Assembly: GCA_036172665.1 (NCBI GenBank)
Contig: CM069869.1
Span: 5,022,001 to 5,086,000 of the forward strand
Direction of reading: 5' to 3'
Origin: Prosopocoilus inquinatus
Taxonomy: Eukaryota; Arthropoda; Insecta; Coleoptera; Lucanidae
DNA length: 64,000 bases
Of this stretch, positions 1-64,000 are shown in pieces; the first letter of the stretch is position 1, and each line of letters opens with the position of its first letter. The notes beneath the pieces are model-generated. The model ran no database searches. It was given only the letters and a program-made list of their open reading frames with translations, and was not told the origin of the DNA. The translations under genes and the position numbers were made by a program.

Positions 1-480
1 GTGCTTGGTCGCTTTCCAGTTTCGAATTTCAAGCACCTGAGATGATCTGAACTGATCTGATCCGAACTACACTTCTGAGATTTCAATGGGAACGCTGCAT
101 AAGTCATATGAGCGTGATATATGCGTATTCATAGATTCAGATTTAGGTGCGTGAGGGGACGGGTGAAAATAAAAAAAAAATCGGTTCAAGTGCGTTTCGC
201 ACCCTGCAATTGGAACATTTTGAATAAGTTTGGAGGAGCCCCGAGTAGCTCATTTTGGCAATTGGAAAGCGGCTCTAGTAACTGTAATTAACGTCTAATT
301 TGTAACAAATTGATTTGACATTTTACATAAAACAGACAATTTTTTACTAAATAAGGCGTATTCTTTTATTCACCAAGGAGCTAAGCGCATTAATTCGAAA
401 AACTTCAAAGCGTATTTTTATTCATCGTACATTTTGCGATTAAAGTAATCGTGCTGGTCTTTTATTCTTCGATGAGGTAA
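1..480. other. AT-rich DNA without a recognised gene
   Basis: No coding pattern or family motif is recognised on either strand. There is a short A-run near 170-180. The LINE that follows has no clear 5' boundary, so the last few tens of bases may belong to it. Confidence 0.5.
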
Positions 481-504
481 TCGAATACTCATCGGAGTCA
501 TCTG

Positions 505-1226
505 GTTCTTTATATCGGTCTCTTGGATGCGATTTCAAAGAATTTTTTGACAGTTTCGAAACTACTCTGAGTGAATTCATTTATTCCTACGATAATATAA
601 TCTGTTTAGGTGATTTGAACATAAATTTATTAAACTTTAATGAATTGCATGTTATTCAATTGTATTCACTTTTTGATGCTTTTGATCTTAAACAAGTTAT
701 CAAGGAACCTACTCGTGTAACTCGATTTTCCGAATCTATTATTGATGTCATTTTTTTGAATAGCAAACTGGAATGTGCAACTTCAGGTTCTTTTAGCGTA
801 CAGAACGTATCTGATCACAATCTTGTATTCTGTGATATCAATTTAGTTATACCCTCTACACTTCCTAAGTGTTTGACATATCGCAGTTTCAAATACTTCA
901 ACTATGATGCATTTCTGTCTGACTTGCAAAATATTCCCTGGTATATTATGCTACGATTAATTCAAATTGATGAAAAGTTAAAATTTTTTAATGATAACTT
1001 AGTATTATTATTTGATGTTCATGCTCCTATATGTACTTCTACCTTCCGGAAGTTTAATCCTCCGTGGTTAACAGATACTCTTCGCGAAATTATGAAATTG
1101 CGTGACGAAGCTTTTAAACGATTTAAAAACACTGGTATTGCAGCGCACAAGGAATATTACAGAACACTTAGAAACTACGCAACTTTTGCAGTTAGGGAAG
1201 AGCAAAAAGCATACATAAAAAGTTAG
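505..1226 (+). pseudogene. LINE endonuclease (APE-type), C-terminal half
   Basis: The frame reads ...IICLGDLNINLL around 595-630 and ends with VSDHNLVF near 808-831. GDLN and SDH are the conserved C-terminal motifs of the apurinic-like endonuclease in LINEs. It then runs through the linker toward RT and stops at 1226 (TAG after AYIKS). In-frame sequence upstream of the first Met (YRSLGCDFKEFF) shows that the Met at 615 is not the true start. The endonuclease would nick the target DNA. The N-terminal catalytic residues are missing, so this is a remnant. Confidence 0.8.
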
Positions 1227-1444
1227 TTCAGTGCTTCCAACTCTAAAGATCAGTGGAGATCTTTAAACAAATTAGTTCTAAATAAAACGTCATATTCGTT
1301 ACCCGACTTTTTTGACAATCCCAATGATTTGAATAGTTTCTTTGTGAACATAGAAAGTGCTAATAATCCTCAAAAGCAAAATACGATTAATTATATCAAA
1401 ACTCTCTTCATCCTAATTTAGACAAAAAAATTGAGTTGCTTCAG

Positions 1445-2517
1445 TACTTGATATTGAACAAATCTTAAACGGCATAGGCAGCAATGCAATAAGTTCTGAT
1501 GGTCTAAGGCCCGGTTTCACCATCACAGTTTAACTTTAAGCTCCGTTTTATTCCTATGGAAACAATTTTATCTCTGCAATTGTTACCATGGGAATAAAGC
1601 GAAGTTTAAAGTCAAACTGTGATGGTGAAACCGGGCCTAAGTATTAAACTTATTAATTTATGTTGTCCATTCATTTTACCTTATATAACTCACATAGTAA
1701 ACTTTTGTTTAGAAAATAATGTTTTTCCTTCTTGCTGGAAGGAAGCGTTAATTATTCTTTATTGCCAAAATTACTAAATCAACTGAATTCAAAGACTTGC
1801 GACCCATTAGTATTTTGGCTGTCATTTCCAAAGTATTAGAGAAGATTGTAGATAGACAAATAAGACAGTTCTTGAATCTGTACAATATCTTGTCTCCTTA
1901 CCAATCTGGCTTTCGGCCCGGCCACAGTTGTTGTACTACTTTGTTAGGTGTTATTGATGATGTAATCAGTTCTATTGATAAGAAATGTTCTTGCCTTATG
2001 GTAACGCTTGACTTCTCTAAAGCGTTTGACACTCTAGACCACGATATATTACTGGCGATTTTACATAATGTAGGCATGAGTGATAACGTTATTGTTTTTT
2101 TTTTGTCAGTATCTTAAGGGTCGAATTCAAAGAGTCAAAGTGAAAGACCTATTATCAGAACCTGTTGAATTACAAAGAGGGGTTCCACAAGGAAGCATAT
2201 GTGGTCCTTTACTGTATATTTTGTATACTTGCTGTTTTAGCACCATTACTCCGAACTGCAAACTTTACTCTTACGCGGACGATACACAGTTGATCTTTTC
2301 GTTTTCCTCTGCTGATCCTTATGACGCTGTAGGGAGTGTTAATCAGGAATTAGAACATATCCGTATATTATCTTCTAACCACGGTCTCAAAATCAACCCT
2401 TCTAAATCATCAGTTTTAATTTTTGGCTCAAAAACACTTATTGATACTGTTGCTAACGGAGCCGATATCAAATTGGGAACCGAAACGTTGATTTCGTCAA
2501 AAATCTTGGACTCTTAA
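1445..2517 (+). pseudogene. LINE reverse transcriptase, interrupted
   Basis: RT motifs appear in order: a SSDG segment just before the MITE at 1508; DLRPISILAVISKVLEK near 1794-1845; SPYQSGFRPGHSC; LDFSKAFDTLDHD near 2010-2045; LQRGVPQGSICGPLL near 2170-2213; and the catalytic SYADDTQLIF, with YADD at 2272-2283. The KAFDTLDHD aspartate and the YADD pair are the expected metal ligands. The frame changes near 1755 and in a T-run at about 2095-2103, and a stop follows at 2517. If the MITE and one TAA copy are removed, the reading frame continues across the site, so the MITE inserted into a previously open frame. Confidence 0.88.
1508..1637. mobile_element. 130-bp palindromic MITE, PIF/Harbinger-type, inside the LINE RT
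   Basis: The termini are inverted copies of GGCCCGGTTTCACCATCACA, continuing for about 47 bp with a few mismatches, so almost the whole element is a foldback. It is flanked by direct TAA at 1505-1507 and 1638-1640, the 3-bp TWA-type duplication made by PIF/Harbinger transposases. Removing the element plus one TAA restores the RT reading frame. The terminal GGCCCGGTTTCAC resembles the ends of the larger element at 48159-49439. Confidence 0.85.
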
Positions 2518-2529
2518 TTGATAGTAAAC

Positions 2530-3104
2530 TACGTTTTAAAAATTACATTAATTCACTTATTCGTAAGTCATATTCAGTCTTAAAAATACTATTTTGCAAT
2601 AGGTTCCTCCTAAATCAAAAATTAAGATTATTACTTTGTAATTCTCTCGTGTTATCGTGTTTCAATTATTGCAATTGTGTTTACGGTCCTTGTATTGATG
2701 CATCGGATAAGGCTCGCATTCAGAAAGTTCAAAATTCTTGCTTGCGTTTTGTTTATGGTATCAAGAAATACCAACATGTTTCTCATGCATTGAAAATTGC
2801 CGGATGGTTAAACATGATAAGCAGGAGGTATATCCACAGTGCCTCTACTTTTCGCAATATTTTACTTTATAAAACACCCGCGTATCTCTACAATAAAATT
2901 ACTTACCGTACTGACATACACAGTATCAATATACGTCACAAAAACGTCATTACTATACCCCAACACTCTACTACTCTTTTCAGACGTTCATTTTCTTATA
3001 ATATTGCAACCCTATGGAATGACCTACCCTTGCAATTTAAAGATCTGTCATATGCAAGTTTTAAACATCAATTAGTAGCCTTGAAGAAGAGCGGACATTT
3101 GTAG
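2530..3104 (+). pseudogene. LINE ORF2 C-terminal domain
   Basis: The frame reads FNYCNCVYGPCIDASDKARI, then QNSCLRFVYGIKKYQHV and FRRSFSYNIATLWNDLP, which is typical of the region after RT in CR1/Jockey-type LINE ORF2 proteins. It ends at 3104, about 200 bp before the (ATT)n tail, so this is the true 3' end of the ORF. An equivalent end from another LINE copy lies at 41885-42000. Confidence 0.8.
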
Positions 3105-3306
3105 CATTCTTAACTTTTTCAATAGATATCACTCTCATATGTATATTTAATTTCCTGCTGCACCTTATATTTTGTTTATTAATTAATCAATGGACGTTGA
3201 TGGAAGATCAGCAAGTCGGCTTACCGATGGCCTGAATCGACGCCATTGATCTAACGCTTTTGTTAGTATATGTATTTATGTATATCGTAGATAGTAGATT
3301 AATAAA

Positions 3307-3337
<31 letters not shown>

Positions 3338-3339
3338 GT
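3307..3339 (+). repeat. (ATT)n microsatellite, LINE 3' tail
   Basis: About eleven ATT units lie directly downstream of the LINE ORF and its short 3' UTR. This is the template-slippage tail seen in LINE groups without poly(A). Confidence 0.9.
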
Positions 3340-3662
3340 TGATGAACCAATTAATTAGTAATTAATTCCAATTCCAATTACCAACAACCTCTGATCAGCT
3401 GACAAGCTGACTGTTCTTTTAGTCAGCGCAATTTGAGTCATCGGTGTCTTATTTGACATTCATCGATGACGTCACACCGATGAAGCGATTAAATCAATTG
3501 TTTGAATAAAATAACACGTCTACACGCATCTTTTTGATTAAATTCCTATTTGAATTAAATTGAACAACTATTATTAGCGTGTACAATCATGACAAAAGAA
3601 TTTCTGTACTAAATAAACAGATGAGTGATGCAAGGAGAAAAATCTCTAAATATGACTGAAGG

Positions 3663-3829
3663 TAGGGTGGCCAGACGTCCTCTAATTCTAAAATAGTAAT
3701 GCAAAATAAGTCCCAGTAACATTTATTAACCACTGACACATTATAACATGCGGTAAATACACATAGGGCGGTGATGAGATTTTTTTCATCGTGTTCCCTT
3801 TTCTTCAGCTTAAGAATGTGACCACCCTA
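3663..3829. mobile_element. hAT-type MITE
   Basis: The left end TAGGGTGGCCAGAC is inverted at the right end as TGACCACCCTA. The termini resemble hAT TIRs. Flanks ACTGAAGG (3655-3662) and ATTGAAGA (3830-3837) match at 6 of 8 positions, consistent with an aged 8-bp target duplication. No coding capacity. Confidence 0.6.
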
Positions 3830-3837
3830 ATTGAAGA

Positions 3838-6189
3838 TCTTAAGAAAATTCTAAATTAACAAATTTTTTTAACTGCAATTTCGTTATGGGTATTTAGTTA
3901 CCATTAGACATGCAGCTTTTTTAGGTGCTTTTACATTTAATAAATCATACTTACTCATATTTAATGCCTTTTAACGAGAGCGAGATATTTTATGTATATT
4001 TTGTAGACTTAGATTTAGATTTAATTTCCAAACGTAAAATGCTTTGCAATAATTGTCATTCACGACGGACTCGGCAGAATTCTGACAACTTCGCCACTCG
4101 AATAACTTATCTAAAATAACTAAAATAACTTATCTAAAGCGTAGCTGGTGACAGGGAACGATGTTGACTATCGTGAAGAGAGGGCGAGGTCCTTTTAGTA
4201 AATCGCATTAACAGCTTAGTTAACGACTAAACTTCCGAATTCGGCTAGGCGTATATATACGGATTTATTTACAAAAATCTGCTTACTTAACCAGGTCGCT
4301 GTATAGCACTTGAGTTTGCGAAAGCCTAAAATGCTCGCGCTCCAGTTTCATCACTCGCGCGTCGCTTTTCCCTGACTTCTAGGATTTCATTACTAGAATG
4401 TGATTACACGTTGACCACACATAAAGTTAAAGTGTATTAATTATTTTCGTAATTTCTAAACTATTTTATATGGAAAATCAAATCGTGACAGTAGTAACAA
4501 TAGCAAACGTATCCAGACAAAGGTTTCGTTAGAAGTCATTTCCAAAATAAAGGGACATTAATTTCATCACGTTAATGAAACGGATACGCATCTTCTCGAT
4601 AAATTCGACGGTTTGTGACGATAATTGAGGCGGAAATTTCAATATCAAATTGAGTTCGCAACAATTTACATTTCGCAACTATGAATTATGGCCGAAATTA
4701 AATTCCTGAAATAATTCCAGCGAAGAGGGAGCGCCGGTCCGTTCAGTCGAATACCTTTCAGAGGAAGTGCAGCGCGAAGAGCGGATAATGCGGAACCGGA
4801 AGCACAGGATGTATAACCGGTAACGATTACAGATCGATTATAAATTAAGATTTCCTCTCTATGACTCTCTGCGCTCTGCAAGGTAGAGCTGCGATTTCGC
4901 CGCCCAATTAACGAGCCAAAGTACGCACGCTGAAAGGGCTCTGACTGCTCGCTTATCGATCGCCCCCTATCATTTGCTCTTTCAACAGCACTACTTCAGC
5001 GCGATTTTGTTTTTATTTTCGCCACTAAACAGCCGCTCGGAAAAATGTGCTTACTTTAAAATACCTACCACGTTGATGTTTTTTTTTCCTTTTTCACGTG
5101 TCTGGTGTTCTCTTGTTGCAAGACCACTCCATCCCTCAAAATTTTTACTCATTTATTTTTCCAGAATGGTCTCCTCTTTCACAACTGAGAAATCAGACAT
5201 TGAAGTATACAGGATGTCCATCTTTTATAATTTTGCATTATTACTCCCTATAGAGTATGAAATCAATAAATTGCAGAGAAAGTGTTCTAAGTACTTCCAT
5301 TTTGTTTAGCTCTGGATCATTTTAAACGACTTTTTGAGGAATATTAAAAAAATGCACAAGCATTCTTCTAACTCGAAATTTTACCATTATGGAAAAATTT
5401 CATTTGATTTTAGACTCGGATTGGTTAACAGTTCGTCAGGTATAAAAAACGTAATGTTTTCGGTAATATTGACGAATTAAATATTTTTTATTTATGTTCC
5501 TAATAAGACGAAATAAATTATGAGCGGCGAACAGTTTCTAACCTTTCAGAAAGTTGTTTTGTTTCAGGGCGGGAGGAACGGTCTCGGATATTTCAAACCA
5601 GATTGAGCATCCTCTCGAGACATCTGGATACGACCAATCAATATAAAATAAATCAGAAAGCGGAGCACGTCGTGAATAATAAACAAGCCGGGTTAAATCT
5701 GTTCCGGTGCAGTTCTCGTCGTTACGAGTATGTACAATTCATCCCCCGTGTCGGTGTGGTTTTCGGGAATTCAGTTACATTCCTGGCGCTGACTAATTAA
5801 GGATGTGGTTTTTAGTTGACACTCCTGCTTGAATTGGTACGTTGCGCGCGCTATGATGGAAGCGGCGTGAGTTAAAAGATAAAAGGAAACAAAGCAAAAT
5901 CAATAGTTCACGAATTTTCACTCAACTTTGTGTTGGTGCAGCACGAATACGGAATATTTTATTATAACCAGAACGAGAAGTTCTGGTGATCAAAATTTAT
6001 TATGCGGAAATATTTACACAATGTAGAATTAAAATCAGGATAGAAAGGTGGATGACCAAAGCAAAACAACGTTGCTTCTTGGGTGCTATCAAATAATTGT
6101 TGTCACGAAATCTTTAAATCGATTACTCCTGCTTGTGCTTACTGTTAAACTAGGTCATAAATATTTTTGCGCTTTTTTCTTTCGTCAAC
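3838..6189. other. No gene recognised
   Basis: The longest open frames (111 aa at 4974-5309 and 71 aa on the minus strand at 4666-4881) show no family motif and look fortuitous. Around 5207-5300 the sequence begins with TATACAGGATG, related to the CACCCTGTATA motif repeats elsewhere in the window. Confidence 0.45.
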
Positions 6190-6775
6190 TATTGGTCCGA
6201 ACAGGTCAGTGGAGGTGGACGTGGTTCGAACTCGTAAACAAGCGCCAGGGTGGCGTCTGCGTACGGAACAGTGGCCACGCAGGTGATAATTGTGATAGCA
6301 GGAATAACTCCAGATCAGGGAAAGAAAAAGAGTCTACACAGAAGAACATGAGTCGAAGGTCTTGGCCAGGAAAAAACTGTATGAAACATGGCAGGAGGTG
6401 TGGGACACCCACGAAGGATGGGCCGACACCTCCATTAAGAAAGTCGAAGCCTGCTGTACCAGACGGAGCGGGAAGGTTGATTTTTCATGTCAGGCTAACC
6501 GGCTACGGCGTGTATGGGAAGTACCTGAGGGAAATAAAAAAGGTAGAATTAGCCAAATGCTGGTATTTTGAGGAGGAGACTCCGGCACACGCGCTTTTTA
6601 ACTTAAACAGGGTGGGAAAGAAAGGAATGGAGTCCCAAGCAAAGTTGGGAACTCTAGTGACAAAATGACACGTCGCGAGGATCCTTATACAGAACGAGGA
6701 GAGCTGGAATTGTGTAAGGAAAATGCTGCGTACTATAATGGGTACCAAAATAAATTACCAAAGGATACTTTAGAG
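6190..6775 (+). pseudogene. LINE ORF2 C-terminal remnant (R1/I-group-like)
   Basis: Three short frames together resemble the C-terminus of R1/I-group LINE ORF2 proteins. One frame gives WQEVWDTHEGWADTSIKKVE (about 6389-6448). A second gives RLTGYGVYGKYLREIKKVEL then CWYFEEETPAHALF (about 6490-6600), corresponding to the LTGHGxFxxYL...C...EDxxHxLF block. A third gives NEESWNCVRKMLRTIMG (about 6690-6740), matching the terminal helix. The frame shifts at least twice, so this is a decayed fragment. Clade assignment is inference. Confidence 0.6.
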
Positions 6776-7010
6776 AGAAAGGCGACGGAAAGGAAGGGAA
6801 AGTTGAAAATGAGGACTGAGAAGGAGTGAAGAGAGAAGAAGAGAATGAGAAGAAAAGAGAGTTGGAAGCGGAAAGATGGAAAGAGAGAAGAGGATAAGAA
6901 GAGGAGAGGAAGAGGAGAAAGGAAGAGGATAGGAATAATAAAGAGGATGAAAGAGTTTAGGAAGAGGGAAGATAATGGATAAGAAGAGAAGAGGAAGGAA
7001 TTAAGGACTA
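6776..7010 (+). repeat. Polypurine (GA-rich) tract
   Basis: About 230 bp of almost uninterrupted A and G on + (GAGAGAAG, GAAGAGGA and similar units). It follows the LINE remnant directly. Purine mirror-type tracts of this length can form triplex DNA. Confidence 0.75.
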
Positions 7011-8111
7011 ACTAAGCGGAGCTCATGTGCAGAAGAAGAAGATGCTGGAAGGCGATACCCTCTGCAGAGTGTGAGAAAGAGGAAAGAAGTTTAGTTGGTA
7101 GGCGTTCCGTACAGACAGAAATGACGGGGTGAATCCAACACGCCTCCAGGGTTGATATATCCGGAGATGTCTTTTGAAGATTCTCTAAACCTCTACAAAA
7201 AAAAAAAGGTTCAGCGAACACCCAACTGAGGAAGACTGTTCTCAATGTGTCTCGAAATCACAGCAGTTTCACGAAATAAGTCCAGGAGACTTGAATCATT
7301 TAAGTTCGCAACCACGTGTCCATTAAAGAGTCACAGCAATAACACAACCAAGTCAGTAGAAGACAGTAGATTTAAATACTTGATCTATGACTGATTGTAA
7401 ATATCGTTACTGGATCCAATGCGATACAAATATAATTGTGCACAAGTTTAAATTAAGGAACTAGACATGATTTACCTGGTTAAAATAAAACTTCCTTAAA
7501 TCCTCAAGATATTTATCGACGTATCATTATTTAAATGAGAACTGACAAACTCACTGCCCTGTTGTTCACCTATGCGTTTCATACACTAAGCTATGTTCCG
7601 TCTCGATTACACACCGAGGTCAAGGACGGCTACCCTCTACGTAGTCGAGGTCTAGTTCTCAAATTAAAAATGCCTTATGTCGGCAGCAAAGTGCAGGTGA
7701 GAACAAGCTCCAAAACTAGTACGTCAGGGAGTACTTGATGAATGCGTGAACTAATACGTAGATAGTGTTACGGGCTCAGTTTGATTTAGATGCATTACTA
7801 CGGCCAGTCACCATCTGCTCGCTATGTCACCTAAACGAAGCCCATTGCCGACAGTTTTTGTGCCAACTTTGGACAGAATTTTTACTTTTTTTTGAAACCG
7901 TTTCTACTTAATTCATTGCCTCTACTGAGCGAGTTACAATCTTTAATCAACCGTTTCATCGAGTTATTCGCCAAAGTATCTTCGCAATTGTCTTTTTTTG
8001 GTATCGGACGGTCATGTTCTATAATCATGGTTGCCAATATTATTCGATACTTTGACAGTCGAATTTGCTATGAGTTTGTAGTGAATTTATTGCTGGAAGA
8101 AAGACTCCTCT
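7011..8111. other. No gene recognised
   Basis: A sequence at 7225-7262 (CTGAGGAAGAC ... GTCTCGAAA) is faintly hammerhead-like but lacks helices I and III. Open frames are short and carry no motifs. Confidence 0.4.
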
Positions 8112-9441
8112 ATCTCTTCGATTGCCTCACGGCGTAGGCTGTCCTAAACTTTAGTGTTCAATTCATCCTGGAAGGGACCGCACGTCTTGCGCTCGTTCGA
8201 ATCAAATTGAAAAGCTGAAAGGTTGTTATAACCTACTTTTTTTAATGTTGCAGAACCTAGAAGCAACGCCTTTTCTTTCTTCGTTAGCTAAAACGCAAGA
8301 ACCGTCTCTGCGATTGTCCCGCGGCGTAGGCCGTCCTAAACTTTAATGCTCAATTCACTTTGCAAGGGACCGCACGTCTTTCCTAGCTCGAATCGTATTG
8401 AAGAGTTGAAAGGTTGTTCTACCCTCTTTTTCTTGGCATTGTGGAACCTAGAAGCAACGCCTCTTTCTATCTTCGCGAGCTAAAACGCTGGAACCGTCTC
8501 TTTGGTTGCCCAGCGGCGTAGGCCGTCCTAAACTTGAGAGCTCAAGACACTTTGGAAGGGAGAGCACGTCTCTCGTTCGTTCGAATCATATTGAAGAGTT
8601 GAAAAGTTATTCCACCCTCTTTTTCTTGACATTGCGGAACCTAGAAGCAACGCCTCTTTCTATCATCGCGAGCTAAAACGCTGGAACCGTCTCTTCGGTT
8701 GCCCAGCGGTGTAGGCCGTCCTAAACTTGAGAGTTCAAGACACTTTGGAAGGGAGAGCACGTCTCTCGTTCGTTCGAATCATATTGAAGAGTTGAAAGGT
8801 TATTCCACCCTCTTTTTCTTGACATTGCGGAACCTAGAAGCAACGCCTCTTTCTATCTTCGCAAGCTAAAACGCTGGAACCGTCTCTTTGGTTGCCCAGC
8901 GGCGTAGGCCGTCCTAAACTTGAGAGTTCAAGATACTTTGGAAGGGAGAGCACGTCTCTCGTTCGTTCGAATCATATTGAAGAGTTGAAAGGTTATTCCA
9001 CCCTCTTTTTCTTGACATTGCGGAACCTAGAAGCAACGCCTCTTTCTATCTTCGCGAGCTAAAACGCTGGAACCGTCTCTTCGGTTGCCCAGCGGCGTAG
9101 GCTGTCCTGAACTTGAGAGTTCAAGACACTTTGGAAGGGATAGCACGTTTATCGTTCGCTCGAATCATATTGAAGGGTTCAAAGGTTGTTCGACCCTCCT
9201 TTTCTTGGCATTGTGGAACCTAGAAGCAACGCCTTTTTCTTTCTTCGCGAGCTAAAACGCTGGAACCGTCTCTTTGGTTGCCCAGCGGCGTAGGCTGTCC
9301 TAAACTTTAGTGTTCAATACACTTTGAAAGGGACCGCACATCTTTCGTTCGCTCGAATCATATTGAAGGTTGTTCTAACCTCATTTTCTTGACTTGCGGA
9401 ACCTATAAGCAACTCTTTTTTCTTTCTTCGTGAGCTAAAAC
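8112..9441. repeat. Seven-copy ~193-bp tandem satellite
   Basis: The anchor CGGCGTAGGC(C/T)GTCCT occurs at 8130, 8322, 8514, 8707 (one change), 8900, 9093 and 9286, so spacing is 192-193 bp. The central units are nearly identical and the outer ones diverged, the pattern expected when unequal exchange homogenises the middle of an array. The unit is richer in G+C than its surroundings and has no open frame. A period near 190 bp is close to a nucleosome repeat. Confidence 0.93.
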
Positions 9442-12400
9442 AGTCTTTTAACGTCAAGGTCAGTGGTGTTGCCGCGCAAAACCGTTGTTGGGTTCTTGTA
9501 TTCCTGTAGAATTGACTTGGCGAGTTTCCTTACGTAAAAAATATAAATTGATAGAAAGCGATTTCATTTTATAAAAAGAAAAAAAGTGTTAGGTGTACGT
9601 ATCGTCATACAAAACGTTATTATTAAAGGCTATCAACTTGGCCATTTTAAAACTCCCGGGCACAACTTTTTCTTTTCAAACACTAAAATCTCGTTTAGCG
9701 CCGGCCATTAAAGCGGTAACACCGCCGGACCTGTGTTATTTTTATCAGCCACTCCAATTAAAACTCCAACCGTTTTATCCCCCTCATATGCACAAACCGC
9801 CGCGCCGCCTGTCGTGCCGTACCTGTACAATAAACGTTATTCGCTTTATTTGCGTCAACGCCCATTCTTTAATTATCCGAAGAGAGAAATTTAATAATCG
9901 TCGAGTGCTCGTTTCGTTTATTAAAACGACGCCCTCAGCCCGCCCTGACGATACAAATATGACTAGTAGCAATTAGCTCTAATTTACAATTCTTCCCTTA
10001 ATTGCTCCCTCCCACCTTTGCGTCATCACTATTATTTCATTTGCAGCAGGGCAGGGTAGCAGAAACAAGACGTTTTATTACAGACTTAATGCGAAACAGC
10101 CGGAGAATTAACATAATTTTAATTGAAGTCTGTTAAGACGCAGAGGTCAGATCAAAGGTTTACTTATACGTCATTTGCATAATGGTCTTTTGCTTGCTAA
10201 AAAATTATTATAGAAAGTATGTAAATATAAATTATGCGTCTTATTTATATGCTAAAATGTAAGTAATTTCTTTGGTTAACAAAATTGCAAAAAAAAAAAA
10301 ATTCTTGTTATTCAAGGGGCGAAACTCAACTCCTAGAGATATTTAAGCATCCCTTAAAAAGGAATTATTTGATTGTAAATGTGACTTCCGATTAATGAAA
10401 CGATTTGTATGTCGCTTGCCGTCATATTTCAAAACCGACAAGGGTGCAGCTATTACAGAATACAGTCGGAATTGGTTTTGTATAGGACTATAACAGTTTG
10501 CGCTCACGCGTATTCAATTAATTACGGAAATGGCTTTCAGTGAACACATATTTTTCCTAAACAGACAATTAGATTTTCTGGAATTGAAACTGACATGTTG
10601 CGCACAAGTACACCATAAAATTTTGATAAATGGTCAAGTACATTGTTTTTACAGTTTCCAGCAATGACTTCATGATAATACACGTATACAACAAAAACAA
10701 GATTTTATATTATACCTTGAGACGTTTCAATATGATTAGATTTTGCAAGAAACCAGTTACTCTTTAATACTGAAGATTGGAAAAATATAACAGCTTCTAC
10801 GTGTTTAAGGTAAAGTGGCGTGAAATTCAAGTCGTTAACTTCCACAGTGTGTAACTTTCAGCTTGTGCATTTTGTTTACTTGCATAACCCTTTCAGATTC
10901 TACGTTTCGTTCCCATGTTATAACCATACCCATCTAATTGGTTGTTTTGTATTTTTCTTCAATAATATCAGGTTTTATTTTGCAGTGTTACGGTTTGAAA
11001 AACCGCTTTCCAAAAGTCATCCTGTGTATTGAGTCTGCATTGCATTTATTTTCGATTTTGCAATGATTGACATGGGTGTTGTATGGCTTTATATTTTCTC
11101 GTCCGCTTTTATTGCGCCAAAAATAAGTTTTTATCATCGTCTTCGTCGCAAAATAATTGGATTTTTATAATACAAAGGGTCCAACGCCTCGCTTTAGTTT
11201 TGTGATGCAATTCGCAGACCTTTGTTCATTCATCGTAGAAAACCCCGGCAATAAATTACTGTGTGATTCTTATTCTTTCTGCATTTTTGTTTTATTACCT
11301 TAAGTACATTTTATCGCCCGGAGTTTCTATCTTTAGCTTTGATTGCAAAATCTTTTGCAAAGCGCCTACAGTGGAGTTTTTGGTGTTTTGCGTGAGAACC
11401 TGATTGAATGTTTATTCTAAGCCTCGAGACGATCATAAAATCTGGCGACGTCTCAGTTTCTTTTTGTATTATGTTGTGTTCTGCGAGTTACAATTTTTTG
11501 TATATTTTATTCCGACGGAAAGTTTAAATTGCGTTCACATTTGCCATTTCAAGCCATCGGTCTTCCTCACGTCAGCTTCTTCCCGGTTGGTTTTTGCTGA
11601 TGTCACGATGTTTTCGATTTGTTCAAGCCCTCCCTTACTTCGTTAGGGGTAAAGCCAGCTTTGACGTTATTAATTTGTGACGTGCCTGGAGCACGCAGCA
11701 GTCGTTGTGGTGTCCCCAGGGCCGGTGTAGGTGTTCGAAGGGGCTCTGCCCATTTTCAGCTGTGTTCGTCTGGAGAAACGTACATATTTCGGTTATTGTC
11801 GAGGAACCTCGGGGGAGGTTTCCTCGAGCATACGAGGACTTATCGGTTACTCCGTGGCTGAAACTCATTCGATTTGTTTCAACTTCGTCCCTGTTGTTAA
11901 GATAGGTATGCTTGCGACCGCTGCTCTCTATTCGTGCACAAATTATTATTGCCGTACTTTTCTTCTCTTACAGACTTTTGGTAAAGGATTTCAGAACCAA
12001 TTTTAGGACCGCTTTTGGTTGGAATGTGGTTTCATACGACGACTCTTCCTATCGCTTTAATGTACGACCCTTTTTCGGCGTACAATTTTTCTGTGACAAT
12101 CCTTTTGGAGGAAGAGATGTGGTACCGGTTTTCGTCGTAGCAACCGTCGAGTCGGAAGGTTTGATATTGGCATCTTCACATCTCAACGCATGTGAAGATG
12201 GACCGAGGACCCGAGAGTCTCCAAGGAAGATGATTCAGGTGGGTGGTTCCAATTATTTGCGGATAGCGCCTTATGCCTATATTGGTTGTGTTTAATGTAC
12301 GAATCAGGGGGTCGGGGAGAAATCCGTGGCGGCGTCCCTGAATCCACGCCAACTTGTTATTACTTAAATAAAAACGCAAGCCTTTGGTATAATCACGTAT

Positions 12401-13679
12401 ATTAAATTTAATTATAATTTTAAAAACAGCGTGATGAAATATCGTTGAATGCAATGCAATGGATGTTTACATTAGGCATTTTTTTTTTACATAACAATCA
12501 TCTCCTTTACATAATTACCCTCTGCTCTTTTGTGAAAAACTGAATTAACTTTGACAAAAACTGAATTAACTAACAGGTTATTTTAATGAATTACTTTATC
12601 GCTTTAGGCACTCAACGCCAAAAGTAATATTGCAATAAATAGTTTTAAATATTGTAACGAGCGTCGGTGAGACATGAAAAATTCCCGTGTGATTCATCGC
12701 CTTCCGCACCGAGTTTAGAGAAAGACTCATTTCCGCGAAATCTGTACGAAGAGCTTTCGCGGGATCGCAGCCAACGTCGTGCCCGGATTCCGGAAAGTTT
12801 TCACCAGTCTCCGAGGTTCCTATGAAACGATACCGAACGATACAAACGGGGTAGCAGTCAGCGACTCAACGGCATACACTAATTTGGGTCTGTTAGCTTC
12901 TTATTAATTATTTATTTGTTAACTTAAGATTTGTAGTCTCTATTTTGACTTAGCCCCTTATTACGGCTAACGCTAAAGCTAGTGAAGGATCCGCCATTCC
13001 TTGAACTTGCTCTAACGTATCGTTGTTGTTGATTGACAGAGTCAATTCTTGATACAGATTTAATATAGCGTATGATAGATCACATTTAGATGTTTTTCAG
13101 ACATTTCGCAACTTTTTAAAACTTGATACTTATTGCAGCTTCATCTCATCAAATGTTATGTAGACTTTTACGTTACTCATGTCACCGGCGATTGCTCACT
13201 CCTGTCTTGAAGGACCCATGTTTGGCAATCAAAGTTAGTGGACCATATTTAGTTCTGTTTTTTAATGATATTTTGCAGGTACTTAGTTAAAACATGATAT
13301 CTATTGTAACTTCATCTGATCAAATATCATGACTACTTTAACGTTACTAATCTTAGCAGCAATTATAGAAGGTTCACTTCTCTCTTGAACTGTTACGACG
13401 CCGAACTCCGTTCATTACGTGTGTTACCGTACATCTCGAACAGGTGGTTTACTTTGGTGCAAGTTATATCTCGTATGCTTCTTTAAGGAGTTTTTCAAAT
13501 AACCTATCGCTTTAAATTCGAATCTGCGTCGTGTTCCTTTTTTTATGTAATTGCCTGCGATGTTTGTACGGCTGCACAAAAGGCAGCTTAAGATCAAAGA
13601 ACCGCTTTGATGTATTTCTGCTGCGGCAGACTAACAATACCTATATCCTATTTTTTCTTGATAGGCGGAATTACACAGG
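9442..13679. other. No gene recognised; a T/G-rich segment at 11400-12300
   Basis: No host exon is recognised. The 127-aa frames at 9593-9976 and 11912-12295 carry no domain signature. Segment 11400-12300 is G+T-rich and shares short stretches with 54340-54430 (CTTTTCTTCTC followed by TTACAGACTTTTGG versus TCACAGGCTTTTCG). It may be an untranslated or gag-like remnant of a retroelement. A small hairpin lies at 12172-12198. Confidence 0.4.
13095..13400. repeat. Diverged tandem duplication, ~171-bp period
   Basis: ACGTTACTCATGTCACC near 13171 and ACGTTACTAATCTTAGC near 13342 lie in two similar blocks. Both contain an AAAAC(T/A)TGATA element followed by a CTTCATCT(C/G)ATCAAAT element. Identity is modest, so this is an old duplication. 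Confidence 0.45.
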
Positions 13680-13681
13680 TA

Positions 13682-14317
13682 TAGTAAAGCGCCGGTAATC
13701 CGGATCAATAGGAACTGTCTCAATTCGGATTAGTGGAAAATCCGGATTGCGAGTGCAATATTTAAATGAATAAGGGCACTCAGATTATCTCCATCTTCTT
13801 CTAACCTGGTGTAATAAAACGAGTTGGAGATAGTTTGAGTGTGCGTTCAGTTCATAAAGTGCACGCCAGTAAAAAACGGTATAAACAAGTAACTACTGTA
13901 AAGTTTTTTGTTTTTTTTTTTTATATTTGGCACCCTACCTAGAGGCTATGTTTTATGAGATAGAGAAAAACTTCAAATGCAAAAGTTGTAGGACTTTAAG
14001 TCTGTTATCTTTTAAAGTTATCACAAGAAACAAAAGCGCACGGAAAAATGGAGAAAAAGAAATAATTAATGGAACAGCCCTTCTGGGTGCCATGTTGATT
14101 CAACCTGATTTGGGGATTTTCCTTTTTATGTTGGCACATTTAATCGGGATTTCCCGCGCTGTTCAGATACGGCCAAAAATAGGTAAAGAAAACATACAAT
14201 CTGCGATCTGGATTAGGGGATCCATGGTCGATCTGAATTACAAGGATATTACTTAAAAGATACAGTTTTTAATTTTATCCGGATTACAAGGACATCCGGA
14301 TTAGCGGTGCTTTACTG
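13682..14317. mobile_element. Pogo/Tigger-type non-autonomous DNA transposon
   Basis: The left end TAGTAAAGCGCCGGTAATCC and the inverted right end CAGTAAAGCACCGCTAATCC are TIRs of the pogo/Tigger type (CAGTAAAG...TAATCCGG). TA dinucleotides flank the element at 13680-13681 and 14318-14319. Further ATCCGGAT repeats lie subterminally. A 109-aa frame at 13927-14256 carries no DDE or HTH motif I recognise. At 636 bp it is a deletion derivative. Confidence 0.75.
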
Positions 14318-14872
14318 TACAACGTGTTACATAACTAACAGACGACAAAAATTGCAAATCAACTGCAATCATTACTAATTAGTTGCTATTTTAATGAAAT
14401 TAAAAAAAACACACAAATAACTGACTAATAGGAAAGCCACATTCTTTTACAATTTCACGTTTACCGCGCATTAAGAAAAAAAGTAGACCACAGTGTTATT
14501 GTGCAGCATGATGCAACAATGAGTAACACCTGCCACGTGCGAATTTCAGAAATGTCCGGTTTTAAGTTTTATTGGTTTTTATTTCCGTTTAAAGCGAACA
14601 CCTGTTATGTCGGCTTTCTTTACCGGCGAATGATCAACGAAATTCCGGCTAACTAGTCTGCACTCTGTTTTGAACTTGTCACGCGATACACGGCGTACGG
14701 AGGGGCAAGACGCAATGATTGGATGAACGTTTCCATATTGGTTTTGGGTCGTAGCCAAGTGATGGCTACATACTCTGCGTTTCATTTTGATTAAGGAAGT
14801 GTCGTTTTCGACTTCTTCAAACCACGTTGGTGCTGTGTATGGAGGTGACCTCGAGTTTCGAGTGTTCCTGTC
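14318..14872. other. Flank of the hAT insertion, no gene recognised
   Basis: Together with 17842-18250 this was one continuous, relatively G+C-rich segment before the hAT element inserted. The 103-aa minus-strand frame at 14579-14890 runs into the transposon end and shows no family motif. Confidence 0.35.
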
Positions 14873-15566
14873 TAGAGATGGAACGAACATCCTGCCTCGA
14901 TACTGAATCCGACCGATTCGGCCTATGAACGAACAGTCCGGTTTCGGCCGAACAGTTCGGTGTATCGGCCGGACCTTTGTTCATCTTTCGATGCCCGGAT
15001 GACGATCGTAGCGAGAATTTCATGGACGCATAATGAGTTAAAACTTGTGTATGCACGTCGCGCTTCTCGTCAGAAGAATTCACTCCATTTTTTATACAGG
15101 CTGTCGAATAGTGTTTGCAATATATTTCATGATTTGGTTTTTATCAATTCGTAATGGCTGATATTACTAAAGGTAAATTTTTATATTTACCCCAAAATCT
15201 AAGTTAAATACAACATTTCTCCTCTAAAATTTAAAATGTCGTTCTGTGATTGATTGTCACCGTAGCAATAAAATTTAACATCCCTTTAAATTTAACGCTT
15301 TTGATGCAGAACAGACCCCATTTAACTTTATGGGATAAGTTTTACCCGTTTAAAATTGTTGGAGGAATGATTAAAATTTAACACATTTGCCGATGAACGA
15401 TTGTTGTAATTAATTAAAAAAACTGTGTTTGCTAAAAAAAATGTGAAAACATTTACGAAATATTATTTAGTTTTTTTTAAGAAACATTGAACTACGTTGC
15501 AAATCTACTAATAGGGACAAAACAAAGACATAAGAGATGCTTACAGTCCTGAATTTTTTGAAACAC

Positions 15567-17181
15567 ATCGGTTAGATGCACAATCTAAAATTCTTTAGAC
15601 ATATGCAGAGTGTTTCATAAGAGTGGGACGACCCTAACATATATTTTTTGAAATGGAACACCCTATATCAGTAGTAGAGAGGTAAACTATCGTATCTCCA
15701 CATTTGGACAAATGTACGAAAAACGGTCATATACGTTGTGCATCACCCTATGTATATATCACCCGATTGCCGCAGTCTTCTCTACTGTCTAAAGTATACA
15801 AGATAGACATTCAATTCGAACGAACTAAGGTATAAATCAGTCAGCGCTATTTTATAAAATTATTTTTGGCTATACAGGATGTTCATAAACTGAGAGCTAT
15901 ATCAAAGTTATATTTTTTAGATGGAACACCCAGAATATTTTTACATATTTCGCAAGTACGTATAATGAATACGTATTATCCAAAGATTTCAGAAGTTTTG
16001 TTTTTAAGAGTTTGTAAGATACTAATGATTATGTGTAAAAAATTGCTCTATTATGAGCTCTTATAATTTGAGTATTTCTTTACGTTTCATCGTGAATTTT
16101 TAGGTAGTCAATACAATATCTCATCTATAGAAATTTTACAACAGCTTTGATCTATTGGTTGTTATGTGTACAGAGTGTTAAGTTTTAAAAAAGTTATTTT
16201 TTTCAAAATTTTCTAATGGAACACCCTGTACATCTAAACCCTTGTGAAACACTGCTTTAATGAGCTTTCATAAAAGGCCAAATTTGTAAAAGTAGTGTGT
16301 CACTAATCTAAACAATCACTCTTTCAATTAAAACTTATGGCAACTGTTTTCCTCTTTTCTAGCAAACGGCAACGTGATTTTGAAATTTTTTTTTTATTAT
16401 TATTTCAATAAAGTTATTTAAATATTTTCAAAATAAAGGAAAACAGGAATTAGTTTAATAGGAACATTTTCAATTACTTTGAACAATTTAAACAATTAAA
16501 ATAAAACATATCCGTTCATTTATCATCTATCTGAAACTGAAAAACCGGACGGAAAGGCTAAATAACGTTAATATTGAAAGAAAAATAAATAGTTCATTGT
16601 TGTCTCTCGATTTTTTCAGTTTAGACAAAAACATTTGGCGTTTTATGAAAGCTCATTAAAGCAGTGTTTCATAAGAATTTAGATATACCGGGTGTTCCAT
16701 TTGAAAATTTTGAGAAAAATAACTAATAGATCTGAGCTGTTGTGAAATTTCTGTAGACGAGATATTGTATTGACTACCTGCAAAAATTCAGAACGAAATG
16801 TAAATAAATAGTCAAACTATAAGAGCTCAAAATAGTGCAATTTTTTACACCTAATCATTAATATCTTACAAACTCCGAAATCCGAAAAAAAAACTTCCGA
16901 AATCTTTGGTTATTACCTATTCGTTATGCGTACTTTCGAAATACGTAAAAATACACTGACTGGTATGAACACCCTGTTTAGCCAAAAATAATTTTATAAA
17001 ATAAAGCTGACTGATTTACACCTTTCTATCTTGTACGGTTTAGACGGTAGAGAAGACCGCGGCACTCGGCGGACACCCTGTATAGGCTGTTCCCTTTAGA
17101 AAAATATATGTTAGGGTCGTCTAACTCTTACGAGACACCCTGTATATGCCTAAATAATTTTAGATTGTACATCTAACCGAT
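15567..17181. mobile_element. 1.6-kb palindromic element nested in the hAT element
   Basis: The two halves are inverted copies. The left starts ATCGGTTAGATGCACAATCT and the right, reverse-complemented, starts ATCGGTTAGATGTACAATCT. The homology runs inward some 550-700 bp, to about 16275 on the left and 16640 on the right, leaving a ~370-bp AT-rich spacer. The arms repeatedly carry ACACCCTGTATA-type motifs (about 15668, 15745, 15920, 16220, 16968, 17077, 17140). Arm divergence shows it is old. No transposase is recognised, and no clean target duplication is seen, so superfamily is open. Confidence 0.8.
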
Positions 17182-17628
17182 ATGTATGTTAGTGCGCATA
17201 CAAATTTCAAAAATGTTCAGCAGTAACGCCACAATCTTCCTCCCACGCCTGTTGGCTCTCCCTGTATAAATGAAGCTAAAATTTCCAAAATTTTCTGTTT
17301 CAATTATTTAAGTTATTGAGACACAAATCTTACTAATAATAATTTTAAGAATTAAGTTATAGTCGTATAGACCGCAGCGTAAATGTTTGCCGTATTTTGT
17401 CTTCAAAACATAAAATACCATAATATTTAAAATCCCTCATTGTTTTCCTATAACTTAGAAGAACATACCTACTTTTTTTTTCAAATCAACGCTGTACCAA
17501 AAAGGGACACACAAAACGCTGTACCAAAAAGGGACACACAAAACGTTAAGTCTTGCCGAAAAACAAGATAAGATTTTCTAAAAGTAAAAATAATTTTGCA
17601 TAAAATTATAAAAAAAAAATTAACTCTG

Positions 17629-17705
17629 TATAAGAATCGAACCACGAACATTCGCATTATGAAACATGAACGTTACGTCTGAGCCACCCGCTCAGTTGAA
17701 ATTTA
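17629..17705 (-). ncRNA. tRNA-like remnant with A- and B-box-like motifs
   Basis: On the minus strand, GGGTGGCTCAGACG resembles a pol III A box, and GTGGTTCGATTCT about 45 nt later resembles a B box, as in tRNA genes or the heads of tRNA-derived SINEs. I could not pair an acceptor stem, so an intact tRNA is unlikely. It lies inside the hAT element. Confidence 0.3.
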
Positions 17706-17841
17706 TAGTAATAATTTCGTCTATCAGCTACGTTGTAAATATGTGGCAGTAGGTTCGGCCGGACCTGTTCGGTTCGGCGACAGTATCTCGGTGTTCGTTC
17801 GGTCCCGCGAGCAGTAGGTCCGTTCCATCACTATTCCTGTC

Positions 17842-20617
17842 TCAGAGAGACGAGGCACATTATTGTTTTCGGCGGGGGCTTCCAGGAGGTTCAGTATTGC
17901 AACGGCTAAGGCCGGTTATTGGTGCTTTGAAGATGCACAAGCCTCTGCGGCTTTTGTCAGCCTAACTCAAGGGCAAGTGTGGCATTTGGTCAGGTATCTT
18001 TAGGGCTCGACACTACTCTTACGCACATTATTAATTGTCGATCTTTTTCCCCCTCAACAGATTTTACAAATGGATTTTTCCGAGTGGGTTTTACGAAAGA
18101 GGTTTTCAAACGTGACAGCTCTAATAACAGTTCTTCTACAGTTGTTTCCGCAGTCGTTCTATCTTCCAGGCAGACTGACTGGACCAGTTGGAAAATTTCC
18201 GGGCAGTTTAGACAAAATCCGCAGACAAAGCCACGGTTAAGTCAGGATTAATTATTGAATCTTTATCTTTCTTTTTGGAGATTTGAAATATTTTGCAATC
18301 TACTAAGTGCTAGTCTTATTTTTTTTTCTGCTGTAAAAGCAACGAAGGTGAGTTTGATCTGATAACGTTATTCTTAACTTGTTTGACCTTTGGTTCAAGT
18401 CGCTATCGGTTTATTAATGAATGTATTGGCGTGACTCTGATTTCGAAATAGGGGGTGCGTGCACATTGTAGACGGATAAGGTATCCACCTGTTGTGTTTT
18501 ACCCTAAGGGCCGCACATATTCGAACCACCTTGCATTTAATTTGATTTATACCTTGATTTAATGGACTGATTTATTGATTAGAATTAGGTTTGTTTTCAC
18601 AGTTAATAAATCCTCGTGACCATCGCGTCTGAGGTGTTGGCATTGTGCTGAAGTTAATTTCCCCAGCACGATATCTTGCTGATACTTAAGTAGGTAGCAG
18701 AACCATCCATGTTTCGCATGTTTCACGTTCAAATGTTTTTTTTTTTTTAGATTTTTTGCAAATACGTGTTGTAACTTGATTGTATCAGTAGTTATCTATC
18801 TCTTACGTTCTATTTTCTTTTGACTGACGACTACGTATTCAATTCTATTCATGTTTGCTTTAATCTTTACTGTTTGTATATCCTCTTATCACATATGTTG
18901 GTTACACTTCGAGTTTCCTTTAGCCAAAAACCAACTTATAATGCTTATAAGGGGCAAAGATTATAAAGAAAAATTCTTTGATTAGATGTAATTCATGTTT
19001 GAATACTAAATGCATGTAGTAAATTAATAACATAAGGGGTATTTAATTTTCATAATTAACAAATCCAATAATAATTGGCAGAATTATACCCTGAGAGAGT
19101 GTACGTGACGATTCGAGTCAAACTTCATCAAACTAGTAACTGTAACAGCCATTTGATTTCTAAATGGAGCGCTTCCAGGTTCGAGGAATAAGCGGCGGGC
19201 GGGGTAAGATGTGACACTGGAAACGTTAACCCCGGTGGAATTTCAGCCGCCAGCTCGAAACAGTCGCACGATTCTGCTAATTCGATACATTAACTGTACA
19301 CTCGAATATGCCGGGGCAGACTGAGACACGAGACTTTAATCGAACTTAGATGGAACTAATGCTGATGAGCTACAACTTTTATCAAGTGCACCAACTCGGG
19401 ATTAGTTCGGTTAAAGCCCTGCGAGACCCTCTTGTCTCTCCTGCTAACGGGGGAGGATCGTACCTAACTTAGTTTAATCCGGTTTAATACAAAACTCAAT
19501 CGTAATCATTTCATTTGGATGCCGCGGTATATACGAAGAAATACGAGATAATTCTAACGACCCGACGTATTTTTGTCTAATTTTGTTATGTTCCTTCTGC
19601 GCGTTTAATGGAAGCCTTGGTTAAATTGCGATGTCAGTCCCCGACATTAAAGTGAAAAGGGTCGGTTCCAAAGCGATCATAAGTGATCTTGATATATCAA
19701 ACAGAGGCGGGTCTAATATCTCCGAATTGTTACCGGTTCGCAAATGTTTGAAGTGATTCCAAAATTCAATTCAACAGATTTATGCTCTTAGCACTGAGGG
19801 GAAATTCAAAATATTCAAAACATGTAGCGCCGAAGGTAAGTTAATTAAAAAATCTTCTACGTCAAGTAACATTTTAACTTAACAACAACATCGGTTTGTG
19901 TTCTGTTCCGAAACAATCCATCCTGTCCTGAACTAGGTAACAGTTTTCAATTTATTTAATGTCCTAGTTGCGGAATGAAAACGCCGTGGTCGCTATGTCG
20001 GAGTTTCGCCTGCGTTAAAAATGAGAAACTGAATTGATTGCGACGTGTTGACATTCACGTGCTGCAAACATACGAGCGCATTCAATTATGTACGCATCAG
20101 AACGTTCACGTAACATTATTTCCGCGGCTTCTGGCTTTGCTTTCGGGACGATGTCATGCATGTGTTTCCTCTGGAACGTACGGATCTAATCTTGTTTTAA
20201 ATTAAATTTGCGTCCTTCACGGTTACATTTCATACGACGAGTTTAAGGTGAAAGGATTTTGCTTGGATGTACCAACGGAATTTCGACCCCCGTTTTTCAC
20301 ATCTCAAGGAATTATTCGAAAAGCTTTTCTTTCTCATATTCCATTCTTAAGTGAATATATATAATTTTACAAATCCAAACTGTCAACAACATGTCGTCAA
20401 CACCATACACAATGAATGTTCGACCTATTAGGGACGTATTTACTAAAGTCATGCAAATCTCACATTGCCCGAAAAAAATTAACGGAGACATTTCAAAAAT
20501 TCACGTATTTTGTGCTCCAAATGGAAACCGCTTGAGTAGCACCGATGATTATTGGAATGCGATGCGTAATGTGTTCTGGATGCGCATTTTGACTCACAAG
20601 CTTTTTCTTCTTTGCAC
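17842..20617. other. No gene recognised
   Basis: 17842-18250 is the right flank of the hAT insertion and includes a 90-aa open frame without motifs. The remainder is AT-rich, with scattered G+C-richer patches (for example 19180-19290) and no sign of exons. Confidence 0.4.
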
Positions 20618-21535
20618 GAGCAACTCTTCGTGCCAAGTTTTCTACCACCCAAGACCGTTCAAAGGTTCTGTGTGAATGTCAGCCTAATGAATCACGTACC
20701 CCGGGCAGTGATTTGCATTGTTTTGATTTCTTTTGCTCCAGCAAAAAAGCAACTTTCCCAATTGGAATCTTCATAAACTGAATTTTTCATTGGTAATGTT
20801 TGATTAAACATGATTCGCTTCACTTTAATTCGATTAATTATCTTGCACATCAAGAAATTGCAAATACGTAAACACTGTGGTAATACATACATTTAATTAA
20901 AAAAATCCTAAAGGGCCGCGGTTGGCATTAAGAGCAACTCTGCGCGCCAAGTTTGCTATCATCCAAGAGCGTTCAAAGGTTCTGTGTGAATGACAGCCTA
21001 ATGAATCACGTACTCCGGGCAATGATTTCCGTTATTATGATTTCTTTTTCTCCAGCAAAGACGCATTTTTCTCAATTAGACCCTTCATAAGCTGAATTTC
21101 TCATGATGATTCGCTTCACTTTAATTCGTTAATCATCTGGCATGAAGCAATTGCAAATACGTAAAACACTGTGGTAAAACATACGTTTTAAAAAGATTCT
21201 AATGGACCGCGATTAGCATTATAAGCAACTCTGCGTGCCAGTTTCCTACCACCCAAGAGCGTTCAAAGGTTCTGTGTGAATGTCAGCCTAATGAATTACG
21301 TACGCCGGGCAGTGATTTGCATTATTTTGATTACTTTTGCTCCAGCAAAAACGCAATTCTCTCAACTGGAGTCGTCATAAACTGAATTCTTCATTTGTAA
21401 TATTTGATTAAACATGATTCGCTTCACTCTAATTCGTTTATTATCTCACATGAAGCAGACGCAATATAAAACGCTGTGGTAAGACATACGTTCAATTAAA
21501 AAAATCCTAAAGGGCCGCGGTTGGCCTTAAGAGCA
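20618..21535. repeat. Three-copy tandem repeat, ~290-314-bp unit
   Basis: Units begin with (G/A)AGCAACTCT at 20618, 20932 and 21222. Each contains CAAAGGTTCTGTGTGAATG, at spacings of 314 and 290 bp, and ends near AAGGGCCGCGGTTGGC. The shorter unit has small internal deletions. Open frames inside are shadows of the repeat. Confidence 0.9.
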
Positions 21536-23325
21536 CATCATTCAATTCTTCATTATACAAGTAATTGTAAAATGCTCGAATTTCACTAAACATCCGTGAA
21601 TTGATACGCACGTCGACACGAACACAATTCCACTGACAAAATTATTATTGTATCCCTACTTACATCATAAAAAAATCAAGTTCATTGTTCGTTTATGCAA
21701 TTTTTCATCAGAGAGCCGTAAACAGATCGTTTTACAGTTTCAGTTCGAGAATAAATGATCGTGTTTTGTGTGTTTTTTCTCGAAAGTCTATTGCTGCTGT
21801 GACGCATTCAGCTATTCCGATGACCATCAACACGTTTACATGTGAATTTTTAATCCATTTTATCTCAAAAACTACACAAGTTAGACCTCCCTATGTCTGC
21901 AGTTATCTGCTTTATTTTTCAAGGACTATCTGTTGTCAACGGGTCACACTTATTCTGAATCACCCTGTGTAAGTAACGAATGTGATTCACGAAGAGACAC
22001 ATTCGTTAGTTGTTCGTGGTGTCGACGATATATCCTTGCGGTACAATATGCACCTGCCCCAAAGTATCTGTAGTTTCGTTATTTTTAACTGGTCATTTGT
22101 AATCAACTGCAATTCCATGGAATAGCGTTCATCTAGCATTTAAGAAAAGAACTTTGTCCAGAAATAAAACCAAGCAGAAAACTAATCCAGACAAAATCAC
22201 GTCTCATAGCTTCGGATGTTCCTCCACATAACGAAATGCCCGCGTTTCTGTTTCGTAACTTTCCGCAAGTAAATTGGAATTTCATATCGCATGAATACAT
22301 CGCACGAGGGATTCGAAGCCCATGCATAGATAGTGGACCTCGCCGGGTGAGTGAAAAACATTAGTTTTCAAAGCGTCTCGGACGTCGCGTCGGACGGGCA
22401 TCGCGAAAGCTACGGTCAGATGACGACGACGGCGGCGCGACGAACAGAATCTAACATGCCGAGAAGTAACTCACTGTGAATGAAAAGGGGGCTGTTACAG
22501 ATTCGGATGTGTGCGTGTGTGTGTTTCGGGTCAAATCAGCGCGCCTTAGAAATATTTCCGCTTCGAAAACTTCAATTCCGTTCCGAAAAGTTTGTTAAGA
22601 TGTGTATGTATGCATGAAAGTTTGCTTTTCAATCACAGTGGAATCGTGTCTAATTTAATGGATCGATAATTTTCTTCGAAGTTTCAACCGCATCCGTTTT
22701 GGGTTCTTATCGCATGTTTTTCCGTAGTTCTAACTTTAAATTGATCATTTGTTAGAGTTACTTACAAGTGAAGGCAAATAAGGTCTTATTTGAAAGAAAA
22801 ACGCACCAGGTCTTATAGTTTAAAATACATTTGACATTTTGCGACAGCCTGTATAGTAGATCCGCCGGAGTCGAGCTTTTCTTTTTGACCTAGACCGGCC
22901 GATAATGAATTTCGTACGAGCCAAAGGCGTTTTCTGTATCTGTTTCGAGCTCAGCGTAAGCATCTACGACCCTAATTACCCCGGAGTTTATCTTATTAAA
23001 ATCTCACTTCTTTTTTCTGTATCGTTAGAAATGCGGAAAACCAACTCGTTTTATAAGTAAGTCAAATTGCGTTTTATTCTCGATTCGGTTGACGCCGCCC
23101 AGGCTAACTTTTTGCGAAAATTGCAGATAGTTTTCGTTATCTCTTCTCGCTCGAGCTTCGAACGCTCCCATCACCTTTGGCGTTTAATCTTATTGGAAGG
23201 TCATGATGTCACATTTCCGCTGGATTGGCTGATCATTCTCGATCCTTTTTCTTTTTCGTTTGTTTCTTTTCTCCCCTCTTTCCTGAACCGAGTTAGTGAC
23301 CCTTCATTCTGTATAGTTTTGTGTG
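21536..23325. other. No gene recognised; CpG-rich patch at 22370-22460
   Basis: The stretch at 22370-22460 (GACGACGACGGCGGCGCGAC) is unusually CpG-rich for this window, and a short GTGTGTG run follows near 22508. It could be a regulatory or 5' exon region, but nothing confirms that. The end of 21700-21965 (CACCCTGTGTAAG) belongs to the CACCCTGTATA-motif repeats. Confidence 0.35.
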
Positions 23326-23965
23326 TACTCTCTTGGTGCTTTCGAAATATTTCCTCAGGGGGCGAAGTATACTTCACGGCCGGTGGCCAGCTTCAACGGT
23401 TTACCTCGAATTAAGCCGTGTATTCACGCGATTTTGTTAGTCTGGTGCGTAATCGCCCCTCCCCCAGGTGAGTACTTATGTCGACTAACTTAATCCATGT
23501 TCTACGTTCTACTCCTTTTCTCCTGGGCTTTTAGTTCCCCGTCGCAGTCTAAGACCTAGTTTTGATAACTGGCCCTGTGTTATCAGATGTAAGTTCCGGC
23601 TTTTCCCGGTAATTCAATTCAATGGATCCGACGGACTTGTGCGTGCTATCTTGGTGCTTTTGAAATATTTCCTCAGGGGGCGAAATATACTACACGGCCG
23701 GTGGCCGGCTTTGATGGTTAACCCCGAATTAAGCTGCGTATTTACGCGCTTTTGTCAGTCTGGTGTATAACCCGCCAGGAGAGTTTACTTACCGTCGACT
23801 AACTTGATCCATGTTCTACGTTTTTTCTTGTACTCCTTTTCCCCTGGACTTTTAGTTCCCCGTCGCAGTCTAAGATCTAGTTTTTCTTAACTGACTCTGT
23901 CAAACAACCCCGCCGTAGCTGGTGTTATAAGATGTAAGTTCCGGCTTTTCCTGACAATTGAACAC
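23326..23965. repeat. Direct duplication, ~318-bp period
   Basis: TCTTGGTGCTTT(C/T)GAAATA at 23331 and 23649 starts two blocks. Both continue through CTCAGGGGGCGAA, ACGGCCGGTGGCC, TAGTTCCCCGTCGCAGTCTA and GATGTAAGTTCCGGCTTTTC. They differ by substitutions and a few indels. Repeated blocks like these occur in retroelement 5' UTRs, but the family is not identified. Confidence 0.85.
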
Positions 23966-24424
23966 CTTCTTGGCCTTGGGCCTGCTTTGGTTTCGGGAGC
24001 CTGTTCCAGCCTGCGTTTGCGGTTAGCTGACTTTTGCAGCCGTCAACGGACCCGACGGGACAAGACCAACTGTGACATCGGTGAAAGTGGGAATGTTTTT
24101 AATTATTTATGTCCTTTGCCCCGTGTTTGCTCCGCAGGGAACAAATAATTGACTTTTTCTGCAATTGTAATTTTATTACGATCGACACATATTTGCGCTT
24201 ACTTTTTACGAAAATAAATAAAATTTTTGTTTTAAGATTAAAACGTATCCGGATTCTCATACACTGGGAGGTGCGTTACTTGTTTATTTTTAGTGCTTTG
24301 GCCCAGTCTGGCCTTCAGCCTTTTATTTGTTTTCTAAAGAAAATAAAGGATTGCTGTATAATTTGGACGTATGCGCGTTTTTCTTAAATTTCTGGCGTTT
24401 CTCCTCCAAAAAAAAAAAAAAAAT
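23966..24424 (+). other. Possible retroelement 3' region ending in A-run
   Basis: AATAAA occurs near 24210, and the segment closes with a run of about 16 A at 24408-24423. With the duplicated block upstream, this could be the 3' end of a poly(A)-tailed retroposon. No coding motif is recognised and no target duplication was found. Confidence 0.3.
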
Positions 24425-24691
24425 GAGTGGAGCCCTTTCTATTAAATTCGTGTAGGTTTGATATACTCCCGACTTGTCTCACTGCAGCTATCGGCGACAC
24501 CGAAGTCAATCGTCACTGTGTTAACCTTTACTACCTTTCCACCTGGTAGATAGCACAAGTTCACTTAACTAATCAATTCGTAATTTGTATTGCTCATATT
24601 TTAGTGCTTTTTTTCCTCAAAGCCACACAAATTTGCCAGACTGTACGTAGCCGAGTTAACCTTTCGAGATACGATCAATGAGTGCATACGT

Positions 24692-24915
24692 GCAGACATA
24701 ACTTTACGGTAGCGTTCACAAGCATGTGCTACCGGACGGTGTAGACATAACTTTACGGTAGCGTCCACAAGCACGTGCTACCAGACGGTCCAGACACAAC
24801 TTTACGGTAGCACCCACACGTGAAGACACAACTTTACGATAGCGTCCACAAGCAAGTGCTACCAGACGGTTCAGATACAACTTTATGGTAGCGTCCACAA
24901 TAAAGTGCTACCACA
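24692..24915. repeat. 49-bp minisatellite, about 4.5 copies
   Basis: ACTTTACGGTAGCG-type cores start at 24701, 24750, 24799, 24831 and 24880. Spacing is 49 bp except for one shortened 32-bp unit. Each unit also holds GTGCTACC and AGACGGT. The minus-strand 60-aa frame here is a translation of the repeat. Confidence 0.9.
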
Positions 24916-25760
24916 TGATCCGGGGTACACGCTTCTCGCCTCACTAAAAGTAGTGAAGTGAACGGCGGCTAAGAACATCTCCCACACCAGCCTTAGCCCA
25001 GCGCGCAACAGGCTATCAACTACTGTCCCTGCGAGTTCAACCCGATCAACCAGTGAAGAGCTGCCCCAACACTCCTCACTGTTAAGGGCTTAGGAAGTTC
25101 CTCCTGTGAAGGGCTCATTTTGAATTTAAAAAAAAATCATCTCTACCCATCGTTTTACTAGGCATTTTAAAACAGAAATTATTTATGCTTGCATTTGTTA
25201 CATCTACCACGTTAGATGACAATTTGTTACGGCCAATTTTCAAAATTAAGATCAAGTAAACCTCGGTGAGGTTATTGGGCGGTGGACAATAGAGTAGAAA
25301 GCAGGTCTGCCTACACTAAATTCTCCAATGATGAATTATTTTCTCCGCAGGTGAAGCTTACGTAATATCGGCGGCAGCTCAAAAATTTCGGAGAGGGGGT
25401 CATGGACAGCAAAAGAAAAACAAGGGAATTCCGCATTAGACGTAAATTTAAAATTATTTCCTCTCGTCTCATGGTGATCTTAAACAGTTTAGAAATTGTG
25501 AAAATTAACTCTAAATTCATCAATTTACTCAAAATAAACAAAAACTGATGATAGAATGAAATCGACGTAAATTGAATTAAATCACAACCAACAAGTTCAC
25601 AACCGTGATTTCAATTATTTGAAGTCTTAATAATTGAAATAAAGTTCTGTAACACACGATTCGCGACGGTCATTAAAATTTAAACTTAAATTGAAGGTTA
25701 AATATCAATTAGAATGTAAATCGATTGCACTTAACCTTCGATTTAAATGTCAATTAGAAC
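24916..25760. other. No gene recognised
   Basis: AT-rich in its second half. TCAATTAGAA occurs at 25707 and 25751 and again after the palindrome at 26145. The copies at 25749-25760 and 26143-26154 form a 12-bp direct repeat around the palindromic element. Confidence 0.4.
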
Positions 25761-25947
25761 AGATAAAATAGCGACATCTTACTATCGCTTTTTGACCTGA
25801 CATTGCAGTAAGGTAGACAAATTGAAGCGGGATTTGCTCCTAATAAGTTCCCCATGCAAGGCGGCCATGCTTGCTGTCAAAGCATAATGAAAGATTTTAG
25901 AAAAATTTTTTGCAAATCGTCTTTGATTGCAGCGAGAACCTCGAGCA

Positions 25948-25996
25948 GCCTCTGGACAGCTGTTTCAGCCCTGCTTGGGGCTTCTTCAGCAGAGAC
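25948..25996 (-). ncRNA. Hammerhead ribozyme, left arm
   Basis: This is the exact mirror of the motif at 26042-26090, on the opposite strand. The minus strand carries core CTGAAGA and GAAA, a 5-bp helix II (AGCCC/GGGCT), a 4-bp helix III from palindromic ACAGCTGT, cleavable C17 and a 7-bp helix I (GTCTCTG/CAGAGGC). All universally conserved core bases are present. Confidence 0.78.
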
Positions 25997-26041
25997 GTAG
26001 CTCGACATTCGTTTTTGTTTGCAGCGGGAATGTCGAGCTAC

Positions 26042-26090
26042 GTCTCTGCTGAAGAAGCCCCAAGCAGGGCTGAAACAGCTGTCCAGAGGC
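26042..26090 (+). ncRNA. Hammerhead ribozyme, right arm
   Basis: Core strand CTGAAGA is at 26049-26055 and GAAA at 26072-26075. Helix II pairs 26056-26060 (AGCCC) with 26067-26071 (GGGCT) around a 6-nt loop. Helix III is ACAGCTGT at 26075-26082, whose first A and last T form the essential 15.1-16.1 pair. The predicted cleavage site follows C at 26083. Helix I pairs 26042-26048 (GTCTCTG) with 26084-26090 (CAGAGGC), with one G-U. The tiny helix III without a real loop is typical of Penelope and retrozyme hammerheads, which often act as dimers. Activity is inferred from structure only. Confidence 0.8.
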
Positions 26091-26399
26091 TGCTCGAGGT
26101 TCTCGCTGCAATCAAAGACGATTTGCAAAAAATTTTTCTAAAGTCAATTAGAACGTTACTCACTTCTGCTTGAACTTACATAATGAGCGTGTTCTTATTT
26201 ATTATTCAAGCAATCGTCTGCTTCATCTAAGGTCCCTAAATGTAATTGACATTGAACTTGCTTGAGAGGGTCCGTACAAACTGTCATTTTTCTTAGTAAA
26301 TTTAGATTTCATGGTTGGCTAACCTAATTTGATCTTACTGTTCACAATAATTTCTCACTAACAATAAGTTACTATTAGATTTCAAATAGTAATACTTTT

Positions 26400-26540
26400 G
26401 GTTTGCAATGGAACTCTAGAGCTACGCTTCTGCTGATGAAGCCCTACATAGAGCTAAAACAGCTGTACAGGGTCTGTTGGAGAGATTTACTGCAATCAAA
26501 AACTATTTGCAACAAAATGTTAGTAAAATATAGTTTTTCT
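26400..26540 (+). repeat. Diverged copy of the hammerhead unit
   Basis: GTTTGCAATGGAACTC onward aligns with 26018-26145, starting inside the palindrome loop (GTTTGCAGCGGGAATG). The loop therefore belongs to the original unit and the left arm is a later inverted duplication. The hammerhead here (about 26427-26472) has a canonical CTGATGA at 26433-26439, helix II AGCCC/GAGCT with one mismatch, and helix III ACAGCTGT. However, the essential G12 is A at 26456, so self-cleavage is unlikely. Confidence 0.65.
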
Positions 26541-26599
26541 ACGTATTTCATGAAATCTGCCGTTCTCGAAATAATGACGATCAAATCTGGTGACCGAAG

Positions 26600-27145
26600 C
26601 ATGATCGATTAGCATGCAATTAGACAGCCGTTAGTACAGTGGAACAGCAGTTTGAGTAATAAAAGCACAAGGCCATACAATACAATCTAGAAACGGCTTA
26701 ATTTTAAAATACTGGCTAGAATAGAGTGCAATCGGCTCGCGCGTTGGATACACCACCGTGTAGACGAATGTCACATAAATCTGCTTACACATTGTGTAGG
26801 ACTACTTTAAAGAGAAAGAATTCGAAATTCCAATAGACATAAAGAGAAAAAAAAACATTTAGTTTCATTTAATCTCAAGTAGGTGATATGCTGTAGGGTG
26901 AGAACTGCCACGAGAAAGTAATATGTCTCGCGAATTTGATGAAATACAATGTTGAGTGAAATCTTCATGTTTCATTTCCTGTTGAGCATATGAAAAGCTG
27001 ACGCTGCGATTCTAACGTGAAGTTTTGGAAAAACAATGCCAATCGGCATCATTGGGTCACTAATCGGCGTCATTGCACTACTCAGAAGGCAAAGTCTCCC
27101 GGAGGAAGGCGGAGATGAAGTAGCAAGGAAGTTGATAAAACAATT
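26600..27145. repeat. Duplicated segment, copy A (625-bp period)
   Basis: ATGCAATTAG at 26614 and 27239 anchors two diverged direct copies. Both include TTCGAAATTCCAATAG, TTTAGTTTCATTTAATCTC, a GACGCTGCGATTCT block and GTAGCAAGGAAGTTGATAA. Copy A is uninterrupted. No coding signal. Confidence 0.85.
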
Positions 27146-27648
27146 ATTGTTTGAACGAATCTGACAGATCGTTCCGAACCGCATCAAGTAAGATAAATGC
27201 CAATGAAATCTAGTGATTCTAGAGCACTATGAATTAACATGCAATTAGTCAGCCATTAGTATGTTCAAATAGCTTTGAGTAATAAAAGAACTCGCCTTTA
27301 TATTGTACGACTGGACACGACTTTATTTAAAAAAAAACTGGCCGTAAGGTTACAGTAGAGTGCGATCGGCTTGCAAATTGGATGACATATAAATCTGCTT
27401 ACCACACATTGTATAGGTCTTTAAAGTATAAGAATTCGAAATTCCAATAGGTGCAAAGAAAACAAATATTTAGTTTCATTTAATCTCTAGTAGGTAGACG
27501 ATAAGCTTCAAGGAACTGCAACGCTCGTTTCTTTTCACGAGAAAATAATATGTTTTTCTTAAATTTAGCGCATTTGATGAAATAAGACACTGAGTATAAA
27601 AATAAATTTGGATTTGACTCCTAACCACAATATGGTTTTTTTAAAATA

Positions 27649-27693
27649 AACTAAATACGTATTTCGGCAGCTATGCTGCAATTTTCAGTAGTT
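27649..27693 (-). ncRNA. Degenerate Penelope hammerhead ribozyme
   Basis: On the minus strand, helix I AACTA/TAGTT is perfect, helix II holds GCAGC/GCTGC, and GAAA is followed by ATACGTAT as a loopless helix III. The core strand reads CTGAAAA rather than CTGANGA, so the essential G8 is A, and the base of helix II has a T/C mismatch. Hammerheads in the terminal repeats of PLEs are established knowledge. This one is probably inactive. Confidence 0.6.
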
Positions 27694-27931
27694 GCGTCTT
27701 CTATCCTACTAAATCACAGGAGAAGTGACGGTGTCATACCTATCGCTACTTTATATACTAAGTGCGTTCCGCTCCAATGAAGCGTGCGCTTCCAGTAGTG
27801 AGCGCCTCACCGGGTTACGTCAACTAAGTCAAGCAACACAGAACCTGCCAAAGGCCCGTGATCGGCTTCATTAAATTATTACTGGTTTTGTGTATAAAAA
27901 TGGTTTCAAAACCGTCTAATTCCCTGTTGCT

Positions 27932-28530
27932 TCATGTTGCTTTTACTAACCTAAGATTACTTAAATCTATTTTATGACTGGTGTCAAATATATGTTGGGC
28001 AACACTGGATTTTTCCATTCTATTGTACTTTAAGTGAGCTAAGTGTTCCTTAAGTCGTGTTAGTATGTTTCTTTTTGTTTGCCCAATATATTTTTTAGTA
28101 CACCCTTGACAAGATATTTCGTAGATCCCTGATTTCTCATTTGGTTCAGTTTTGTCCTTGGGGTTTGTTAGTAAACGTTTTAGAGTGTTGTTATTAGTAT
28201 ATGCAATTGTGTACCCTTGTGTTTTAAAAACGTTATTTAAACCTTTAGAGCAGCTGTTGTCAAACGGAATTTTAATATATTTAGACGTGTTTGTTTCTGC
28301 TGGTAACAAAGTGGTAAATTTCTTGATATTGGCCTTATTTACAATTTTCCTTAACATATTTTCTACTATATCTACTGAGTAACCATTGTGAATTGCTACA
28401 TCTTTAATAAATTTAAGTTCTTTGTTGTGCCTTTCTTTGGACAGTGGGAAGTTAACTAATCTATTAAGTAGAAAAGAAATTGCAGAATACTTATGTGATA
28501 AGGCATGTTGTGAATCATTAACAATAAATC
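27932..28530 (-). pseudogene. PLE linker and GIY-YIG endonuclease
   Basis: The frame includes LNRLVNFPLSKERHNKEL and IKDVAIHNGYSVDIVENMLR, the conserved linker of PLE proteins. It then reads SGIYEISCQGCTKKYIGQTK and RLKEHLAHLK, the GIY...YIG signature with the catalytic arginine region. It stops after LSNLRLVKAT at 27932, shorter than usual for the endonuclease C-terminus. The in-frame Met at 28357 is internal and not a start. The endonuclease would nick target DNA for element integration. Confidence 0.88.
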
Positions 28531-28654
28531 TATTGGTGTTTGTTTCTTTCCTATATATATATCAAATTCTAATTTGTTTTCACTATTTCTGATAACAAAG
28601 GCATCCAGGAATGATAATTTTCAAATGTGAATTTAATACTAGGAAATTTAGAAT

Positions 28655-28985
28655 TTAAAATATCCAAAAATCTTCTATTCTGCATTCATTGGTATTAAAA
28701 ACAGCGTAAACATCATCTACATATCTAAACCATATTCTATGGAAATAAGTACAATTTTCTTTGAGTGACGTTTCTAAATTACACATAAAAAGATTAGCCA
28801 GATATGGTGATAAGCAGTTTCCCATTGAAGTCCCTTCGGTTTGTTTAAAAAATTTCCCATTAATTTGAAAACAATTTTGCGACATACACAATTTTGTAAG
28901 TTCCAGGAATTCATCTGTCTTCTGTTGGTCTATGTTGTTAGAAACTAGGAGATCTTGCTGGTGGGAATCGGGATACTGGGAGATA
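28655..28985 (-). pseudogene. PLE reverse transcriptase, partial
   Basis: The frame reads HQQDLLVSNNIDQQKTDEFL, KFFKQTEGTSMGNCLSPYLA and then WFRYVDDVYAVF. GTSMGNCLSP and YVDD are RT motifs B and C of Penelope-like enzymes. Motif A and the fingers are absent because the element is 5'-truncated. The frame shifts near 28660 and again near 28550 before joining the linker and GIY-YIG part. Confidence 0.88.
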
Positions 28986-29244
28986 TATATTGTGGTTAGG
29001 AGTCAAATCCAAATTTATTGTTAGACAAGCCACAGTCTCAAACACATTAACACTGAGTATAAACTTTATGTTTCATTTTCTGGTAAGTATATGAAAACCT
29101 GACGCTGCGATTCTCACATGGAACTCCGTCTTACGCAGAGAAGCTTTGGAAAAACAACGCCGATCGACATCACTGCGCCACTTAGCGGGCAAAAGCGTCT
29201 CGGAGGAAGGCGGTGTGATGTAGCAAGGAAGTTGATAACACAAT

Positions 29245-32200
29245 TTAAAATAGAAGTTTAGTTTTTACGTGAACTGGAACAGCTCGAACAAAAAAAGCAT
29301 CCGACTTATCTCATTGCGGGCGAATCTGAATTGAATTCCAGATTCAATTTTTCTTTCAATTAAATTCAGTAATTTTTACCCAAATTCGGCATTCGCGAAC
29401 GTAGAGCAAACGTTCTCCTGCGAAGTGTTTGTGTGTATCTAAACCGTTCCAAACAATAATTCATTTTTTAATTATTTTTATAAAATCATTGTCTCATCAA
29501 ATTTTGGACACCAGAAGATTTAGACGCAGTTTGCTGAGCCAATCAGTACCGTTTGGAAGCTAATCACGATCAAACGATCAAAAAATCCTTGAATCTCTCT
29601 CTCTCTTGTCATTATTTTATTTATTTTTAACGTTATTATTTAATTATAAGGGAAGTGTTTTGTCAACTATCTACAAGTAATTGGTTGTTATTTCGTTATA
29701 ATTTTATTATCTTTTCTTTCGATATATTTGTTAAAATTATCATTCTATTTTATTTCACTAATTTTAAATTCATTCAATATTTTCAATAAGTTTCGAGGAG
29801 AGAAAAGTTTCGTAAGGGGAGAGAGGAGAATTTGACAATCCTCAGGAAATTAACGGCCCCGTTCGGACGTCTCAAGCGAAATACCTTTCTGAGAGCATTT
29901 TCGGCTATAAAACTCAAACTAACTACTCAAAAAAATCGCTTTCCAGCGGTGGCTCGTGGGTCAAAGAGAGCAGGTTGGGTTCCCAATAAAACGGCGGTGA
30001 TTTCGGTCTTTACAAGAGCTTAGATTTAGTATCCTTCTTGAAAAAACCAGGCTTATATTATAACATAATGATTTCTTTGAATTAACGCAGAGTTTGGTGT
30101 TTGAAAAAATTATCGACAGTTATTTTCTGTGTCATTTCTCATCTGCGTGTTTGTTCTTCCTTTTGGACATTTCGTACTTTCTGTAATCGCTAAAATTAAT
30201 TAAATTTGTAAGCATTTGAAAAGCGAGGCTTTCAAGCGAGGTGCTTCTTATGATCGGTCATTAAGTCACGCTGTAATATTAACGACCTTTTTTTCGCGCG
30301 TCCTTTTGTGAACAGATGAATAACAAGTTTATCTTTTCATTAGCTAATAGCCTGCCGGCGAATAAATCTTGCGCACTGTCAGCGGATGAAAGGATTAATT
30401 AACTAAAAAAAAAGAGAAGTGAAATTAAAAGTTTCGTTACAACGTGCCCCTTATTGAGTTTTTATTTGTTTTACTTTTAATTAAGAGCGCGAAGTTCAAA
30501 AGAATTCCTAATTTATCGACAAATTGAATTTTACGTCTAATTGCTTTTTTTCCTGATTCAAAGCCGGAAAAAAATTCTTCCTCTCAGATTTTCGCAATGC
30601 ACGGCACGTTTTCAGAAAGGGATGAACTTGATTGACGGACGGCAAGCTTTATTTCGCGATTTCATTTAATCGTTCGGTGGTGTTCTCTGCACGTTCTGTG
30701 ATAACTCTGACAAGGCATGTGCAAATCCTCGTTCACGAACATCGTCGTTGCTCTCAGTGGCTACTAAATCCATTCAACACGAGCATGCAAACGAGCGTGA
30801 GTTTCAAACAATGTACTTGCATGCCGCGGCCAGAAATTGCCATAAAACTGGACAGGTTTGATATTATTCATTGCCGTGCCCTTGTGGTGACGTTATTATC
30901 ACCGTGAAACATTGCAGCAGGCAGCCAACAGTCTGCGCCAAATTGCAATTACAGTTCGTGTTTCATATTTCGCGTTCGTACGCTCCCAACTTTAATCTGA
31001 TACGTTTCGCCTCGAAAACGTATTGTTTCCGAGAAGTCGTGTCTGTGTAGTTCAAGCCAAGTTATGAAATTACGATTTTCACTGTAACGTGATCCGTTTA
31101 CTTAACCTGTTTATTTAGGCGAATCGTAGATTTATGTTTGTTGATCCTGGTTCTGAAATTTACCTGCGGAGGAGGATAGATGCCTTATAGGGTTTATCAG
31201 CAGGATACCTTCCAGTGAAAATAATATATTTTTGTTTCAATTTCTTTTTTTGTAATACCGTGTTAGGGGCTCATTTCAATTTAAAACATTGCATCATTCG
31301 CCCACGGAAATTTATTTCTACTGGCTTTAAATCCGTGTCTGTCTCTGTGTATACACATTGTTATGTAGTGGGCCTGACCGGTAGCTTTCTTTGGTTCTTT
31401 GAAACTCAGGGTTTTGGGCTCTTGAAGGAATGGAACCTTCCAACTCTTGTTGTAGATGGCTAAAAGACTTATCTACTTAACACGCGTGAGAAACCCGGAA
31501 TTCACGACAGCCAAACTGTCACGCCAGGTTTGCACCTCTTGTGAGAATTTGGCTTTCGCTTTACGCACAACTGTCTAATAATGCTCTGGATTTGCACCTG
31601 CCGCATCAATTAAACACCTGCCCGCAAAGAACTCGGCATTCCGTTTCAAAGTTGCTTGTTTAAATAACTCGTTTAATGGTGAAGGCAGAGATTTCAATTT
31701 TAAAAATAACAACAATGTGTGACGACTTGCGCCCAGCCACCCGATTGTCATCATGGTTAAGTTTTTTTTTCTATTCAACTTTGTTTTATCCAGTCTGGAC
31801 GTTGATGATGATGATGATGACATTGTTGATGTAATCTTGTTTGTTGCCTCCAATAAAATCCACTTTCAACTTGAAACATTTATTGGAACAAATTAACACT
31901 TTATACTAAAGGATACTTTTAAGAGAGCTATTTTCCCCGTTGGAATTTGCTTAACATCTGCCTGTGCGAACTCACGTTCTCTTCTTTTAAGCCTCTTCCC
32001 TCACAAATCAACTTTACCCCTCTCAAACGATCTGGCACGAACCGTGAACATCGAACGCATCTAGAGACATTCTTGTGCTGCACAACTAAAATGCCTAACT
32101 TAAATTTCAGTGGTACTAACTGTGATATTTGATAGTTTTGTTGTTGTTTACAAGAATTTAGAAAAAAAATCATTATATGAACATGTAAATGCATTATATT

Positions 32201-34455
32201 ATTTGTCTTAATATTTTTCTAACGTTAAAAACAAATGAATTCAACCAAAACGTTGTTTAAAGAATTCCTCACCTACCTCAAATGTCTATTTGAAACTTAA
32301 CTAAATTTTAACAATAATTCTAAGTTAAATATTACACCTGTTTAACTATAAATGAATCAAATTCTAATTTCTTAACTTAAACACAATCAAAATGTTTCAA
32401 ATAAAATTTGATTCGCTGCTGTTACTTTTGTTTCAAGCACAGTCTAATTGTCTGTCTTTTTAGGCACCAATTGTTTTTACTTCCGGAACAAATTTCCCGC
32501 ATTTACACAAATTCAGCGCCGAAATGTCCTTTGAGCGTTTCTGATATGTTGAAGTTCACTTAACCGTTCACTACCGCTCTGTTTGAATAACACTCTCAGA
32601 TATTTTAAATCAAACGTTAATTAAATAAATTAAACATAGCATTGTTCTTTTCTTTAATTAAACTCAAATTTAATCCCAGGTTTCCATTAAACTAAATAGC
32701 ACAGCATTTTGTATAGTTAAATATATTTTGAACGCTTTCTGAGATTAAAGATTCCTAAGTTTAAGTCATTATTTCGTTTATTCTTGTCAAATTTTGTGAG
32801 ACGAAGGAAATTTTCCAAGTACGTACTGGTTCTGAACGTCTGTGAGATGTTTTAAGTTACCCTTGAGTGTAATTACAACTCGCGTACTTTTTAACTGTTA
32901 CTGACAATTTCTTTGGAACTGTTGCTTGGACACGTCCACTTTGTAAGAATGAAGTTACCAATAATTGAAGCCGACTTTTGTGCGATGAAGTAAAAAGTAA
33001 GAAAATAGTTTCTTGAACTTTGACACTATCAAAATCGGAAGGAATACGAATGCACTCAACGTTTCACTATCGTTTGATAGTCGCGAGTTGTTAATGTTTG
33101 GACTTTGGGGCAATGACTTCAGTTGGCGCCCTATTTCTGGTATTAATTTATTTAATATACTTTACCGTCACCTCACGTGGCCAAGATTTTTGGGAGGAAA
33201 TCTCCTTATGACTCACCTAGCCCTGGCTACACTTTTTTTTATCTGAGGTAACCGTAGGTATACCGAGGTGTCAATTGATCACAACAACAGCCCTACGCAG
33301 AGAATTCGATGTACGTAGATAAGATCTGCTCGTTACATGTACACCCCCCACCTTTGACTTTCAACCTTGGAACTTTTCATAGCAAGCTGGCACCCAACGT
33401 ATCAACACATTTAACCCTGGCATACGTAGTAACCGTCTGCCTCTTTTTATTTCGTTTATACTTCCTTTTTTACACAACGAATTGAATGGATGATTCCCGT
33501 AAACTATTGCGTTAAGGAATACAGAAGTAAGAAAACAAAAAAAAAATCATCTGTGGATTCTCAAACATCACTAGGCGAGTTTAATGAGGAAGTATTCAGA
33601 GTAATTAACGGGAAACAATTCAGGTGAGAGAAATTGTTATTGCGCGTCTGTTTGTTCGTTATTCACTTTTCTCGTCACGTTCTTATAAGCGTTTCTCGGT
33701 GATTCAGTTCCATCCCTTTGATTCCCGCGAAATCCAAAGACCTCAGCAGGCTCTTCTTGGCGATCGTTCAATCATCGTCGTGACATCGCCCCAGCGCCCG
33801 ACCGACAGCGTTGCCATCACTAAAATTACGTAAGTTAGATGATCGGTGAGGTGTTGCCAGATACGCAAGCCTGACTGAAGTATCCACATTCTACCTCAGA
33901 CCCGGTGGTCAAGACTTGGTAACTCTTACAACAGTAATAAGCGTCTTAAATTTAATCTTCCAGTAACAATCATCGGACGTCATAATAAATACTAAGTTAA
34001 AAAATATGTTTAATATAAACGAATTTGTTAAGTTAATCAAGCCCCCCCTATTTAAGCGTTGTAACTTACCCTTGCGATCCAAACTAATACATTTTCTGGA
34101 GGAGTGTTTTGATGAAATTCAGATTGCTGTTAAATCGAATTTAATTATTAAATAGACAATGCTGCAGCAAGGTAGTCATCTTCTGGTAGTGAAGTGTGTC
34201 TTCTTCAGATCTTTAAAAAAAATACAGTCGAAGTATGACCCACACCCAGCTCTCCAACTGGGCAAGGGTATTTCGCGCTTAATACGCTACCCTTCTTTCC
34301 CATGTCGAGTTTGCTTTGAGTCAGGGCAGGGTATAACACCATCTGACGAGCTTCATTACTAATTTCTTTTCAAACTGTTTCCAGTTCCTCAATTCGTCAT
34401 GTATTAAGGATTGTAAATGTATCTTACAAACTCATCTATTTGGATCTGGTCTTGG
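29245..34455. other. No gene recognised
   Basis: AT-rich sequence with many short frames and no family motif. A dispersed repeat copy lies at 33610-33840, and a short (GAT)n run at 31806-31820. Confidence 0.4.
33610..33840 (+). repeat. Dispersed repeat, copy 1 of 3
   Basis: GATTCAGG-type start followed by CGAGAGAAATT, TTATTGCG, GTCTGT and CGTTATT occurs here, at 50140-50340 and at 51437-51520, all on +. This copy is truncated at its 5' side relative to the other two. Elements of the 3' part (CGTTCAAT..CGTCG and CTAAAATTA) are shared with the second copy. Confidence 0.6.
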
Positions 34456-37400
34456 ATTGGCATCTCAAAAGGTTCGGTCGAAAAATTAATGAAAAAATAT
34501 ACCGGCTGTCTCAGGATGGGCGGTGACCGGCGATATACAGCCTGTAATCAAATAAGTTTCACATATTAAAACTGTAAGTTCTTTATCACTTAAGAAAGTG
34601 ATTTCTGCAAATATGAATTTTATTGGTGAAAAATTAAAGTAATTAAAAGCCCCCTCCAGAGCCCGAAGACTTTTTGTTTGAAAACCTCTGACTGACCGTG
34701 TATCAGTTTCTACAAGCGCATCATAAAACGTCGTAAAACAATAAAGCGTCATCGAACTGAAGGGCACTGTGTTAAAATCATCGCTTATGTAATTCCGTAA
34801 CGGAATTAAAATTATAAATATTCATCGCGTTGTTTATTAAATTAATCAATTTTCTCAATTTTCACGTAATTGCTAATAGTTTTCTGCTCACAAAACTGTA
34901 AAAATAAATAAAAATTAGAAATTCCATTTTCTAAAATTATTTCACTAATTCATACGTATTCATCGTGTACTTTATTTGCTGGTCGTAAATAAACTGCATT
35001 GTTATTCCTTTATTGCGCAAAATGTTTAAGAATGTCTTTCTTTCTGCATTTCGGAAAATCGTTATTGAATGCAGTCGTCGCTTTTATTATTTTGTGGAAC
35101 CAAAACAATAAAGCGCAATCGAACTCGAACTACGAAGAAACGTATTCGTTAGTGGAAATAATTAATAATAATAACAAAGTGACAATCAATCAAAGCGACT
35201 AATAATTTTTTTAAATCATTTTAATAAGCAAAATTAGCACTGTAAATCATGTGTACTCTTGGTTTACAAAGACCAGGATGTCAATATCTAATTATTGTCG
35301 ATTATCTAATAACAGAGTTAATTCTGATCAATGCAAGCAGATTTAAATTGTTCTCCTTTAATCATAATGCACACATGGGCCACGACCGAGAGGTTGTGAA
35401 TTTGAACGCTCGTCTTTAATGGGTCGGTGATTCGATTTTATTGTGTTCCAATAAAGTTTTTAAAATGCGATCAAGCAATTGACCTTGAATTTTGTTTTAT
35501 AACGTTGTTTTTGTGCACGGCTGACCAGAAGTTCTCAAACAAAAAAGTCAATAGTCCTCCAATAGGTAATTTTTTTATTTTTGAGCTAGACTTTTGGTAG
35601 TTGCGGCATTAATTCTCTTACACGATGAGGAACTTGCGGTATTAATAAGTGAAACTAATTTGATTACACCCTGTATAGCTAACCGTAATACCTACAGGTT
35701 CGGGAGAAAAAAAAAATTATAGTAAAGGCGACCAAGAGAAATTCAAAGAAAATATTTTTAAGTATCTGGATTGACCGCAAGGAGGCGCAATCAATAGGGC
35801 TATCAATAAAAATCAATTGTACTAGCAAAAGTCTCAGAATGAGCTGCAACTTTGATAGCGTCATTAGAAAACTAAATTAATTCTGCACAACTTTCATTTT
35901 TGACTTGTTATCGTATCACCGTTAATAAGGGTGGAGGAAACAGTTGAATTATTTACTATAAAAAATATCATAACTTCGGTACTCTGAATCAGAAATTAAC
36001 GAACTTCAGCTCATTTGAAAGGGAATTTTAAGCTGATATAAAGTTTCTATTCAATGACTACGGCTAATTTGTTTTAAAGTGGCTAGAGGGCGCAACAGTT
36101 GCAAAGCCTATAAAATGGTGAACATTGTGGTGGAAACTGGAAATGGAAATCTTTTTTCGTTCTCGAGTTGTTATTAAATACGCCTACGAATTGATGATAT
36201 TAGCGGAAGGAGAAAGTTCAAGCAAATGCTATCGAGTAACACTTTTAATTCTAAGGTTAAATAATGCATATAAAAGCTTCTATTCATGTTAGGACATTAT
36301 TTAAAAGCATTTAAGTGTTTTCGGAAATAGAGAACATCTAAACACAAGAATACAACAAATACAGAAACCAGAATAATTCAAACACTAAATAAAAGCAACG
36401 AACAATAATCATGCACTGTGATCAACAAAGTTTCACTGTGCCGCTATACAATACTTTTTTTATTGTTCGGATAGAGTTGTGTAGAAATTATTATTGATAT
36501 ACTTACGGTTAGTAAACGGCTATTTTGAAATGAAAGATCGATAATATTTTGAAAATATTTTAGGTACAGATCTTTAATCATTGTTGATTACAATGTATTT
36601 CATAAATGTTCAAGGTTCTTTCCGTCATTTAAAATTTTATAGTTCGTTACTTTTATTTAGTGCCTGGGTTTTTCTCATTTATGTGTTTGCTGTATTATCC
36701 TATTATTTAAATATTAGGCTCTCAAGAACAATCACATGCATTTAAACAGAATAATGTCTTTCTATTTACCTCAAAATGAAAAGTGTCATTCGATAGCATT
36801 ACTTTGAGTTTTTAGATTCGTTTTTATCTTCAGTTAATAGACTCATACAGTAATAACTCGAGAACGAAAGAAGTTATCAATTTCGGGTTTTCACCGAAAT
36901 GTTCTCCTGATTGGATTCTTTGTTATCACTGTAAAAGAAATACTCCTTTCCATTTAAATATTTTGGGAACCTGAGAAAAACTATTGCTTTTGCAAATAGT
37001 GCCCTCTAACTACTTTGTTAACAAAGTAGCCGTAGTCATTCAATAGAAACTTTAAATGAGCTGAAGTTCGTTAATTTCTGATAAAGAGTACCGAAGTTAT
37101 GATATTTTTTAAAAGTAAACAATTTAACTGCTTCCTCCTCCCTTATTGACGGCGATACGATAATAAGTTTAAAATGAAAGTTGTGCAGAAATAATTCAGT
37201 TTTCTAATGGCGCTAGCAAAGCTGCACCTTATTCTAAGACATTCGTTAGTAAAATTAATTTGTGTTGTTGAGCCTATTGATTGCGCCCCCTTGCGGCCAA
37301 CTCTGATACTTAAAAATATTTTAATTGAATTTCTATTGGCCACTTTTACTATGATTTCTTTCCTCCTGAAGCTGTAGGTATTACGGTTAGCTATATACCG

Positions 37401-37475
37401 CCGGTCGCCGTCCATCCTGAGACACCCGGTATATTTTTTCATTAATTTTTCGGCCGAACCTTTTGAGATGCCAAT
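34456..37475. mobile_element. Long-TIR DNA element (~1.9 kb without its nested insert)
   Basis: The left end ATTGGCATCTCAAAAGGTTC and the matching inverted right end enclose TIRs of several hundred bp. Left TIR sequence 34456-34537 continues at 35674-36125 and pairs inversely with about 36985-37475. Shared stretches include TAGCTAACCGTAATACCTAC and GAGCTGAAGTTCGTTAATTTC (inverted). The core 36130-36980 has no transposase. A target duplication is not clear, so superfamily is unassigned. TIR divergence indicates age. Confidence 0.75.
34538..35673. mobile_element. Tc1/mariner-type element nested in the left TIR
   Basis: The left end CAGCCTGTAATCAAATAAGT and inverted right end CAGGGTGTAATCAAATTAGT continue similar for about 60 bp (GTTTCAC, TATTAA, AAGTTC). 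Flanks are TATA at 34534-34537 and 35674-35677, consistent with TA insertion. The intact right TIR of the host element reads straight through the site, which confirms both boundaries. No transposase is present. Confidence 0.8.
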
Positions 37476-38596
37476 GAATACCGAGGTATATTTATAAAGG
37501 TCCATCAATATATTATTTATTTATTTTTATTGTTTTTCGTTCGTAACATGTTTATTGCCTAATTATTATCAAATTTCGTTTCAGATCTATTTAATTATCG
37601 TTCGATATTCGTGCACACTCTAATTTATGAACAGCCATAGTACCATTATTGCATTTTTATTTAAATATTTTATTAATAATAACATTCGCAAAATAATTCA
37701 AAGCGTATTATATACTCCCCCGCCGCCTCTCCTATATGTTTATTAATAATATTCATTGTTGATGTTGCCAGTTCTGACTCGCCATGGGAAAAATAAAATT
37801 GTACGAAATGAAACGCAAATAAGTTTTGATATTCCACATCGTTTATTTATTTTTCTTTATTGCGAGAAAAAAAAAAAGAATAATGAAATGTATTCATTCC
37901 GCGTTCGCCTCACTTTCCTAGTTTTTATTTATTTTCAATCCGCCCTCCGACAACTTACTCGTCCGAACCGCATCGCCGTTTCCATGCAAAGTCAACGTCG
38001 CTGTTTAAACGAAAACAATGTCAACAAGACTTTCTGGCTTCACCCTTTCGAGGATACTATTCTATCTTTGTTTCCACCCGAGCGAAGCGCAGTCTTTATC
38101 CTTTTTGACTGATGATTTCAGATTAAGGCGTCAGTTGCTCATCCATTTTCAAGATTTACGCCCGCAATTAACATGAACAATTACACGGGGAGGTCTCGAC
38201 TGCAAGTCACCACCGTCCATTCATTTATATTATATTGTTAGTTTTAGTGTTGAAGTTTGCTTATTGTATAATTCAATTTAGCAAGACGAGGAACTGACAG
38301 AATTACCTCTTTCTGATTAAATCCGCGGCAAAAACTGCATCAGAGATGTATTGTAAGTTATGCGTGAGTGCGCTGTATTGTAAGTTATGCGCGAGTAAGC
38401 TGATTAGCAAAATTGGAAATAGCGTAATCGCAATCACTGTTAAAACACTAGATTTCATGTTTATTATACAACATAGTATGATACATTCCGGATATTTCAA
38501 TTATAAAGTAATTTTACTGTTTAAAAGTATCAAAGTGCGTGCATAAGTTATATCAAGCAATTCCATTTTGTCGACGGTGCCGCTGGTTTCTGCCTA
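37476..38596. other. No gene recognised
   Basis: The 118-aa frame at 37756-38112 has no recognisable domain. A short direct repeat, TGTATTGTAAGTTATGCG, occurs at 38347 and 38371. Confidence 0.4.
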
Positions 38597-39890
38597 TTTT
38601 TACGTGGGCTGCTGGAAAACTTTCTGGAATCTAGTAGGTCTAGAATTGTTAACGTTTATCAACTGTCATATTTGAAAAATTTGACGTTTCTCGCCTATAA
38701 TTCTATTGACAGTTCCTATCCAAGTGAACTAGTTTTGTTTGTACAGCATTTGAGAAAAAGTAATTTTGTGTAAACATGGAAACCTCGCGTGAAAATTTTC
38801 GTGCCATGATTTTTTACGATTTCAAATGTGGTCTACCGCCGAAAGAATGCCTCGATCGGCTTCATTTGGCTTTTGGAGATGAAGCACCATCAAAGAGCAA
38901 TGTTTATAATTGGTTTGGTGAATTCCAGCGTGGACGTACCTCTCTCAGTGACGAATTTCGTGAAGGCCGTCCATCAACATCTGTTGTTGCCATTAATGTC
39001 GATGCTGTGCGTGAAATGTTTGAGCGAGATCGACATATGACATACCGTGAGATTCAAGCATCCTTACGCATTGACGTGAAAGCAATACACCAGATTTTGC
39101 ATGATCATTTGAACGTACGAAAGCTTTGCAGTCGTTGGATCCCACACAATTTAACAGAAGCGCAAAAGCAGGGTCGTGTCAATTGGTGCGAAGAAATGCT
39201 CAAGAAATTCAATGAAGGTCGTTCAAATTTAGTTTATAACATCGTTACTGGTGACGAAACGTGGATCTATTCGTACGAACCAGAAAGTAAACAACAATCT
39301 ACCGTTTGGGTATTTCAAAATGAACCAAAACCAATAAAAGTTGTCCGTTCACGCAGTGCTGCGAAGCAAATGATTGCCTGTTTCTTTGTTTTAACTGGAC
39401 ATGTAGCAACCATGGCTTTAGAGGATCGAAAAACCGTGAATGCTGATTGGTATGCTACAATTTGTTTGCTGGAAGTCATCGATCAAATAAGAAGAAATAA
39501 GAAATCGACGAATTATTCTCCATCATGACAACGCCAGCTCTCACTCAGTCCGTCAAACAGTTGATTTTTTGTCCAACAAAAATGTTGAATTCATGACTCA
39601 TTGTCCATATTCACCTGATTTATCACCTAATGATTGCTTTTTGTTCCCAAATATCAAAAATAAAATGCGTGGTGAGCGATTTTCGTCGGCTGAAGTAGTG
39701 GTTAAAACATTCCGGACACTGGTTTCTGAGGTACCATTCTTTAGAGTGGAAAACGTGCTTTAGAAATTGGTTCGAGCGTATGCAAAAGTGTATTGACGTC
39801 AAAGGCGAATACTTCGACAATGATACCGTTTACCAAATTTCATATGCGTTTTTTCATACCGTTTCCAGCAGCTCACGTATGCCTCCTCGT
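38597..39890 (+). mobile_element. mariner transposon (vertumnana-like), decayed
   Basis: A transposase pseudogene lies between inverted termini sharing TACGTG(G/A)GCTGCTGGAAA, left at about 38601 and inverted at about 39862-39880. TA dinucleotides occur at the presumed ends (38595-38596 and 39891-39892). The extreme ends are only approximate because the outer TIR bases do not match well. Mariner elements cut and paste into TA sites. Confidence 0.88.
38776..39860 (+). pseudogene. mariner transposase, two frameshifts
   Basis: The 250-aa first frame starts METSRENFRAMIFYDFKCGL. It has the N-terminal HTH pair (SNVYNWFGEFQRG, EGRPSTS), the WIPHNLTEAQKQGRVNWCEE segment and the first catalytic aspartate in VTGDETWIYSYEPE. 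A frameshift near 39500-39525 moves to HHDNASSHSVRQTVDF, with the second aspartate, and YSPDLSPNDCFLFP, with the third, giving mariner DD34D spacing. A second frameshift near 39760 moves to NWFERMQKCIDVKGEYFD, the usual C-terminus. The length matches the ~345-aa family norm. The copy is relatively young but dead. Confidence 0.93.
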
Positions 39891-39894
39891 TATG

Positions 39895-40714
39895 TGGGTC
39901 TAGGACAATTCGCCATCGCCGATTTGTCGTCGCCAATTCACCGTCGCCGATTCGTCGTAGGTACAATTCACCGCCGGAAAACTCGCCGTCGGTAAATTCG
40001 CCGTCAGCGATTAAAGTTTTAAGTCCAGGTACATATCCAAATAATAATATACCGATAATTATATGTAAATAAAATAAAGAAGTTAACATAATTAATGGAA
40101 AATAAAATAATTTGTTATTAATTAAATGTGATACATAGATAAAGAAACAGATAAAAAAAATTGGTCTTCCAGGAAGTATTTCTTATTCTTCAGGGTGTTC
40201 GTAAAATCCCTCCAATTCTTCTTTTTTATATTTTCAAATTCTGCTCAAAATCATATTGATTTTCATATCAATCAAAATCACTACACATCAAAAGTCGACT
40301 GCTTTCAAAATATTGATTCATGAAAGCTCGTCATTTAAAATTATAAATTGAAAAAGGGGTTCCATTAAAAAAAAAATGAATTATGATTATGTGTACGTAC
40401 AGCACCAATTTGTTCGTAATTTTGTGTCTTACGGTGGTCCCACTGTAATTAGGAATTTATTTTAACTTGAAATAGAAAAACAATAGTAAAGTCCATTTTA
40501 ATTTACTTGAAACGTACTAAAATTATAATTATTTTCTTCAATTCGTATAAACTTGGATATTATCTAAAATGGTCAGAAAGTGTTTTAAAGCTTATCAAGC
40601 TAAATAAAGCAGTAACATGGGACGGCGAATTGGGCGGACGGTAAATTGGATCGACGACGAATTGGCGACGGTGAATCGGCGACGGCGAGTTGGCGACGGC
40701 GAATCGTCCCATTC
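39895..40714. mobile_element. Foldback-type element with tandem-repeat TIRs
   Basis: It is flanked by direct 10-bp repeats CCTCGTTATG (39885-39894 and 40715-40724). Each end is a TIR of about 100-125 bp made of ~14-bp repeats of the type CGTCGCC(A/G)ATTC. They read CAATTCGCCATCGCCGATTT on the left and the inverse (GGCGACGGTGAATCGGCGAC) on the right. The ~600-bp middle (about 40020-40615) is AT-rich and non-coding. Tandem-repeat TIRs plus a 9-10-bp duplication are the structure of Drosophila FB elements. Relatedness to FB is inference. Confidence 0.8.
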
Positions 40715-40724
40715 CCTCGTTATG

Positions 40725-41884
40725 CATGGTTAACGCGTAATAATTTTAAAAATGTTCAATAGTAAAGTAGCTTTCGCTCGCATGGTGTTGGCGCACCCTG
40801 TACTATATGCAAACATGTAAGTATAAAAATGAAATTATTTGACTGATGGTCTTGTAGATTCACTTGCACTGCATAAGGTAAATTAGAGACAAATAAAAAC
40901 TGGAAAAGTATAAATACTTTTCCCATCATCTAAAAACTAATAAATCCACGTGTGGTATGCACATGAAAACTTGTTTACGCTTCATCTTGTTGGTAATTTG
41001 GCGTTCGTTGCATTTTATTTTTCGAATATCCGGGGGGTTATAACGTGCGCAACCACGAACGAATATCGTTAACAAACATGTGCAGGGTATTGGCTGAATA
41101 TATCATACCCGTTCATACACGCATATGCTACCGAATGTTATTACAGGCGTTATTAACAAAACATTCAAATGAAAGCGCAATAATCGCTTTGATGTGTACT
41201 ACCGCGTTACTGTAAACATTTGGCTCTGCGTCAGTCCAAAAATTACGGTGAATTATAACTAATATGAAATGATAAATGAAGAGTTGAAATTATTAAAAAA
41301 AAAAAAAAATGGGAATTATTTTAATTCTACATATTTTGTTAGTTTCCTGAACTCTCTTCCTTAGCATTATTTACATTAATAATTCAGAAGAAGTGCAGTA
41401 TGTAGTAAAGTAGGTACATAATCCACTAAAATTACAACTTGAATTACATAACTCGTTATTAAAGTGACCTGTACATATTAAATAACAATATCTGATGGGC
41501 AAGCCGTCGATCGTAATAGCCATTGGATGTCCTTTCTCCAATTAGACCGACTTCTTCGTTTGTGCCTACTTGCGCTGGCACACCCGGTATACCAAAACTA
41601 ATTTAAACGAAAGGGCGAATAAAAAATGGAGGAGCAAAAAGCAGGAGGAAAGTAAACGCTAAACATGCAAATTAAGACTCATAATTAATCAATTAGCTTA
41701 GCAGACTAACAAAGAGTATTTTTCTTAAAGGAAAATAGAGAAAGATTAAGAAAGAAAAGAAGAGTAAACTAAATGAGCTTCGAACAGTGCAATGTTGTAC
41801 GAATTTAAAATGTATAACGTACTTCATTACATGAAAATGAGCCACTTTTAAATATTATACTAAATCAATGATGTTTAAAGCACC
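40725..41884. other. No gene recognised
   Basis: AT-rich; contains CACCCTGTA near 40793 and a CACACCCGGTATA variant near 41578, both of the recurrent motif. Confidence 0.4.
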
Positions 41885-42362
41885 GTACATTTATTTTTCA
41901 AAGATCATTTTCTTATAACATTGCTGGGTTGCTTCCTAACTCGTTAAAATCATGTTCGATTTCTTCTTTCAGGCGACAGTTCCGTCAACGTTTACATAAT
42001 GTTTAGTTTAACTGAATTGTTTCTGTTTCAAACTTCCAAAATTCAAACTGAGTTGGAGTATTTTTAAATTGTAACTGTGTTACAATGAATACTGTTATCT
42101 TTTTCTCTTTTCTTGTAATTGAATTTAGTTTAATTTAATTGTTTTAATTGTGAGATGCGTTTTGTCATTTCTCAAGGTCTAAAATTTAATTTTAAAGGTT
42201 TTGGAGGAAGAGCAGTATGATCTAAACTACTGATCTAGAACCTTTTAGCCATTTTGAGTTATGAATTTGAAATTTAATTTCACTTTTATGTTCATATGTT
42301 ATATTACTTTGTAATTAATTAATTATACTTGTAAAAATGGCTAATAAACCATTATTATTATT
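41885..42362 (+). mobile_element. LINE 3'-end fragment (CR1/Jockey-type)
   Basis: The frame reads FQRSFSYNIAGLLPNSLK then FRRQFRQRLHNV and a stop at about 42002. It aligns with the C-terminus of the LINE at 480-3340 (FRRSFSYNIATLWNDLP). About 350 bp of 3' UTR follows, ending AATAAACC plus an ATT repeat at 42349-42362. It is strongly 5'-truncated, as usual for target-primed insertions, and is from a different copy or family than the first LINE. Confidence 0.75.
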
Positions 42363-42880
42363 AAATGAATTTTACGTTATGAAGTTGGTATATCTGATAA
42401 TATTTGGGATTAAGTTGTATTGAAAGTTCCCACAAAGAACTATCTTGTCAGACTCATCCTTGTTTAGCCTCGGAAATAAATGGCCTATGACAAAGTCCTG
42501 AAACATAATAGGTCCGATTCATCCCAGTTTCTTCCTTTGACCCGTCTGGTACTAGGTAACTACAAAAATGTTACGGTTTGAAAACTCTTTACAATTATTG
42601 TCTATATGGTATCCAAAGTCCAAAAATGCCTCTTTAAATACATTTTATCAATGAAAGGTCTCAACAAAAGTTGTATAGGTTTTCATTCCGCATAATCTAA
42701 AATTATTTTCAAATATACGGGTTGTTCCAAACCTAATTTATTATTTTTTTAAATGAAACACTATATTTTATTGCAGTTTCGGTTAGCCCTTGAAGAGATG
42801 GTAAAAATGATATAACATTATACTTACATATTTTTAGTATTTACCGAGTTCTTTTTAATTTCATGCAAAAAATGAGTCAT
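42363..42880. other. No gene recognised
   Basis: Contains GGGTTGTTCC near 42720, a variant of the recurrent CACCCTGTATA motif. Confidence 0.4.
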
Positions 42881-44416
42881 GTTTGATCGCCTGTCAAATT
42901 GTCAATTTTAATGATACGACAATCATCCTTGGACCAAAATATTTCTAAATCTCTCTAGTTTTACAATACTCATCATTTGTAAAAACCTAGCGACTATCAA
43001 CAACACTACGATTCAGTTCGCGTATTGTAAAATTAGTCATTTTTTTTCAAATAGAACACCCTGTATGTTACAGTATATTTGGATGGTGCTTTCTACAAGC
43101 TTTCTATCCAAATCTTATTTTATGGTCTTAAGATTGATAACTTGTGAGTTACTATCACTTCTCTACAATCAAATTAAGAAACGGGCTGTCTAATATTTTT
43201 ATTTGTTTCAGAAATATTTTAGCTTCTGTATCATTTAAGATATTTATCCAAACACTTTATTTTTGTTCAATTTAACAATTTCTTTGTCATTGTTGTAGCG
43301 GTTAAAATAAAAATTTGGAATAAATACGAACAATTATCACTACATAATTCCAATTATACTATAAAAACGAATGCAAAAATCTATTTACACTGTAAAAAAT
43401 TCTATTATTTTAAAGCTGTATATCAAAGAAACAAATTGAATCTTAACATTTTTTACACATTAACTAAGAAAAGCAAAATGTCTCCAGTCACAAATAGGTT
43501 TAAAAAATCATAAAAATTTAAAATATTGAAAAAAAATTAAAGGAAACTCTGCCATATTGGTAACACGCATTTTCTGCTCTTTGCATGTGCCGAGTATATC
43601 TTTATACTCTTGTTTCTTTACGTAACCCCATAAATTAAGAATAGTACAGGCGAAAACAATTTAGTAATAGTTTTTTGAATTTTATTTCATACTAATATTA
43701 GATTATATCTTTTTATGCGTATTTCAACAGATATGTTGCTATTTTCAATCATCCACACGCGCACTCTCTTTGGTTGGTATGAGCCAGAGGATATTCTCAT
43801 TGAATCTCTAATAGAAATGAAGATAGTGGCGAGGCTGTAGAAATACGTATCTACGATTTTAAACAAATTGTGATAAGAGAATATTTGTTTTATTTGTTTA
43901 ATCATATCCCCATAAGAGAAGTCGAGAGACAAATCTGGAAATTTTGGAGACCACTTCAAAGCATTACCACTTTCTAACCAGCGATTATCCAACCAATTCG
44001 TAATGTGTTCTTACATGACAGGAATTACCTGTAAAAAACAGTTCACTTACTGAATTTATTTATTTATTTTTATTTAAATCACTAAAAGTACGATAAACTG
44101 TATGGATAAATATCTTAAATGATTCTGCGGTGAATGAAAATATTATACAGCACGTTCCATAAGTTGATTATAAAGAAGTGATAAAAACTCACAAGTTATA
44201 AATATTAAGACCATAGAGTAAGGTATGGTTGGAAAGCTCGTAGAAAGCACTAAAAAATGACTAATTTTACAATACGCGAACTGAATCGTAGTGTTGTTGA
44301 CAGTCGCTAGGTTTTTAAAAATGACGAATGATGTAAAAGTAGAGGGATTTAGAAATATTTTGGTTCAAGGTTGATTGTCGTATCATTAAAACTAACAATT
44401 TGATAGGCGATCAAAC
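42881..44416. mobile_element. Long inverted-repeat element, 1.5 kb
   Basis: The left end GTTTGATCGCCTGTCAAATT and the inverted right end GTTTGATCGCCTATCAAATT start arms of about 340-380 bp (42881-43258 and 44090-44416). The arms share AACACTACGATTCAGTTCGC and ATTGTAAAATTAGTCATTTT. The ~830-bp centre has a 101-aa minus-strand frame (43687-43992) without a recognised domain. ACACCCTGTATG occurs in the left arm. No flanking duplication is evident. Confidence 0.8.
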
Positions 44417-44575
44417 GTCCGTTTGACCCTGCTAATGTCACGTTGCCCAAGGTTACAGGAATTATTAACTCTTCTTATTAGAGAATTGTGATGGCCACGA
44501 GAGAGACAGAGAGACCTACAGAAGGGCAACATAATAAATCAAAACAGAAAAGAACCACACTTTTTAGGACTCTTA

Positions 44576-44704
44576 TGTCCGATTTCTTCACTTCTTGATA
44601 AATTTATCTGTCGGGTAATATCCTCCGAAACTATTATCTATACAATGGTTTCCAAGGATAATACCTGGCAGATAAATTTATCAGGAGGTGAAAAAAATCG
44701 GGCC
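44576..44704. mobile_element. 129-bp palindromic MITE, PIF/Harbinger-type
   Basis: The left end TGTCCGATTTCTTCAC and the inverted right end GGCCCGATTTTTTTCAC pair along most of the element, including GATAAATTTATCTG. TTA flanks it at 44573-44575 and 44705-44707. Ends and target site match the other GGCC(C)G(A/G)TTT MITEs of the window. Confidence 0.82.
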
Positions 44705-44707
44705 TTA

Positions 44708-47700
44708 GTTATTCAAAAATAATATGATTCGATTCTAATGAATAATGAATTAATAATAAGTTAATTCATTTGAAAAAAGATTAATGCCCTGAGGAACACG
44801 AAACTAAAAATGTGAACTTGTTTGAAGAACTTTTACAAAAAATACTTTTAGAGAAGAAAGCATTCACAAGGACCTGAATTGAAATCGAATTACTGACTAT
44901 AAAAAGAGTCAAGTTAATTCTTAACGAATTCTGTTATAAACAAAGGGGTAAAGTGTGGAGATCTTAGCATTAAAGATTCTTACAGAAAATGGAATCTCAT
45001 CTCGTGTCGCATTCAAAAGAATGCACCATGATTGCAAATTGTCCCCCAAATATTTTCAAGGTGAATAAAACATGAAGAAATAAGGTCGCTTTTATACGTA
45101 AATTTTCCATGTTTCAAGTGATTAATAAGGGAGTTATAAGTTCTAAAAGAGGTGTGAAAAACGTTGGATTTTGGCAATATCTTCTGTATCCTTTAAGCTA
45201 TTAAATGAATACGTATTTTAATAGAGATATTAGGCACCTAACTGCACATTAACAGTACATTTTATCTGAACTTTCCCCTGTTTTAAGGGGTAGTTTGAGT
45301 AGGTAACTTTTGGAGCCAAGCCCTCCTTAAAGCAGTACCGTACTCCGGTGAAACCGCGCGATGACACTAACCGCAAGAGCATGCGTTCAAACTAATAAAG
45401 TCACCACCAGGCTTCGCCCCAAAATTGCTAAGGAAGGAGTTCGAACAATTAATAAACTAGCTGACATCAACTGTAAACAAGCCGAAGTAATTTGACGTAA
45501 AGTGGAGAGTCAATCCCTGCAAGGGTCAGATGCGTGCGCATCGTCGAATAACAAAAGTTCGTAAAGAAAAAGAATTCGCTGGGAACCAAAGCAAAAAAAA
45601 AGACAGACGTAGGGCTAGAATTTATGATCCTGTCTCGACTTCAGATAAACAAATTGCTTAATTCCCAGAAAATATTGTGAAATAAAATAAAATACGAACC
45701 AAGCGCAAAGAAGCACCAAACGATGATTTCTTCAGACGAAAATTACGACAAATAAAAATATTCTTAGCTTAAAAGGTACGAAAAAAGAAACCGAGACGAG
45801 ACGGTTGCATGCCCTAAGGTTTTCTTTGCGGCGAGCGTACATCAAACAATCTGCCGGGTGTGAAATAAAAAAAAAAATTAGATATGTCAAGCCTCGTACT
45901 ACGGCCAAAACTGCCAAATACAGGGCAACTCTAAACAACGGGTAAGACAGGTAGGTTTCTGGGGTCACCTCTTACAGTCTCCAATTAAATTATTTGATAG
46001 CAAACTGATGTGCTCTATTTTAATAAATAATTTAAGTATGCTTTATCCCCACCTTCAAACATTTCTAACACTTCAACATTTTAGTGTTTTAGGATGTGTA
46101 TTGTATGTATTTTGAAGTTCTTTTATTTCACAATATCAAGGTGACCTGAAATCTTGATAATGCAGTGAGAAAACACAAGGAAAAAGAGAATAAATTAAAT
46201 CAAGTTCGCTGACGTTAACAGTCCATCCGAATAAACGGGCCTGTAGGTGTTCCGATTTGAATCGAACGCGATGCCGCGTGTAATTCGAATCCGACAGCAG
46301 CAAGCTCGTCCGTGAATTTTATTTGATACCGGAAATGATCAGATTGAACATCAAAACACAAGCAAATGATCTGTTTGCCAGCAACGTGATCATCTTCATC
46401 AATCCTACCACGAGATTACCGAACACCGACACGTGACGTACAGACGGCATTTCAAGTTAAAACTCTGCTCTTCATTCCAGATGACAAATTAACGAAAAAG
46501 AATAAAAAAGAGATAATCACGTTTGACGTTTTAATACGAGGAAATTAACGCCGCCGTTCGCGATTTAAACTTTCGAAATTTGCGAGGTCATTAATAAAGC
46601 TCGCGCGCGGAAGTCGGATTTAGCGCAAAGACTGATCGACACGGGAGATTGCAATCCGGCGACCCGAACAGATATGTCCTTTTGACGGTAATAAAGGTTC
46701 GGCAGAAGAGCGGTCCGTTTTGCACGAGTGCGATTTGAAAAGGTTCGGCGCGTAATGGCTTTCGGAGCTTCTTACACAACGCCGAAATGAATTTCTCATT
46801 AACTCGTTGCAGGCAGGGATTTCGATGAATTTATCACGAGATCAAACGAACTCGCATCTTCCAACGTCGAAACTCGAAACTCAAAAGGGGAATTACATAA
46901 AGGCTACTACATACAACGAGATCATTACTTAAACTTGTTCTCTTTTAGTTTCAGTTTTGTCTGCCGATGAAATTATATTAAACCAACAGTCGTAACAGCG
47001 TAAATAATAATAAAATTACACAAAGTCTATTAAAGTGTAACAAAAGAAATAATTATGTAAGGTCGGCTCCTGATTAATACAAGCAAACCTTGGTCTACAT
47101 TCGCACATTGGTTACATAACACTAGCCGCCAGTAAAGTGAAACGAGTCGACGGGATTTTTCAAGAATGACGCCTAACTCAAAGCTTACGTAAACTGGAAA
47201 TTAGGTCAATCATTTTCAAATAAATAGGTAGCTTTTCTCGTCAGAAGTTAGTTCGACAAGGACCCTTGTCACAGTACGCGAACTCTTGTCGTCTAGTGAG
47301 GTGTCTCTTACACGTGTCAAGTAGGTTATATTTTGTAATTCCAATATGCAGGGTGTTCTTTTACTGTGGGCAAATAAAAAAACCTCGGTATAAGTACGTG
47401 AAATGCTACCTCCTGCGCGTACTTTCGGGTGGCTACCGAATCATAGCCAAAAAAATTCGGAGGTTCCATTTGTTTGAAACTGCTGAAATATGCTAGAGAG
47501 AAACATCCAGTAAGGTCACCGACGCCTTCCTCTGTAGTCGGTGGGTGCGCCCACCCACAGCCGATCATAAAAAGAGTCCCGCATTTAAACTCATTCTCCA
47601 GCGTTTCGTAATAAAAATCACAGATATCGTTTATTAGAATGCCCGGGCCCTATGTGCGTTTCCGCGGACTTCCCTGTACAAGAGTAACATATCTGTTTTT

Positions 47701-48158
47701 TCGTTATTTGTAAATGCCATTACGATCTTAATATGCGTTCTTACGAATCAAAAACCTATCTTCGTTTGTCAAATTTATCGTAACTGCAGAACGCTAATGT
47801 AATACTGCCCCACCTTAAACGCGTTACAGCGGCCGCCGTTGTAAAACAGAAAAAATTGCCGTAATAAAAAGCATCAAAAGAAATGCGAAACTGCGACTTT
47901 ATCGAATGCATGCGAGAATACTTTAAGATATTAATCAATTTGTAAATTTTGGAATTTGCAATGCAAGCGCGTTAAAAATGCTTTACTTGGCCGAATTTCA
48001 TAATTGAATTTCATATTAGTAGTGAGCGCGTATCAGTTTTAACAGCTATTTTATTCTCCCTAGTATGATTACGTAATGCGGCCGATTTTAAACTGTACAA
48101 ACAGTAGATAAATTACAACATTATTTTAAAGTTTCTTTATTAAACTAAAGAAATCTTA
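44708..48158. other. No gene recognised
   Basis: Segment 47340-47500 begins with GCAGGGTGTTCTTTTACTGT, resembling one end of the repeats at 49812 and 63416. A small palindrome GTGGGTGCGCCCAC lies at 47540-47553. Open frames carry no domain signature. Confidence 0.4.
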
Positions 48159-49439
48159 TGGCCGGTTTCACAAAGCCTTGTTAAAGCGTTGATTAACTAA
48201 TCAACCGTTAAGTTTAATCATTGTTAAAAATTTGATGCTGTTTCACAAGACAAAAAACTATTATGTTAATCTCTGATTAACTAATTGGAGTTTACGTTTG
48301 GCAACATCGAAAAATTTCCACTTTGACACCACTTTAAAGTAATCTGTCGTCATGGCGTCAGGCCTGCATCAGGTAGTGCGAGGTCAGAAACTGAAAATAA
48401 ATAAATACATCTTAAATTCTTCGCATTAGTGCAGTTAATGATTTTTAAAAATGAAAAAGGAAAAAAGAAAGGGAGGAAGGAAACTTTAGTGCATTTGAAT
48501 TACTTGAACATATGTATATGGCAGACACATTTTCTGTTGTGGTCAGCTCAGCGGGATTACCATCAGGTGAAATAATTTTAACATGGGGTACAATTTGTGG
48601 TGCCAATGACATGAGAAAAGCCTAATGTTAACTTGCGGAGCTCCTTCTATTGGCAATTTAATTAACTGTTTGCTTTGCCTTGCAATACGATGAGTGACAC
48701 GACGAGGAATCAGCTGTTGAAATATTTCAGTAGATAATAAGGTAAGTTTATCAGCAACTGCTTTGTACCATAAAATAAATTTATTTTTGCTTGTTGCAGG
48801 TTATAGTGTGGGACCAAGAAGTTCCATAACTCCTTTGGAAAAGCGATACGTTAAATTCATTATCATCCAAATCATTAAAAGGATTATTTCTGTCTCTTAT
48901 AAAATGAATCCTACCTTAAGGAGGCATTTCTTTATCGTCAGAGAAGAAAGTGAGGTTGCAGACATTTTGAAATAATTTCGAATTGTTTGTTCTTAAAAAT
49001 AATTTCCGAAATAGTGTAAAAATTAATCAATAAACCAAGTGAGTAAAAAGTACAGAAATGTCATTATTTCTCATATTTAAGGTACGTTACATTTTTAAAT
49101 AAAATCATAATTATTTTTTAGATATATGTGAGGAATTTTTATATCAAAAAAGCTTGATAACAACTACGGAAAATTTACTCGCTGCTTTTTAATCGCTGGA
49201 ATTTTATCGATTAATCTAACGCCTGATTAGACAGAAGTAAACGAAGCGTTATCTCTTAATCGAGCTTTGTGAAACACTTAACAGAGCATTAAGTCTATTT
49301 GACGACCGATTAGAGAGCGAGCCGTTTAGTAATCATCGTTAAGTTAATCATCGTTAAATGTGGTTGTTTTCCTATTTAATCATTCGTTACAGAGTTAATC
49401 GGAACTTAAATATTTGACGAAGCTTCGTGAAACCGGCCA
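48159..49439. mobile_element. PIF/Harbinger-type element, 1.28 kb
   Basis: The left end TGGCCGGTTTCACAAAGC and inverted right end TGGCCGGTTTCACGAAGC are flanked by TTA at 48156-48158 and 49440-49442. Subterminal GATTAACT and GTTAAG motifs repeat many times on both sides, likely transposase-binding or degenerate internal TIR copies. Inside, the minus strand at 48650-48755 reads STEIFQQLIPRRVTHRIARQ followed by further open sequence, possibly a decayed coding fragment I cannot identify. A 70-aa + frame at 48763-48975 also has no motif. Probably non-autonomous. Confidence 0.82.
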
Positions 49440-49442
49440 TTA

Positions 49443-50139
49443 ATCTATTTAATTAGAAATGGAAAGGAAATTTAATTTAATTAAATTTAATGCTGATAGT
49501 AAAATATCCGAAAATAAAACGATGAACGACGGTGATGTCATTATTTAACGCATCCGCATTTTTGTTCAGTAATTATAATCGTCGGTTTATAATTTGAAAA
49601 TACCTAAAATTGTAATTACTTGGAGCGAAATGGCACTTGTTTTAATTAATCCAGGCGCTTTGTAAGCGCCTTTAAAATGTTTCGACTGTTATGATCTAAT
49701 AATAGGTCTCATACGAATCAAACGGATGTTCGTTTACGACATCGTAAAACACTGACCTACATTCGGGTCGTCATTCACACAGGCACAGCGGCGTACCATC
49801 TAGTCGTTAGGTACGCCAGCAGTTCTCAAACGGTTTGGTAAAAATCTTCCAATGTATTTTTCTCGGAAACTATTAACTTGTTGTTAAGGGCATATAAGTT
49901 TAATCGTTACCATTTATGGTTATGTGTTACAGGTTTAAATATTTGCACACAGTAAAAGAATACCCTGTATTTTGTGTTATATTAAATCTGAATAATGCCC
50001 TGCAACCCCTAAAGTAAACGTTTCATTTGGTGAAGTGTCCTAGCTTCACCTTAACAACAGTGTCCCATTTTGAAACGGTTGATGCATAAGCGTTTTCTTT
50101 ACTTGATTACAATCACATCCTCAAATTTTACTCAGCGAC
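49443..50139. other. No gene; contains a dispersed repeat
   Basis: Apart from the repeat at 49812-49975 nothing is recognised. Confidence 0.4.
49812..49975 (-). repeat. Dispersed repeat, paired with 63416-63560
   Basis: On the minus strand it reads CAGGGTATTCTTTTACTGTG, then GGTAACGATTAAACTTATAT, AATAGTTTCCGAGAAAAAT and CCGTTTGAGAACTGCTGGC. The copy at 63416 has the same order on +. Its CAGGGTAT end belongs to the CACCCTGTATA motif group. Confidence 0.75.
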
Positions 50140-50340
50140 ATTAGTGCGGCGTTCGCCTAAAAACGATTCAGGCGAGAGAATTTTTATTGCGTATCTGTCC
50201 GTCCATTATTTACTTGTTTTCGTTGTATAATCTTTGTCGTAGCCTTTTCTATTTGATTTTGTTTTACCCCTACAGTTCTTCGTGAGCGTTCAATTACCGT
50301 CGAAGCATTAAAATTAACACCGCCTCACTCTAATTCTTAA
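50140..50340 (+). repeat. Dispersed repeat, copy 2 of 3
   Basis: Starts with GTGCGGCGTTCGCCTAAAAA then GATTCAGGCGAGAGAAT. It is the fullest of the three copies (others at 33610 and 51437). Confidence 0.65.
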
Positions 50341-50873
50341 GTACTGAAGCCTTGGAAAAAAGAAATCTAGGTTATTTTTATAATATTTGGTAAGGTCAGG
50401 TTAATTAATTAAAAGTTATTCATCGGTTTTTCAATTACTTTTTTTTAATAAAGTGGCCTTGATAATTATGACGCATTTTGTTTCCACCGTAGCCTTTTGC
50501 AACACGTACTTACTTGCAAATAACTTTTTGAAGTGAACAGCTGCTGCTCTTGTTACGAGGCGCCCCCAACTGTTACTGAGGTCGCATGTGCTGATTATGT
50601 GATGTCCTACATTTACATTCAACAAGGGAAGCGATTTTATTATTTTTTTCAACATACGGCAGAATTATAAAGTTGGTAGGAAGTATTTTAATCTAGTCGA
50701 TTCTTTCGTCATAATCTTTTTTATTATTGGCGCGTCACATTAAAGGAATAATATAAGTAACTGTCAAATCTTATTTTTTCTGTAATCGGTTCCTTAACAA
50801 TTTTGAGTTTATTGTGGATCTAGAGCGGCTTTCTTTATTTTTAAGAAAGAAAATTCTGATCAACGGAAATAAT

Positions 50874-51150
50874 TGGCCAGTTGCATCAAACACTTAGAGC
50901 CGAGCTTAAATTTAAGTACTGCTTATAATTGTATCATTTCAAGTTATATAGCACTAATGAAACTCACATTCTAAGGGCCGATTTGATAATCGAAAAGTCA
51001 CAATCTGATGTACAAATAACTATGTTTTCGCATCTTTTTGGACATATAACTCTGACCTTTATTTTAAAGTCTCCTTTAGTTCGATTATGAAATCGGGCAT
51101 AAGCGGCGCTTGAAGTTAAACCGACCATAAGCTTTGGGTGCAACTGGCCA
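50874..51150. mobile_element. MITE with GGCCAGTTGCA ends, carrying a nested MITE
   Basis: The left end TGGCCAGTTGCATCAAAC and inverted right end TGGCCAGTTGCACCCAAAGC form TIRs that continue with TTAAACTTCAAG-like sequence. The copy is split by the MITE at 50975-51099. A flanking duplication is not clear. Confidence 0.7.
50975..51099. mobile_element. 125-bp MITE, PIF/Harbinger-type, nested
   Basis: The left end GGGCCGATTTGATAATCGAA and inverted right end TGCCCGATTTCATAATCGAA are flanked by TAA at 50972-50974 and 51100-51102. It belongs with the other 3-bp-TSD MITEs in the window. Confidence 0.8.
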
Positions 51151-51436
51151 TATGTAAGACTCAAAAGTATTCAAAAAAAAAAATTGTCCTTTCAGAATTT
51201 CCAGACGTTCAAGTGTCTTGAAATGACCTAGTCGGCAGTGTTCCTGTTTTCCTTAACGCTGGAGTCTCTTATAGATTAAGGTTGACGTATCAGCCCTGGC
51301 AGACAAACGATTAACATGCGATACGACACGTGACATAATATGTCTTTTCGTGATGGACTTTTTTGCTTGGTGTTTCTGGATTTTTATCTAAAAGGAATAT
51401 AACTCATCTACGGATTGATCCTCCTCTGAAGCGACG

Positions 51437-51520
51437 GTAGTGCGGTGTTTGCCTGAAAACGATTCGGGCGAGAGAAATTATTATTGCGTGTCTGTTCGTC
51501 CGTTATTTACTTCTTCAGAA
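51437..51520 (+). repeat. Dispersed repeat, copy 3 of 3
   Basis: GTGCGGTGTTTGCCTGAAAA then GATTCGGGCGAGAGAAATTA, TTATTGCGTGTCTGTTCGTC. It is close to the copy at 50140 but stops after about 85 bp. Confidence 0.7.
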
Positions 51521-53253
51521 CGTTGACAGGAATATGTTTTATTGAAATAGGCGTCAAACGACTGCTCTAGAATAAAACAAAAAATATTCTTATTCATTTC
51601 GAAATAACATTCTGAAAATTCAACTTCCGATCATCTTCTCGCATGAATCATGCGATATAAGTATCACTAATGCGTTCGCTTTAAGGTCACAACTCGTTTG
51701 TAAGTTTATTCTTGTAAACTAGAGGTCTCACGAAGCTCCGGGGTGAAAAGACTAAATCGCATGATGTGGCCGGCTAATAATCGTCGCTTCTCGAAATAAT
51801 GCGATCAGAAAAGTTTCCTCGCGATAAATTCAGCTGTACGTGAAAATTGTACAATCCTATTGAAAACAGACATTATTGTTGAAGCGAAAAGAGTTAATAT
51901 TGGCATAACTGGTACGAGCAAGTAATTGTCGACGTATGTTTCGGTCTTATTAGACTTCATCAGGACAGTACAACAAGGTGTAGGTGTTGACACTTGGAGA
52001 TAAACAACAACAAATGAAGCAACTGACCAGGAGACCGAATGCACATTTGCTGAGAAGGCTCGGATTTCGAGGGCAACAGACGCACACAACGTCAACTTGC
52101 GTTATTTCAAGGGAAAAAAAATTATCGTCTAAGCCAACCCCTGCCGGTTGAAGCCAGAAATATTCGTTTAACACTTTTCTAGAGCGCTCGTCATTGATAG
52201 GGGAAGCATTTTCATCTTTGCCTAAAAAAAAAATCCAGAACCCACACAGAACAGATATTTCTTTTGAGAACGGAAGGGCAGTCCGAGTAATTCTTGAGTC
52301 TGAAAACCTACAGTTTTGCTGCTTGCAAATCCATGAAGCCAGAATTTTATTGAGCTTAGTAGGTACGTGTTGTGATTTTGTGGTTTTCCAGAAAAAGTCT
52401 CACAATCTTTACCTACATTTCATAGGTTTCGAAATATTTAGTGACTTGAACATGTGTTTTAATTTTGGAAGAGTTGCTGTTGAAGGGTGAACCAGTATAG
52501 CCTCTGTTTTATCCATTTTCTCTATTTTGTTGTTGGTAATTTAAAGTTCTCTGAAAAAGATTCCGTATCTTCATGCAGGACAATTGGAGATTTTTGTCAA
52601 TCTCAAAAACGCAAAAGCTCTTGTAGTCATAACAACCTCCCTATCCTCTAATAAACTGTTCCTTCCTCGCAAAATTTGAAAATCTACCATCAAGCCTTGT
52701 TACGGTGTCAAAAACCGTATTCAGAGCCACCCTGTATGCGGTAATTTTTGTCCCGTGCATGTCTTGACTTTGCAGCGTTATTAACTTCCGACGCATCTCG
52801 ATCTATTTCGCTTGCAGCCCGCAGACGTTTCTTTTATTTATTTCAGGCGCGTTTTCGCTTATTTCAGGGACGCTTTCGCAATAAATTGCACAATCTCGCT
52901 ATTTCGACGATTTAATTGCATTAATGTAAACATCACGTCGGCCGGAAAGCCTGTGTTTTCTGCGCTTATTTCGCCTTTAATTCCGATCGCCTGTGCCTTC
53001 TTCGCCGTGGGATTATTAAACGGTTTGTTTATGTAAAGTCGACAGACACGGCTATAAGTTTTTGCTTTAGTTTCCAGCAAATTGCTTGCTTTTTGTCATG
53101 ATTTTTATGCTATTCGACGATGTTCCGGAATGCGTGCACCTTTGACATTTACCGCGATTGGCTCTAGCTGACATCAGATTTGATTCGGATTGGTTATGGT
53201 TAATGTCACTGAGTTTTTGATTTGCGCAAACTCCTTCCTCGATAATTTTGGGG
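51521..53253. other. No gene recognised; holds a hammerhead
   Basis: The sequence around the ribozyme (51800-52180, minus strand) has two overlapping open frames of 74 and 96 aa without a recognised domain. It may be non-coding terminal sequence of a Penelope-like element or a retrozyme. CACCCTGTATG occurs at 52729. Confidence 0.4.
51927..51967 (-). ncRNA. Hammerhead ribozyme with intact core
   Basis: Minus strand: helix I TGTC/GACA, core CTGATGA, helix II GTCT/AGAC around AATA, then GAAA, a 2-bp helix III (AC/GT) with an ATAC loop, and cleavable C17 before GACA. All invariant positions (C3, U4, G5, A6, G8, A9, G12, A13, A14, the 15.1-16.1 A-U pair) are present. There is an A/C mismatch at the base of helix II. 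A very short helix III is typical of Penelope-like element hammerheads. No PLE coding sequence is seen within 1 kb. Confidence 0.75.
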
Positions 53254-53685
53254 CGAAGCCAGTGGAGCCTTTATTAACTTGAACGCGTGCTCTTTCCGCT
53301 CAGTGTCGTCTCGACTTTTCCAGGGTACATTGGTGCTTTGAAGGGGGGTTGACTCCACATGAGTTGCTATGCCTATATCCAGTGTTATGGCCATTTTCCT
53401 ATAAATGTATTTTTCGTTGTAAATATCTGTAAATATTTGAGTGTTGGCATCAGTAAGCAATCGTAAAGTAGCTATCGAAGCCAGTAGAGGCTTGATTAAT
53501 TTGAACGCGTGCTCTTTCTGGTCAGTGTCGTCTCGACTTTTCCAGGGTACATTGGTGCTTTGAAGGGGGCTCGGCCCTACGTCAATTGCTATGCCTATAT
53601 CTAGTGTTACGACAGTTTTCCTATAAGTGCATTTTTCGTTGTAAATATTTGCAATTATTTGAGAGTTGGCATCAGTGGACAATCC
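53254..53685. repeat. 222-bp tandem duplication, in frame on the minus strand
   Basis: GAACGCGTGCTCTTTC at 53281 and 53503 anchors two copies of 222 bp, a multiple of three. The minus strand is open for 158 codons (53206-53682), with two 74-residue repeats containing STNVPWKSRDDT and EHAFKLIK. No homologous family is recognised. The preserved frame across both copies is suggestive but not proof of coding. Confidence 0.75.
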
Positions 53686-55378
53686 TGGCTATAGTCAAGT
53701 GTCAGACGCTTGCTTTACCGGTGAACAAGATTTTCGTCCCCTTTCCGATCTCGTCGCTTGCCACAGTCGGTGGACGCGCAATAACTCAGTGCCTTGGGGG
53801 TAATGATTGCTTGAAGCTACTGCTTCATTTCTGGGCCACCGATATGGTAATATTTAGTATCTCTTTCGAGTAAATTCCGTTGTGCGAGCGTCGTTTAGAA
53901 GCCATTATTCGGTAAGTTGTGAAATTCTTGTGCGCCATGTCAACAATATTTTTGCACGTCGCATCTTTTTACAGGTTTGCTGTAAGTATTACTCATTTTG
54001 TGAGTGAGTTCGTAAGCATCATCTGCTTTGTTAGCGTTCAACACAGCTACTGCTAGCATATGTCGTTTATCGGGCACTTGACGATTCCCTGAAGAAAGTT
54101 CACAGTTGACGCTCACGAAAACTATCTTGTGTTGTTCTCGTCAATCTCGCCGTTGGTTGGCACTACTCGCTAGTTGAGTTGGTAAAATTATGAAACGTCG
54201 CGAGAGGGCTCCACCTTCAAGTCTGAGGTACTTCGTGTCACCTATCATCCAGGTGCTGTGACTTTTGAACTTTTCAGAATTCAGAGTTAACCTCATTGTG
54301 CAAATGTTAATTTGGTATTAATTTAAATTAATTACCCTTCTGGCAACTCTTTTTTCTTCTCACAGGCTTTTCGTAGCGGACCTTACATACCGACTTTACG
54401 TACCGCCTTTTTCGTGGCGGCTTTTCGGCGTGTAAAGCTGGGGTTTCCTAGGAGAGTCAGTCAGGCTGAAACTGACCGCGACTGACGTTCACTGTAACCA
54501 AAAGCGAAAAATTAAATAAGGACTGTTTCTTAGACTTTGCTCGGTTTCCATTGTTTTTAGTTAGAGCGAACGTCTGTCGCGGCCCTCTACTACCCGCCTC
54601 GTTTCTGCAGGTTGCTCCAGTTGAAAACTCACTCTGTTAGGGGAAAGACGTTCTTTTGAGCTCGCTTGTGAAGAAGCTGGGAAGTGTTTAACCTATTTTG
54701 GTTGAACGTACCTCCTTTCATCAGCAGTGAGAAATACACCTTTTGAGTTTTAAGATCAGGTACTACTACTGATTTGTTAGTTTTTCCTTGGTCTGCTTTG
54801 GTGAGTATTATCCCGCCGTCGTTTGCAGTCAGAGTTATTGTACACTCTGTTTTGAGAATTCAAGCTGGCTTCAAGCGATTGATCTGCCAAGAAGTTCACT
54901 AATCGATGCTGAGTTCTCGGATCTCGAGTGTTTGCTCCGACGGCTGTTGTAGACTCTCGAAGAGGACCCTAGAATCGGTTTTGTGATTCGCTCGACAACT
55001 CACATCGCAAGCCCTACCGAACGAGGTAACCATTTTCTGATTTATTTCTGCCGAATTGGATGATCACTACGTATTGCACATCCCGGAATAGTTATCCCGT
55101 AAGATATCATTCTATTGCATAATTAGCTTTTTACTTTTGCGTCAGGCAATCAATTTAAATTTAATTGACGTTCAGTCAAATTAAAGTCAATTAAGATTCT
55201 AATGCTTGTTAATGCACACTTTATAATTATTTTGTTAACGTTTGAGTCAATTCGTTTAATAAATTTTAATATACTGATTTTTATAAACGAAAAGACTACC
55301 ACTTTGTAATTTTTCAATATTTAAGATCATTTTGAATTTTGAGTTGGATTCGAACCAAACTTTAACGTTAACGCTTTA
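53686..55378. other. G/T-rich segment, no gene recognised
   Basis: Up to about 55020 the sequence is less AT-rich than its surroundings and shares short phrases with 11945-12010, so it could be untranslated sequence of an unidentified retroelement. From 55080 it is AT-rich. Confidence 0.35.
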
Positions 55379-55494
55379 AACAGATAAAATAGCGACCTCT
55401 TACGATCGCTTTTTGACCTGACATTGCAGTAGGATAGACAAATTGAAGCGGGATTTGCTCCTAATAAGTCCCCCATGCAAGGCGGCCATGCTTT
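55379..55494 (+). repeat. Second copy of the non-palindromic part of the 25.8-kb element
   Basis: AGATAAAATAGCGACCTCTT through GGCGGCCATGCTT matches 25761-25872 with about ten differences. Here no palindrome or hammerhead follows; homology stops abruptly after GGCCATGCTT. Confidence 0.85.
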
Positions 55495-58121
55495 ACTTGA
55501 TATTTTATTTCGTGCACTGAATTGTTGTCTTGGACACAGCCGCCATTCTTTTTTTAAACTGGAGATCATTTTTTGTTGGACATATGGTAGATACCATGGT
55601 ATTGTCCCCTACCGGTAATATTTTTTTTTAAATATGCTACTTTGGATTTCCTTTTATTTTTCCACGACCCTCTCCGACTTTAAAGTTAGCCGCTGGTATC
55701 ACGTCGTGTCCCTCTGCGTCGTCAATAATTCAACTACAGGGGATTCCGAGTACGCATGCTCTGCCTTGTTATAGGTACCTCAGTTATGCGTGTAACTTTT
55801 ATCGTTTCGACTCAGAATAATTCTTTTTGGCCACAACAATTAACGCCCAACGTTTCGTCTCGTAACAATTGGCTCAAATGCTATACTTAGAGACGTTTAT
55901 GGTTATCGTAAGGGAACGAGTCAGCTGTCGTTATCGATCGAGGTCAACGGCGGCTACCCACTAAGCAGACAAAGTCCCGGTTACAAATCGAACTCCAAAA
56001 GTACGTTCATTATTAGCGAATTAGTGAACTCTGAGAATTATTTAAATACATCGAAATGTAATTGCGCTTTTGAGTGTACCGAATGGTGTTTTCTATACTT
56101 TTAGGAATCGAGTTAGGAAAGTTCATTTTCAAAGTCGCATTTTTAATCGAATCAAACGCTTAGCGAAGTGATTTGATTTATGAGAGAGTATCAGGAAATC
56201 CATTTCAGGAATAGCTGCGTTCAGATCAGGAATCCGGGCAGTGCTCGATCGGGTTTACAGCAAGAATAGACAATTGTTCGCTTCAACGATTCAAATTATT
56301 GCACATTCATTCCCAGCTGGATTGCCGCAGATATTACCGATATGAAGGCGATCGCTCAATCTGAATGCGTGCCGTTATTCAAGCGGCCCTTTTAAATAAT
56401 TCCGGGGACATTCTCCCCTTTTCCGCGATCTTCTGCATCTTCGCACTCCATCGGGGGGTCGAAAAGAAGGATATTAGATTATGCAGTAATAAAACGGGTA
56501 AGTAAATTATATTCGCTTTATATTTCCGGAAAAGGTTTTTTTTTTTTTGGCGTAAGGGCACAATAAGATACGACGTAATTTGATGAAGGCGATTTATTTT
56601 CGGGGCACGTGATTTGAGGGGGGGCGTTTATTTTGGAAAAAGCCGGGTGGTGCTTCGCGCCGCTCGCGAAAGAATTTCTCGCACGGATTCATATCGTCGC
56701 AGCACGGATTCAGAACGTTTTAAATAACGGATTTACGATGTTTGTTGCTCTCCCGGGCACAATAAAAATTCAATCCCTCTCGATTTCTTTTTCATGGCGG
56801 CTATATTCCGCGTTTATGTTCTGCATATACACTCTTTAGCCGCCCTCTATATCCGATCCTCATTTTCCGATCGGTCGTCTTTCGAGGTCGTAAGGAGAAA
56901 TCTCTAATATGAAATGAAGTGATGGCGGCCGTATTCTGGATTTCGAAATGTAGAAGAATTTATGCCGTCGCAAGTTTATAATAAAAATATTGTTGCGGTA
57001 GTTCTGGAGGTTGATTTAGCACATAAAATAAAATAAGCAGATATATTTATTGAATATACATGACAATCGGTTAGGAAAGAGTTCCATGCCTTGGCATCTC
57101 TGCACTAGAAATTTGTCCAACTGCTTAGAAGATAGTAAGTATTTACATGATTTGAATGACCTAATTTCAGCGAGGTACAATTATGGATTATCCGGATCTT
57201 CGATTTAGCTTATGTTGGAGAAAACACTTGGACCTTAATATTGTTACCATAAGTTTGTAGTCAGTTAGAAAGAAAGTCTAATAAAAATATATTTATTATT
57301 GCCAACAAATCAAGTTACATGATTCCTAGCACTGTATTAGGGGAGGGTTTTGATTTAGAGGTGTCATCATTACCAATTGGCCGTCTGTACTAAGCGTTCC
57401 AGTATTTAAAGACATTATGACGTGTATCCTTTGCGAGGGACGGACATTTTAATCTTAATCTGATTCGTTAGGATCAAGGCTTTTTCCCCAACACCGAATC
57501 TTTGCGCACGACACGAATTCCCGCGGATTATAATTACAAGTAGATCTCGAAATATAATTTCACTGGTTACTTTTTACTATCGGTTACAATATCCAGGTCA
57601 GGGTGAGATTGCGACAGATAGGATTTTCCAATAGTGCCGGCGTGATTAATAATATGCGACAGCTGACGTTATATAACTATGTATTTCTTCTGACAGACTT
57701 ATTTCATATTTCGTTAGGTAAAATTCAGTTTTATAAGGCCCGGACTGGTTCTGAATCCATTTCTGTCCACCGATTTGTAGAAATTTGACTAATATATTCA
57801 ATTCTCCTGCCATTCTCTTCCTAATCGAATTTGCCACATAGCGACGACGATACTTCCTAAGCAGCGTGGTAAGAAGCTGTAACTTCGTCAAAGTTCGGTA
57901 GTAGCAGGATACAAGGTTGTGCAACTTCGGCAATACTCGGTAGTAGAAACGTAACATGTTGCAACTTGCTGCTCGGATTAGAATGACCCCCACAGTACTT
58001 AAATCAGGTTCCTTATGACCCACTGTCCTTGCCGAATGATTTCACGCCTCATTTGAAACCATTCTTTTAGGATGAATTCCTGGCTTCCGGTTGGTACCGC
58101 GTCTCTCGGATTTCTTCTACT
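55495..58121. other. No gene recognised
   Basis: The 125-aa minus-strand frame at 57646-58023 lies downstream of the hammerhead on the same strand. It has no recognised domain, but repeats a CTACTACCGA(G/A) phrase twice. CpG-richer stretches occur at 56640-56870. Confidence 0.35.
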
Positions 58122-58163
58122 GCCGACGTTTCGTCCTCCATTGTAAAGGAACTTCCTCAGGGC
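58122..58163 (-). ncRNA. Hammerhead ribozyme-like motif
   Basis: Minus strand: helix I GCC/GGC, core CTGAGGA, a bulged A, helix II GTTCC paired imperfectly with GGAC-type sequence, GAAA, loopless 2-bp helix III (ACGT) and C17. All invariant core bases are present. Helix I is only 3 bp, so activity would depend on dimerisation or loop contacts. The motif is followed on + by a CTG microsatellite. Confidence 0.6.
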
Positions 58164-58240
58164 TGCTGCTGCTGATGGTGGTGGTGATGCTGCTGCTGCT
58201 GCTGCTAGTAGTCTTGTTGCTGCTGGTGGTCTTGCTGATG
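58161..58240 (+). repeat. (CTG)n-rich microsatellite
   Basis: Imperfect CTG/GTG runs (GCTGCTGCTGCTGATGG, ATGCTGCTGCTGCTGCTGCT) directly next to the hammerhead. Confidence 0.85.
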
Positions 58241-60516
58241 CTTCTTGTAAGTCGTTGAGACAGTCATTAAAAAAAAGTTATTAAAAAAAAACAGTGTAAA
58301 CTGTAAATAGCACAAATTTATATAGTAAATTAATTGACGTTTATTGTAATCTTTATTAAAATTACAGGCTGATTGTCTGATTGACCCAGGCTGATGAGAA
58401 TGCGGTTCTTCGACGGACGACGTGGCAAAAAAAAGAATCACTGCAAGCTGGAAATTAAAAAAAAAAACAAAGACATCGTCCAGTTTTTCCAATTTCCATA
58501 TGTAGACCCGATTCAATTTCAAAATAAATAAATCATAAAATTCCTACGAAACATTGTGGAAACTTAGGACAGCCGAAGCGGTCTAAACTGCGAGATGAAC
58601 AAAAAATTAACAAATCCTTGATTTCCTAAACGCAATTGCTACGAATAAAGCTATTTTTAAATTATCAAGGTCTGAACGGAATTGCGACGAATAAAGCAAA
58701 TTTTAAGTTATGATTTCGCAAAGAGACTGCGAACTCGCATTGATGAGGCATCAAATCGATCAGTTTAAATGCATCATCGTCCGCAAGCGGAATGCTTTAT
58801 TAAATAAAACGCAGTATCAATTTTCTTCTACACAAGGTGTGCTGAAGTCAAAGGAAAAATAAACTGTAACAGGTAACTGGTTCTGGTCAGGCAAAAAAAG
58901 GATCAAATTGTGTCTAACCTTGGATGATTCTGTCGACGTAAGTCTGAGTGAAATGCATACTCACTTCTAAACTAAATACTCTAAATTCTCTATACTCTAC
59001 GCTAAATTGGATTGGATTGGTTTGATAAGTTAACTTTTTTTGCTTGGTACTTAAACTCAAGCGTTTGTTCGATCAATTGTAAGCAAGTTCCGTTTACCCT
59101 AAACGGTGTTTATTGTTCTCTTCCTTCGACTAACTGTGGACAGCCTGCGGGTATTACTCAAGACCAAACATATTTCACGGCCAACAGTTTTCTAGCAGTT
59201 TCGCAATTTCCTACTATTTAACATTTCTGAAGAGAGGGGATTGGTTTTTACGGTCTGAAATGTCTCGTATAAATCAAGCAATTTAATTCCTTAATATTCG
59301 TAATATACGATTTAAAATTTTTTATATATGCAGATATCTGAGGAAGATTGCCTCCCATTGAGAACGTCGGCCGTGGCTCGATCGAATGAAATGTTTCGTG
59401 TTAAAATATACGGGCGCAATGTATTTATGGAAATACGGAGCCAAACCTGTTTACAGCACATGGCGTACTCTCTGAAGTATGAAATATATGTTATTAGACC
59501 TGGCAGTGAATGTGCAGCTGAAAGACATTCTCGCAACATTTTCAGGCGCCCTCACGCCGCCGCCGCCGCGCCGCCACCAGCATATCGAGCTGACGCAGTG
59601 TAGATAGAACCAATCCTCTAAAAAGCGCCGCTCTTCAGCAACCCTCCGAGCTGTTACTCTCTTTATGATTTACGGCTTAAACCCTTAACATACATTACCG
59701 TTAATATATGGTTCTTGCCATTTTTATTTCGACTTTGACTTGGAAAAAAATTATTACGCAAGGCGATTTATTTCAATTACGCGTGAAGGTATACTCACAA
59801 ACATGTCACTTATGTATATTTCAAAAAAAAAAGAAAAACATTTTGATTAATTAACAAACAGCACATTTAAGACATTAAAAGATTAATCCTACTACAGGAA
59901 CGCCCTTTTCTCCTTAGCACACACTGAAAGCAATTATTGCAGATTATCTTCGTTATAACCAATTTCATTCGAGTCGGATATCCCCTCCCCAAGGAAGCAA
60001 CTTAGGTCCTCTGTTTTTCACATCTTTCATTAAGGACTTGGTGAATGTAATGAATGTAAGCCATGACAGTCAATTTCAAAATTTTGTTTAAATTAGTTAA
60101 GTTTAAAACAAAATTGAATTAGTTTAGAAATTCTTTGAATACTGTTTTGGTCGAATGAATTGTAAATTAATCTAAACTTGAACTTACGTGTTCATAAACT
60201 AGTACCAACCGAAATTTATATTGGTTTATGCAGCATAGACACTCTAATTTACAGTTCAGAAAATATCCCTGGCAGTAACCGGCACGCGACCCAAGTGGAG
60301 TGGCGATAGTGGGGAGGAACTGCAGTGGTGGTACGAGGACTCTTTAAAATGCGAAGATGCGATAAACTTCGGCAGATTTTCAGTAGATCCCGAAGAAGAA
60401 CACCTTCGAAAACGTTAAAATATGAATTGAAAATGTTAGTACTGAATTTTATTGCACTAAATGTATTAAGCTGAAAATGGATCTCTTTGAGTGACGAACA
60501 ACAACCGGAAGCCAGT
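58241..60516. other. No gene recognised
   Basis: The 91-aa + frame at 59328-59603 ends in an Ala/Pro-rich stretch and could be an exon fragment, but shows no domain. CTGAGGAAG at 59338 followed by AACGTCGG at 59364 faintly echoes the 58.1-kb hammerhead, without the GAAA box. Confidence 0.35.
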
Positions 60517-60721
60517 ACATCACAATAAAGTTTGGATAAAATAAAATAAAATCAAAAATTTAAACATAGTATTGAGCTGTGGCTTGGCGCAAGCCGTCAC
60601 TCTGTGTTATTATCACATCGGGACATCACAATACAATTTGGATAAAATAAAACTAAATCAAAAATGTAAACATGGTAATCAGATGTGGCTTGGCGCAAGC
60701 CGTCGTTCCTTGTTATTATTT
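60517..60721. repeat. Two-copy tandem repeat, 106-bp period
   Basis: ACATCACAATA(A/C)A at 60517 and 60623 starts two units that share TTTGGATAAAATAAAA, a GTGGCTTGGCGCAAGCCGTC block and TGTTATTAT. GGCTTGGCGCAAGCC can form a small stem-loop in each unit. Confidence 0.85.
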
Positions 60722-61583
60722 TAAAATTGAAAGTTATACCTTCAGCACTTTAACAAACTATTAAACCAAGCATTATAAAAACGGGATTCTGAGTTCATTG
60801 CGGGCAAGTGTTTAAGTGATACAACAGGTGCAAGGTTGACTTCACACCAGAGGTGCGAACCTGGAGTGTTGATTTGACTATCGTAAATTCCGGGGTACTC
60901 TTGCTTACAAAGCCAATAAATCTTTTCGTCATCTGAAGATAAGAGTTTGAGGATTTCCGTTTCCTTCAGAACCCAAAACCTTGAGCAGCAATAAAAACAA
61001 TAAAAAGAGCTACCAGCCGGACAATATATAGCAATACATTACGTTAAAATATTAATTAAAAATAATAATTTAGCATTAAATTAAAAAATGTGTAAAGGTA
61101 CCGTAAAAGTAGAATTTTTTTAAAGAACGCTAAAAATTATTCGAATTCTAAACGCAAATTTGCTTTAAAATTTACAGAAATTAAAAACACGTTAAGCTCC
61201 GGTTGGTGGCCAAGTGCTTTGATACTCTCGTATCAGAAATTGCTCGGTTCGTTATGTTTGTACACATTTTCTTCCAATTTATTTTATTTTTTAGTTCGCC
61301 GACTTTGATATTAAATGTAACTACTCTTTCACATTTTTATTTCAATTAGCTTTGAAGTCATCATGAAAGACTAAAATTCACTCGTTCCATATGCGACGGT
61401 AGCTTTGCATCCCGGTAATTGGAAGATCACAACTTCCCGCAATTGAAGTGTACATGCCCAAATGGTTCAAACTAAAACGATCGCTAATTAGCAAGGAGTA
61501 TTTGTTCGTCCAGCTTTAAAGCATTAAGTCTTAATTTAACAAACGATTCCAATTTATATTAGACGATTACATTCGAACTCTGT
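60722..61583. other. No gene recognised
   Basis: AT-rich, without motifs or repeats that I can name. Confidence 0.4.
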
Positions 61584-61654
61584 GTCGCAATAGTTTAACT
61601 GGTGAAGCTCTGGCGAGCCACCGAATTACTCGTGTTCAAATCTCGATTGCGGCG
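61584..61654 (+). tRNA. tRNA-like gene or tRNA pseudogene
   Basis: A full cloverleaf can be drawn. Acceptor stem GTCGCAA/TTGCGGC has 7 bp with one G-U; D arm GTTT/AAGC; A box TAGTTTAACTGG fits the pol III consensus; T arm TCGTG/CTCGA has one mismatch around TTCAAAT. A T-run at 61658-61669 would terminate pol III. The anticodon stem is poor and position 33 is G instead of the near-universal U, so decoding function is unlikely. Best read as a tRNA pseudogene or head of a tRNA-derived SINE. Confidence 0.5.
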
Positions 61655-61673
61655 GACTTTTTTTTTTCATTCA

Positions 61674-61852
61674 GGGCCAGTTGTACAAAGGAGATTTAAG
61701 CTGACGCTCAACTGAAACAAGTTCTAAGTAAACAAATTTGCATAGAATCTTGATGACATATGGTAATTAACGTATTGATGAATAAAATTTGACGTTTCTT
61801 TGAACCCGGTACAGGTGAGCGTTAGCTTAAACCACCTTTGTACAATTGGACC
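61674..61852. mobile_element. 179-bp MITE with TCA target duplication
   Basis: The left end GGGCCAGTTGTACAAAGG and inverted right end GGTCCAATTGTACAAAGG continue with TTTAAGCT(G/A)ACGCTCA. TCA flanks it at 61671-61673 and 61853-61855. It sits a few bases after the terminator T-run of the tRNA-like sequence. Confidence 0.78.
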
Positions 61853-61855
61853 TCA

Positions 61856-64000
61856 GTGGAATTTTGATTTATTGAAGATGGAAGACGTATTCAGGATTTC
61901 AAGGTGAAGACGGGACAGCCTCTTCAAGGTTCCTCGAATTAACGACTGAAGTTCTGAATTCTGCTCGGATTATTTATACCGGTTTGTTTGAAAACATACT
62001 CACAATTCTGCTTGCTTAACTAGATCCCGTCATAGTTTTTAAAATAATACATGAGAGTGCGGAAAGACTGTAATCCTTGCGTTTGTTACAGTTTTCCTTT
62101 TGTGTTGAAGGAGTATATCTCCAATTTTTGTTGCGAATTCGGTCTTTGATCGTTAGATCGCGGAGCACGTTCCGCTATGAGGCGGAGTTGCGTAGTGCTT
62201 TTGGGTGCGCACGACGAACTCTCGCTGAGGTCACTTGATTTTCGCAAGTCGACTTGTGGTGCTGGTCAATTTTGTTGTTGTGTTAGAAGTTTAAGTGGAC
62301 CCCCGTTTTCTTTGAGTTTTTCACTGCTTTTGGTGCCGCTGCTTGCAATCTGCCGACGTGTACTTTCGGTATGACTCATTAATTGTTCATGAACAACTTG
62401 TACGGGAATTATTTACTACTCTCCTGTTCGTGTGGAAGCTTGTCGATTCAAGTTGATGAATCCAATCGTTTTGGCTCGTTTCTCCTTTCTTGCTCTTGTT
62501 GTGACGTCGACGTAGCCAACGCCATAAAGAGGAAAAAAAAAGATAGACTCTATCGACCCGTAACCGTCGCAGGTGGCACCCGCTTAGATCGTGGGAAACC
62601 CTTTTTTGGCAACTACGTAAGCTCGAACCATTTCTGTTTTAATGTTTCCTTCTCACCGGGTAAGTTCCGGCTTCGGCATTACATAGGGTGTGGCATCGAC
62701 TCGAGTGGCACGACTTGATTTATCTTTTTTTTCGCGGCGGCAACCTCACTGTGTTGGGTCTTTACCGTTGGCGTGGTTACACAATTAATAAACGTCAATA
62801 CGCACTGATTATGCATAAAGTTTAAGCGTGCTAATTATTTCCGCAATTTTTTAAATTGTTCTATAAAAAGTCTAATACTAAACAAAAAAAAAAGTTAACT
62901 CTATTGTTTTCTTCTTTAATTTGTACGGCGGTTCTTCCCTTAACATTAATAATGCGAAATCATCAGAACCTCTTTGATTAAAATAAACATTTAACTCGGC
63001 AAGCTCCGGTTCGAAATAAATCTGGACTCAACAAACGATTTTAGAGGCGCTCGCGATAATGCACCTTCGTGCCTGCCTGGTCGGCAGGTAATATATCAAA
63101 ATTATCGTGCTCGTCCTTTACTCGTTATTTACACAGCAGTTAGTTTCGCTGCGTGCGTATTTTACCGAACAAAGAGGAATCTTTTCTGTAAGTGAGACGC
63201 CTAAAGCAGAAAGCTCTTAAGTAAACCGTGAAAAAAGGCCTCGCCGAAAAGGAAAACATTAAAAATAACGCACGGTCCCATATTTTCATTAAGCCTCATG
63301 GTTTAGAAAAATGAAACAACTCAACCAGATTTAATACTGAATAATGTAACGAGACAGACACAAGCTCTTAATTTTACGCACTTAATAAACAAAGCCCGTA
63401 ATGTACATCAATATACAGGATGCTCTTTCACTTTGTGCCAATATATCACCACGAACGGCAACGATTGAACTCATATGTTCTTAACATAAATGTAATAGTT
63501 TTCGAGAAAAATGCAGTGGCATTTAAACTACTAAACCGTTTGAGAACTGCTGGCATAGCTAAAAGTGGAACGTGGGCGCCTCTTCAATTACGATCCGCAA
63601 CCGAAGAAGGCCAGGGTCAGTGCCTTCTTGGATCTCAAGTAGGAACGACGTAACTCAACGCCGCTCCGATCAACCGGCCCGTCGAAACGTTTACAATTTA
63701 AATTAACTTCATTACAAGTAATTAAAAGTTTAAGTATTAAATTAAAATCTAGTGCAATTCAAGAAGCTGCGGTTCGTAATTGCCGAACAAATTAAAAGCG
63801 AGGTACAAACAAATTGTCATTTCTCATTCCATATTACTTTTAAAAGAATTATAAACATTTTGCATTTACTTTGTTTCCAAGGACCGTAAGTAGTAATATT
63901 TTCACAGCTAGCTGCGAGATTGCAGCAAAAGTTTATTTACGTAAAAGGGTGAAGGAAGAACATTTTTAACGCGCTTGCCTAATTGGTGCATAAATTTTCG
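61856..64000. other. No gene recognised
   Basis: Segment 62140-62780 is G/T-rich like those at 11.4 and 53.7 kb and has two open frames (65 and 111 aa) without motifs. Confidence 0.35.
63416..63560 (+). repeat. Dispersed repeat, paired with 49812-49975
   Basis: CAGGATGCTCTTTCACTTTG, GGCAACGATTGAACTCATAT, AATAGTTTTCGAGAAAAAT and CCGTTTGAGAACTGCTGGC follow in the same order as the reverse complement of 49812-49975. Confidence 0.75.

Follow-up and report, generated by a model that had tools for sequence, protein, structure and literature searches.

Head-to-head insertions of a hammerhead retrozyme in Prosopocoilus inquinatus and their likeness to Penelope-like elements

A palindrome carrying two hammerhead ribozymes in the genome of Prosopocoilus inquinatus is an ordinary member of an unusual class of insertions, and is apparently the footprint of a single insertion of a non-autonomous hammerhead retrozyme. 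Most of the examined insertions of this family consist of a minus part followed head-to-head by a plus part of the same unit, with two different outer ends that are each used once and, at most loci, with a target-site duplication around the whole pair. Penelope-like elements (PLEs) of the same genome resemble the retrozyme in this unusual anatomy, which bears on the question of how and by whom animal retrozymes are integrated. Judging from these footprints, we consider it quite probable that a continuous, probably circular retrozyme RNA is reverse transcribed from both cut ends of the target by the machinery of PLEs, and that the two cDNAs are then joined. The two-ribozyme palindrome would thereby become legible as a trace of reverse transcription from two sides on such an RNA, and the rule of one tail per insertion would provide a countable prediction for both retrozymes and PLEs.

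The insertion in the window and its ribozymes

The window, which is the whole stretch of 64,000 nucleotides that was analysed, contains a retrozyme insertion in which a minus-strand side with the outer end B (at about position 270 of the unit) and a plus-strand side with the outer end A (at about position 130) overlap by 2 nt (Table 1). The unit stretch 17-131, including the ribozyme, is common to the two sides and is therefore seen as a palindrome. Its arms (25893-26010 and 26028-26145) are 118 nt long, are separated by a spacer of 17 nt and match at 117 of the 118 positions, in agreement with the original prediction of a near-perfect and recent inverted duplication. The sole mismatch lies outside the element, at position 26143, where the right target-site duplication starts, while the arm stretch inside the element is 115 bp long and identical in both arms. 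The palindrome that had been delimited at 25893-26145 is real, but it represents only the overlap within a larger asymmetric insertion at 25761-26142. No B partner for the older degraded copy at 26396-26527 was found in the window.

Table 1. Retrozyme and Penelope-like features in the window, with positions counted from its first base.
Feature	Position	Strand	Remarks
Left target-site duplication of the retrozyme, GTCAATTAGAAC	25749..25760	+	Exact 12-bp repeat of 26143-26154; two copies in whole window
Retrozyme B side, unit 266 to 17	25761..26010	-	Outer end is start site B; 99% match to monomer
Retrozyme A side, unit 309 over 311/1 to 131	26009..26142	+	Outer end is start site A; 98.5% match to monomer
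Right target-site duplication of the retrozyme, GTCAATTAGAAC	26143..26154	+	Exact repeat of 25749-25760
Hammerhead ribozyme, type I	26042..26090	+	Structural scan and Rfam; predicted cut after C26083
Hammerhead ribozyme, type I	25948..25996	-	Structural scan; predicted cut after C25955 (read on -)
Long hairpin, helix I extended	26012..26118	+	Fold z -7.6; pair conservation
Older degraded retrozyme copy, unit 1-133	26396..26527	+	75-76% match; third hammerhead, G12 to A in core
Retrozyme fragment, unit 269 to 155	55379..55493	-	B side only; 96.5% match
Left target-site duplication of Penelope-like insertion, ACACTGAGTATAAA	27587..27600	+	14 bp
Penelope-like insertion	27601..29049		5'-truncated RT-endonuclease copy on -, head-to-head with 63 nt of own 3' end on +
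Minimal hammerhead-like motif of Penelope-like element	27654..27688	-	Core pattern, G8 changed; 53 nt from untailed end
GIY-YIG endonuclease part of Penelope-like element	27932..28561	-	PF01541, E 3.6e-5
Reverse transcriptase part of Penelope-like element	28655..29002	-	Stop-to-stop frame; PF00078, E 2.6e-8
Inverted short copy of Penelope-like 3' end	28987..29019	+	33 nt
Tail extension	29020..29049	+	30 nt; on this inverted end alone
Right target-site duplication of Penelope-like insertion, ACACTGAGTATAAA	29050..29063	+	14 bp

A structural scan for hammerheads with helices of 7, 5 and 4 bp recovered two ribozymes in the window, at 26042-26090 on the plus strand and at 25996-25948 on the minus strand, and no third, as compared to 2 matches in total when 400 random windows were generated with a first-order Markov chain. 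Each arm of the palindrome contains a complete type I core, as had been claimed for both strands, and cleavage is predicted at the sites proposed before, after C26083 and at the mirror position 25955. The plus copy covers the full Rfam model Hammerhead_1 with 25.8 bits (E 1.2e-4 in a search of 131 bases), which is below the curated cut-off of 34. At curated cut-offs, no hammerhead was listed by Rfam in the whole window, and the sole match was an R2 retroelement RNA structure at 7070-7194 (RF00524, 42.2 bits). Two further stretches on the minus strand (51913-51963 and 58109-58160) match a loose hammerhead core pattern with a partial helix II and are absent from the three-helix scan.

The ribozyme forms the tip of a predicted hairpin that spans about 107 nt (z -7.6 for the fold of 26012-26120), and the 7-bp helix I of the original prediction, which the scan also found, continues as a long imperfect stem to about position 26118. 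Among 34 distinct genomic units out of 62, 1271 of the 1299 pair cells in the hairpin are standard, as compared to 35-48% for slid partners, and changes on both sides were observed at two pairs (14-94 and 17-91). Helix III does contain a self-complementary stretch, ACAGCUGU, as had been noted, but full pairing of this stretch leaves no loop; within one molecule, it can form no more than 2 bp and a tetraloop. The hammerhead core pattern is present in 59 of the 66 retrozyme units. When folded as a circle, the consensus unit gave a z of -7.5 against 200 shuffles, and the stretches around both start sites (125-139 and 268-282) are predicted to be single-stranded in one multiloop.

The protein that can be read from both strands of the palindrome had been dismissed as a by-product, and the frame is indeed without coding support. 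As a candidate gene it was rejected, because the units of the palindrome and of the older copy differ at 13, 7 and 12 sites in the three codon positions; in addition, 17 codons with non-synonymous and 4 with synonymous differences were counted, and the older copy contains a stop. Other features of the window include a mariner-type transposase ORF of 254 aa at 38764-39528 (HTH_48, Transposase_1) and a tandem array at 8113-9441 with 6.9 copies of a 193-bp unit (89% matches). Like the R2-like RNA and the mariner, the sole named protein match, which is from the longhorn beetle Aromia moschata and is the weakest of four, points to an insect.

Retrozyme insertions across the genome

We searched the genome (649.6 Mb in 173 contigs) with the unit as the one query and obtained 44 matches, with 40 of 483 candidates scored. 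The window and 34 further loci that hold these matches make up a set of 35 loci, all of which were chosen via the ribozyme part of the unit. The retrozyme is present at many places in this genome of about 650 Mb, and its unit measures 309-312 nt in eight tandem units from four loci, with all three aligned units of locus L020 being 309 nt long.

A script that looks for a minus part and, at most 40 bp behind it, a plus part (each more than 90% identical to the unit) identified this order at 31 of the 35 loci. The original prediction had regarded a head-to-head pair as unusual for retrozymes and Penelope hammerheads, but it is the usual form of this retrozyme family and was also found at 13 of 28 Penelope-like loci. 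Overlap between the sides was allowed in the mapping, whereby L017 and L037 count as pairs. The reverse order, plus then minus, was also searched for and was seen twice, in L010, where the neighbour is a weak 29-nt piece, and in L026, where an earlier plus part, for which no partner was seen, has a head-to-head pair with a 10-bp repeat at its A end.

An outer end of type A is combined with one of type B in 30 of the 31 pairs, as scored with end windows (112-146 for A, 255-286 for B) that were chosen after the ends were known. The exception is L010, which has a gap in the unit, an extra plus piece (245-280) behind it and a 12-bp duplication. Once the duplications are removed, the A ends lie at 124-134 in 26 of the 31 pairs (the others being L010, L014, L015, L026 and L036) and the B ends at 262-273 in 28 (the others being L010, L014 and L027). 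Exact target-site duplications of at least 8 bp were detected by script in 27 of the 31 pairs and those of 10-15 bp in 23; lengths of 12 and 13 bp are the commonest (15 of 27) in a range of 8-15 bp. As a control for chance repeats, we compared 20,000 random pairs of places in the window at a spacing of 385 and found a repeat of at least 10 bp in 346 of them; this rate may have been raised by the 193-bp tandem array. L036 and L042 are without a duplication, while L010 and L015 have one of 12 bp on a wider look. To the left of the duplication the flanks lean towards A A and to its right towards T T, which may hint at a symmetric cut.

Some of the remaining loci also carry duplications. L029 contains a 13-nt B piece recognised by eye and a 13-bp duplication, and L025 and the newer copy in L022 seem to be A-only; their duplications measure 15 bp and 11 exact bases, respectively. 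No pair was called in L034, and its 8-bp repeat is possibly due to chance. Since the set of 35 loci had been found via the ribozyme part, we also examined retrozymes that were met by chance in the Penelope-like loci, with the exception of pieces that reach the edge of the locus in L045 and L047. Six of these eight copies are head-to-head by script, five of them with A and B ends and that in L082 with ends at 131 and 232. The copy in L073 and the second copy in L074 were not paired by script; the latter may be a pair and was not counted.

The inner ends of either side are distributed evenly along the unit (KS p 0.85 each). The two inner ends of one insertion are at most 20 nt apart in 6 of the 31 pairs as compared to 4.1 expected, and none of the 62 inner ends is located within 5 nt of the ribozyme cut, with 1.1 expected per side. 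The lengths of the sides vary from 30 to 901 nt, and a side longer than 311 nt was found in 19 of the 31 pairs. In total, 25 of the 62 sides exceed one unit and pass through the ribozyme cut site, and their templates were therefore continuous across this site, either as a ligated circle or as an uncut multimer; the template was probably circular.

We also compared the two sides of one insertion to each other. They differ at 76 of 5883 shared positions (1.3%), whereas the per-locus means of the divergence to other insertions, computed for 28 of the 31 loci, are 2.3-5.3%. For the left side, the closest side elsewhere, being the best of many, was closer than its own partner in 16 of 27 loci, the own partner was closer in 9 and a tie was recorded in 2; because the nearest side is often located at another locus, only the mean speaks for one template per insertion. 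The sides diverge more in L031 (5/47) and L024 (11/287). Overlaps of at least 4 nt at the inner junction were counted in 9 of the 31 pairs, as compared to about 2% expected for random junctions, although the count is an upper figure since BLAST ends can extend past mismatches. These overlaps suggest that the sides were joined via short complementary stretches.

The kinship of the two ribozymes with retrozymes and Penelope hammerheads that had been proposed is supported. Metazoan non-LTR retrozymes are described as units of 170-400 nt, for which mobilisation by PLEs or LINEs has been proposed (PMC7229834), and the present family resembles them in its complete type I hammerhead core, its short non-coding unit of 309-312 nt that also occurs in tandem (sides of up to 901 nt), the high self-pairing predicted for its RNA and the co-existing PLEs. 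Further hallmarks of metazoan retrozymes are self-cleavage, linear as well as circular transcripts, duplications of more than 4 bp and the lack of an LTR, a primer-binding site and a polypurine tract. Unlike those retrozymes, which are described as tandem repeats, the present family, known from DNA alone, is arranged head-to-head with two start sites, and the string "head-to" has no occurrence in the main text of the paper on metazoan retrozymes (PMC7229834). The type I hammerhead is likewise shared with satellites of newt and axolotl (PMC7229834) and the W-element satellites of Schistosoma (PMC8490949), which are tandem and for which these papers, where they describe the satellites, mention no head-to-head pairs. 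The amphibian hammerheads are described as having a short helix III and cleaving better as dimers (PMC7229834).

Penelope-like elements of the same genome

A Penelope-like insertion with its main copy untailed at the left end is located 1.4 kb from the retrozyme palindrome (Table 1). Its reverse transcriptase frame shares its first bases with the inverted end copy. Direct repeats that have diverged (about 69%) and whose unit measures about 620 bp are found at 26573-27495 and 29054-29245; the Penelope-like element sits in the second unit, and the first offers an empty-site comparison.

The Penelope-like family is abundant in the genome, as indicated by 4888 candidates, of which 150 were scored and 28 loci analysed. 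Both ends are visible in 13 of these insertions, always with the left end on the minus and the right end on the plus strand, and in each of the 13 exactly one end is tailed and the duplication measures 12-14 bp. L048 offered four ends, from which the pair was picked by its 13-bp duplication, leaving over one untailed plus end. One apparent untailed end each in L044 and L048 was dropped because both carry the same internal flank. Of the other 15 loci, ten have one end in the stretch analysed, L057 and L080 have none, L053 has two on the minus strand and L056 two on the plus strand; the last is L044.

In its 3' part, the Penelope-like family has a minimal hammerhead that bears CUGAAGA, GAAA and a helix III that is palindromic; its core pattern was recovered in 29 of 35 aligned copies, while an Rfam search of ten Penelope-like loci up to an E of 5 listed no hammerhead. 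The 3' region of a second Penelope-like family, next to the retrozyme in L082, has a like hammerhead motif. In both the retrozyme and the PLE, a CUGAAGA-type hammerhead with a palindromic helix III precedes the first start site by about 50-60 nt, with the predicted cut 53 nt before the untailed end in the PLE of the window and 52-62 nt before most A ends in the retrozyme.

The possibility that the retrozyme hammerhead is part of the neighbouring Penelope-like element was examined and rejected; the window contains no repeat that links the two. When compared to the Penelope-like loci, the unit matched solely separate retrozyme copies. No sequence common to the retrozyme and the PLE was found, so that the link between them rests on anatomy. 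A unit of 311 nt without a coding signal provides neither a reverse transcriptase nor a GIY-YIG endonuclease, and the retrozyme is thus not itself a PLE. The head-to-head layout with one extended end and a short duplication was nonetheless recovered in 30 of the 31 retrozyme pairs, as A and B ends, and in 13 of the 13 Penelope-like pairs.

Similar features have been described for PLEs elsewhere, including head-to-head copies, short duplications, AT-rich targets, an extension at one end and a hammerhead before the start site (PMC3846280, PMC11167929). In rotifer Penelopes, inverted head-to-head pLTRs with an optional tail on one of them were explained by self-priming on an antisense template (PMC3846280). 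A purified Penelope-like protein was reported to cut and extend both target strands with internal starts at two sites, the tail being the stretch between these two sites; the strands were not seen to differ in vitro (PMC11167929). This activity speaks for our reading of the retrozyme insertions as products of extension from both target ends. The retrozyme differs from PLEs in having no ORF and in the distance between A and B, which is about 139 nt as compared to a PLE tail of 30 nt. Among titles and abstract openings in the literature, we found neither head-to-head retrozyme insertions nor a rule of one tail per insertion, although the rule for Penelope may already be in print.

Proposed mode of insertion and alternative explanations

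We infer two-sided target priming, a circular template and a Penelope-like protein as the enzyme. Copies of the retrozyme would be transcribed and the RNA processed by its hammerheads, giving a covalently continuous template that may be a ligated circle or an uncut multimer of the 309-312-nt unit. A staggered endonuclease cut in AT-rich DNA would leave duplications of mostly 12-13 bp, which is the footprint observed. Both 3' ends of the cut would prime on the sense RNA, with starts at about 130 (A) for one and about 270 (B) for its counterpart, and synthesis would halt at scattered points, at times after two to three laps. The two cDNAs would finally be united head-to-head, partly by short complementary stretches. 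PLEs are the most likely source of the enzyme, since their insertions in this genome match those of the retrozyme in layout, in duplication length and in the rule of one long and one short end; PLEs have also been named a strong candidate for the integration of animal retrozymes (PMC7229834). Because the start sites of the Penelope-like protein were not seen to differ between strands in vitro, the strict pairing of one A with one B has no known cause. One-sided or unpaired copies (L022, L025, L034, L073, 55379-55493, 26396-26527 and the first plus part of L026) speak against the proposed mode, as do the plus-then-minus neighbours in L010 and L026 and the missing duplications of L036 and L042.

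Two-sided priming with the A and B rule could further be the normal mode of Penelope-type integration. As one joint claim, in which a symmetric dimer cleaves both strands with a stagger of about 12-13 bp, priming on the sense RNA takes place at each target end with the two start sites used once per insertion, the retrozyme serves as a circular template that exposes both start sites single-stranded in one multiloop and is copied for several laps, and the optional Penelope tail marks the second end, this extension seems to us evenly poised between being right and being wrong.

A different route to an inverted arm, which we regard as improbable, is fold-back self-priming, where the first cDNA snaps back and copies itself. 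The pair in the window is nearly symmetric inside, with inner ends 19 nt apart, as are those of L017 (0 nt), L026 (5 nt), L040 (7 nt), L042 (8 nt) and L028 (19 nt), and self-priming on an antisense template is the explanation that was put forward for rotifer Penelopes (PMC3846280). However, the inner ends are not closer to each other than expected by chance (with 4.1 of 31 pairs expected within 20 nt and 6 observed), the copy of one cDNA would not give the differing outer ends that were seen in 30 of the 31 pairs, and each of the 13 Penelope-like pairs has a single tail. We hold it to be equally improbable that another, non-Penelope non-LTR enzyme generated the pairs by LINE-type twin priming. 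L1 twin priming, in which both target ends also prime, yields a similar layout of minus then plus, and the window does contain other non-LTR elements (reverse transcriptase and endonuclease ORFs between 444 and 2517 and the R2-like RNA at 7070). It is nevertheless an occasional event, with a poly(A) end and a variable inverted second start as its hallmarks, whereas the head-to-head arrangement is the usual form here, no poly(A) end was seen at the retrozyme insertions and the second start is narrow rather than variable (28 of 31 B ends at 262-273). The duplication length and the end rule are, moreover, common to the retrozyme and the Penelope-like elements.

The outer parts are mutually inverted and flanked by a duplication, as they would be in a DNA transposon or MITE whose terminal inverted repeats happen to contain hammerheads, yet the termini differ in sequence (A and B), the sides range from 30 to 901 nt with tandem laps, and neither identical inverted termini nor a fixed interior were found, which makes this origin extremely unlikely. 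Short perfect palindromes can arise as library artefacts, and the original prediction had asked for a check on chimeras; the ends of the insertion coincide with the ends of the element, an exact 12-bp duplication surrounds the whole, and the layout is repeated at other loci with different flanks and inner junctions, so that we assign a chimera of the assembly or library hardly any probability. It is also very unlikely that the pair is maintained as a switch that regulates whether its RNA cleaves itself or serves as a Dicer substrate: a transcript across the palindrome would form a stem of about 115 bp, and Rfam microRNA models score this stem below their cut-offs, but the layout is explained by the mode of insertion, it recurs at scattered loci with varied inner junctions and no sign of upkeep was seen here.

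Several minor observations were made in the Penelope-like loci. Retrozyme insertions are frequent in the loci that were picked for the Penelope-like endonuclease (L046, L064, L072-L074, L078 and L082), where they may cluster or may just be numerous. The retrozyme in L082 (1450-1485), which lies beside the second Penelope-like family, is about 80% like the consensus, and the core pattern of its hammerhead is intact. Near-perfect hairpins in two Penelope-like insertions (L047, 3185-3346; L061, 2303-2369) were scored as microRNA precursors below cut-off and are probably palindromic inner junctions.
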